The notes under the pieces are model-generated. The model saw only the letters and a program-made list of their open reading frames with translations. It did no database searches and had not been told where the DNA came from. Made by a program: the position numbers and the translations under genes. This document shows positions 1 through 64,000 of a stretch of DNA of 64,000 bases, in pieces (within the stretch, counting starts at the first letter, position 1; each line of letters begins with the position of its first letter). The stretch comes from Bryum argenteum (Eukaryota; Streptophyta; Bryopsida; Bryales; Bryaceae): NCBI GenBank assembly GCA_037043015.1, contig CM073325.1:2730501-2794500 (forward strand), given 5' to 3'.

Positions 1-1499
1 ATCGGAACAAGTTCTCATTCTCTCTCATATTGTGTCGTTTTTGCATCATCTCAAAGTAGTAAGCATTCTATGCCAATGAGCTTATAACAAGTATTTTGTT
101 AAAATGGGAATATTCAAATTTTCGATTCAATGACACTTGAGCTTGGGTCGAGCTCAATACTATTGCAGTGAGAGTTTTTCTAAGTGATTGTTCATGCTCA
201 GTGAAGGCTACCATTTGTGGTTAGGCGATATATACTAGAATTCTAAACCGGTCGAATTTTGCTGTAACAGGTTTGCTGCACAGAGCCTGGCCTGAGTAAA
301 TGAAGTCGTCGCATGAAGAGTAGGCACCCTTCGCATTTTCGTTTCTCAAAATGAAAAGATGAAGATTTTTAAAATTTAGAATGAGACTGATTCAAACATT
401 TTAGGAAAACAATTAAAAAACAAGGAGTCCTCTTTGAAATTTCTACAGTGTGCTTTCCCCTCTTTCGAGCGGGCGGGGTTGGAGAATCGAGGAAGCATTC
501 AAGCTCGTGTGTTCCAAGAAAGCAACAGGAATTCAACGGATGCCGAACGAGGGAAAGAGAGAGAGAAAGATTCTTGATTGTTTTTAAAATAAATTAATCA
601 TATATATAATAAAAATCAATAAATGAGCAGTAGGTTCCATGTTGAGAATCGGTGAATGATCCGATGGTTCATAGTTCCCTGCCTCCTGCCTCGTTCACTT
701 CCCTTCATTGATGCCGAGCGCCACACTGCCCTTGATTTATCAATCTGGATATCCATACTGGAAATCCCCGGTTGGACTCACGTTCGATTATGGTAGAAGT
801 ACCTAAAACCACCACCACCCCCAGTCTCAACCTGTAGGTCTCCCCATAACCGCACTTAGCCTGAACTAGCATTGTCAGAACACTCAATTCAAATTGACCA
901 ATCAAAACAATAAAAAAGCTGATGGTTTTGGGTCGAATCATGAATGGAAATTTGTACCAGCTAGGTGTGACAATGGGAAAGTCTACAGATTAGTTTTGGG
1001 TCACCAAGTACTTCTGCCTTTGAAAATGTATATTTATATATGTAATGGGAGTTAAATTTTGAAAAAATCTGCATCCTATGAGATAAATTCTTTCCTAAAT
1101 GGGAAAAATATACCCCAAAAATAACCATTCTAAAAAAACCTCAAAAAGCTTAAGTTGGTGGTTTTAGGGCATTCGACCTTAACAGCAACTACATTGAAAA
1201 GAGAACATGTGGCTTGACACCCACAAGAATATTAAATTACTTCAAATTACTACTGGGCAGTATATCGTACACTATCCAGCCAATGACTCACTTTACTTGG
1301 GATTATATAACTAATTTTCTCACTGTTTCGTCTCAAAGTGCGTTTGGCTTGCATCTTGAAATGTCAGTCGTGGATGGCTAGATGAAACTGAATGTTCTAG
1401 GGAGTAGCAAACCAAACGTTGCTACAGTCTGGAGTGTGGCTGGGGCCAATGATCGGGGAACATCAATGGCTAGTTCATTCTGAGCCAATGGAAGTAACC
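1..1499. other. Intergenic, no gene recognised
   Basis: AT-rich DNA with only short spurious reading frames. No domain, splice structure or terminal-repeat pair was seen. Confidence 0.6.
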
Positions 1500-1605
1500 T
1501 ACTCCCTCCGTCCCATCATTATTTTCCAGTAGGTTCTCTCAAATCTACCTTGAAAGGTAGATTTGAGAGAACCTACTGGACAATCACAGTGGGACAGAGG
1601 GAGTA
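1500..1605. mobile_element. Stowaway-type MITE, copy 1
   Basis: A 106-bp near-perfect inverted repeat. Its ends read CTCCCTCCGTCCCA and TGGGACAGAGGGAG, the classic Stowaway (Tc1/mariner) terminus of plants, flanked by TA on both sides (1500-1501 and 1604-1605), the target duplication expected of this superfamily. The arms (AGTAGGTTCTCTCAAATCTACC and its complement) fold into one long hairpin with a short loop near 1553. It has no coding capacity and would have been moved by a mariner transposase in trans. A second copy of identical length lies at 22457-22562. Confidence 0.93.
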
Positions 1606-2599
1606 TTAGCCAGTTGATTCTTGAAAACACCAACTAATAAATTACAAGAAATTTTTAACTCTCAGTATAAAATGAGATAATTGTCGGGATAGTTTCACGT
1701 AAGACCGGTCGGACATGGAAACTCTAGGATGTTAGCCAGTAAGGATGAAATTATTTCCCGAACCCTGGCCGGGGCATGAGGGGTAGAGGTCCATCGGTCC
1801 CGCTCGGGCGAAGGGTCGAGTTGCGAGGGCAGTACTGTTAGTAGTGTTTGAATTAGGTGGGTTTCCTCGGGAGTGTCGCTCGCACACTGCTCCGGAATCT
1901 CTTGAGTGGTAACGGGAACCACAGTTTGGATCTTCCTGCTCTTTAGCTACATTTGCCGCTTCCTTGTAGTCCAATTAATTATTATTTTTAAATTTTTTAT
2001 CAGACAATGTACTAGTGATTGATAAACAATACATTTGATCCATAGCATCATATGCTTGGAATTTTTTTTCTTCTTTTTTTAGTAATAGGTATATATGGAG
2101 GGGTAGAGAGATGTGGGAATGGGTTGGGAGTATGGTCTCAACCAAGTTCAAAAGAAGGTGCCTAGTGGGGGTGGTGGACTAAGCCACTTAAGAGTAAGCT
2201 CAACCCTCTTATTGAAAACAATGGCTAACTAGTAGTGCAATTACTATTACTAAGGTCTCATCATATCGAGGTAGAAATAGTGAACACACAATCTGTGTTT
2301 GAGAGAGTACAATTATTTTATTAAATATTTTTAGATCACAAATGAGATCGGAAACCCAAATTATTCTAACTTGAGGCCTGTGACATAAAAACTAAAACCC
2401 CAAATATATACCGTAGAGTTATTGTTTTCTTATTGAACCTACTTACCTAGATGTGATGAGACCCTAGGCAATTACTCTACGGTGTGTCGACCATTAGTAT
2501 AAGGTAACTTACTCATTATTGGTGGAAATTTTATCATTGTAATTTTGTATAAAAATTAGTTTGTAAAAGTGAGCATATGAATATACACTCTCTAAGATT
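1606..2599. other. Intergenic, no gene recognised
   Basis: AT-rich sequence without supported genes. The segment near 2080-2230 has the look of an old retroposon, but no boundaries could be fixed. Confidence 0.5.
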
Positions 2600-3085
2600 G
2601 AAGGTTTTGTACTAAAAAGCGTAGTTTGATCAGATATGTAATGGAGACATGGCATGCATTTGAGTGTAAAGGATCTACTTTTAGACTATTTTTTCATTGT
2701 AAAATCTTTGAAAAATTTTACCATTACAAGGCTAACAACTCACTAAGAATTTTTTTTGGGCTGAACTTTTATGGTAGTATGGTGTTTTTCACATGAATGT
2801 GAACAACCTTTTAGTTGGTGTTCCTTTTTATTAAAACTGGTTTGTTGTAGCATTTCCACATGAAAGCAAAAATGATGGAGTTTTGTAATGTGATATGAGT
2901 ACTATTATGTTATGATCCTCCAAACTACGCGGCCTCATGACTCAAATTTTGATCTACGTGACCGACATCAAGTCTACTACAAGATTGTGCAGTTAAGATT
3001 TGAATAGATTATATTCTTTTTCATTTTCATCTATGAAGTATTTTTTGAAATTGTGTTTTTCCGGCAAAAAACTACCCAAGGATGT
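2600..3085 (+). repeat. Dispersed repeat, diverged copy 1
   Basis: Shares a colinear series of words with 13590-14095 and with the inside of the TTAA element at 14761-15375, for example ATGGCATGCATTT, CACCATTRCARGGC, GTTATGATC and GCCTCATGACTCAAA, in the same order and spacing. The TTAA termini of the intact copy are not recognisable here, so this is an old or truncated member. Non-coding. Confidence 0.65.
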
Positions 3086-6000
3086 CTAGGTATTAAAAAA
3101 ATTGGATACATGAGGAAGGTAGTATTACAAAAGTGCAGTAGATACAATAATAACTTACGGATAGTACAAATACCAATGGCAATATTATAGAGTATAAGTG
3201 ATATCATGTATTGTAGTGGTGATATTACAAAAAATCCTATTTTGAAGGCAAGTTCCTAAAACTTACCATGTTTTTAGAATGGCACTTCCACTATAATTGT
3301 TATTTTTGTATGTCGAATTGGCACTTGGCATAACACCACTTTACTAGAATCAAATATAAAGTTATAAGTGGTAAGAAAAATCTCAATGGAATACAATAAG
3401 ATGATTAATTGAACCTAATTCATTGAATTGATATGGAATGTCAACTTTGCTTGTGTTAACAATTGTACTAATAGCAATTAATGTAATTTATTTGCTATAT
3501 CTTCATTTGGACCACTAAAGAATGAACAATCATTACTTCATTATTGTAATACTTAACACATGAAAACCAAATTTATTAAAAGTAAAACCATATTGTAACT
3601 TTTATATATATATGCATAGATATGTAAATATCATCATTTCAAAATACTTTCCACAACCAATATTTCATTGAAGGAGTTGAAGTATGACAAATGATTTCGG
3701 ACCAAGTAAATCTAGCATTTCACATATAAGGACAATGCTTTGAATCAACCAAATAGGGTATGTAGAAGGATGGTAGCTCCTTACAAACCTTCAATTGAGT
3801 CAAAAAAATTTGAGATACACATGTTGAAAAGGTAGTCTGTGCCTTGAAGTCACTTAATACACAACATGCTCATGTTTTTCATAGTTTGTATCTTGAAATC
3901 ACTCAAGACACAATAATAGTCATGTCTTTTCTAGAATAGTGGTCATATTACATCTTCATATATAAATAATCACTATTCAACACTTAATCAAATTTTGGTG
4001 TTGAATACTATTACAAAAAGGTATGCCCACCTCTTTTGGGTCTTTAACTTTGAGCTCTACATTTGAGGCTCTATTAAAGTCATTTAAGTGCTTCAATTGG
4101 TGTTCAACTTCTCACATCCCATGAAATACCCTTGTGTTCAAGCTGAATACAAATTGCAAAAGCCGGATTCACTCTTTTATAATTATTTTGTCAAAATAGG
4201 GGTAAATTAACTCCTTGACTCAAATATTGGTAGTTAACCCCTAAAGGACCAAGCTTGTTTTTAAGTCTTCAAAACCAAAAACTGCGATCTTTGGACTGTG
4301 GAAGTTGAGTTATAATTCAATATATTTATATTTACTCCGTACTTCCAACCATAAGATCCTCATAATAACTACATGTACAAACACCATCTTAAATTTCAAT
4401 TGTTGGATCATAACGTCCAAAGTTGTTGTGAAAGGTTTTTTGCAACAATTTGAAACTCGCTCTTTTGAATTTTGGAGGCTACCCTTGTAAAATTATTAAA
4501 CTTTTTTGACTTGGGAAACTTTGGAACTCAAGTAGTGATCTTGTTATGATTTTATTTTCAAAAGAAAAAATTAGAAAAAAAAACTAAATTTCAACTTGGA
4601 GGAACTGCCCTTTTTGGGCTTGAAATTTAAGTTAATGATTTTTTTTTTTAATTTGAAATTTGTCATTACAAATTTTCACACACACACACCTTGTAGTATA
4701 GGGAGCACCTAATAAATTCTTAGGCAAGTAAATTACATTTAACCCCTTCATCTAAGCTGCTCAAAGTCAAAAACCCACTTTTTACATCCTTGGTCCTTCA
4801 CTGTTAAGAAAGTGGATTGTATTTTATCTAGTTTTACAACTATTCTACATTCCTTTGAAGTGTTGAATATAGCTTCAATATCACCACTAAAGCTCCACAA
4901 AAGCCAATTAAGCTTTTTGCTATTTCAGGCAACCTAGATAAAGAAGTAAAAATCATTGTTTCCCATTCTACAAGATGTGTATACGAGGATTTACAAAGTC
5001 AAATTTCTCAAATCGACTTTACGAGGGTGACCTTCAAATTACAAGAGAAAGCTTCAAAAATTGCAAAAAACTTGATAGATCAACTTTGAACGTTGTGATC
5101 TCACCATTGGCAACTTAGATTTAACAGTTTAAATTTGATATGATGTTTTGAATTCGCCATAGCCATCTTGGAGAGAGAAAAAATTTAAAAATTTAAAATT
5201 AAAACATAAAAAAAAAAGTAATTCACAAGTACCATTCAAGAATCAATTGCATGTCATTATGATAATTGAGGTTACTACAAATAAAATTTAAGAAACGGTT
5301 TATAAAACGGATAGAAAGTACACTTCAATCCAAAAATCAAAACATATACTCATTACGTCATAACTATTTATCCTCTTTTTGCATGTTCCCAAACCAAACA
5401 TAATGGACCCATAATGAAGCCATCATCAGTAAACGACACATAGTGTATTGGACGAACGCTGGAAATAGGTCGCCACGGTCATAGGAGCCACGGCAAACCA
5501 CTCCCTTCCCTACCAGAGGAGCTTTCGGTTTGCGGCCATCGCTTCTGCAGAAGCTCCGCTTCTTTCGCCGCTGGTGTCGTCAAAGGTAGTCGCATCCGAG
5601 CTTTTCTCTGCCAATCTCCTTGCAAGCGCACTCCTCGCACCGCACTTTCATTCGTTAGAGGAGAATTTTTAGTAAATTTACAACTTGAAACTTGAATTTC
5701 GCAACCTCTCTTGGTGTTGCAGGTGGCGACCAATTGTATTTTTTTGTTTATCGAACCAATCCATGTATTATCATTTGAAAAAGTACACCTGAGCGACCAA
5801 TTGAATTTCTCTGTTTATCGAATCAATGAATGTCTTATTATTTAAAAAGGTACATCTAAGCGACCAATTGTAAGAGTACCTGCAGAAGATTGGCATGGAG
5901 TGATTTTGAATTTCTTGTATCGAAGCAATCGATGGAGAAATACATCAGTACGAAATCAGAAAGTCTGTCCAGAGAAACGACAAAATGGAGTGGATTTCAG

Positions 6001-7291
6001 GTGTCCTGAATGAGATTACTGTGAATCATATGACGGTCTATTGTTGATGAAAAACGAGTGTACGAAGTTGTTGTTTCGGATTTTGATCTTGTTAATAGCT
6101 CAATCGAAAAATGCTTCGATCATTCTCAAAGAACGAGTGCATGAAGGATACTTTTATTGTTCTTGAGGAACTGAAAGAAAGTGAGTGAACAGAAGCGGCT
6201 TATGTACAGATTATTTGAGTACTTTTGTTTAAGAGCTTAAATGGAAGTGAATCTCATTTCAGATATTTTTAATCGTCAATGGTAATCCGCTATTTGAGGT
6301 GGTGTGGACCGCATTGCGCAAGAACTAGACAAATGACTTCAGTATTTTAGGTGCGAAAAATGTGCATACTGTAGAAATTTGTGAGGGAGCTGTGATCGGC
6401 CGTCACTCGCGCCAGTTTTTTATTTTCCCTCGTTAAGTTAATCGTTACACTGACGCTTTTTTTTCGTTGCGGTGAACCGTGATCTTCTGCGCCATCGTCG
6501 CTCTTAGTGTGAGCGTTTTTAGTTTCGGATTGCCATAAATAAGTTTGGTTATAATAGGTTATGTTGATTTCGTGAAATGAAAAGGTTACGTCCTTCCAAC
6601 GTTCGGGGCATTAATGCTTGCAAATGGATTGGCTCAGGACTTCATGGTCAGTATGCAACTTGATCGTGCTTTTGAAATTGAAGGAGATTGAAGGCAACCG
6701 AACGGTAGGATTGGGATGAGTTACAATTCGGTATGAGTCAATTTCTTCCCGAGTTCCCGTTCTAGGCGGGATCAGTGTCAGAAGCAGAGAGCCTCCTCGC
6801 TTGTTGAGAAGCCAGCATCTCATTGTATCCTATGATTCCGTTTCTGAACATTCAAGTCTCTATAAATGGCTAATTAAAACTTTTAGGAGGGAAGAAACGC
6901 GTTTTCCGGAGCGGTACGGATGCCCAGTGTCGCATTTCTTGTCAAAAACGGTGACGGTTTACCCGCTCGGAAGAGCAGTTTGCCCAGTCGCCCAAAAAAC
7001 GGGGGCGGAAGTCACGGATTGCCTCCAAGTACTCGCCGTTACAGCCGAGCTTTTACTTCCTTTGCCTCGGGGATTTCGTCACCGCCTCCGCCGGCATCGG
7101 TATCTCACCACCCTGCAGGAACATAAGAGTGAATGAGCAGCTTCCTATCCTCCTCGTGCATTCCACCTTCAGGCCCCTCCGATGTGCAGCTGGACGCTTC
7201 TCACTCAACACTCATACACCAACTACCGCACTAGAATTTTAGCTTACATTCTTAGATTGTGTGCGAGGGATAGAGTTGAGCTGTAAGCATC
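3086..7291. other. Intergenic and upstream region of the 7.3-kb gene
   Basis: Very AT-rich to about 5400, with a short CA run near 4680. At 4234 TTAACCCCTAAAGG resembles one end of the TTAA element family, but no partner end was found. From about 6400 to 7290 GC content rises, probably the promoter and 5' leader of the gene starting at 7292. Short open frames there show no recognisable domain. Confidence 0.5.
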
Positions 7292-8059
7292 ATGCCAGGA
7301 CTAGACAATGGCGTTGGCATTGTGGCTGCCGCAGTTCCTTACAGCTGGGAAGCCGCGCCAGGGAAACCAATCGACGATGTTGTGACAGAGCCACTTAGGA
7401 CTCCACTTCCGCCTCCTCCTGGATCATCTCAAGGCCTACGCAAGACAACAACATTTGTTGCGCCTACATTCGAAGGATTCGCTCCCGAAGAAGGCATCTC
7501 GAAACCGTCCGGGTCGTATTTCGGCGAGAAGTTGTTCAAGAAGCTCCAGACGAAGCTGAAGAAAAAAACCAAGCTCCTTTTGGCGTCGTTTTTGAACGAG
7601 AATGCGCGGATGGTCGCAGATCACAACAAGAGAGTGTCTCACAGCGAAGCCGACACACAGAGCTCATCGTACGACTCTGACGAACATTACTCCTCGGCAT
7701 CGAGTTCTGCGCATTTATCAACAGATTCTTCAGGTTCAATGAGCTCATTGAGCTCCACCACAACGTCGTGGGAATTTATCGACGGTTCACAGCGCAACAT
7801 CGACATGCCCCTAGCTACGTCTCCTCGCTCCGACACTTACGATGAGATTTTGAGCGGTCCGCGAGAGAGCGCCTGGCATGAAGAGGACGAAGAAGGAGAA
7901 GAATTGACAGAGCAAGAATGGCAAATAGTTCGGTACGCTTCTTTGCAGAGGGATGGTTCGAATTTGATTGCTACGCTTGTAAGGCAATCCTCGTCGACTC
8001 CCTCGGCCGACCATAGCTACCAGATGTCTCCATTTCGAGGACGAAAGGCGCAGCAATAG
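7292..8059 (+). CDS. Plant-specific protein with VPxSWE-PGxP motif (DUF688-like)
   Basis: Intronless 255-residue protein of unknown biochemical role. Residues 15-26 read VPYSWEAAPGKP, matching the short VPF-WE--PG-P signature found near the N terminus of a plant-only family (DUF688-like, often proline- or serine-rich). Proline-rich stretch at about 38-44 (PLPPPPG), a strongly basic segment at about 83-96 (KKLQTKLKKKTK) that could be a nuclear or membrane-contact signal, a long serine tract at about 119-160, an acidic stretch near 195-208 (HEEDEEGEELTEQEW), and a basic C terminus (FRGRKAQQ). No signal peptide or membrane helix. The ATG at 7292 is chosen because the motif follows at once. The family assignment rests on the motif alone; function is unknown. 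Confidence 0.82.
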   Translation: MPGLDNGVGIVAAAVPYSWEAAPGKPIDDVVTEPLRTPLPPPPGSSQGLRKTTTFVAPTFEGFAPEEGISKPSGSYFGEKLFKKLQTKLKKKTKLLLASFLNENARMVADHNKRVSHSEADTQSSSYDSDEHYSSASSSAHLSTDSSGSMSSLSSTTTSWEFIDGSQRNIDMPLATSPRSDTYDEILSGPRESAWHEEDEEGEELTEQEWQIVRYASLQRDGSNLIATLVRQSSSTPSADHSYQMSPFRGRKAQQ

Positions 8060-8296
8060 CAGACGATTCTTTAGATCTGTACAATATTATTGCTTAGACA
8101 TTAGCACAGACACAGATTATAGAGTGAAAATGTGCAGAGCTCTCCCTGGTATTCGAGAACCGCACTCATAATGCTGAGAACCGCACACAATGGTGCCGAG
8201 CTCTCCTTGTTTTTCCGCCGTGACATGCAATTATATTGGTTGCTGCGTTTGCTTTCAGATCTGCCTCCCAGTTCATCGTTTTTGCATCAGGATGAC

Positions 8297-8354
8297 TTGC
8301 TTCCATAAATTCCTTGCTTCCATAAATTCCTTGCTTCCATAAATTCCTTGCTTC
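8297..8354 (+). repeat. 17-bp tandem repeat
   Basis: Three perfect copies of TTGCTTCCATAAATTCC (8297-8313, 8314-8330, 8331-8347) and the first 7 bases of a fourth. It lies about 240 bp downstream of the stop codon at 8059, probably in the 3' untranslated region or just beyond it. Confidence 0.95.
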
Positions 8355-8489
8355 GAATTTGAAGCCTCAGAACAAAGAAGCGTTCTGATGTCAGATCTGC
8401 ACTTCTTTTCTTCTCATGAAGTGATGATGTTTTGTTCCAGAGTTTGTATCAGTCTTTGGCAAGGGGTGAGTACTCTTGTACCAATGTAC

Positions 8490-8585
8490 CTTTGTCTAAT
8501 GGGTGTCAACTCATTGTCAAGATGAATACACACTCTATTCATGCGTGTTTCAAAAGAGGGCTGGAGTTCATATCTATCTATGATA
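8490..8585 (+). mobile_element. SINE-like 3' fragment
   Basis: Contains TCTAATGGGTGTCAACTCATTG, AGATGAATACACACTCTATTCA and GGGCTGGAGTT followed by ATCTATCTATG. The same order is seen at 62925-63020 (GGTGGGCACCGGCTCATTGG, AGATGAATAAACACTTTATTCA, GGACCGGAGTTTTT, ATCTATTTATC) and, more loosely, in the SINE at 39372-39905. A short-repeat tail at the 3' end is typical of plant retroposons. This is a truncated member. Confidence 0.45.
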
Positions 8586-9825
8586 TGTAGATGGTCATGG
8601 GTATGACAATGTGTAATGCAATAGGACTGGAATGCGGTTGTTGCAATGTGCTTATTTTAGCACCTGTTATCGGCATTGCATTTTAATAGTGTTCAAAAAT
8701 GCAACACCTGATTTACTTTCAAGACACATCAAAGTGTGGTTCAATGCCCAAAACTTAGATCTACAATCTCCTTGGTCCATTAACTTACAAGACATTATTC
8801 TAGTTCTTGTAATATATGTGTGAAGAACAACATTTTTAGCAAGATAATATCTTAGTGTTGTCATTGAAAATGACGAATTGATTTTACGTAAATCATGGAA
8901 AAAGCTATGCACACTTTTATAATACACTTTTTCATAAATTCTACATATACATATTCAATTTCAAAGATTTCATGTTTAGATATACAACCGTGTACAAACT
9001 ATAAGCCCTAAAGTTTCAAGAGGCTCGTTTCGGGCCAATTTGGCTTTGGTTAGCCTATGACTTACTATTTATAGATCATACAAAGTTAAAACCTTTTGTA
9101 GGTTGTAGAGTTTTCTCATTCTCAAAACCTTTCTAAAAGTCATCTTGCGCTCCAAAATTCCTCATACTCTAAGAGATATTTGCAGTCAGAGTTTGAAGAT
9201 ACTATTTGAAACCTGCCCAAAATTGCCCAAATTGCGGTAAATGCTCATTTATTCTCAAAATGTACCCAAAATTTATTAAAACGCAAAAACTTCAACAATT
9301 CACCAAAAGTTGAGGTTTATTCAATTATTTTTTATTTTTATTTTTATTTTTTTAAAAATTATTTTCTGCATGAGCTTGCCTTGTGGATTTTAAATCCAAC
9401 AATTTTTTACATGCTTTTTTAATTGCTGAAAATGAGTCTTTTTATTTGAATCTCAGCATGCCTCCTTGTCGAAAATCAAGCATTTCATTGGATTTTACAG
9501 GTTGCATGAGTGTAAGAATCGCATAGAAACAAGAATGTGAGGGCCCTCATATCAAATTTGCTACCAAGATGGTTCTTTTGGCCCTCAAAACATTGCATTC
9601 CCTTTTCACAACTTGGGATTTTTTGTTACTTTTTTTCAACTTTGAATACTACGGTCTCACAGACGGGGAAGAATTTAAGTCTAAGATTCTGTATCCATGA
9701 TCTTGTACAAGTTTACTACAAAATCCTGCGGTTACATACTTCAAAAGTTTCCATAAAATGAAAAAGAAGGAAGAATTGAGGGTGAAGCTTGAATATAGTG
9801 CCTTTATTGGTTGTGCACTTGGAGC
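8586..9825. other. Intergenic, no gene recognised
   Basis: AT-rich with no supported gene. A T-rich patch of TTTTTATTTTTA type lies at about 9320-9365. Confidence 0.55.
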
Positions 9826-10195
9826 TTAACCCTTAAACGCCCATGGGGTCTAAAACGGGCAGCCCGAAATTGGATCACAACATCTTTTGGACTTGGGCAT
9901 CATGAATAGTGCACTTTTTGAACTTGGGCATCATGAATGATCCAATCAATGATGAGCTTGCAACCTCCTACAAGGTTATGTACAACCCCAACCTACCTAC
10001 CCCTATCCTTTCAAAGCACGAAATCATTCATACAAATTGTGATTTGAATTGTGAAATTTCACTTTTTGAATGCATCACAAGAAGGTGACCAATTTGGCAT
10101 CAAAATATAAGTGAAAAGTTGAGTACAATGAGAGCTACAGAGAAGATTCTGTTGGAAGGTGACCCCTCGGGTCACCTTGGGCGTTTAAGGGTTAA
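9826..10195 (+). mobile_element. TTAA-flanked MITE (piggyBac-like), copy A
   Basis: Flanked by TTAA at 9826-9829 and 10192-10195. The element (9830-10191, 362 bp) starts CCCTTAAACGCCCA and ends with its exact complement, a 14-bp perfect terminal inverted repeat. Its interior is homologous to the copy at 38757-39087 (shared ACTTGGGCATCATGAATGATCC, GAGCTTGCAACCTCCTACAA). Compared with that copy it carries a partial duplication of the CTTGGGCATCATGAAT segment at about 9893-9940. A TTAA target duplication and 5'-CCC ends are the hallmarks of piggyBac-type elements. Non-coding, so non-autonomous. Confidence 0.88.
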
Positions 10196-10559
10196 GAATG
10201 ATTGGTCTTTGTTATATGCAACATGTGATAAGGTCCTTTTCTGTGTAAATTTTATATACTCCATGCACATATGAAGTACATTGCAGGTTTAAAAAAGAAA
10301 AAAATAATTTAAACTGTCAATAAGACCTTTGATGATTGGTTTATCTACCGTACATTCATCAAACATAAAGGCCCCTTCCAAGGCACAAACATTGAAATTT
10401 CCTCGTCCCAAGGAAGCTTTCTATTAATCAATTGGATGAATATCATCCACTAGCGACACAAAATCATCCGACGAAAGTGCGACAATGGCTCCACCTGCTG
10501 GAACAACGATGGATTGCATGAACAAGCATCCCCGAGCGATTGCCACCGCAGAATGTCGC

Positions 10560-10850
10560 TCACAGGCGGAAGATCCTTGCGGTGGAGAACAGGTTGACCT
10601 TCATCGCCATGCTCTTCCGCTTCTAATGGTGTGCTGAGTGCCTAATTCGGACAAGAAAGCGATGAGCACCAGATTCCAAACCCTAGCACTCACAAAAACT
10701 TGCTCTCACATTATGAACCGTGACGAGGATCCTTGAGGTGGAGACGAAGCTGTCGTTTCTTTGCCCCTTGATAGCCCTGCTCTTCCGCCTCTATTGCTGT
10801 ATTGATTGTCAAATTCGGATAGGAAACCGATTCACAATATGATGCTCTCT
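10560..10850 (+). repeat. Imperfect direct duplication upstream of the F-box gene
   Basis: Two diverged copies, about 10570-10665 and 10727-10845. Each has ATCCTTG-GGTGGAGA, then GCTCTTCCGC-TCTA, then TCGGA-A-GAAA. The pair ends about 160 bp before the ATG at 11008, so it may lie within the promoter or 5' leader. No coding content was seen. Confidence 0.55.
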
Positions 10851-11007
10851 CAAGGTTCGTAGCCATGACAGACGAAGAAGCTGCTTTGATCGTGAATCAT
10901 TTATCAATCAGGGCTCGGATTTTACGATATGAGCTCTGATATGGACGGGAGGAGGAGGATTGCAGGAGGAAAATTTTAGGGATTGCTGAGGGAGAATTTC
11001 TTTCGCG

Positions 11008-12618
11008 ATGATCGGGGATGATTGCATGGAGACGGATGCGGCCTGTTCGTCCGAATTAGTGCGATCATTAGCGTCTTTGTCCGTGGTGAGGAGGGAGCGT
11101 GTAAGGTCGCGATTGAGAAATGTGGAGCCCTTGGATGGTGAGCTTTGGAGTAACTTGCCGGAGCATCTTCACGACATAATTTTGGCGTTTCTACCACTGC
11201 CAAGCTTTTTCCGGCTGCGATGCGTCTGCAAACGTTGGAACGAGATCATCCATGTAAATAGCTTTCTCATGATCTGCTCAAGAGTGCCCTCGCAAGGCTC
11301 TCTGTTCATCATGTTTGGGGACTTGCTACAACAGAAGTGTGCAGCTTATGATCCGGCATCACAGAAATGGCACTTGCTGCCTCACTCGTTCTTCCTCCCC
11401 TGCCCGTATTTCGAGTCCATTGATGTGGTTGCCACTGATGGAGGTTTGCTGTGTCTCGCCGGCGTTGGCTCTCAGAACCGTTACCTTTCTGTTTCGAATC
11501 CTATGATGCGAACACTGCGTAAATTGCCTCCAATGCTGCACATGAAATCGCCTTACGTGGTCGGCATGGTCATGGACCGTGAGCAGCGGACTTATAAGAT
11601 TCTTGTAGTTCAAGATGGTGAAAGCTTGACATCCCAGGTGCTTCAATTGAGTCCTTTCTGTTGCTGCTTTTCGATGTAGAATTGCTTGTTTTCATTCAGC
11701 TTGTTGTAGTAGAGCCTTCACTTCGATTCCTTTTCTCGATCACCAGGAGTGCTCTTTCGTTTATAGTTGATTGTTCGATGAGCTTTTGTGAGTTGAGATG
11801 GCAATTGAGATGTGTCGGGAACTCTAATTCTTACATGACTTGGGCACAGGTTTACGACTCGAAATTGAACTCATGGTATATGACGAGGAGCCTTCCGAAA
11901 AGGGTTGCTCTTGTGACAGGGGCGGCCCATCTAAATGGGTATTTGTACAGCATGAGTCTTGGAGCGACAGCTGGAGTGTTGGCTTTCGATGTGCGTATGG
12001 GAACATGGCATGAATTGAAAGTGAAAATGCCTCTGAATCTGGTCTGTCCTCAGCTCATAGGGCACCGAGGCCAGCTTTTGATGGTGGGAGGGATGGAAGA
12101 ATTCAGGACGCTCAAAAGTGTGCATCTGTGGCGTCTAGATACCTCTAGAAGTGAATGGTTGGAAGTCCAGCGCATGCCAGATACACTCTTCAACACACTT
12201 TTCAAGTGAGTCCACCTTGAGCTTCCGAAGCTTTCGAGACATGCTTGAAGCTTGGGATCAATTATCCGATGCCCTAACTTATTCACATTACGTTCATTTT
12301 GATTTCATAGAAAGCTGTGTTTTTCGTAGCGAGAAGGGCTCTTTTTGCAGATATGTATTGGTTGGTCTTCAGTAAGGAGGGTGTCAGCAGGAAGTAATGT
12401 TTCTGTCGTTTTTGTGCAGGTCTCAGAATCTCCATTTTTTATGCATTTCACAGGGAGACTATGTGTGCTTCAGGGAGTCATCCTCTCGTGAGATGCTTAT
12501 GTATGATATGTATCGAAATTCGTGGTGGTGGTTGCCTGCATGTACCTTAAACTATAATATGGAAGCACGGACTGTTCTGGGCTTCTCGTTCGAGCCTCGC
12601 TTGGACGCTCTGGTTTAA
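11008..12618 (+). CDS. F-box protein with kelch-like C-terminal region
   Basis: Predicted 394-residue substrate receptor of an SCF (Skp1-Cullin1-F-box) ubiquitin ligase. Three exons: 11008-11637, 11850-12205 and 12420-12618, with donors GTGCTT and GTGAGT, acceptors GCACAG and TGTGCAG, and phases 0 and 2 that close exactly. The F-box spans residues about 46-87 (WSNLPEHLHDIILAFLPLPS, then FFRLRCVCKRWNEII). This sequence resembles the plant group with LCR (At1g27340), At5g15710 and HAWAIIAN SKIRT. The rest shows kelch-like repeats: AAYDPASQKWHLLP (about 112-125), VYDSKLNSWYMTRSLP (from residue 211), VLAFDVRMGTWHEL, VHLWRLDTSRSEWLEV and MYDMYRNSWWWLP. The putative target is unknown. The start is the first in-frame ATG of the exon; MET7 is an alternative. 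Confidence 0.93.
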
Positions 12619-13589
12619 GTTAATCAGGTGATCCTCCTTATCTTGTGAAAGACTTTGACCCAATTTTTTGAGTCTTTCCGTGCAGCTAATTGATCACTAG
12701 ATAGTTAAGCAGCCATTAAAATAATGGATGGATATTTTTGGTTTTATCCTCCTCTGATAACCTCCATCTTCGACTTTATTTTGTTACTCTGAATAATCCC
12801 AATGGAGCTTTGGAACTGTTGAACAGATAGAAAGTTCTGGGCCTCAGCATGTAGGGAATGGATGTTATTTTTCACATAGTTGAAAAGTGTCACTTAGTGA
12901 AGGCTGATAGTCGTATTGTTCTGACCAAAGCGGTTCCATTTGAATTAGGCTACATTAGCCGGATGTAAATTACTCAGATGAGCAGCTACCTTCATCTGAA
13001 AATTCTCAGGTGAAATTGTTTGTGAATGTTGTAATCTATTGTAATTAGCAATTCTTACTGTCAATAAATAACCACCTGGAAAGCGAAATCCACGAACTTG
13101 TATTCATGTCTGCCTTGGTTGTCAATTTGGCGCTTATTACTTTGAAGCTTTGGTAGGTCCTCTTTTGGCATCGTGCATATGATATATTACCATGTGTAAA
13201 TTATTACCATGTTTCAGTTGGGTTGCGTCCTAAATCAAGTTTAGTTTGTGTGGTGAAAATTTCAGACGGATACAATCAAGAATTAATAAATGACATGTAT
13301 TTTAGTGGAGAAAGCTTATGTTTTTGACTTTTCAAACATGGGGCATGTTTTGCCATTGAGAGGCAATTATGGGAAATCAATAAGATGTTCTTATTGAACT
13401 TTTTTATATAATCATGATCTTGAGGTGAAGGGTAACAAATTTCTAGTTGGAAGATTTTTGATCCAAATACTTTTGGTACTAAACTTGCAATGATATTTCT
13501 ATCTCAAAAGAAACAGAATAAATGGATTATAATTGAGGGGCTATACTGTATCTCCTTCATTCATTGTTGGATTTTGACTTTGTTTGTTG
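12619..13589. other. 3' flank of the F-box gene and intergenic DNA
   Basis: AATAAA occurs at 13063, about 445 bp after the stop, and could serve as the polyadenylation signal. A fragment related to the dispersed repeat at 14868 onward is visible at about 13210-13330 (AAATCAAGTTTAGTT, TACAATCAAGAATTAATAAATG). No gene is seen. Confidence 0.5.
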
Positions 13590-14095
13590 GGATGGATTCC
13601 AATTTGAGTCTAGTTCATGAGGTAGAAACCTTGACAAAATCAAAGATGCACAAATGATAATGCATAGATTTGAGTGCAAAGGGTTGGGTTTTGGACTATT
13701 TATTTTTTTGTTAAATATTTGGCACTTTTCACCATTGCAAGGCCATTATTTGTGCAAAGAGATTTTACTCATGGTTTTTTTTTTGTTCAAGGGTGTTATC
13801 GAGATGAAGGAAAACATCATTGTAGTTGATGAATTTTTATTGCAATGAGTATATTGATAGCATTTTCACTTCAAAGTGAAAATGTTGAGATTTTGTGATG
13901 TTTTCAGAGTACTAATATGTTATGATCTTGCAATCCATGAGGCCTCATGACTCAAATATTTGACCCACATAATGTACAATATTACGAAATCGTAGAGTTC
14001 AGATTTGAATAAAGTACCTTCGTTTCAATTTATGAAACTTATTTTGAGAATGTGTTTTTTCCTCTACTAGTGAGTCAAACCATTTAGGTTTGCAA
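13590..14095 (+). repeat. Dispersed repeat, copy 2
   Basis: Colinear with 14870-15368, the interior of the TTAA element inside the Tc1 relic. Shared in order: GAGTCTAGTTCATG, TTTTCACCATTGCA, GCATTTTCACTT-AAAGTGAAAATG, CCTCATGACTCAAA, and TGAGTCAAACCATTTAGG at the end. The intact copy continues into GGGTTAA; this one runs into unrelated sequence, so its right terminus is lost. Confidence 0.75.
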
Positions 14096-14399
14096 CGTCC
14101 AATATATTCCACATAATGTTTCACCAAACAATCTGAAGCATTATCTTGGTATATGCTCTAACAATCGTTCAGTGAACCTTGGAATATACACTTTTGCGAA
14201 ATAAAGTGAAGCAACGTCTTGGTATATGCTCCGACAACAATAGGTTCTTGAATCAATGAATGCTGCAAATTTGACGTGTAAAAGTGGTCATGTCTAGGTC
14301 TGATTTTTTGGGGGAGCATATTGTTGGCCTTCACATTTATAATGTCTCCCCATACACTGCACATCATGTATGCAAATCGAGCAAATGGTTTCATTGAGA

Positions 14400-16010
14400 T
14401 CTCTCCTTGTTAGTAGAAAGCAAGTAGAAGAAGCTACTTTAGAGAAGTTGAGGAGGGGTGAGAGAACTAGAAATGTTGCTAGAGAGTTACAGGTCCCAAA
14501 GTTGGATTGCAAAATTTTGTAAGCAACATTTGAGAGAATTGAGTGATATCAATCAAAGTTTTGGTGGTAGGCCAAAATGTAAAGTGCAGTTGATCGTAGA
14601 GCTTGTGTCAAAGCAATCACGGTGGGTGGCTTAGAAAATGCACACAAAGTTGAAACTTACTTGAGGGAAGAGCTTCATGTTGGTATGAGCAATAAAATTG
14701 TAAGGAGAGTGTTACGAAAAGCACGTTTGAAATGTAAAGTGAAGCTCACACTTCTTCAAGTTAACCCTTAAGCGGGCCGAATGTCGAAAAACGACATTTT
14801 GGATGACAGAAACTTTGGAGAGCCATAACTTCTTCATCCGGACTCCGTTTTGGACGAAATCACTTGGGTTGGGTCCCAAATCAAGTCTAGTTCATGTTCT
14901 AAGAATCTCAGACCCATACAATGAAGTATGAATTAATGGCATGCATTTCAGTGACAGCAGCCTAGTTTTAGACATTTTTTCCTTTCTAAAATTTAAGGCA
15001 GTTTTCACCATTGCAGGGCCATAATTTGCACAAAGAAATTTTTCTCATGGTTTTTTTTTGTTCAAGGATGCTACTGAGATGAAGGTGAACAACATTCTAA
15101 TTGGTGACTTTTTCATTGCAATAAGTCTAATGGTAGCATTTTCACTTTAAAGTGAAAATGATGAAATTATCTGATCATTTTTGAGTATTAATACATTATG
15201 ATCTCGCAATCTATGAAGCCTCATGACTCAAAATTTGACCCACATGATGTTCAATATGTGTACGACAAGATTGTACGGTTGAGATTTGGATAACACACTT
15301 TTACCTCCACCTATGACAATGTTTTTGAGGATGTGTTCATTTTACTACAAATGAGTCAAACCATTTAGGGGTTAAGTGACTATTAGAATATGCTAAACGT
15401 CATTGCCATTGGAATGAAGATGATTGGGATCGTGTATTATTCTCTGATGAAACAAAATTCGACGGATTTTGCTCTGATGGTCGCAGTTGGTGTTGGTTTC
15501 GTTATGAAGAGAGTAGAAGTGCATGAATGGTACAACAAATTGTCAAGTTTAGAGGTGGGGGGGGTGATAATGTGGGGTTGCATGACTTCATGTGACCTTG
15601 GTATGATGTGTAGGATTGAGGGAAGAATGGATCAATACATGTATAGAGAAATTTTAGAGCGAGAGTTGATTCATACCCTTCATGCATACAATTTGGATTT
15701 TGCCAATTTGATTTTTCAACATGATAATGACCTGAAACATTCATCCAAGAGTGTGCGCCCTTACCTGAATTTGCAAGAATTTGTTGTTTTGAAGTGGCTG
15801 GCGTAATCTCCAAACTTGAATCCAATGGAATACTTGGAGGCAACTCCAAAACGCCGACTAAACCAATATAAGAGACCCCCAAAAGGAATGTTAGAATTGT
15901 GGGAGCGTGTGGAGGATTGTTGGGCTTCAATTATTCCCAATGAATGTCAGAGCTTGTATAGGAGCATGCCTAAGCGCATTGCAGCCGTTATAGCTCCTAA
16001 GCGTAGGTAA
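14400..16010 (+). pseudogene. Tc1-like (DD34E) transposase relic, split by an insertion
   Basis: Remnant of a cut-and-paste transposase. 14400-14760 holds the DNA-binding half: a helix-turn-helix segment (RRGERTRNVARELQVPK) and a GRPK motif typical of the Tc1 linker. 15376-16010 holds the catalytic half: DRVLFSDETKF with the first Asp, IMWGC, FQHDNDLKHSS with the second Asp, SPNLNPMEYL with the Glu, and the C-terminal SMPKRIAAVI. Exactly 34 residues separate the second Asp from the Glu, giving DD34E as in animal and fungal Tc1, not the DD39D usual for plant mariners. Damage: stops near 14520 and 14634, a TGA near 15523, a frameshift in the G run near 15553-15560, and TAA at 15804 where relatives have Gln. 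The two halves are separated by the TTAA element 14761-15375. Terminal repeats were not found. Confidence 0.92.
14761..15375 (+). mobile_element. TTAA-flanked MITE (piggyBac-like) inserted in the Tc1 relic
   Basis: TTAA at 14761-14764 and 15372-15375 bracket a 607-bp insert that begins CCCTTAAGCGG and ends CCATTTAGGGG, an imperfect inverted repeat with the same CCCYTAA start as the other TTAA elements. Deleting the insert and one TTAA joins the two halves of the Tc1 transposase, so the boundaries are set independently by the host reading frame. The interior is the intact reference for the dispersed repeats at 2600-3085 and 13590-14095. No coding capacity. Confidence 0.88.
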
Positions 16011-16030
16011 ACAAATGTTCAGCTTCATTT

Positions 16031-16179
16031 CAGCTTGTGTGAGCAAAACCGAGTTGTAAACTGAATTTTACTCAATTTTTGTTTGTACCTGCATACTTGT
16101 GTGCAGCTTGTGTGAGCAAAACCGAGTTGTAAACTGAATTTTACTCAATTTTTGTTTGTACCTGCATACTTGTGTGCAG
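16031..16179 (+). repeat. 73-bp perfect tandem duplication
   Basis: 16031-16103 is repeated without a mismatch at 16104-16176, starting CAGCTTGTGTGAGC. It lies just after the Tc1 relic's last codon at 16010. Perfect identity indicates a recent duplication. Confidence 0.95.
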
Positions 16180-16589
16180 TAGGCCTCAATTCCATAGAAG
16201 TATGACGAATTGCATGGTAATCCATCCAATTTTCTTACATTTTCCATTCAATTTCAGTATGATGTGCCTGTACACCGTAAGTAGCAATCCTTGAATGTGA
16301 AACATGGAACCATGAACAAAAAGAATATGATATATTTTATAAACTAAAATGGCGAACTCCGAGCAGCGGAGCACTCAACATGGTACACAATCTCACAAAT
16401 GAGGAGACTCCACCGACGTCAGTCTATGAGGGAGGCGATCTATTTTTCTCCCCCTTTTCCTTCTGTACAGTTCAATCTCAAATACCCTGCTGCTTAGTCA
16501 ACTGTCACAACCTACAGACTAGTTTTCTCAGACTCAATTCCATCAAACATAATGTACAGTACAATGGTATCGGCGCTCCAGGGCATAAA

Positions 16590-21776
<5,187 letters not shown>

Positions 21777-22456
21777 GCTGTGGAACTCATAGATCACCCA
21801 CCATCACTAGCCCCCCAAAACAGCCACCCTCATCAAATCCTCACCACAATACACTCACGTCTCGCAATCCGTCATCATCTCCACCCCAACACCCTCGCAG
21901 ATTATTCCCTACTGAAACTCCCTCCTAGCAATAAGTGCGTTGCCCTGACAAAGGAACCATTTGTGAAGGCGGTGATGAAGCTTATATACCTGACGGAACA
22001 TAACCATGGAACACGTACTGAGCCTGCAACTGTGATCGGAGGAGAACAATGAATGAGGAGACCGACTGTGAGGGGGTAGAGGCTGTGAGGATTGCATGGC
22101 TGGGAGAGGCGACGAGACCGGATGTGGATGAAGTTCCAAATCCGTCAACGTTCGTCCATATCCGTCCATCTCCGTCCATCCGAATCTACGACGTAAGAAG
22201 ATACAAGAGGCGGCCAGTTCTTGTGCGTTACGTTGATCATACGGTAGCGAGCAGTGACCGCTGTGATTGGATTCTGCCATGGACGATCCACCCCTTGATG
22301 GACGGAGACTGCACCCATAAACACCTTTTTCATTCTCATTAAATAATGTTAGATAAGGATCCACCTTTGCATTTTTAGTCGGTCACATTACTGCCCCAAA
22401 ATATTTTATGTTTTTTTAGGGGAATTTTCAGACTGGGGAACACACTTGTAATATTA
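21777..22456 (-). promoter_or_regulatory. Upstream region of the PMI1-like gene
   Basis: About 680 bp between the chosen start codon and the Stowaway MITE. It should hold the 5' leader and core promoter, but no TATA box or leader intron can be assigned with confidence. Reading frames here on both strands lack recognisable domains. Confidence 0.4.
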
Positions 22457-22562
22457 TACTCCCTCTGTCCCATTTATATTGTCGAGTAGGTTCTCCCAAA
22501 TCTACCTCGCAATGTAGATTTGAGTGAATCTATTGGACAATATAAATGGGACGGAGGGAGTA
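22457..22562. mobile_element. Stowaway-type MITE, copy 2
   Basis: A 106-bp inverted repeat, the same length as the copy at 1500-1605, with ends CTCCCTCTGTCCCA and TGGGACGGAGGGAG and TA duplications at 22457-22458 and 22561-22562. The central arms share TAGGTTCTC-CAAATCTACC with copy 1. It sits about 0.7 kb upstream of the PMI1-like start codon. Non-coding. Confidence 0.94.
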
Positions 22563-23992
22563 TCAAATAGGGGATCGATTGTAAACACGGGGAAGGGAAA
22601 ACATCATCTCAACATCACATCAGAAAGCAGGTACGAGAAGTTTCAAATAAATTTGAGCTTGTTGAGATGCCGATTCTCTTCTTCATGAAGTCTTTGATCC
22701 TATCACTTGGAGGTGCTTTTGTGCGACTAGTTCCCTATTTTTTGAATATTTTGTGATTATTTCCCTATTTGGAAACATTTTGCGAAATAGTTCCCCTATT
22801 TTTGAACAATCAATAAGTCTCTTTTGCATGACTGAAAGGATGTCTCATTAATGCCATGTAGAAACTTTGAATACGACATTCTCACAATTGGTACACATTT
22901 TAAAATAAAAGAACTATAATTTTGAATAAGGATAGGTAACAAAATCTACTGCTAAAGTCTCATGAAGAAAAATTACATATGTAATAAATAAATATTTTTA
23001 CCCCGTTCATGTATAAAAATCCGCAATCAAGCTTCGAAAAACACAAGGATATTTAAGGGATTGAACTTCTTAGCAACACACTACACAAGAGTTGTTGATT
23101 AGTGTTATGTGAAAATTAGTCTTATCCAAATATTATTGTTAATTACTGAATATCAAACATTACTGTCCCTTCTTCTCAACGGGCATGAGATTAGCTTTCA
23201 ACTTAAGATGCCATTGCTCTAACTTTTTCCTTTCCTTGGAGCTACCAACCCTGCAAAATCTCCCTCTTTCCACAGTTTCACATTTAGGGCTCATTTTCAG
23301 AGATAATCAGTGTTAACACACTAAATACCATTGTTGTTAGGCCTTGTGGGCATATCATCAAGGGTAGGTCGAACGGACACTTTATTCACGCCAACCCCTA
23401 CGGGTCTGGTGTTCTTCTTCTTTTAACACACTAAGTCAAAGTGCGAAATCTACTGTTTGGGTTTATGATTAATGTTTACAACACTAACTAACAATCCTTC
23501 CATAGTGAAAAAGTATACCGTCTCCACCAAGTGCACCACCCCCTAAAATATCTTATTCCACCACATCCCTAAGGAATAAGTCACTTTCGCTCACACCTTT
23601 CCGCCCTTCAAATACACACTTCGCAACATCACGAATCTCAAAACAAAGATTGCTATCTCAGCGAGGCAGTGATTTTACTACCTTGATTCAACTGTTTGGT
23701 ACATTGTTTTTATTGAAAAGAAAGATTGCTGTCACAGTAAGCATGTACAGATACGATTGAGAGTACGTGCTCTAGTTGATTGATTTTTAATATACAATCT
23801 CCCTCCTAACTTGTGATTAGAATCATAAACAGTTTGCTTGTGGAATGTTCACATGTACTGTACACATTCAACATCAATGTCGATCGCTGATGCCTCCAAC
23901 GATGCGGAGGGAGGGGTTGAATCAATGATATGGTGGGGACTGACAGGATCGGACGAAGGAGCGAGGACAGTTATGTTGCAAGCTAGTGTAAG
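22563..23992. other. Intergenic DNA between the Stowaway MITE and the CACTA element
   Basis: AT-rich, no gene recognised, apart from the SINE-like fragment at 23325-23425. Confidence 0.5.
23325..23425 (+). mobile_element. SINE-like 3' fragment
   Basis: Shares with the 3' half of the SINE at 39372-39905 the order GGCATA-ATC, AAGGGTAGGTCGAA, ACACTTTATTCACGCC, then a GGT-TGG-GTT segment and a TTCTTCTTCTTTT tail. The tRNA-like 5' part is missing. Confidence 0.55.
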
Positions 23993-25171
23993 AAACACTA
24001 CTAGAGAAATCCACTTATAATCAACTGCTGGGAAAGAGAAGTTACTTGACCACGTCTGTTGAATCGGACAAGTTGATTCGGACGAAGTCAAGAAACTTGA
24101 TTAATTGCGTGCTTGATTGATTGCGGTGTCGAGAGAAGGAAGGACACGTCGGTCATCGAGGTGGATAGAATGTTGAGTGGATGACCACGCCACACGGATG
24201 GCGTGGTCTCTTGCGTGGCGAGGTTTGATGTGGCAACTTCCATGGTAGCGGATGTGGCATGCGTGACGTGGAATTATTGAGGTGTTCTCTCCGCATTCAT
24301 GTCGATCAATAATATCGTCGGCAACTTAACGCAAGATGCAATTCATCAAAATCGAATATTCATTGGACAAGATTGCGCCCGACGGTACCGACTACCGAGT
24401 GAGCAAATTGCAAAGAAAATATCAAAAGTTTATTCCGAAATGAGCTCCTAATACGTAAAAGTATTCATTTACGGTGAATGAGACAAAATGTCACCACAAA
24501 CCGAGATACTAGCACAGTACATTATGATGAAATGCTAGCAGGGTGAATGCTAGCAATAGATCCTGTGAAAAGTGCGGATATCTCAGAACCTTCGGGAACT
24601 TCAGATCGTGCACACGATGACACGACGACGTTGCTCGTAATTACATGCAAGTCATCTGCAAAACCAGGAGGACATAAGAAGCTGCCATGCCAAATCACAA
24701 CTTAAAAATCATCGTCTAGTACCAAAGCCCAAAGGTTTAACGACAAAAAAGAAATCACTGTGTTCAAAAGAAGTCACCCACGTGTGGGCGAACTGCACGG
24801 TTCGTTGTCCGTGAACGTCAACTACTGCCTTCTACAAAAGTCACATGCAATGACATCCCTATGAGGGGACCAAGAGTTACCTGCATTTTATTTCTAATAA
24901 GGGTTCAAGAATTAGAGTGTATTCAAGTGTACAATGCTTTATATTCCGAATACGGACGTTGCAGATTCGTATCAACATTTCCTAAATAACGCATGGCGCA
25001 TGAGAATTTCTAGTAGGAATTAGTTCTTTTTGAGCTTACCACTGACTAAGAAATTGAGAAGCATTTATACCATAGCTACCTAGATATAATAAAAGCTGAA
25101 GTTATGAACAATTTCAACGTGTAATAAGAAGGTAATATAGTCGGGATCAATCTTGTAGGAGAGATAATACC

Positions 25172-27989
25172 TTAGTCCAAGCGTACTTTTGGTTTGGACG
25201 GCCTACTGCTCTTCCTGACTGGTTCCTGTGCTCTTGAAGCTTTCGTCTTGGGGCGTCTATGATGAGTGTTCTGAGGAGCTGTGTTTGTGGGGAGATTTTG
25301 CGACATTACGTGACATTGCGACACGGTGGGACCGTGGATCAGGTATTTGGAGAAAGCTACACTGTTCACTGAAGCGGGGGTGCAAAAAATGATCAAGAGC
25401 AAAGAGGACAATGATGAGCAAATTTACCTCATCCGCAGTCGGTTGATCGTTGCGGTAACTGGACGGTTCACTGGGGGGTTGGGTACACTGAGACATATGA
25501 GCAACCTCGGCTGACTCTGTAGACGTAACCTGCCGCCTCTTCATCCACTCCAACTGTAGCATTAGTGTATCAATCAGTGAGCGGACATCGTCTGTATTGC
25601 ACATTGCGGATGTCCGTAGCTCCTGAATCTGTTTTTTAATCATTGTCTCCAGGGGTGTAGGTGGCGTAGATTCTCTGTCCGCAGGTTCAGTATTTTCCGG
25701 GGTCGGATCGGGTAACTTTGAGATTGCGTTTGCATCGAGGTCGTGCACTGGGGATTCAATGGTGACACAATTGTCTTTCCGCAGGGGCTGGGCCGAACTT
25801 GCACAAACCGATGGAAGAAGTGGGTCTTTGTCACCACAGCTGACATTCTCATTTGCCGACGTGTGCTTCGAGGACATACTCACGGATGGTCTCTTGTTTC
25901 GGCCCGAGTACCCTTTGTCACGGTGCATCTCATGTATAACTTCTTCGGGGTCGGGTGATCTCCCAAGCTGAATGCGTAGTCTTTCCGTGATGCCAACCTC
26001 TCCAAGGGGTCCAGTCCGGCCCTTGGTACGTCTGCAGGAGTTGGCGAATTTCATCTGCTCAGATTTTTGACGGAATTTCTCCGACCCCTCTAATTTAACC
26101 ATTTCGTCCAGATAGTCTCATTGATCCATGGCGGGCGCTCCTGCTGTAGTTGGATCATACGTATGAGCTCATGTCTGTATGAGGACAGGGCGTTTCCAAT
26201 GCGCTGACGTAGCCACGCCGGATTTAAAGGTTCTGAATAGTCGAAATCCTCACTCAAGCGCGTCATGAGGATGTCCATCAAGTGAAAGGGTTGTTGTCTC
26301 ACATCAATGTAAGATGGGTCTAAACCACGTACCAATTTCGCAAGGCTGTCATTCCACACTGTAATTCCAAGTCCATACGGTTTACCTTCTGAACTTACAT
26401 TAATGTAGTGAGGCTTCTTGCCCTGGTTTCCTCTTGCCTCTGCCGCCTCCTCCCGCTTCGCTTCCCTTTCTCGTCTCTCTTGACGCTTTGTACTCTCCGG
26501 TTTGATAGTGAAGCTGGACAGAAGTCGGCGATGGCATGTACCCACGATTAATTCCTTTCTGTGGGCGCTAGAAGATCCACCTTCCTTGTTGACGTCATAT
26601 GCCGGCAGACTTCTTGCACAGTTTGAGGATCTCAGTGGGTCATGGCGTCTAATGGAAGGTGAACCAGATGAGATAGAATCTTGAGGAGTCCTCGATCGCC
26701 TCCTCCTATGGCTATCACGCCTGTCTGGTGAACGTCTATGATGTTTGGCACCATCCTTGTGGCTGTGACGACGGGTATCGTCTCTGCTACGTGAAGGAGC
26801 AAACTGACGAGGCTCACGTCTGGAAATCGGTGAATTACCACGTCCTCGATGGTGGGTGGCCCTCCTCTCTGAGGAACTTGATGAGGGTGAGTAACTCCGG
26901 TCCCGTTTTTGGGAGTAGCGGTGCCTACGAGCCTGGAGATGTGCATGCAGACAGAAAGGGTATTACGGTATTGGCATGCAGAAAAAACAGCTCACTTTAT
27001 GACATGGAAATTAATAAGAAAGTATAGAGGATATGAAGAAGTAAAAAAAATGAACGTTGAGTTTGGAAAAATTTAAAAGAAGTTGAGTAGCACAAATCGA
27101 TTCATATTGTGTGTACCTTGTCTTCGCTAGAAGAACTTCTTGAATGGCGATGGAAATTCCTATGATGTTTGGCATTCCGACTTCTTTTCGCTGGACTCTC
27201 TTCGCTGGAGCCTACATCAAACTCCCTAGCGGATTCTATGCGTCCGTTGTCCCTTCTGCCTCGGTTCCTCTCCACTCCTGGGGAGGTGTTCAGGCGGGTA
27301 GGAGATGGGTTTAAAAGAGTTTTGTGATCCACAGCCCACGAAGGAGGTGAGTGGTTTGGGCTTCTTGACAACGGATGGGGGTTTGGAGAAACTTGTGCAG
27401 CACGTGCATAACCTACACGAACGTACAGGGACTTGTCGGTTAGTTCGGGTACAAAAATTCTGAGGATTTGTGCTGCACAGAGTTACAGTGGCACAAAACA
27501 CGTGCGGAGTTATAGTGACATAGAACACGTGCAGTTAGCACTGTGTTTGTTCCGGCAACATTGGGATGAATGAGAAGCTTTGTGAAATTTGAGGTTCAAA
27601 GGCATGGAGAGGAACAGTCTGCACGTACCTTGAGCGTTGGCCTCAGTTGCTGTACCTGTTGTATTCTGCTGAGTCGACTGCCTTGGAGCTGCGAGCATGC
27701 CTTGTGTGGAAGCAGTTGAGAGACCTTGGTTCTTCTCTTTTGCTGCGAGAAACTCCGAGTACACTTCTGTGGCCGCATCCGGCGCAGGGGGAAGTTTCTT
27801 CTGGGGTTTTGTAGTACTCTTCGCCGCAACTTTTGTCGAGCCAAACTTTGCCCCGGCCATAATAGCCTCCTCCCCCTCCTCTGAACGCGACGCCACGGGG
27901 TTGAGCTCGTCCCCTTTGCCTGTTTTTGAGCTCCTTTGTGTTGCCGCCCACGATTGCGGCGCTCTCTTGGGTTTTAAGCCCGGAGCCAT
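25172..27989 (-). pseudogene. CACTA accessory protein: SR-rich region plus En/Spm-type (Transposase_24-like) domain, frameshifted
   Basis: Exons 27989-27629, 27412-27117 and 26932 onward join in frame (donors GTACGT and GTACAC, acceptors GTGTAG and CTCCAG). Residues 1-120 are Lys/Ala-rich (APGLKPKRAPQSWAATQ, KSTTKPQKKLPPAPD). Exon 2 and early exon 3 are SR-rich (KRSRNAKHHRNFHRHSRSSS, RSRDDTRRHSHKDG, RRSPDRRDSHRRRRSRTP). Then comes a charged coiled-coil-like stretch (KRQERREREAKREEAAEARG). The part after the SR region (YGLGITVWNDSLAKLVRG, then KLEGSEKFRQKSEQMKFANS, RTKGRTGPLGEVG, LGRSPDPEEVIHEMHRDKG) resembles the plant En/Spm Transposase_24 family. The frame breaks at about 26100, where a TAG ends one frame and the conserved block continues in another. 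A final exon near 25200 may end in a basic tail (KSSRPSKPKVRLD). Likely role: element-encoded DNA-binding partner of the transposase, nuclear. Confidence 0.72.
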
Positions 27990-30900
27990 CAATGCACAAA
28001 CCTTGCGTATAGTGCAATTTAGGTCTACCAAGGGGACAGATTGTGAGAAGGGTTGGAATTCACACGCATACAAAACTGTATCCGGGACAAAATCATGAGT
28101 TTGACAAAGAGAAATACGGGGAATCAAGGATTACTCACAATTGAGCAGAAAATAATGACAAACAGGAGAAACAATGTTGAATTGAAACGGACACAATGTC
28201 ACGCATAGATCAAGAAACTTATTGACATAATCCCAACTTACAGCGGTGATCAGCTAGGATTGCTTGCAGCTACGACAACCTCGAAGCTGCCTGTTAGACG
28301 CCAAACCTGACGTAATACCGGGGCGTCGCGAAAAGCTTTCTGAAAGTCACCGTATGTCAAGTGAGAAGGAGACAGTTGCGAAAAGATTTCTGAAAGTCAC
28401 CGTATGCCAAGTGAGAAGGAGACAGTCCGGAAAAACTCTACTCCGTTCGGATGCAGACTAACCCACAGACTCGACTTTGAGGTAGGAGAAGAAAAGTCGT
28501 GTCTAAGGTGCACTCGTCATCATACGCTTATGGGTACCGCATCGAGACCCTAATCTGTTATAGGAAACAGCGGCAGATAGTAGTGCATAGTAGTATGACT
28601 TAGGAAGTCCCAACCGTGTCAGCAATCTAAACTATCACCTTGTGAAACGAGAATGGATTATCATGAATACCAAGAAAGAGCCGGACTCTGTCTTGCACTC
28701 TACCTCTTGCCCGCAGTATAATCAATGGTACTAAGCAATTGGTTGGTTAGTTGTGCACTATTTCACGTGATTGATATCGTTCAATAAACAATATCATGCA
28801 ATGTGTGACGTACCTGATCCACCTAGAAAATACATGATAAAACGCAGAGAAAAGCAAAACAAGGCTTATCATTCCTGAGCTGCCCATGCAAGTGAAACGA
28901 ATTACTGCGAATAAAAATGGGAGTTTTAGATGGTCCGGGAACTGGAAAACTCGCACCTTCAATATGAAAAAACACACAACAATTCTGTAGTTTTTTTGTG
29001 TAGGTGTGTGTTTTTGGAGCTGAAGATTTGAGGGTTTCTAGGGGAGTTGCAATTTTCTGCTGTGGGAAAGTGCGAGGTAGCTAACCAGTAGTGGTGGTGG
29101 CGAATGTACATTGAAAGCGATCGGTCTCAGCATTGATTGTGGCCCAGGGGTGGGTCATCAGAGCTTCTTTAATAACTGCCACCAACTCAGAACATCAACA
29201 ACAACGCCCACCGTACGTTATCATACATGAGCTTCATTGTGTATCTATGGGCATGTTATGTTTCCTTTTCTCATGATAATTGCTCCTCCTTTTTTTTTAT
29301 CATAGAAAACATGTCTTTGAAAAAACCACCTCTTCAGCATTGCACTATCGAAAGTCTGTCTCTGATATGTTAAAAGAAAAAAGAACAATACATGGGTCCC
29401 AGAGGGAATTCCACAGGCTTGCACATTATTGGGTTCAACATTAAAAAATAAAAATTCCACTGGCTAAAAATCCTTTCACTTGTTACAGTTACTCACTTTT
29501 TCTCTAGGTTGTAGGCAGACGTTGCCTATATATCATCGGCCTCATATATATTTGTTGTGTTCCTGTATAAAGGGCGCCCTACTGCAACGTTTGGGGATGG
29601 ATGGGCTACCAACTGTTGTAGAAATCGTTGAGAACTTAGAGTATTTCCCGCCTCGAGGAGTGAAGAGGTCACGGTAGGACTGTCGGGAACTGTACAAGTG
29701 CTGTGCGGGTGGTTTGACGAGTGCTTCGGTGGAGGCTGTTTGTGCCAGTTTCAAGGCTTATTGTCATCTGGACTTTGGAGTGACTACCGTTTGGAGCCTC
29801 CTGTGAGATGAGGTATTTCTGAACGAAGTTGTAACTTGTACGTTGGAGGTGCTCGAGGTTTGCTCGGATACGGTCAGTTCATTTTTAGCGAGCGGTGTAT
29901 CCGAACGCGGGAAACATACTGAACGCAGCAGTTTTGTTGTTGAAGGCCTTCGTCCAGAATTTGACGGTTTAATCAGGGATTTCGAAGAGGGCTAGTGGCA
30001 CAAACGTTAGTGGTTTTCTCCAACAACGATCTATCTTGAGAAAACGATTCACTCTTCATGAGTACTCTGCTTGTAATCTCCGTGATGCATGGTTCCTTCA
30101 TCGTCTCTTACGATGTACTCTTTTGGTAAATTTAGCGATTAGGTTTGTTTTCTGAGTGTTGAATTGCTGATGTGGACAGAAAGCCGGACTTGCGGGAGAT
30201 AGCCAGTATAACCCTAGAGCGACTAGCCATCAAAGCTCGAATTGTCGGAGCAAGCCACGTCAATCATCTGGACGACATAGTTACCCACGTGATAAACTGA
30301 TAACATATCATAGGGAAAACAAGGAGAACTTTGCGGCTTGACTAGGTGGTAAGAAGGTGACTGTACAGACTAGTACCATCTGATTTGATTTATTTAGTTC
30401 TCTTGGGGCGCAATGTCTGATTAGCTAGAATTGTTCGCTCTTCGGCCCTAATTTTCACGAAAAGTCGTTTTTTCCTTAAGTCTTTGCAGTCTCGAAGGTC
30501 CACGAACAACAAGGGTTCTAGGGTAAGCGGGAGGGAAAATTGATTGAACAAACATCTGAGATGGAGAGGTTCGTGAAACTTTCCTCCTTCCCCAGTCTAG
30601 AAACGTCTCAACTGTTCCACTTTTCTCGTTTCTTGTCATGTACAGAACTATGTCTTAGTTTGTAGTAAATTTGTTTATTGTGACAGATGGTCTCTATCCT
30701 CGAGGTCCCAAAATTTGCCTTTTCAGAATTTGGTGCCAAAAAACATCGTGAGTGACAAAACTTGGTGTTGCATGTGCGTTGCCAACGGAATATTGCCGTG
30801 ATGCAGTCTAGAAGCAAAATCCCGGAAGACAACTGGTGTAAGGGGGAACTCGCAGCTTCAGTCTTTTTTCAACACTTCAGGGCAACGGATGTTCATGGAC

Positions 30901-31212
30901 TTTGAAATAGAGATCTTCATGGTGGACTTCTGACTTCTGACCTGTGTCATTAGTTGGTGAGCAAGGAGTTTTGACTTTTGACACGCACTTCGGCAGCAAA
31001 ATAGAAAGGTGAGACTGTCGTGGAATTATCCGGGAATGGCTTGAATTATGCTATGTTAGATACCATATGTAGTCGTTCTATTTGTGATTTATGATTCATG
31101 TCACAATAAACTATATGTATACCGTGTTTCCTCGATCATAACCATCCTAAGGCTTGCAGCGTCGTCGATTACCTTCTTGATCGTTGCATCTCTTTCATTT
31201 ACGGGATGACAG
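27990..31212. promoter_or_regulatory. Region between the two divergent CACTA genes
   Basis: About 3.2 kb separating the minus-strand accessory gene from the plus-strand transposase gene. It should hold two promoters and non-coding first exons. No domain-bearing reading frame was found; the first transposase coding exon may be preceded by a missing start exon here. A motif GTGTTGAATT--T-ATGTGGACAGAAAGCCG near 30158 recurs at about 33685 in the transposase intron. Confidence 0.45.
28329..28428 (+). repeat. 50-bp tandem duplication
   Basis: 28329-28378 and 28379-28428 are near-identical (CGAAAAG-TTTCTGAAAGTCA, then CCGTATG-CAAGTGAGAAGG), with about four differences. The unit is not a multiple of three, so the open frame across it is not protein-like. 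Confidence 0.9.
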
Positions 31213-31680
31213 AGGGGGTTCGAGGATCACGAGGAGATAGAGTTTTGCATAAATCGGCATGAGGCATCGTCGTTTGGGTCTTTGCGTTCCATATTGAACG
31301 TAGCATTTGCAGACGCATGGGGATACCCGAGAGTACCGTGCGCGTGCTCAAGGTGCAAGGGAGGACGGATTCGTAAATCAGAGACAATAACAAAACACCA
31401 CCGGCGTTATGGTCGGGACCCTTTCCTGCCCCACCCAGTGATTGTGAGTTTCACAAATCTCTACGGTTTGGTTTATTGGTCTAATAATCGTGTATAATCT
31501 AGCATGAAATCCTCTTCAGATTAAGAGTCAATTCCCTTGGCATTGTTAGTTAGCGCTACTTCAAATTCTCTGAGACCCCCGGTAATTTCTTTATTGTGAG
31601 TCTATATTCTCCTCTTTTCTAGTAATAAGTTAAGAGTACCTTGCCATATCTCTGTTTTGTTTCAAAGTAGATAGTATTGA

Positions 31681-32011
31681 CACAGTAGAGAAATCCGCTA
31701 AGTAGTGCGGACTGGGGATCAAAACACCCAATTTTTGTCGGACTAGGGACCGAAACGTCAAACTGGGCATCAAAATCGAATCGGGGACTAAATCAGGCAC
31801 TAGAATCGAATCGGGGGACCAAACTCAGAAATGCACCGATCGCGATGGTTTTCTGAGTTTGGTCTCCACTTCGACTAGTTTGGTCCCCATTTTGGTACAT
31901 TTGGTCCCTAATTTTCTTTACATAGCGGACAACCGAAAAGTGGGCACGAAACGACGAATTGGGGACGAACTGGGGTCCAAATTGGGGACTACTTAGCGGA
32001 TTTCTGTAGTG
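31681..32011. mobile_element. CACTA-type MITE inside the first transposase intron
   Basis: The left end CACAGTAGAGAAATCCGCTAAG and the right end, complement CACTACAGAAATCCGCTAAGTAGT, form an inverted repeat of about 24 bp with a 2-bp indel and one mismatch. The interior is a second hairpin around GGGGACCAAACTCAGAAA (about 31815) and TTTTCTGAGTTTGGTCTCC (about 31850), with several GGGGAC-AAA / TTGGTCCCC words like the subterminal repeats of CACTA elements. TAGAGAAATCC is identical to the left end of the 12.8-kb element. No 3-bp duplication is evident. It lies wholly in the intron 31444-32050, ending 39 bp before the acceptor. Confidence 0.78.
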
Positions 32012-33565
32012 CTAAACTGCTAATGGATTTAAATGAAAATTTTTGTGCAGTCAGTAGAGGGGCGTCCACTCAGAGGCCCTGTACGAGATCCAGATTACAT
32101 TTGCGGAGGAGACACATCAGATGGTGATAACGACATAGCCGACTCTCAATTCGAAGAGCCACTTCCTGTCCAAGTACGCCGGATGGCTTACGAGGCCTAC
32201 GGCAGGGCAGACTCGCTCCACCGGGCTTCAAGCGAGGACATTATGGCTGACTTGTCACCTCAGGATGTCGGTCAAGATAATCAAGAGGACAATGTAGACT
32301 TCGAAAATCTCATGCACGAGTGTATGGAGCCCGTCTATGCGAATTCCAAGGAGAGCAGAATGCAATTTTGCATAGTCCTCATGACACTAACCACAGTCCA
32401 CGGGGTGTCAGATTCGTTCTTAACGGCGTTACTTACCTACATCGCAGGGACGTTACTGCCTAGGAGTAACTCTTTGCCCAGAACCTCGTATGAGTTGAAG
32501 AGCATGGTACGAAGGATTGGCCTCGAGCACGAGCAAATACACTCATGTCCCAACGGGCACATTCTGTATGAAGGAGAAATTAATAGTGAGCTCTCGGAAT
32601 GTCCCAGTGTCATCACCCGAGGTATGTGCCGGATCTTCATCTGTCCCGTTCATAGTGACTCGATATTTTCCACTCGATTCCAAAGCTACTTCGGATATAC
32701 AAATGTCCAAATGTAGCCAACCTTTTGAACCACTTTGACGGGGCCGATTCAGGGCAGACGGTGATGTCTTCTATAGTAGACAGCTTTCAATGGAAAGAAA
32801 TTTCTAGACTGTACCCTGAATTCCAGAACCTTTCCAATAGCCTTAGACTAGGATTGATCGCGGATGGGGTATGCCCTCACGGCAATCAGAGCTCCAAACA
32901 TAGCACATGGATTGTGCTTACAGCCATATATAATTTTCCACCTTGGCTGGCCACAAAGAACTTTTTCCTAAACCTCTCACTTCTGATCCCGGGACCCAAA
33001 GCCCCCACCTCGGACACAATCGATGTTTACTTGAAGCCGTTAGTCCGAGACTTACTACAGTTGTGGGAAGGTGTGCCAGCATTAGACATGAGCAGACCAT
33101 TAGGACATCGCTCCTTCACGTTGAGGGCAATGCTAATCTGGAGTGTCCACGACTTTCCAGCTTTTGGGTTAATTTCAGGGCAAACGGTAAAGGGCTATGT
33201 AGCTTGTCCAATTTGCGGCAGTGAGACAATATCTGAATATTCAAAGCCACTGCGGAAAATGGTTTATATGGGTGCCCGCAGATTCTTACCTCCCGGGCAC
33301 AGGTTCCGCCGCTGTTCTGCTGCTTTCAATGGCGCTCCCGAACATAATACAGCACCTCAGCGACGCAGTGGAAGCATTTTGTTGGAGCAGGGACGAGCAA
33401 GGGCGGAGTGGCTGAGAAATGGTGGTATCGAAGATAGTGACGACGATCCTGTAAAGGCCCACGGAGTGAAACGCACGAGTATACTGTTTGCCCTTCCCTA
33501 TTGGCAGGTAACTTTTCCGACCCCGACTTACGCTTGTAAAGCTCCATTTGGTCATGCATTGTGGC

Positions 33566-33815
33566 TAATTCCACATGGCCTTTCATATCATTTATCCGAA
33601 CAGTCCATGTTCTATTCGCCGTGTAGGCGTGTACGTAGTATTGGCATGCTTTTCTCAGCGTTTATTTTGAAGCTCTTCATAGTGTTGAATTCCTAATGTG
33701 GACAGAAAGCCGTCCGGACTAATTCCACATGGCCTTTCAGATCATTTATCCGAACAGTCCATGTTCTTTTCGCCGTGTATGTAGTATTGACATGCTTTTC
33801 TCAGCGTTTATTGCG
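33566..33815 (+). repeat. 154-bp-offset direct duplication in a transposase intron
   Basis: 33566-33660 and 33720-33810 are near-identical (TAATTCCACATGGCCTTTCA, ATCCGAACAGTCCATGTTCT, CATGCTTTTCTCAGCGTTTA). They lie in intron 33508-34355 of the TNP2-type gene. Confidence 0.85.
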
Positions 33816-36452
33816 AATCTCCTTATAGTTTGTATTCCGAGGCTTGTTGATCCGTCGTCGTCTAATTTATATTTGCAAACACACTCCTAAACCTCTTTAG
33901 CTCTCTACGGCTTCACATCATCGAAGGTTTACAGCGAATTGTCTCGGATTATTTTTGTCTTCGATAATCCCAATTATCCACAGTGTCTCTATCTTGTGTG
34001 TGTGTTCGTGTTACAGTGCTGATGGTCGTTGCTGTAGGATTTTATCATGTGAAACACTTGTCGATTTGAATCTTGATGTTTCCACACATTTATGTGGCGC
34101 TTTTATAATCTCCTCTGTTTCCCCATTTGTCTTTTTTTTTATTACTTATTTTTTTATTCACTTTATTTAAGTGTGTTCCGTCTGAATGTTAATCCAGAGT
34201 GCAATGGTGTCTTCCTGTATTCTTTGGCCGGCGACTTATTCGTTTCATCTTCATTATTCAGAAGTAAAATCCACCTCTTCATCCCAAATGCATCCGAAGT
34301 TCTAGTAACATTTCCCGGAAATGTAACATTACCTGTACTTTTGTATCATGCGCAGGAACTCCCAGTCAGAAATCTCGTAGACGTAATGCACGTTGAGAAG
34401 AACGTGGCTGAAAATTTAATCAAAACTCTCTTCGGGGAGAAGGATGGACCAAATGTCAGGATCGACATGCAACAAAGGAATATCCGTCGGCACTTGTGGA
34501 TTCAACGTGTCCCAGGGCAGCAGAATCGCGTCTTTATTCCGGATGCGCCGTATGTATTGACGAAAGAGCAGCGAGGAATCTTCTTGGACACCTTGCAAAA
34601 AATTCGCCTTCCTTCGCACTACTCCAGTTCCATGCTGACCAAGATCTCGAATGGGAAGCTTACAGGTTTAAAATCGCATGATTATCATGTTCTCCTTCAC
34701 GATTTGATGCCACTTTGCATGCGCACTTGTGGGTGTAGCCACATGACGGTAGTAGTCATTAGAGTCAGTAGGCTATTCAAAAAAATTTGTGCAAAGACTG
34801 TGGATTCCGCCGAGAGAGAGAGTCTGTTCAATGAGTGTGCCGAAACATTGTGCATGCTTGAGAAGGAGCTTCCTCCAGCATTCTTCGATATCATTATCCA
34901 TTTGTGCCTCCATCTTGTCGAGGAACTATTCTTGTGTGGTCCCATTCATGTCAGATGGATGTACCCTTTTGAAAGATATTATAAAACTTTAAAAGGGTAC
35001 GTCCGGCAACACGAAAAACCCGAGGGGTGTATGGCCAAGGGGTACGAGGTCTCAGAGGCGTGTGGCTTTGCAAGTGAATATCTGGGGGAGTCTCATTCCA
35101 CGATGAAACGTGTTTGGGACAGCGAAGAGGAACCTACGATGACGGACATGATTCTAGAGGGTAAACCAAAAGACCGTTTGCTTGATCAACAGCTACTACA
35201 CCACATATATGACTTTGTTCTAGACAACCTGGCCGTGGTAGAGCCACAGAGACAGTAAGCTCTAAGTCGTTGCATTTTGTTGGCTGGTGGATTCTGTCTA
35301 TCTCGTAGCAATGTACTAAATTGCTTTGCATTTGTTCTGATTGGCTCAAATTTACAGCTGTGGCTTACCTTCTCTAAATGATGGAGCAGCCTGATTGAGT
35401 TGCCGATGTTTGTCCATTGAGATGTTTATGAAACAGCAGCCTAGAATTAATGAACATTTTGTGTTGCATACGCAGGGAGTACCACCTCCTGGTAGCAGAG
35501 AGGAACTCTGCCCGACTCCGATGGAGATCTAGGCACCCTGGACGCTCCGGCTCGCGTGCCCCTAACTTCCCTCCTGAACTCATGGAATTAGAACCATTTG
35601 GTGTTTGGCTCCGTGAACAAGTTCGTTCTTTGGCAACAGACGGGATCCCTATTGATGATACAGTTGAAGCCCTCTCCAAATTCCCTTCAGTATCCGCAAC
35701 GCGGTGGCGCTCTATGTACGCGTATGGCTTCCACTATCGAGTGAGAAGCGCGGAATCTAGAATGAAGACCTCAGATGCTGGGATAGCAGCCACCTTCCTT
35801 AGGGAGTGCAAATCCGGAATCCGGGATACTAACCCTGTCATTGCAGCAGTCGAGTACGTAGGGTACCTGGATGAAATTATCGAGCTCAATTACGGAATTC
35901 TACGACATGTTGTTTGCATAGGGAGCTGGGTCAAAGCGAACTACCGTGGCCCCTTTGCAACAGTGAAGCGTGATGAGTGGGGGTTCACGATTGCAAATTT
36001 CCAGCGGATGGTCCCATTTGGCAGGGACTCCTTCGCATTGCCTTCGCAAATGCAGTTGGTTTTTTATTGTGATTGCGCCGAACTTCCCGGTTGGAAGGTG
36101 GTTGTCCGCACAGAGGCACGAGGGAAGCGTGTCACCAACACGGGTGCGGATGTAGAAGATGGAAACCTTTTCTGCCCTGGACGGGACAGTGATTTCGCAG
36201 GTCTGCAAATCCCTGAATTTGTCCAGGAGGCTTCGCAACCCCCTTCTGCCAATGGCCGTGTTATTAGAGTCTTGGAGATATCTGAGGACATTGGCCCTGA
36301 GTTGCCGGAGATGTTCGACAACGACCTCGGTGCTTCAAGCGAAGATAACTGATTGTTTTGCTAGGTTTTCTTTACTGTCATAGCTTCTGTTTTTGAACAA
36401 TATTTTTGAGTAGAGGCTCTAATTTTGTTGTTTAGCAGGTCAAGCTTTTCGA

Positions 36453-36471
36453 GTCACCACTTCGTGGTGAC
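36453..36471. repeat. Short perfect hairpin near the CACTA right end
   Basis: GTCACCAC and GTGGTGAC with a TTC loop, 101 bp after the transposase stop and about 320 bp inside the right terminus. GTCACCAC also occurs near 24491, about 500 bp inside the left terminus. It may be a subterminal binding motif, but two occurrences are weak evidence. Confidence 0.4.
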
Positions 36472-36795
36472 ACTTTGAGATTAATCATGGTCTAGAATTG
36501 TGTGTTTCACCTACCGTAGACATAAACCATGTTCTTATGTCATCAGCTTCAAATTCTATACGGGAAGTGAAATATGTATATTTATGTATTTACTAATTAT
36601 TTGCCACTTCGCCTCCACGTCGACAACAACCTTTTGAATCAAGTGACACCCAACACTTATCACTTGTTTAGACAAACCCCTCGACTATGAAGTTAACTCC
36701 AGTCCGTGAACCAACTAGAGAACCCTTGCACTGTTACTTCCAAGAGATTCCTCTTGTTTTCTAGTTGTTATCAACATGTGATTCTAGTAGTGAAA

Positions 36796-38756
36796 GAAGG
36801 TTTGCCGCTAGATGCCCCCACCGTCATGGTGCAGCTTTCAGTCACAGAGCTGTCGTGTTCGTTGTTCGCTTGATTGTCCTGTGCAATGCCAGTGCAGTGA
36901 GCCCACAAGAAAAAGAAAATTCCCTTGCTCGCACTCAGATCGACTCTCGTTCCCTTCCTAAAGTGCCCTCCAGCGAGCCGGTGCAGTACAAACTCCGCTT
37001 TGACCCGGCTCACCGGCTGCTATGAAGTATGAACCTCTAGAGCTAGCTAACTTGTGTTTGATTTCATTCCTTTCTCTCTGAGATTTGGTCAGTGTAAGGG
37101 AGAGTGCTCTAAAATGAAGCGGTACCAATAATGGAGCTCTATGCTAGGCTTCTTCACCCGCATGTATACAACCGCAGTTCGTAAAGGCAGAATTCATAGA
37201 GGTGGCATCTCCCTATTGGCCGAAGGAAGGAAGCGTGATTATTTTCCATAGTGACGCCTTCCTTGGCGTTATGTAGTAGGTAACTCAAAAGGAGCCCTTG
37301 GTTATGGAAAATAACTAGTGGGGCATCCTTCCAAGTCGCGTGAGCGGTGAGGGAGGTGCCCCAATGGATATGTGGCACGCAGGCCCCAACCTTTCTCTAT
37401 GCAGTCACTACACAAGACCGCTCTTCTAAAGCTTTGAACGCCTACGATTGATCAGAGTCGCACGAAAGCTTCGAACGCATACGATTGATCGGATTCGTAT
37501 GACTAGGCTGTAGAACAAATTTTTCCAACCCTAAATCCCTGGTAGTTTCTTGAGACGCACTTTCACACCAAGTCATACTTCGTTCGCCAAAGTAGCCTTC
37601 CAAACCTTCCATGTAGTTGACCAATTGCACGATAAGCTTACTCTCCATTGCCTGCCTACAGTGTAGAATGACCCTTTCTATGGGCGTGGACAGGACATCC
37701 CTCAAGCTGGAACTTACCCCAGCACCTGCCCGCCCATACTCCCGACCCAGCCAAAAAACAACATTTTTATTTTTATTTTCATTTTTTGAGGCCTTTAACT
37801 ACTTATTTTGAAATTTTGAGTTCAAAATGGGATCTAAGACTCCATTTTACCCCTAAGAGACCCTACCATGGTATCATGGATGACATCAACAATTAAAAAA
37901 TAGGAGGCAGATTTACTTCCAAATTTTTATATGGCCGGGCACGGAGGCAGGGACTCTGGTAAGTCCCAACTCTAGGATGTCCTGCTTACTCGCTTTCGGG
38001 CAATGGTTCGTGGCAGCTACCAAGGAGGCACCCTAGAATCCGTGGGGACCTTCCAAGGCCGTTTTTGATAATTTTAAATTCAAATTTGAGGTCTGCGACC
38101 CCAAGTTACCCCTTGGAAGCCTACTCCTTGGCATTTAATGTCTATACATCAAAAATTTAAGGGGCTCATTACCCCTCCTCCATCCTCCTTGGTAGTTGCT
38201 ACGAACGCTTACCCCTCGCTTTCTATGAAGGGTTCCGCAAAGTTTTTCACCGCTATGCCCTCACTTTGAGGTCCATTTGTGAGTAGAAATGAAGTAGATT
38301 CTTGCAAACTGTGCACACAACTTTTGTCAAGGATTGGGATTCTCAATAAGAAAGTCTGGCACGACACGCTGGAAGTCACTTTACACGAAATGACCAATGG
38401 GAGGCGACCACCTGGGCTGTAGTATGCAATGTTATATTAATTAAGGCTATGCTTATATAAGCAAGAAATCTTAAGAGCCAATGCCAGGAATGTATGAGAG
38501 TATCATGAACAGACTCAGGATCATGCACGTGGGGCCATTCAGCTGGGACGACAATCACTGCTCCTCATCCGGCGCATGTTCTTTGGTCTCAATTGTATTT
38601 TAATTTGCTGTACTTTGTCAATGCTACAAGGTGTCCCTTTACACTATGGATCAAGAGTCATGACCAAGAAAATCAAAATCCTTTCCATGATTATGGCGGT
38701 CCATGATAAATCTGAGCGGCTTGGTCACTTTTGGAGTGTAGAGTGGATTTGGACTG
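36796..38756. other. Intergenic, no gene recognised
   Basis: Short repeats only. A GAACGC-TACGATTGATC unit is duplicated at about 37437-37460 and 37473-37497. Related segments at about 37780-37900 and 38050-38150 (TTTTAAATTCAAA / TTTTGAGTTCAAA followed by TTACCCC) suggest an old duplicated repeat. Confidence 0.5.
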
Positions 38757-39087
38757 TTAACCCTTAAACGTCAGGCTATACGGATTTGGGCAGCCCAGTA
38801 TTGGATCACAGCATCTTTTGGACTTGGGCATCATGAATGATCCAATCAATGATGAGCTTGCAACCTCCTACAAGTATTGTACAACCCCAACCTACCTACC
38901 ACAATCCTTTCAAAGCACAAAATCACTCATACAAATTGTGATTTGAATTCTAAAATTTCACTTTTTGAATGCATCAGACGAAGGTGACCAGTTTGACATC
39001 AAAATATAAGTTGAGTACATTGAGAGCTACAGAGGAGATTCTGTTGGAAAATGACCCCTTGGGTCACCTTGGGCGTTTAAGGGTTAA
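38757..39087 (+). mobile_element. TTAA-flanked MITE (piggyBac-like), copy B
   Basis: TTAA at 38757-38760 and 39084-39087. The element (38761-39083, 323 bp) starts CCCTTAAACGTC and ends GGGCGTTTAAGGG. The interior is about the same as copy A at 9826-10195 but lacks its internal duplication. It carries the same TGACCCCT--GGGTCACC subterminal hairpin near the right end. Two independent insertions of one family, each with TTAA on both sides, confirm the boundaries. Confidence 0.92.
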
Positions 39088-39371
39088 GCTCAATTTTCTA
39101 ATATAAATCCTCTCTTACCCTCTCCTTTTCCTCCTAATTGAACACTAGTCAATCAATGAATTTTCAGCCTCATGGTCTTTTTGATTGTAGTTGAGTCGAG
39201 GTAATTGCTTAGACTCAACTATAATCAAGGAGACCATAAAAACATTATCCACAATGTAAACTTTAGCATACTTTGGAGACTTCACTATATATAGTTGGGT
39301 GGACTGAAATACTTTGGGAGTAGATTCTATGTAAACATATCCTTGATTCACTTAGGGATAAGAATCATTAG

Positions 39372-39905
39372 GCACCACAAGCCTTAGCTTGGTGGGTAGA
39401 GCTCATCGCTCCAATGAGGAGGTCGTGCCGGTTCTATCCCCCTTGCTAGGGACTAGCAGTCTAGCACTAGTGGCCAGAGTTGTCGGCTATGTAGGGACTA
39501 GCACTAGTGGCCAGGGTTGTCGTGTGCGACAAACTTGACACGACGTCGAACACGACATGTAGACAGGCAACAAACCCTTTGTTTGAGAATATACCACATT
39601 CGTAGAATATACTTAGAATATTCTAGAATATGCCAACATATTCTTGGACATTCCAGCATATTTCAGTCAAATTGTTTAACGTACGCGACGAACACACGAC
39701 TAACACGACAAACATTGCCGAAAATGTGTCGAAGAAGACAACCCTGCTAGTGGCTATGTAGGAACTAGCTTAGTGTTCACCTCGAAAGGAGTTAGTAGTC
39801 CCGCCATTGGTGTGCTGACCTCCAGGCATACATCCAAAGATAGGTCAAATAAACACTTTATTCACACCGACCTTCCAAATAGGTTGGAGTTTCTCTTCTT
39901 CTTCT
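39372..39905 (+). mobile_element. tRNA-derived SINE, interrupted by a hAT-type MITE
   Basis: The 5' end has tRNA-like RNA polymerase III promoter boxes: A box TAGCTTGGTGGGTAGAGC at about 39385-39402 and B box GGTTCTATCCC at 39430-39440, about 45 bp apart as in tRNA genes. The body contains a short direct duplication (GGGACTAGCA---CTAGTGGCCAG at about 39459 and 39494). The 3' end carries ACACTTTATTCACACCG and a TTCTCTTCTTCTTCT tail. Minus the 243-bp insertion, the element is about 290 bp, normal for a plant SINE. Related 3' fragments occur at 8490, 23325, 59917-60045 (minus) and 62925. Confidence 0.75.
39504..39754. mobile_element. hAT-type MITE with 8-bp target duplication
   Basis: The element (39512-39746, 235 bp) has ends CAGGGTTGTCGTGTGCGACA and, complemented, CAGGGTTGTCTTCTTCGACA, a 20-bp inverted repeat with three mismatches. 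It is flanked by a perfect 8-bp duplication CTAGTGGC (39504-39511 and 39747-39754). CAGGG ends with 8-bp duplications define the hAT superfamily. It sits inside the SINE, and one copy of the 8 bp belongs to the SINE. Non-coding. Confidence 0.93.
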
Positions 39906-40539
39906 ATTCCTCATCATGTATAAACTGATTGATACAATAAAAAAATGTTGAACCCTAAAGACTTTGTTTCGATGGATTATTCAGAGAAAGCCAGATTGCA
40001 TGAAATTCTGCTGACGAAGTAAAGACAAATCAAAGGTCCATCGCATCGCCAATCCAGCCCCTCCATACAAGCAATGCTACACCTTCGATGAGCGCTTTCC
40101 ATGCACCCTTCTCACAGGGAAGTAGCTAGTCGACTTGAGAATCCAGGAAAAGGAGGTCGCAATCGGAGTATATTCTATCAACATGTGCAATCATGAAAGC
40201 GTGTTCAGCTTGCAATCAATTCGTTTCTAACTCTTCCTGCTCTGTAGCTTCAAGACAAACTTTCCCTAGCCTGTTGTCTATTTTGGTAACTAGATCGAGC
40301 ATGGACGAGCGCTAACAGTTACAATCGTGCTGCGTAGTAAAGTTTTGAACAATCCCAGTGATCGAACCGAGTCCACTGTGCCATATCCAACAATTAAAGT
40401 CCCACACTCCTCATCGAAACTTACCTCGCTTTCCTTACTATCGAAACTCCAGCATCCCTACGAGTAATGCATCATGCCTTATCTGCTTCTTAGTGTATGA
40501 TGCATTATCTGGTGGGAGTACGCACACCACACCTACGGT

Positions 40540-41103
40540 TAAGAGCATCTCCACCCATACTCGCTACTGTAAAGAACCCCAATTCCGTTAAAATGGCACT
40601 ATGCCATGTGCCATTTTGTCACACTAGATCTTACATTTGTGCTCATATTAAATGGTATATTCTGTAATATCACAATTTTTTGAAATATCACTTCTTTATA
40701 TACATTGTCACTAATTTTCCCTAATATCACCTTAAAATTATGTTATATCACATGGTTTTTGAAATACAGTTCAGAAAGTTGAGGTGTGCCATTCTACCGG
40801 AATAATGCCATTTTAACGGAATCGGGGTTAAAGGTGACTTGCAAAAAAAAATCTATCTATATCTGAAATAGCCCTTGAAATCACACCCCCCACCCTTGAA
40901 GGCCACTCAAGCAGCAAAAGTGCATGTGAAATAGTCAATGCACCAATCGCAAGTAAAATTTCAGATTTAGTCAACTAAACTTAGATTTGGAGGGTGATTT
41001 CTTGACGCGCCAAACTAGAGCATTTTTGAAAGGCCTTTAGCATTTCTCATCCATGTATTGCATGTATCAAGACACTTAGGGAGTATGGGTGTGGATGCTC
41101 TAA
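40540..41103. mobile_element. PIF/Harbinger (Tourist)-type MITE
   Basis: TAA at 40540-40542 and 41101-41103 flank a 558-bp element starting GAGCATCTCCACCCATACTC and ending GAGTATGGGTGTGGATGCTC, a 20-bp inverted repeat with two mismatches. A 3-bp TAA duplication is diagnostic of PIF/Harbinger. Its left half is interrupted by the nested element at 40571-40833. Non-coding. Confidence 0.85.
40571..40833. mobile_element. 255-bp MITE nested in the Harbinger-type element
   Basis: The ends AACCCCAATTCCGTTAAAATGGCA and, complemented, AACCCCGATTCCGTTAAAATGGCA form a 24-bp inverted repeat with one mismatch. AAAG lies on both sides (40571-40574, 40830-40833) and may be a 4-bp target duplication. The superfamily is uncertain. 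High arm identity suggests it is younger than its host element. Confidence 0.78.
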
Positions 41104-44100
41104 GTAGCCACAGACTTGTTATGCAAGGTATTATTTGATTGTGGTCCCTTTTTCTCATTTTTACTTATGGCATGCTATTTCTATGTTGTATGATGCACCA
41201 TAGCTCATGTTTTGTTGCACGTTCTACAGTTAATTAGTGCCAACCGAAAGTTCAGTAGCTTCAATTGAGATAAGTATTTAAGGCCATTGTTTTAGACTTT
41301 CCACCAGTAGTAAAACTTCGGCAACACAATCATATCACTTACTAGAAGATAAGTGGCTTGAATACTCCAACAATTGTGTACTTGTGTGGTATACTCATGC
41401 CACTTTTCTACTAGTGTATATGCTTCTAGTTTACTTTGCTCTAAGATTCGCTATGAAGATTGAGGGTAGCAGGTAGCAACTCCGGACATGCACAATTGCG
41501 CAGAGTGGTATTTCAATAATATCCTGGCCTTAGCCACTGACCAAGGGTTGATGCAAGAACATCGTATTCTACAAAGTTGCCAGATTTTGCACAAAGTGAT
41601 CAAAAGTTCTTGATCACATGACAGTCATGTTTGCGTGGTTATATACAGGCGAAGATAAGAAAAGGCGAGCATGACCACAGTTTGTTGCAAACAAACAGCA
41701 GCCGAACGTCACACATTAGCTGGGGTCTGCAGAGGTTGCTGCCGATGTCATGTCAGATCTGAGCACCTCGACATTTCCTGAGCATTAAGTAACCTTCTAC
41801 TACATTAGAATTGCATTCGGGGTTTCTCCTACCGTTCCTGGTTTTCGAGGTTGCAAAATCTTACATTTGGGTTTACAACTGCTTGCATTGCTTTTAGTAT
41901 CTAGATTCTCGTGGTGAGTGCTGGGCAGGCAAGATTGGAGGCTCCAGCTCCGATCGGGTTCAGTTTAAAGTGGATCAGGACTGTCTCTCTGAATTGTCAA
42001 CTTCAGTATGTGTCATTTTGATAAAAGCAACACGTGCAACGCTTCCGCTGGATAAAAAAGCTGAATATTGCGGCTACCTTTCGGCGTTGTTGCTGATGAT
42101 GATACTTTTGAGGAGAGATCGAAGCTGAGAGTGGCACTGGAGTTACATTACCTGCTTGCATGTACAAATACAAGACTGATATCGGGTGATTCTCAGACAG
42201 AGAGGCTTTCGCTCGCATGCGTCGCCCTTGCATGCCTACTTTGCTCGCAGCCCCTGCTTGGCTTTGATTGCCGAATTGGCGTAAACTTGATTACACAAGC
42301 CCATCAACCCATCCATCGGAGCTTCGTGACAAATACTCTGGCTGCCAAGGTTGCTACCGCTCCTTTTCGTGTACCCTGTAAGTCACGCTCACTCTATCTC
42401 TTTTCTTTTACAACCATTCTATCAACCTGGTCGATCGCTCCTCTAGTTTTTACCCACATGTGCAAGACTGAAATGATATATGTGCAAGATCGAATCACTT
42501 TGGACTTTCTATTGAAGGTCCCTTGTTTCCTTCAGATCGAAGACTCCCTCAAAAGTAGGAGCTTTTATCTTCGGGCGAAGATGTTTCCGGCGAACAGTTT
42601 AGAGGATAAATTGAAGCGCCAGACAGCTGCACAGACAAACAAGAACATTGCTGATCTACGGATGAAGTTGGTTGATCGAGATGCAACAACAAAGATGTGA
42701 CGATGCGTTTATGGCCAATCCCGGTTTCCATGACCATTAAACCATTACGACGTGAGTATGACAAATTGCGCTGGAGAAGGTAGTGATACGAGCAAGGATC
42801 AATGTTGCAAAATTGAGGGTTATTGAACGAGGAAAAGCCACAATCGACCTTTGCTAAGTTGAATGATTCATTTATCGCATTTTCAGCGAGAGAAGTTGCA
42901 AACTTTGAGAACCGCTGCTCATGCCTCTTTTACATGCATGTTCATTGACTGCAGTCTGATTCCTCTCTTTTCAGCCGATCGGAAATATATATATCCAAGT
43001 TCATTTGCTGCAACCTGATTCTGTAGGCGCAGATTGGAAAGAATGAGACTTTGTCTTCAAGAAGCTCTAATGAAATGAGACAGAAGCGTATTTTGCCCAA
43101 CTTTTGGCGCACCAAAACTTTATGATCACTAACACAAATGGTATCAAATTATATATCACTTCAAAGTTCTTGGAGGGAGCTATACATCCAACCAGGAAAT
43201 TTTTATTATTGTTGAAATTGAGCGTAATCTCAAGAGGTTTGCAATATCAATCAGACATTATGAGTCAGAGGGAGAGGGAGTAGTGTAGTTAAAGAAGTTT
43301 TTTTGTTCCCCACCCTTAACTTGACCCTCCTAAGATAAAGTATCATAATTATTATTCAATAACAAGGGTAGTTTGACCCCAAGTCTGCCTATCTATCCAA
43401 ATTTAGTGAGAAACCCTCAAATTAAATCAAACTCAAAATTACTACTATCAAACCTTTTGATGATGCATATTGACCAATCAACTGAAAAAAGTGGAATTTA
43501 CTCTATTTTCACTTACGTGTAATACAATATACCCCTTAGTCAGTGTGTGTCACATATATTGTTTGATATACCTAAATACTATAGGTTGGTAGCAAGTTCG
43601 ACATGAAATACTTCTAAAGATAAAAAAAATTAATATGTAGACAAATTTTTTAGAAATTACATTGAAAAAACAAAAAATTCACTTTAGAAAGTGCATGTCT
43701 CTTCCCTTTCCAAAGGATGTCCAAACATCATGGTGACCCCATGAGTGACGTCCCGGGCTTGGCAAGAGTGAAGGTGAGGTGACGAAAGGGAGTCTTGAGA
43801 AAACAGCACGCAATGGCGTCGCCCTTGGGACGAACTTGGTAGTATGTCTTACATGATTGATAACCTTGTTTGAGCACGCACCTAAGAATCCAAAGAACAC
43901 GCGATTTAGATAGGTGAGTCGTGAGATACGACTCTCCAAAGTTGAAGCGCATTTTAGGGACACTTTGGGACTTGGAATTGTTGCTGCCGGAGACTCCAAA
44001 TGACTTTCTTTATGGAGTGAGTCACGAGATATGACTCTCCAAAGTTGAAGCGCGTTTTAGGGACACTTCGGGACTTGGAACTGCTGCCTCATAGGACTCC

Positions 44101-44962
44101 AAATTAATTTCTTTATGGAATGCGGCATGTTGTTAAATAGCTTTGAACAAGAGCTTTCCACTATGTCAATGCTCATGGTGAGCAAAGCAATGGTTTAGGA
44201 CATTTGGCTCCTCGAAGTAGTCGGAACTCTGGTACTCGGGAATATTGCTTTCCGGGGCATTGAATGTTTAGAGGGAAATATCTCTATCAAGAAAGCTCCG
44301 ATTGGGGCAAGTAGATGGTCCATCAATATCTACTCAAATGGTGAATGTCAAGAATGTGCTTGCATATCCTATTTGAAAACTTGATCTAGGAGTTAGTCCG
44401 AGAGAAAGTTACGTGTTGTTTTTGAGACTAAGGTGAAAGGGGGTGATCTTCCAAAGAAAAGTATATGATGGAAGGCCCCTTAACACAAGAGCGGGGGAGG
44501 AGAGGAGCGCTACCAAAGAACGCAAAGAGTACTATGAGGACATGTAGTATCCTTCCTCACTCCCACATGGTGCTAAGGAGAGCCATGGTGGCTCTAAGAG
44601 GTGAGGCTTGGAATGGGGTGCCACTCCCGCACCTTGGGCAATATTGAATGCTTGTGTACATTCGAAAACATTATGTTGAAAAGTATCCCGCTCCAAACTA
44701 GTCCCCGTGAAGAGTAGTGTCGGTTGCCTTTAATGTCCTCAACAGAGTGAGAGACTTTAGTAGTCCGACAATAAGCAAGAGCGGTTGGCTCCAACGGTGA
44801 GTAGTGCAACTGATAGTAGAAATGATCTAATCTAGTCAAACCCACATGTGGCCCTAGTGTACATGCAGAATCTTTACCTACCACCCCGAAACAAAGAAAG
44901 AAAATAGAATAAAATAAAACTGTAAAGCACTCAATTGTGAGCAAGGGAAATCTATAGCAAAG
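41104..44962. other. Intergenic, no convincing gene
   Basis: The longest open frame (42068-42700, plus) starts at a TTG and has no recognisable domain. About 42375-42530 is weakly similar to 46435-46600 (TCACGCTCACTC, GCTCCTCTAGTTT, AATCACT-TGGA). 43680-44950 contains open frames on both strands but no family match. A locally repeated segment is listed separately. Confidence 0.5.
43914..44119 (+). repeat. Tandem duplication of about 103 bp
   Basis: 43914-44016 and 44017-44119 align throughout (GACTCTCCAAAGTTGAAGCG, TTTTAGGGACACTT-GGGACT, CTTTATGGA) with scattered differences, mostly transitions, so the duplication is not recent. Confidence 0.85.
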
Positions 44963-45897
44963 TTAACCCCTAAAACTCTAGGAAAACCGATTCGGTTTTC
45001 TAAGATTTCGGGCAGCTCATTTTAAGGAATCAAATTGATATTATTGCCTAAGATTTTTACTGGATGCTCCCCATACTGTAATGTGTATGTGGTAAAATTT
45101 GCAAAGCCAAATTTTAATTTTATAACCTCAATCTAGAAATTTTAGGTTTCAAGTCCAAAACGGGCAGTTTAAAATTTTAAAAATTTAAGTATTTTTTTTG
45201 GAAATATGTTCATTACCGAATTACTATTCAAACTCCAAAGTATCTGAAGTCCAAAAGTTTACCAATTTTACAAGGGCAGCCTCCAAAACTTTCAAAAACA
45301 ATCTTCACAATTTCTACTAATTTTACAATTTTTTCTTTCAAAAATTGCCAAATCTTGAGATTTTGGGTTTTTTCCAAGATTGTTTTTTTTCAAAATTCAC
45401 ATTCTCATAGATGCACCTACTCACCGTCCAGATTTTCTTCAAACTAAATATATCATATGTGGTGCTTGTTTTACTATATTGTTGTTTTTAGACCTTCTTT
45501 GATAAAATAATTTACATCAAGGTCAAAAAGTGGAATTGGTCTCTAAAATTTTGCATGAGCATACCCAACTTGATTACCTACATGAAATAAAATGATGGAA
45601 ATATGTTTGGAGTAACAATCATCAAGTTGCCCTTGGCACCATTTAGACAATGCCTCTCACGGAGCGTCAAAAAAAAGTGTTGGTCAAACTTTGATTGTTA
45701 CGATCTCACAAATGAAAAACATCCAACGGTTGAAATTTCGACCAGTCCTTTGTATACAAGTTAGGTACAAGATCTTACGGTTCAAAGTATAAAACCAAAA
45801 AAAAATGTTTCTCCGTTTCCCCATTTCCCAACGAAGGTGAAAAATGGCAGTTTTTGGTTCTAGAGGTCGAGGAAACCCCTAGATGTTTAGGGGTTAA
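44963..45897 (+). mobile_element. TTAA-flanked element (piggyBac-like), large copy C
   Basis: TTAA at 44963-44966 and 45894-45897 enclose 927 bp starting CCCCTAAAACTCTAGG and ending CCTAGATGTTTAGGGG, a 16-bp inverted repeat with two adjacent mismatches. The interior differs from copies A and B and from the 14.8-kb insert, so it is a separate subfamily with the same target site and CCCYTAA-type ends. No reading frame of note. Confidence 0.83.
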
Positions 45898-47351
45898 TAG
45901 TGCAAAGGAATAGTAAGGGGAAAGATAGAGAAACTGGACTCTTCTACAATTAGTTATGAAGTTTTAAAGCTAGACATATAGGTGTTTTTAAAATGTTGTT
46001 CTAAAATGGCACCCTTTTTGTTTGCCAACAAATATGGTGCTCTCGGATTGGGAAGCTATAATTATCCTTTGAGTGGATAATTATCCTTTGAGTGGAGTTC
46101 TATTAATGGACTTATTCCATTGTAAAGCACTCAACTACAGGTACACTAAAAATTACATTAAATGTTGTTTGCAGTGCTAAAACTTTCTACTTTTGATCAT
46201 ATAATTTACTATACTTGTGTTCACAAGTTTGCCCCCATTTGAGTACTATAGATGGTTGTTTTGCTTTGCAAAAATACTCATCAACAGTAAAAAATAATAA
46301 AAAACCCTAATAATCATAATAGTGTGGCTACACTTAGACATAAATTTTGATGTCCTAGAAAGAACCGCTTGAAGAAGGAAAAGCTAAGCATTTGAAAGAA
46401 GTGGGAGAAAAAGCAACACCCGTACTTTGGAAATCACGCTCACTCCATAACTTCTCTTTGAAAGCCATTTTGAAAGCCATTTTGCTCCTCTAGTTTACAC
46501 CGACAAGTGCTTGGGTTGGTCATTTTTCCTTCAAGCTGAAAAAAGATTCGATACAAGACAGATGAAATCACTGTGGATTCTCCATTGAATTTGCATCTCA
46601 ATCGTCTCTTTCAGTGTTTGAGCTCGACATACTGATTTTTCGTTCACTGGCCGTGGTTTTGATTCTGGGGGGGGGGGGTCGTCATTGTATTTTTAGTGCA
46701 GCATTCTCAGGAGGAAGTCTTTTTCCAGGCAACTTCGAAGAAGCGTGCACACTTGCGGTCTCATTGTATTTCATCATTGGTTGTGTTCGATGACCTAATT
46801 CTTTTGTTGAGGAGGATTGAACCAGCACGGAACAGAGTAAGTCAAGCCATGACGAAGCTTTGAACGAGATTTAAAATTCTAGCTGCGATCCGGTCTCCTC
46901 GTCTTCATCTGATACATAGGGAAGTTCTTGATTGATTGTCAAGAGTGGACAAATTCCTTGCACTGGCGGTCGGAGGCTCTGGAATTTCTATAGTGACAAG
47001 CCATGAGAGCGTGATTCTTGATTGATTGTATCGTTTTCTTGAAGAGGGAGTCGTGTGGTTGGGGCATTCTAATGTGGCGAATCCTCCGTGTTTTACGGAG
47101 GTTTCAATCTGCTTCGGTTCAGAAGTAATTACGAGCTTTCTAAAACGAGCGACTATTTGAAAGGATCAGAGTGCCGTCTGTCAAGAACTGTCAATGTTGT
47201 GTTCATTTCTTCTTTGGAGGTTCTGATGCTCCAACAGACTTTGTAATGACGAACGAGGTTTCGGGAGTTGATATTTGGAAGTGCTTCTGTCGTTGTTTCT
47301 GATTCTATTTCACCGACTAATGATGTTGCAAGTTGTTCGACAGATTTGAAA
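45898..47351. other. Upstream region of the nicotinamidase gene
   Basis: Contains a 19-bp tandem duplication (ATAATTATCCTTTGAGTGG, about 46050-46090) and a run of 12 G at 46667-46678. Promoter and leader of the gene at 47352 are expected in the last several hundred bases; no element was assigned. Confidence 0.5.
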
Positions 47352-48754
47352 ATGGGAGAACACTCATTCATGGCGCAGTTGGAGGCCATGGTACCCCTGG
47401 ATTCCGAAGCTCTGGTGCTACCTTCGGAAGGGAAGCGTGTGGGTCTCGTAATTGTGGACGAAGTAAACGGCTTTTGTACTGTGGGAGCTGGCAATCTGGT
47501 AAACACCCCCATCTCAAGTTCATATATCACAATACTGGTCTCTTCTTTTGCAATTGTGTATAATCAATCCATTGCAACTTGCAGGCACCTGCAGAGCCAA
47601 TGATAACGGTGACTCAAATGGTGAAACTGACCGATGAATTAGCTAAAGACTTCACCAAACGGAACTGGCCAATCATTGCCTTCTTAGACACACATCACAA
47701 GGATAAACCCGAGTGTCCATATCCGGAGCATTGCATTATAGGAACTGGAGAAGAAAATCTTGTTCCAGGTCTGATCGATATGCTCATTTCCTTCATGAAT
47801 AGAAGAATGTAGGTTCTGCTCTTATTTCCAGGAATCTACTTTGTTTCTTCTGTAGAGCATATAAGAATACTCAGATGTTAGGTGATGATGGATATCATAG
47901 TGGTATGGTGCAGAATTGCTGTGGTTAGAAAACGATCCAAACACAACGTTGATGCGGAAGGATTGTATCAATGCTTTTGTGGGTGCTATTCGAGACGATG
48001 GTTCAAACATTGTGGCAGATTGGATCAAGGACCATCAAGTTCAACAGGTTTGTCTCTATTTTCTTTCTACTCATGTGTCCAAAAACCCCTCAAATTAGTC
48101 TGCTCTTACACCTTGTCGTGTGGGTACCCTCACGAGCGGTACGGTAGTAACTAGGTAGTTATAGTTCTTGACTGTTTTGTGGGTATGAACATCCAAGGAA
48201 ATAGGTTTGAATGAGAACTCTATCCGCGCCTGTTCAAAAAAAATAAATTGAAGTTCTTTTTACATTCCATGTTTTGAAGAATTTTCATTTGACTTGGATG
48301 TAGATACTAGTGGTGGGGATCTGCACCGACATTTGCGTGATGGACTTCGTAGTAACAGTGTTGTCAGCTCGCAATCACGGTATTCTGGAGCCTCTCAAGG
48401 ACGTGTTTGTATATTCTGAAGCATGTGCGACTTACCATTATCCAAGCGACATTGCCAAGGCTCAAGATGGTTTTCCTCATCCTCAGGTATCAAATGCTTT
48501 ACTTCGGGTTTTTTGTTGTGATAATGGAGATACTTAACTGTTTGAATGTTTATGTTTATGTTTTGAAAGTGACATTCGCATCGCACTTATGAATGTTGTT
48601 CATGTTCATGTCTTGATTTATTATTAGTCACATGGCTATTTCGACCCGGATGTGGTTTTGTTTTTGCTTGCAGGACTTGACACACTACATGGGATTATAT
48701 TTTGCCAAGTCTCGAGGTGCGCATGTTGTGAATAGAGTTACTCTCTTGGAGTGA
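47352..48754 (+). CDS. Nicotinamidase (plant NIC1/NIC2-type)
   Basis: Hydrolyses nicotinamide to nicotinate and ammonia in the pyridine-nucleotide cycle that returns nicotinamide to NAD. Five exons, 47352-47498, 47585-47768, 47914-48047, 48304-48486 and 48674-48754, with GT-AG borders and phases 0, 1, 0, 0, encode 242 residues, nearly the 244 of Arabidopsis NIC1. Family motifs: VGLVIVDEVNGFCTVGAGNL with the catalytic Asp (about 30-49), IIAFLDTHHKDKPECPYPEH, CIIGTGEENLVP, LMRKDCINAF with the likely catalytic Lys, ILVVGICTDICVMDFV with the catalytic Cys, and HYMGLYFAKSRGAHVV. The isochorismatase-like fold and D-K-C triad are complete. The start at 47352 is the first in-frame ATG; the frame stays open upstream without another ATG. 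Probably cytosolic, as no transit peptide is visible. Confidence 0.96.
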
Positions 48755-49563
48755 GTAGATTTAGGTTCAAACATTTTTGGATTGTGTAAGTGTAGCATTT
48801 GTACCATAGAAGCAAATTTACTTAGAATACAACAGTACGCAGTTCTCATTGGTTGTTTTATAATTTCCATTTCTTGACTTGTATTGTTATGTTTATTTCA
48901 ATGTTGCGATCAACTTCCACTTTCTGACTTCCAAGTACATTAAGAGAACGTGACTACAATCATGAGGAATTGCCTTCACAGCTGAAACGAAGCATTTCCA
49001 ATTTACACACTGACAAATTACGTGATCACATCTTTAATTTGATAACCTCTACATTGCCAGGATATATATCCAAATCTTTACATAGAATTTTATTAAGAAT
49101 CATCTAAACAAGTCCGTCTGAAAGTTCAGAAGTGTCATCGATCACTTAACCACTGTTCACTGTTTCTCAAAATCACAGCAGATTTCATGACGCCACAATG
49201 AAAAGTAGAAAGAAATTGCCAAGAAAGGCTCGGTGCAAAAACAGTTGTGTGATTAAATTAAGGAAGTTGCAAAATAGGGGGTAGTTCACCCACGAGAGGG
49301 GCAACTCTTCAAATGAGAATTTTACAAGGATCAAAAGTATACAAGGGAAAGGCCAGGTCAATAGGCCTGCAGAGATTTGCTTAAGCAACCCGAAGGGCTT
49401 CACATTGTCTTCCACGCTAAGCTAACAGCCAAAATAAAAAATGTACATACATGATGGTGCTTTTTGATGTAAGAAAGCAATAAATAATTGCTTATTGCTA
49501 ATCAGTCTATGGGCTAATCACAAATGAATACTACCAAATGGAGAGAATCTCTCGTGTCCTTTT
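48755..49563. other. Convergent 3' flanks of the nicotinamidase and ATX-like genes
   Basis: About 800 bp between two stop codons on opposite strands. It holds the two 3' untranslated regions. No separate gene is seen. Confidence 0.6.
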
Positions 49564-52500
49564 TTAGTTCATGTATTGTCGACAGTTCGCTGCTCCACAC
49601 AGACACGGCACTCTCTCTGTATCCTCCTCATCAAATCGATAATTATACCTGGCAACCACGCAACCAGAAAACATCAAAAACAATCAAATATGTACATTAC
49701 TAATCGCCAGCTTTGAAAGGTGCCAGAATGTAACGATATCATACTTTAGCGATACAAATGAGTTCTCAATAAACTTTCTGTTTTCAGCGAACTGGCACAC
49801 TAAATATGTAGGAGACTATGATCTCAAAAAGGGTCACATGTAAGAGGATTCACTCACGTTAGTTCCTCCCCAGCTGCAATGTCTTTGCGTGCAATGAGTA
49901 CAATGCGACTGTCGCCCTCCCCGTTTTCTCTTTGAAAATCAAGAATTTTTGCGTAACAGCTTGGATCGCACTGGTACAAACACAGACAATTTATTCAACA
50001 AGGTGATGATGATACAGCCAGGTCATCTCAAATAGAACGACAACCCATGCTAACGTCGGCCACTGCAGTTGAGGCCATGTACCCCCACATCGACACATCA
50101 AATGGAAAAACAAAGGGATAAGGATCTAGGCTGAACCGAGATTTGTAGACCAAACAGAAACTTACAGAATGGTTGATAAGGCGCGCGATGTTGCCTTTGT
50201 CCGTAGCATCAATAACGATCTCCTCGTTGATTTTAAACAGCTGTTACAGAAGAACGCAGAAGTTTTTAGCCTCCACTTGTTTATGTAATCGCACTGAAGT
50301 TGTAAGCGGCAAGTAAATGTGAGCTGAGGTCTGACAGATAAACCACTCATCTCCTTCATTCAAAATATGTCAATGCAACACTTACATAACAATCTTTGCC
50401 CTCCTTTTGGTATCGAATCTCACGAAGATCAGCAACGCTACCCCGTACACGCTCTCCTCTGTACTCCACAACCTGACAATATAATTTAAATCAACATGAG
50501 TAAGTCAATGTATAAAGAACATGAAGAATAAGACTCCCTTGCTCATTTCAAAATGAGAACGGATTGGTTTGTATATAAGCATGTTCTGCAGCCAAAGTTG
50601 ATGAAAAATGGCCACAAAAGCTGATGGTAATCAACATGTACCATCTCTCCCTCTTGAATTGCACGTCGAGAAATGAGACCCCATCCGTGAATCGCTGACT
50701 TGCCAAAGCACACAGTTTTCTTCTCTGTTTTCTGTAATGAAAATAGGTAGGCAGAAATTTCCACTTCAGAGAGCAAACGACGAGAAATCTGAACTCTTAA
50801 CAAATCACTCAAGCATGGTGAACAAGTTTGATTCTAACAACACTATAAGATATATGTATGTATATATATTTACATATCACACTACTGATCCAACGCAATC
50901 ATGCTTTGTGTGTACACCAGTGGTCTTCGGAGACAACAACCGGCATCTGGTCATACCTGGAGAAATTTAAGTCGCTCTTCATTCGTAAAGACCTTCTCTT
51001 TCTTAGGGTCCAACACGGAAAATTCCTGGTAGAAGTCAATACACGTACTTTGAGTTAATAAAGTATCTCCTGAGTCCAGTTAAATACTACTATAGGCCAT
51101 CTCGCACTTACAATTTCCTCCGATAATATGTGAACTAGAATAAATTGTTTCGAAGAAAACTGGTGCTTTTTGTACGCGAGAAGGACTTCACAACAGCCAA
51201 GAAAATGCAGTGAAGGGCAGAAATACTCACCCTTAAACTGTTGATATTTTCAACAGTGTTCCAAGTGACACCTGTGACGCGATAAGCAACGGCCTTCCCT
51301 CTCTTCTGTTGCACATAGGGGATCGTTAGCGGCAGAGAAGTGTAATATAGAAAGAGTATCATTAGTCTTATTATAGGGCACCTCAACAAATTGTAATCCT
51401 TAGCAAGACAAAATGAAGCGGAGAAAAGAAAATTGAACAGAAATTTTGTACGATATCAGATCAAAGTTAACATGGAGTACCACCTTGTATTTGGCGCTTC
51501 TGTCATATGAGGAATAAGGAAGACATCTTGCTGCCGTGGAAGGGGTATCATCTGTTTTGTCGAGCTCCAAAGGTTTGCCTACAGTAGCGGAAGCGTACCC
51601 TCCAATCAAGCTTACAACGCTGTCCATCTCGGCTGGTTGTGCAGCATCTTTCCTCACGGGAATCTTACCGGCTGGAGACTTCAGCATTAGGTGCATGTCT
51701 GGGCTTGGCGTTCTACACGATAAACACCACCAAAAGTTAAAAAGCAGAACCACACAAATTGCTAACCGAAACATAAAAGACCACAGAAGAACACCGTTGA
51801 AATGCTAAAGCAATTACTCCCTTTCTCAAATCTAACTACAGATTTAAAAACCTCGAACCGAAGTCTAGGTGAACTGCATTAACATGTCAAAAGAAAAACT
51901 ACTCCACAAATGTGGGACGCTTTCAATGCAGGTTCACATTTCCTCTCAGCGGTTTACTCACTTGTGTGTGCTGCAGAATAAATTCATCCTTGTCATGGCA
52001 ACTCCATTCTTGGTCACTGCCCTCATCTGCACGTACATACAGGTGCCCGACATCGATGATTCATGGGATTTCAAACCCTCGACATGAACAGAAGGAAGAA
52101 TATTATAAATGCACACGAAATCCAGATGGACATAAGCATGAATAGTATAGAGAAGCGCCCGAGCACATAAGCATGTAAGTGAACAAGTGCATGCCCAATG
52201 GCGAGGCAAGAAAGAGTACTACTGCAGCAGACATGAAATAGAAGTCTTTGATGCACATGGTCCATAGATGTATGATGATTGCAACTAGAAAGATTGTTTC
52301 AGACGCAATAGGGATGAGAGCATACCTCCATATGATAGCCGGCTCTAAATGCACACATGATATGAAATGGCCTCCTACAATTTTTGTGGGCACAAAAAAG
52401 GCATACTCCATGCATCTGCTTACATATTCCACATTTCTGTAACACAGCACACCCAAGCTTAGTTTGATGAATTCAAATCAGCAGCGATTCCAGGAAACTT

Positions 52501-55500
52501 GAACTCCAAATGCTTGTAAGGTCATGACAAATACAGAAGAAGTGCCATACCTAGATGAAAACACTTCGGCACTCATAAAAATCAGGCACCTCAGCCCAAG
52601 TATGCATTGCAAAAACTTAAGCAGGTAGTTTACCTGCTGAAAGGTGCTCAGATGAATGTTGAGGAGGCCCTCAGCTGGTTGCATTTTTATTATACTCTTG
52701 AACCTTACTTCAGGTACAAACCACGCACAAGTCACATGTACCCACAAATTTCCAGTATTTGATGGCTTCAATGCTCCACCTGTCAAAAAGTCACAAGACA
52801 ATTACTTCGCAGATGATAACATTTTCATTAATACAGTAGTATATCATTTGATAACTTTCTAATTAGCTTACATACAGTGACTAGTGAAGGGCGACACTCA
52901 CCTCTTACGGGACACAAGCAGCACTCTCGTTCAATTTCTGGCGTTTCACACGCATTGCATACCCAGGAACCTACGCTCTCTGAGGCCTTCACACCATAAC
53001 ACTCTTCATGTACTGCCACTTGGCACCTGTATCAAGGATGAGCGTAAATTAGCAAAGCATCGAAACAAATTTGGAAACTGGACATAGAGTTGAAGTAAGA
53101 TGAATGGAGGTAAAAGTATACCGATTGCAGATGATCATCTTATTGTGGTGCCAGTCTTCAACCATACGACACACAGCACATCTCTCTGAGGTCCACGTTG
53201 AATTCACCGGTTCATACGATTCTACACGACACAGCGTAAATTCTAGTCAATATACAGGCAGTGAAATTGAATTTCATACTTCTGAGACATTATACCAGTG
53301 ATGGAAAAATCTGTACTAAATACAAAAGCATGGTCAAATTCTTGGTAACAAATACTCTAATGAGCTACAATCAGGCTTTGGAAGAATGAACGCAGGCAAT
53401 GAATGAAAATGAAGATGAGAGCTTACGATCAAGGATGGCAAGTAAAGCCTGCTCCCGACTTCTGGCAGGAAAAAGGTCAGGTCCTCCATAACCCAGCCCA
53501 AGGACGCCATTACCCAACATAACTTTTAACTGCAAAACGCCCCAAACCCGGGAGGAGGCCCAGTGAGTTAAATACAAAACAATCTAAGCTTTACCAAGGT
53601 AGGGGGAGACCCAAATTCTCAACATCGATTTAAATTCACATCAGAAAGGCAACGAACCAATAAAAACAAGACCAAAATCACAAGTGACCTGTAGATACTA
53701 CGCTTGTAACACAGACAGAGAGCAATACATTACTCTCTAATCATGATTAATAATAGTGAAATATTAAAGCAAAAGAAAAAAGCCGGCACTCACCCATTGA
53801 AACAGCGGCTGTTCCTCGCCTTTGATACGAATACTTTCTTTCCATTTCTTCTTTCGGCAACCTGTATGCCTCTCCCATTCCGATGGCTTCATGGAGTGCT
53901 TGTTTCCTTGGCAGCTAACACACTTACAAATTACCCTGATTAACCACACAAGTCAAGGAGTAGTTAGATTCAAACATCCATAGGTAAATGATCCCCAAAA
54001 ACAGGTTAAGAAAAACAGAATTTAGCTAAGAGTAGATAGCTGTAGACATCTTAAAATAAAACTCATGAATTCATCGGATCCACTTGCGAAACTTACTCGT
54101 GTTTCCGTGGCAAATAATCGCCCTCTACGTGTGTGCAGATAACAGCAATTCTCTCAGGAGCAGTATTACAAGAAGAATTTGAGCCTGTCCCAATTCTGAC
54201 TCCAGCAACATCCACCACATGAGAAACTCTTCACAGAAACCAAGGAACGTCATTGATAAAAGTGCACAATATACAGTGATAATTGCATTATACTCAAAAA
54301 CTTACCGAAACCTCAAGGAAGCGAAATTTCAAAAGGGATAGACAACATTGTAAGATATAGTACTACACGTTAAGGTTCGTAAGAGACAACCTACTAAATG
54401 AGAAGATATGACCTCTCCATTCAGACTCGACCCACTTCAAAAAGGCTTCAAACATAAAAGACTATAACCGGACCAATACCCTAAAGTCGTTATACAAAAG
54501 GCCCATCATCTCCCCCAAAAGCTACAGAAGGTTCAAAGAAATGGGTACATACTTTTCAGCTAATTTGCGCTTCAGTGGAGCTCCCGAGCCTTTTGACTTT
54601 CTGCATTCCGGGCATTGATATGAACCTCCTTCTGACAGTTCCTGCATAGCAAAGAATATAAGTTACCGACACATGAACTATGATTTCGATTGCATAACAA
54701 GGAATAAGGTGTAGCAAGGAGCAAAGATGTCTCCCTACTCCATAAGCAATTACGGACAGACTCACCTTCATTTTTTTAGCTGTCAGCTTGTCACAATCCG
54801 CGTGTACCCAAATCTGACATGAATCACATTGTGCCTGTGAATGATGATATAGACTGGCAGGTTAGCTTCTGGAACTTATTGTAATCTAGAGACGAAAAAA
54901 AAACATGCGAAGCTACAAATGTGGAATCTCATTACAATATGGACAAGGTACGATGTTGTTCGATTACTCACGAAGTTGCTCTTGTCATTTGGAAGCCAAA
55001 CACGCTTGCAGGCGCCACAATATTGCTTCGATTTGTATAGCTGGTAAGACGTTGGCCAGAAGAACATTAAGGTGCAGGCTTCTCAAAGATTCAAAGTCCA
55101 TACTAATCGAAGCCAGAACTACATGAATTACGAGGACATGAATAACGCAAGGCCTACTTACCTTCACACAATGCTTGCAAAGTGGGTTGTCTTTGGCAGG
55201 ATCCTTTTTGCCGACCGGTAGCTGAACTCCACAACCAGGACAAACTCGTTTCGCTTTTGAACTCCCAGGTGTTACCTGTACAATTACAAGTATCCGTTTA
55301 GGAACTAACCAACGATATTCTGTTCATAAGCACCTCTAAACCGAAGCTGATGATATACCTTCACGGGGGCTTTCGGCAACGATTTCTCGACCCCATAAGA
55401 AACATCCTCTTCCGCTTCCTCAGACTCCATTACTGAAGACTTTGTCCCATTCCCATTCGAAGCCATCATGGAAGGATGCACTTTTCCTGGTGCAGAATCA

Positions 55501-57670
55501 GGGCCCTCCTCATAGCCCTCGTCTGCTAGTCGAGCTTCGATGATAGCTCGTACGAAGTCACTTGGACGACTCCTATTCAGCTGTGTTTGTGACTGAAATC
55601 TGGATAACGACAAAAAGCACTTCTCAGTAAAAGTACATCCAAGCAACAGCAATTGCCTACGCCTGGTGAAATTACTAACATCCTCTTTACTCTTCCTTGA
55701 AGATCAATGATCTCTAATCAGCACGTGACAGAGTCTATCAAGCCGATGAGCAAAGACAGTAACTTACCTTTCTAAATAAGTATTGAAAGGAAATATCATT
55801 CCTTGCTTCACCCAAGCATAATCCTGTAACAGATTCACGTTAGTGTCTAGAAAGCACAGAGGTCTGGAAGAAAATTATGCAAGAGGGAAAATTTCTGAAT
55901 CAAAATGCGCAATCCTTGTGACCACTTACAATATGCCTCGGATTTCCGACTATGATGTAATAAGTTTGGTATCACGTACCCGGGAATTCTTTCCTTTGCA
56001 TGACGATGGCCCATAGTACATGACGCATAACCGATTTGGCCCGGATAGCTCACGGACCATGGGCGGGGCTTCTCGAAAAGGATCAATAACCCTGGCAGGC
56101 CAAAAAGGGTCATTTCTTTTCCCCGACCTCGCCCAAACAATTTCGCCCATGTCAAAGTCTTCCAACTTATACCCATCAGGCGAACTGATCCCCCGCAATC
56201 CTTTCCCTTCCACATCCAAACCATCCAGGTCCCCAGCGCAATGAAATGACCGTGATGGACTTTCCTTCGTGTCCCCAGAATCACCGAATGTGTAACAATC
56301 CAACGCCTCGGAACAGAACGTCTCCGGCTCATAAAAGCTTTTGCGGGCTTTCTTGTGATTATTAGCTCCGTTGCTTTCATGTTTGGTGCGTTTCTTCGTA
56401 TTCGGGAGCAAAAACATCGTGCCCTCTTTGATTTCCACTTCATGAGGCTGGCGTTTCGCAACCTTGGGCCCTCCCTTCTTGAGAGGCTCGACCACGGAGT
56501 CTTTAAACCGAGATGGCAATGCTTGTGCCCGTCCTCGTTTGGATCTTACGAGAGCACTCGGCTCTTCTGGGGCTTTCGAAGGTGGTGTGTCGTCCTCGTC
56601 TTCCTCTTCGGTGTCGAAGTCCGATTCTTCCTGAACGACGGACACTGCCACTTTGCGTACCCCATGTCGGATCAAAACACCTGATGAACCTCGTGGTGGT
56701 TTTGAGAAATCCTCGCCCTGATCCCATCTAGCGCTCTTCAGACTCGGTGAGACCCTGGACTTTGCGGGATACGGCGAGCTGTTCGCAGATCCGACATCCC
56801 TGTTAAACTCCTCCTTCACTTGTAACATTTGAGGAGGCCACATCCCTCGCAAGCTATTTGGACACGCTATTTGCATCACAGGAACAGACACGTGATGCAG
56901 CTCGTCTTCAGTTCCCTCGAGAGACTTCCGATGACCTCGCCGTATGACCTTTCTCTTGGGAACTTCCACTTGCTCAGCATACACCTTCCTCTTAGCCGGT
57001 CCGGAAACGTGCCAACTCTCGACATGCTCATTCACTCCGGGAGGCTTCATCTGGGCTGTGAATGAAGACCCTGATGCAACCTGCAATAACGAATGCTTCA
57101 TCGGAATCAACATGATATTGACTGTGAGTAAACATCTTGATCGAAGTACACAAAAAGGGAAAGTAGAAAAAAACCTGTGCAGCTTCGACCAGCACACCAA
57201 GGCCCCCAGCAACAACATTGTGCCGATTCCCAAAAATCAGGCCGCCTTCCTCTTTCCCCGAACTGCTTTTTGCCACCTCGCGATCCTCCACCCTTGATAT
57301 TAACATGCAAACCTCCGCCTTCCCAGTTGAAGAATCACTTGCTTCGACACCACCTACGGATTCTGAAAGTCCATTGTTAACTTCTCAGCCTGTTACAAAT
57401 CTAATCACTTTGACAAGCTTCAAAGGTGTCTTTCAAAGCACACTTGAACTAGAAGTGGTATGATGTTCCCATTTAAATACAAGGTTTTGCTGATGCGAAG
57501 AAGCAGTTTTAAGGTTGTGTCAAGTATCAAAGGGGAGCATAACCTGATGGAACGACGTCAGCCACACGCACGGACAAAGCGCCGGGGCCAGACACGCCAG
57601 GTCTAGAAATGCAGGAGGATTCCTTGCCGTCAGCTTCTTCGCTATCAAGCGACCCAAGTTTCACGTCCAT
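49564..57670 (-). CDS. ATX3/4/5-like histone H3K4 methyltransferase (PWWP-PHD-SET)
   Basis: Trithorax-group SET protein that methylates histone H3 lysine 4 in plant chromatin. Twenty-five exons from 57670 to 49564 give 1,266 residues, all splice sites GT-AG and the frame closing exactly; the largest exon is 57080-55980 and the smallest is 55823-55768 (56 bp). Order: [14 protein letters not shown] (about 70); acidic and basic linker; PWWP domain from about 425 ([34 protein letters not shown]); zinc cluster and first PHD about 575-690 ([41 protein letters not shown]); [15 protein letters not shown]; second PHD about 825-885 ([23 protein letters not shown]); extended PHD about 876-985 ([35 protein letters not shown]); SET about 1117-1240 ([43 protein letters not shown]); post-[16 protein letters not shown] at the end. 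NHSC is split by an intron. The YDY of most relatives reads YNY. Longer than Arabidopsis ATX3-5 (about 1,020-1,040 aa), mainly N-terminally. Confidence 0.96.
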
Positions 57671-60219
57671 ATTGACTCTAGTTCACCGCCTGCTTGCCCA
57701 AGCCACCTTTTACCTCAAAAAGTTGCAATCCCTTCTTGCCGCCATAGACAACTTTCTATGCTACTAGTAAAGAACCATCTGCTCAAAAATCACCAGTAAC
57801 ATCAGTTCCTGCACACATGACATTTGCGGCGCAGCCAATCCTATCAACAAGAGCGTCATACGTTCATGGTTTACAGTGCACTTACTTCAATCACTAAATC
57901 TAAAAAGATACAATTCAGATGACGGCATTTTGCAAAGAACACAATTCCATCCGTTGGTCGATGAGACTGACTGAAAACAGCCCCCTATGTGACGAACTCG
58001 AAAGGGACAAAAGTTGCGCCTCCTATAGTCGACGCGTAGTCTATTTGGTCGCAGAAAGCTACATTGGGTTGCCGACGGCGCATATTTGCGACAAGAAGGG
58101 ACAATCTCTACCGAAAACTCTATAAAGAATTTAGTAAAACGCAAAATTTGAACTCGCGAAACCGGATTGAAAATAGGTTCGATCGACACCCCTTAATGTC
58201 TTTCCTCTGTTAAACGGACTTCAGGATTAAAGGCGACCTGATTTCGCAACCGAGAATCGTTCGCGATGACTGCGCGAGCAACTTTTCCGTTAAAATGACT
58301 TGTTTCACGAAGTTCAGAATTACGCCCCGCAGGCGACAACGCGATGATTCTCGACAACACTGGACTCTTCCAAAATCAATAACGAAGAGTAACGTCGAAG
58401 CGAACCTATCGATCGGATGACCGACCAACCAACCTCGTAGCGCCTCTTTACCGAACACGAACTCGAACCCATGTAGGGTTGTCAATGTCCGAGCTGTAGA
58501 TTGTCAAAATCGCAGCTACTTCATGCGCCGCAACCCAAATTGACAATCGCGACACCGTAGTGCCGCAATTTCACGAGCGCGGAAGCCATGAATGTTCAAC
58601 ACTGCTAAGCTTAGAGAGCCGTGAGACATATCCCGAACCATCAAAAATTGGCAAAAGCAACGGTACAGAGCGAGCGCAATAATTACGACACCGGAATCTG
58701 TTGTCGCGGCGCGCGACCATCGGATTCCCAATTGGGGTTCGATTGATCGTGGATTCCCAGTCCCGCAAAGTCTAACGACATAAATGGAAACAACCAATGT
58801 ACGATGAAACAGAAAGAAAGAGAGAGAGGGACCCATCCAACATTCAATCCAGTGCTAAAAATCAAGCAGATTCCAAGTTGCGGGAGCAACTCACCAGAAT
58901 GTAGTCGCACAATTCCGTCGCAGCTGAATCACAGTCGCATTAACGATCTCTCCCAATTTGTCTTTTCCATCACCGAAGCTGGGAACGACTGGAGAGAGAG
59001 AGACGAAGATGATGACTGTGGCGCACGATGATCGTTCGCTCGCCGTGCTAAACCCTACCGCAAATCAACGACACTAGGGAAATCGCGCCACCACGCGGGC
59101 CCAATTCTTGCAACCCGCCTCATCGGACGAGAGTGTCACCATCCAAGCCCCCGCCGCTCGCAACTAAAATCCCGCCCCCGCCGGGTCGCGACCGCGATGG
59201 CAGCGCAAGAAAACGACGCTCCGGTGCGCGCGCGCCCCAGAGTGCGAACTGAAACCCTTCGGATGGAAGCGTGCACGAGGACGCGATGCGAACGCAGAAT
59301 GGACGACGATTGCCGGGGGGTGCAGCAGCAACAGCAACAAAGCGAGGGAAGGGAAGGAACGAGCAGGGGGGAAAGGAAAGGGGAAGGGACGACAAGCGGG
59401 GCCGTCTCCTTTTTCTTTCTCGCTACCATCTTTTTCTTTCCCCGCCCCGCGGGTCGGCTCGCCCGACCCGTCCCCTCCCTCCCCCTCGACGGGAGCCTCC
59501 GTTCCCGTCCGCTCCCTATGTTCCCATTCGTGGCGGGAGCAGCGCTGAGAGGTTGGGAGCTCGGGAACGAGGGGACCTACTGGTGGGCCCAGGCTTGGTC
59601 TGTCCACAATCCGGTTCCTGGTTATTGGCCCGCCCGTCCTCGTCTAAGACCGTTGTTCTTACCCTATGACCATCGCTCTTTATTCGACCTCCCGCCACTT
59701 CGTATTGGTGTGCAGTATTTATGTTTCGAGGCTCCGTGGGAATAGGGCTGGACCAGGTTCCAAGTGGATCCGTTGCCACCTAAGAGGCTACCCCCGCTAT
59801 ATCCACATGTGAGTGAAAAATAAGAAAGGATTAGCCTAGCTGTACGATGTAGCCAAATATAACAAAATTATGGTCTTGCGTGAGTTTTGAAGATGATAGA
59901 GAAACATAAGTTCCAAATAAATAAATAAGAACACCAATCCCTTGTGGGGTTGGCGAGAATAGAATGCCCGTTCCATCTACCCTTGATGATATGCCTACGG
60001 GACATAACAACAATGGCATAGGGCTACTAACCCCTCTCATGGTGGAACATAAGTTCCAAATCTTTATGTGATCCAGCTTATATATGAAGATTTTTTTCAT
60101 CACAATAGTATCACTGTTAAAATACAGTATTTAATATAATATGTTTATGGTCCATGTATTGTACGGTCATTCTATGTGAAACATCTACTTAACAATTTAT
60201 GATTCAATGATGTACAGAC
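57671..60219. promoter_or_regulatory. Upstream region of the ATX-like gene with a GC-rich block
   Basis: 57671-58900 is presumably leader and promoter of the minus-strand gene. About 59040-59720 is strikingly GC-rich compared with the rest of the window (for example GCCCCAGAGTGCG, CCCGCCCCGCGGGTCGG), with overlapping open frames on both strands that show no domain. I read it as a promoter-associated GC-rich block rather than a gene. A CAG/CAA run lies at about 59323-59341. Confidence 0.45.
59917..60045 (-). mobile_element. SINE-like 3' fragment, minus strand
   Basis: Read on the minus strand it gives GTTAGTAGCCC, GGCATATCATCAAGGGTAGA, ATTCTATTCTCGCCAACCCC, GGGATTGGTGTTCTT and an ATTTATTTATTT tail, colinear with 23325-23425 and with the 3' part of the SINE at 39372-39905. 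Confidence 0.55.
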
Positions 60220-60737
60220 TAAGGCCCTCTTTACATTAGAAATGAGAAGCCTCTTATCAAACTCCCTTTGGGCCATGGTTCATACTTGAGAAGCCAATCC
60301 TTGAGAAGCCAATCCTTGAGAAGCCAATCCTTGAGAAGCCAATCCTTGAGAAGCCAATCCTTGAGAAGTCATGGCCTTTGGATGTAGAGTGAAGTGGGAG
60401 AAGGCCAAAGTCTCCCATGTGGAGTTTTTTCCGAACTCAACTTAAAATATACTAAATGATTGGTTGTGGTTTTTTTGCCCAATGGCCCTATGGATTTTAG
60501 TTAAGTCCACCTCATTAAGGTAGGTCTAACTACAATTTTGAGGAGCCGTCACGTAAAGCAATTGTTGTGCCAACAAGGCAAAAAGTTCGTGCTATGTCAT
60601 TTTTGGCTCCCTCTCGCCCTTGTGCTAAAATTTTCTTTTATAAAGCCTATTTTCATTCGCTTCTCAATTCCTAGGCATCTCATTGGTTGGAATTCTTTCC
60701 TTCTTTGCTTCTCAACTCTAGCATAAAGAGGGCCTAA
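60220..60737. mobile_element. PIF/Harbinger (Tourist)-type MITE with internal minisatellite
   Basis: TAA at 60220-60222 and 60735-60737 flank a 512-bp element. The left end is GGCCCTCTTTACATTAGAAA and the right end, complemented, is GGCCCTCTTTATGCTAGAGT; the inverted repeat runs to about 28 bp (both continue into TGAGAAGC) with several mismatches. The TAA duplication and GGCC start fit PIF/Harbinger. Five tandem 15-bp units lie at 60285-60359. No transposase. Confidence 0.85.
60285..60369 (+). repeat. 15-bp minisatellite, five copies
   Basis: Five perfect copies of CTTGAGAAGCCAATC plus a partial sixth. The unit contains TTGAGAAGC, which is also the inner end of the host MITE's terminal repeat, so the array may have grown from a subterminal motif. 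Confidence 0.95.
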
Positions 60738-61610
60738 GTTCTTTGAGTTTGTATGTTTGGATTGCTAAACCCTTGAGTTTTTCTACTTGTATGATTGGTC
60801 AACTGTATGTGTGATTTATAGTATATGGTGTATACTAAATGATCGACAATGTTTAACCTACACTAACATAATGTCTAATTTACACTTTACAATATACATT
60901 ATATAGTGTGTTGCATATTTATTACAACTTGTAGAATACAATTTTTCATATTTGATTTCTAGGTCATGATTCATATTATACAAAATGCGCCATATGGTAT
61001 ATTGTATGCAGTTGGTTTATAGTATAAGGTTCACAATATATAAATTGAAATACAAATTTTATAGGGTAGGGTTTGAAGTATGATAAAAATACTCATTGTA
61101 TTATAGATTTAATTTATATCAAAACTAGAATGTCTATGCTCGAATGTATTGTATATTCTTGCTGAATATTTACATAATGCCAAACTTTGCCAAACCTACT
61201 TCTGAAGTGTCATCATCCAAAGGCACACAACCTTAAAGGCGCTTGTGAAGATTCCACGAAAGAAGGTAGTCAAGGTGTGCTTTCACAGACAAGCATCGGG
61301 GGCAACGACAAAGCAATTCGCCGAATGTCAAGTAACGTCGTAGTAATTAATCAAGGAAAAGGCCTCAACGCTGACGATTCTAAAAACAAACTCGATTCTG
61401 GCGTAGAATTTGAGTATATTCTCTATATTCTCTGAAGGCAGGCAAATATTGTATCAAACATTTAGAAGGACCAAAAGAAGGAATGACACTAAAATCAGTG
61501 AAGCAAATGACTATCCGTGAAGTTGGGGTGGATTCTAGAAACATTCAACTCTTACGACGAACAAGGCTAGCGCATTGAGGAGACCTTCAAATCGTGTAGG
61601 AATTGGCTTG
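60738..61610. other. Intergenic, no gene recognised
   Basis: AT-rich. Many TATA/TGTA-rich words occur at 60800-61100 (TAGTATATGG, ATACATTATATAGTGT). The open frame at 61187-61435 has no recognisable feature. Confidence 0.5.
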
Positions 61611-61735
61611 ATTCATCGATACCATGTATCCTTGTATTCATCGATACCATGTATCCTTGTATTCATCAATACCATGTTTCCTTGTGATCATCGATACCAT
61701 GTATACTTCTATTCATCGATATCATGTATCCTTTT
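61611..61735 (+). repeat. 25-bp minisatellite, five copies
   Basis: Units of ATTCATCGATACCATGTATC plus CTTGT start at 61611, 61636, 61661, 61686 and 61711. The first two are identical, later copies carry a few changes, and a degenerate sixth follows. Confidence 0.93.
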
Positions 61736-63500
61736 ATCTAGTGATATAATGTAATACAAAGAGAGTAGATGTCCAAAAACATCTTATACTCCCAATTCGA
61801 ATGAATTTTTAATAAGTTATGACCATTTGAAATTATCAACGACTGGTTGTTTTGTCTAGTTTAAGTGAAGTACCAAATTTTAGGGTACCTTTAGCCCGAC
61901 TCAAGCTGAATTGTATCTTCTCAAAATCTTCGAATATTTCCATTACAAAGAAATACGTGTTTTTCACTCAATAATTCATAGTTTTATTCCGTTTCTACTC
62001 TCCCTAAAAGTACTAATTAGATGTTATTTTAGTTAGTGTTTTCTTATTATAATTGGTGTAAATTATTTTATGTTTGAATTACTCTTATTTTTTGTATTTT
62101 TAATTTTCGATACTTTTTCTCTTCATTCATTTGGTATGGTTTTTTCTCTCCAGTAAAATATCAAATCGGTCACCTTTCATTCTTTCCATTGTATTCCTAC
62201 CTTTACTAGATGTTATATTTCTTACTTTGTGTTTAGTGGCTAATTACATACAAATTTTCTTATTTGATTTGTATGACATACAAATTTTCTTATTTAATTT
62301 TTAAAAATTCTATTCCCTTCAAAATATTAATTTTTTTAGTTTTCCTATTTAGTTTGTATGTAATCTATGTCCTTATTGTTTTTAGTCTATAGATATTATG
62401 TTTTAATCTTGTGTTTAGTATTTTGATTTTTCTATTTGTTGTAACTTTTGTTTTTATGATTTTTTATTTATTTTAAATTTTTTAATTTTTTAATAGTTTT
62501 TCTTGTTTTGATATAACCCTTTGATTTAAATTCTCCTCTATCGGTAATTTTTTTCATTGTTCTAAGTTTGTTGTATAAAAAACTTTACTTTTTAATTTTC
62601 TTTACCTGTTTATATTTTTATTCATTTTTTGTTTTTGTTTTGTTTTTTGTTTTCATTGATTTTTTTGTTTTGGTATATTTTTTTCTTAATTTTTTAAATT
62701 TTGTTTGTTTTGTTGTTCTTTTTGTTCTTTTCTTTTTCTTTTTCTTTTTCTTTCTTTTTTTTTTTTTTTTTTTTTTTTGTGGTTATTTCACCCGCGTGTT
62801 TTATATATACATGTATATTTGTTTAACTTGTTTTTTTATTTGTATGTTTAACTTCTCTTTTTTTTTTGTTTTTTTTTTTGGGGTTCAATCTAAGTAATAG
62901 GTATAGTTTAGGTATAGTTTAGTTGTTGGCCCTCTGTCCGGTGGGCACCGGCTCATTGGCAAGATGAATAAACACTTTATTCACGTCGGCCCTATAATAA
63001 GGACCGGAGTTTTTATCTATTTATCATCTATAGTTTAGTTTTATGATATATTATCATTTTTTGGTTTAAGTAGTTCTATTACTTATGATTATTTTTTGTG
63101 GTTCCCTTTCTTTGTATTTTTTTTTTTTTTGGTTTTTTTAGTTTATAGTTTTTGATTGATTCATTCTCTCTTGTGATTTTCTTTTGTTCTTTATTTCTCC
63201 TATTAGTATTTGAATTTTCGGTAATATCTATTTTCCATATAATTTTCTTAATATTTATTACCTTTATTTTGTAATCTTGTTAGTTTTTGTCGTTGTCCTT
63301 ACTTTTATATTTTTATTTGTAGTTCATTTGTTTCGGATAGTATATCTTTTGGATGAATTTTGTTTACCGATTAAATTGTTTATTTTCTTCATTCTTCTCT
63401 GTTTTTCAACACTTTCTTTGCAATATCCAACATCTTTTGAATAAATCTTTAATCATCTGTATTACCTTTTTATTGCATAACTTTTTGATTGTTTTCGTAT
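61736..63500. other. Strongly T-rich non-coding tract
   Basis: The plus strand is dominated by T with very little C or G, including (CTTTTT)n-like runs at about 62725-62756 and a T run of about 22 at 62757-62778, plus another near 63118-63130. Reading frames translate into Phe/Leu/Ile strings and are not credible genes. Confidence 0.7.
62925..63020 (+). mobile_element. SINE-like 3' fragment
   Basis: GGCCCTCTGTCCGGTGGGCA, CGGCTCATTGGCAAGATGAA, TAAACACTTTATTCACGTCG and GGACCGGAGTTTTT, ending ATCTATTTATC. Colinear with 8490-8585 and sharing the AAACACTTTATTCAC core with the SINE at 39372-39905. It stands out as normal-composition sequence inside the T-rich tract. Confidence 0.55.
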
Positions 63501-64000
63501 GTTTTGGTATACTAGTTTGAATTATACAAAATCGCTACTAAAATATCCAGTTAGTAAAATAGTGATTTTCGGTTGTAATAGTGCAATCAGGGTAGAAACG
63601 ATTTGTTTAATTAAACATTTTGATTCCAAAATCGGAAATAGATGAAAAAGAAATTGTCGAATTAAACTAGAATAGGGATGCGAATGGCCGCAAACATTGT
63701 CGCAATTACCAAGTAGGGAGGGTATGTAGACGAGGAGAAGACGATAGATTGCGGGCCTATTTTGCAAGTGAAGAAAGTAAGATATGAGCCTAGTTAGTTG
63801 TGTATCTTGTTCATGTTGAAATGAAAATGATTTACTTATATTGTGCATGTGTCATTGTATGTTAGAATATTGTAGTAAATCAATTTACTGAGTGAATTAG
63901 ATTATGAGAGCATGTACTGAATTGTTAAATTGTTAAGTCGATGTAATTGGCGAGTGGTAGTCAGTGCATTATCCTAGGTTGAATGTTTACCAATTTATGA
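63501..64000. other. Intergenic, no gene recognised
   Basis: AT-rich edge of the window. The minus-strand open frame 63522-63848 has no domain. Confidence 0.5.

What the first reader, a model, noticed from the sequence alone, without database searches (positions are those of the whole stretch)
9826..10195. TTAA-specific MITE family with CCCYTAA ends in a plant genome
Four insertions in this window (9826, 14761, 38757, 44963) are bracketed by TTAA and start with CCCTTAA or CCCCTAA. Two share interiors; one is verified by the reading frame it interrupts. TTAA duplication with 5'-CCC ends is the piggyBac signature, a superfamily scarcely reported from land plants.
Basis: partly seen in the sequence, partly recalled or inferred. 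Interest (0 to 1): 0.72.

Follow-up and report, generated by a model that had tools for sequence, protein, structure and literature searches.

The report
Moss genome full of piggyBac transposons
Short mobile DNA pieces in this moss chromosome belong to the piggyBac transposon group, known mainly from animals, and the same genome carries matching full-length transposons, some in near-identical copies, that look recently active.

Summary
Four elements are bounded by TTAA and end in CCCYTAA; a fifth, decayed one lies at 4234-4807. The genome (258.8 Mb) holds 23,184 TTAACCCYTAAA ends against 401 for the reversed pattern. A piggyBac transposase search (PF13843) gave 775 candidates; 116 were scored and 116 passed the cut-off. 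Full-length elements of 4.5-5.9 kb have ends like those of E1 and E4. Paralogous empty sites are undoubled. Twin 5.7-kb copies are flanked by TTAA/TTAA and ATAA/ATAA, so the duplication is 4 bp. LEAFY, 100 of 105 residues identical to PDB 4bhk, makes the host a moss.

New here: a palindrome centred 25 bp inside the left end, in different letters from family to family, where the moth transposase's C-terminal dimer docks. Seven transposase domains, picked for equal scores, differ at 0-2 of 1149 bases: recent movement.

The superfamily is known. I saw no report of native piggyBac in a moss in the listings and passages of ten searches of an open-access library. Transposition was not tested.

The parts
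9826..10195 (-). E1, 370-bp piggyBac MITE bounded by TTAA; its right side corresponds to the left (transposase-upstream) end of full-length elements
10156..10178 (-). E1 subterminal palindrome AAGGTGACCCCTCGGGTCACCTT, centred at nt 29 from the outer edge of TTAA (bp 25 of the element); proposed docking site of the transposase C-terminal dimer
9856..9866 (.). CGGGCAGCCCG motif of the E1 right-end type, shared with the right ends of several full-length elements
14761..15375 (+). E2, 615-bp MITE inside a Tc1-like transposase frame; empty sites found in paralogues; no full-length partner identified
14780..14798 (+). E2 subterminal palindrome AATGTCGAAAAACGACATT centred at nt 29
38757..39087 (-). 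E3, 331-bp MITE of the E1 family
44963..45897 (+). E4, 935-bp MITE whose two ends resemble the ends of the 5.7-kb elements L157/L158
44982..45000 (+). E4 subterminal palindrome GAAAACCGATTCGGTTTTC centred at nt 29
4234..4807 (-). Fifth, decayed E4-type element: one intact TTAACCCCTAAA end at 4234, the other end decayed (TTAACAGTGAAGG, complement strand)

Best explanation
The elements are non-autonomous piggyBac transposons (MITEs) of a moss. Shown: 4-bp target duplication, normally TTAA; CCCYTAA ends; a large resident population of piggyBac transposase genes; full-length elements with like ends; near-identical transposase copies on different chromosomes. Inferred from the moth piggyBac structure: a dimer of the resident transposase holds both element ends, its C-terminal zinc-finger pair docks on the palindrome 25 bp inside the left end, and the element is cut out through a TTAA hairpin and joined to a new TTAA. 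E1 and E4 have one left-type and one right-type end and so can borrow the enzyme; for E2 this is inferred from its ends alone.
For: PF13843: 775 candidates, 116 scored, 116 over cut-off, best 7.4e-82; 0 of 14 control genomes. Profile of 28 rows (26 loci) against PDB: piggyBat 3.8e-52, T. ni piggyBac 1.9e-47; Asp columns 147, 226 and 339 invariant in 28 of 28 rows. Both ends found in 7 of 12 longer transposase regions read. E1 right 50 nt against the L080 left end: 30 of 50 identical; E1 left against the L080 right end: 33 of 50. E4 ends against the L158 ends: 49/80 and 51/80, swapped control 37/85 and 40/91. 41 of 41 E1-family copies bounded by TTAA, no pattern outside. No insert in 8 of 8 fetched paralogues. 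ATAA direct repeat around L157 and TTAA around its twin L158. Left-end palindrome at nt 29 in six full-length elements: 40 of 60 positions complementary, right ends 12 of 60, 0 of 5000 shuffles reach 40.
Against: No full-length element with exactly the E1 or E2 ends was found; E1 matches L080 at family level only, and E2 has no identified full-length partner. The 41 copies were the best-scoring ones and the query contained TTAA, so alone is biased; the 88.2% figure is less so. Three of 8 empty sites read TCAA or GTAA rather than TTAA. Single ends often lack a perfect palindrome: 26 of 37 and 28 of 35; L073 and L076 have only 5 of 10 complementary positions. The centre had been noticed before in ends that include L080, so one search is not an independent test; one search used new ends. 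In L158 the 831-residue frame stops shortly before a Cys-rich motif lying in the same frame, so that copy may need an intron or may be defective. Transcription and transposition are untested.
Confidence: 0.96

Rival explanations
1. The MITEs belong to Kolobok, another superfamily with TTAA duplications.
For: Kolobok also duplicates TTAA (PMC9587614, passage).
Against: The same passage gives Kolobok termini as 5'-RR and YY-3'; these are 5'-CCC..GGG-3'. Full-length elements with such ends carry piggyBac transposase. I did not search the genome for a Kolobok transposase.
Confidence: 0.01
2. The duplication is TA (Tc1/mariner) or a 3-bp TAA/TTA (PIF/Harbinger), and TTAA only looks like 4 bp because it is a palindrome.
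For: TTAA is palindromic, so most copies cannot tell 2 from 4 bp by themselves.
Against: One copy (L157) is flanked by ATAA on both sides as a direct repeat, which fits a 4-bp duplication around CCCC..GGGG. Outer T and A are fixed in 41 of 41 copies, and 88.2% of exact ends carry TTAA.
Confidence: 0.01
3. The piggyBac population is a relic: the bursts are over and no enzyme now works.
For: 23 of 116 scored domains contain a stop (my count of the listing, which holds the best-scoring part only); E2-like and E4-like copies in the window are 25-30% diverged; transcription is untested.
Against: Seven transposase domains on five contigs differ at 0-2 of 1149 bases and four of them are identical (picked because their scores were equal or nearly so); two 5.7-kb copies are 99.84% identical with unrelated flanks; the youngest MITE copy read is 0.27% from the family consensus; third-codon-position changes dominate.
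Confidence: 0.3

Closest known systems
piggyBac of the moth Trichoplusia ni (PDB 6x67/6x68; PMC7351741, passages seen)
   Same: Transposase domain with the DDD residues (E 4.6e-30), C-terminal Cys-rich domain, TTAA target, CCC ends (moth CCC recalled), unequal left and right ends, palindromic repeat centred near bp 25 of the left end.
   Different: The moss elements read are 4.5-5.9 kb with frames up to 1,187 residues. The palindrome letters differ between moss families. In the moth the right-end repeat lies further in; in the moss a weaker signal near nt 50 of some ends may be its counterpart.
piggyBat of the bat Myotis lucifugus (PDB 9c0f)
   Same: Best profile match in the PDB, E 3.8e-52.
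   Different: Mammalian host; its ends were not compared here.
PiggyBac MITEs listed for angiosperms (PMC10004981, passage)
   Same: Short non-autonomous elements assigned to the same superfamily in plants.
   Different: The passage seen names no transposase; here full-length relatives are in the same genome. I did not see the primary reports.
Kolobok (PMC9587614, passages)
   Same: TTAA duplication.
   Different: Termini RR..YY instead of CCC..GGG; different transposase.

Membership tests
piggyBac superfamily | DDE_Tnp_1_7 (PF13843) transposase in full-length relatives | tested here: met
   116 of 116 scored candidates (of 775) over cut-off; Pfam on two full frames E 2e-78 and 2.1e-79
piggyBac superfamily | Catalytic Asp triad aligned with T. 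ni piggyBac | tested here: met
   Asp columns 147, 226 and 339 invariant in 28 of 28 rows (26 loci), fourth Asp (342) at least 90%; aligned to 6x67. That these are D268, D346 and D447 is recalled.
piggyBac superfamily | C-terminal Cys-rich (cross-brace) domain | tested here: met
   Six-Cys pattern CX2CX7CX2CX4-5CX3C in 6 of 7 frames inspected; L071 lacks the last part; in L158 a Cys motif lies beyond the frame's stop
piggyBac superfamily | 4-bp target duplication, TTAA | tested here: met
   one ATAA case (L157)
piggyBac superfamily | Element ends 5'-CCC..GGG-3' | tested here: met
   41 of 41 E1-family copies have CCC; one of 41 has an altered GGG
piggyBac superfamily | Footprint-free excision | not testable with these tools
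   Needs excision products; the empty sites are paralogues, not excision products
Kolobok | Termini 5'-RR..YY-3' | tested here: not met
   Termini are CCC..GGG; definition from PMC9587614
Tc1/mariner (Stowaway) | 2-bp TA duplication | tested here: not met
   ATAA direct repeat around L157
PIF/Harbinger (Tourist) | 3-bp TAA/TTA duplication | tested here: not met
   definition from PMC10004981

The most novel reading that the evidence does not exclude
A moss hosts a native, recently and perhaps still active piggyBac radiation of several lineages and more than ten thousand element ends. Across these lineages, and between moss and moth, what is conserved at the transposase docking site is a geometry rather than a sequence: a palindrome centred 25 bp inside the left end whose letters change family by family. 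If so, each family carries its own private key in a shared lock position, which would keep many piggyBac lineages apart in one genome.
Probability: 0.55. Interest if true: 0.78.

Novelty: new member of a known kind. Interest (0 to 1): 0.64.

Why it matters
[quoted passage not shown] A moss with some 23,000 piggyBac-type ends and near-identical transposase copies suggests that such pipelines could misfile or miss a major superfamily in bryophytes. It also offers a native, TTAA-targeting transposon for moss genetics, and a natural set of left ends for testing how transposase and palindrome letters co-evolve.

Tried and rejected
Considered and rejected: Kolobok (termini), Tc1/mariner and PIF/Harbinger (duplication length), chance. 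I first took TTAACCCCAAATTCC, upstream of the domain in L041, L042, L045, L071 and L072, for a left end. It encodes LTPNS, which is part of the longer transposase frame in L076 and L080, so I do not count it as an end. Left ends were not found for L071, L072, L075, L077 and L079 (5 of 12 longer regions). A second centre of symmetry near nt 50 gave only a secondary peak (0.343 complementary), not claimed. The E2 partner was not found. Rfam and tRNA scans of the window gave nothing. Structure prediction was not accepted, so no fold search was run.

Rows dropped or selected: 4 partial matches. L157 left out of the left-end test as a twin of L158. Four of the 30 fetched domains (L044, L047, L053, L060, each with a stop) left out of alignment A1, which holds the other 26 plus longer C-terminal pieces of two of the same loci (L073 = L048, L076 = L056), 28 rows. 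In the codon-position count one pair (L045-L064) was out of register and is included in the totals. The eight domains L149-L156 were picked because their scores were equal or nearly so; one (L156) proved different at 271-273 of 1149 bases. In one search only the 116 best of 775 candidates were scored, and only 40 of 3,452.

Full report
Observation. Nine exact copies of that 11-mer lie in 64 kb; allowing one mismatch there are 10, against a shuffle mean of 2.36, and 0 of 100 shuffles reach 10. E1 and E3 share 90.7% over 280 bp; E4 has a 70% relative at 4463-4768, which on inspection is a decayed fifth element, 4234-4807.

Copies. A search with E1 scored 40 of 3,452 candidates in the window's own genome. 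In the 40 loci read I found 41 full-length copies (4 partial matches dropped): 41 of 41 have TTAA on both sides, and the ten bases outside carry 0.01-0.16 bits each, i.e. next to nothing. The query contained TTAA and the copies were the best-scoring, so a fairer test is the pattern count: CCCTTAAACGCCCA occurs 3,098 times (reversed control 0), and 2,733 of these, 88.2%, are preceded by TTAA. TTAACCCYTAAA occurs 23,184 times against 401 for the reversed pattern. Mean divergence of the 41 copies from their consensus is 2.3%, median 1.6%, minimum 0.27%.

Duplication length. E2 sits in a frame that reads like a Tc1-type transposase (by eye; no Pfam match for the short pieces). With the flanks joined, by my count 36 of 40 scored matches elsewhere run straight across; two of the other four are the window's own halves and two stop short of the site. 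In 8 paralogues read, 8 are continuous and the site reads TTAA in 5, TCAA in 2, GTAA in 1, never doubled. Two 5.7-kb full-length elements on C8 and C4 are 99.84% identical and their identity stops at the ends: C4 is flanked by TTAA and TTAA, C8 by ATAA and ATAA. ATAA is not a palindrome, so this direct repeat fixes the duplication at 4 bp.

Transposase. PF13843 gave 775 candidates; 116 were scored and all 116 passed the curated cut-off, while 0 of 14 control genomes matched. By my count of that listing 93 of 116 have no stop in the matched part; these are the best-scoring ones. The 30 domains fetched fall into seven clusters at 60% identity, with a minimum pairwise identity of 35%. Three Asp columns are invariant in 28 of 28 rows, 26 loci, and align with T. 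ni piggyBac. A profile of the 28 rows finds piggyBat and T. ni piggyBac in the PDB and nothing else at E 0.001. The C-terminal six-Cys pattern is present in 6 of 7 frames read.

Full-length partners. I read 12 longer transposase regions. Six have TTAACCC at both ends: L073 (5,286 bp), L074 (5,851), L076 (4,469), L078 (5,412), L080 (5,336) and L158 (5,701); L157, the twin of L158, has ATAA in place of TTAA. In the other five no left end was found. E1's right end matches the L080 left end and E1's left end the L080 right end (30/50 and 33/50, including the first 20 and 18 bases without a difference); E4's ends match those of L158 in the same polarity (49/80, 51/80; swapped 37/85, 40/91). E2 has no identified partner.

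Left-end geometry. I first saw the palindrome in ends already read: 11 of 37 non-redundant ends have one with arms of six or more, three of them variants of the E1 end, against a shuffle mean of 1.49 and a maximum of 6 in 200. I then took a new set not chosen by family: the first 60 places, all on C1; 35 distinct sequences remain after clustering. Scanned for a centre of two-fold symmetry, they peak at nt 29.0 counted from the outer T of TTAA (0.387 complementary; 500 shuffles reach at most 0.321 there and at most 0.368 at any centre). Taking the best perfect palindrome of each sequence, 7 of 35 have arms of six or more: five are centred at exactly 29.0, with five different sequences, and two at 50.5 and 51; 28 of 35 have none. 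In the six distinct full-length elements the end upstream of the transposase frame has 40 of 60 complementary positions at that centre, the downstream end 12 of 60; 0 of 5,000 shuffles reach 40 (some of these ends were in the set that first suggested the centre, and L073 and L076 have only 5 of 10). E1, E2 and E4 each have it at one end; E2's other end has one at 30.5. Nt 29 is bp 25 of the element. In the moth transpososome the C-terminal domain dimer binds bp 17-33 of the left end, centred at about bp 25 (PMC7351741, passages). I infer that the moss transposases dock in the same place; the position was measured here, the docking was not.

Activity. Of eight further transposase domains picked for equal or nearly equal scores, seven, on contigs C1, C2, C4, C8 and C9, differ at 0-2 of 1,149 bases and four are identical. 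Within the cluster that includes L080, changes fall 553/448/1,491 on codon positions 1/2/3 (one pair was out of register), as expected for a protein kept in use.

Host. LEAFY is found at one place, two exons; its longer exon piece is identical at 100 of 105 residues to PDB 4bhk, FLORICAULA/LEAFY homolog 1, which I recall to be from the moss Physcomitrium, and scores 238 bits there against 168 for 2vy1, recalled as Arabidopsis LEAFY. With PMI1/PMIR C-terminal domain matches in the window and TTTAGGG arrays near the end of C5, the host is a moss. The species is not known to me.

Literature. In the listings and passages of ten searches of the held open-access library I saw no report of native piggyBac in a moss; I opened passages of eight papers and did not read any whole. 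In PMC10619864 the word is 'piggybacking'. PMC5505980 (passages) treats piggyBac only as a moth tool not yet tested in P. patens. Subscription papers, Repbase and the 2017 piggyBac review (not held) were not seen, so an earlier report is possible.

Noticed in passing
contig C1 of the genome (44.1 Mb): C1 is poor in these elements: by my count of the listings 56 of 3,098 CCCTTAAACGCCCA ends and 5 of 116 scored transposases on 17% of the genome. A sex or heterochromatic chromosome is one guess.
   Followed up: partly
window 14343-16010: A decayed Tc1-like transposase (by eye: SDETKF, SPNLNP motifs) with dozens of related copies in this moss genome; no Pfam match in the short pieces tried.
   Followed up: partly
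window 1500-1606 and 22451-22568: Short hairpins with TACTCCCTCCGTCCC or close to it at the ends, which I recall as the Stowaway end sequence of angiosperms.
   Followed up: no
L029, L039, L074, L077: Neighbouring elements overlap by just the four bases TTAA, as if a TTAA at or near one element's edge had been the next one's target.
   Followed up: partly
L003, L009, L098, L104, L128 and E4 (window 44963-45897): A GGGCAG motif recurs about 46-54 nt inside otherwise different ends, and at about nt 31-41 in E1-type right ends.
   Followed up: no
window 39376-39500: A stretch resembling a tRNA-derived SINE head (AGCCTTAGCTTGGTGGGTAGAGCTC) downstream of E3; seen by eye only.
   Followed up: no
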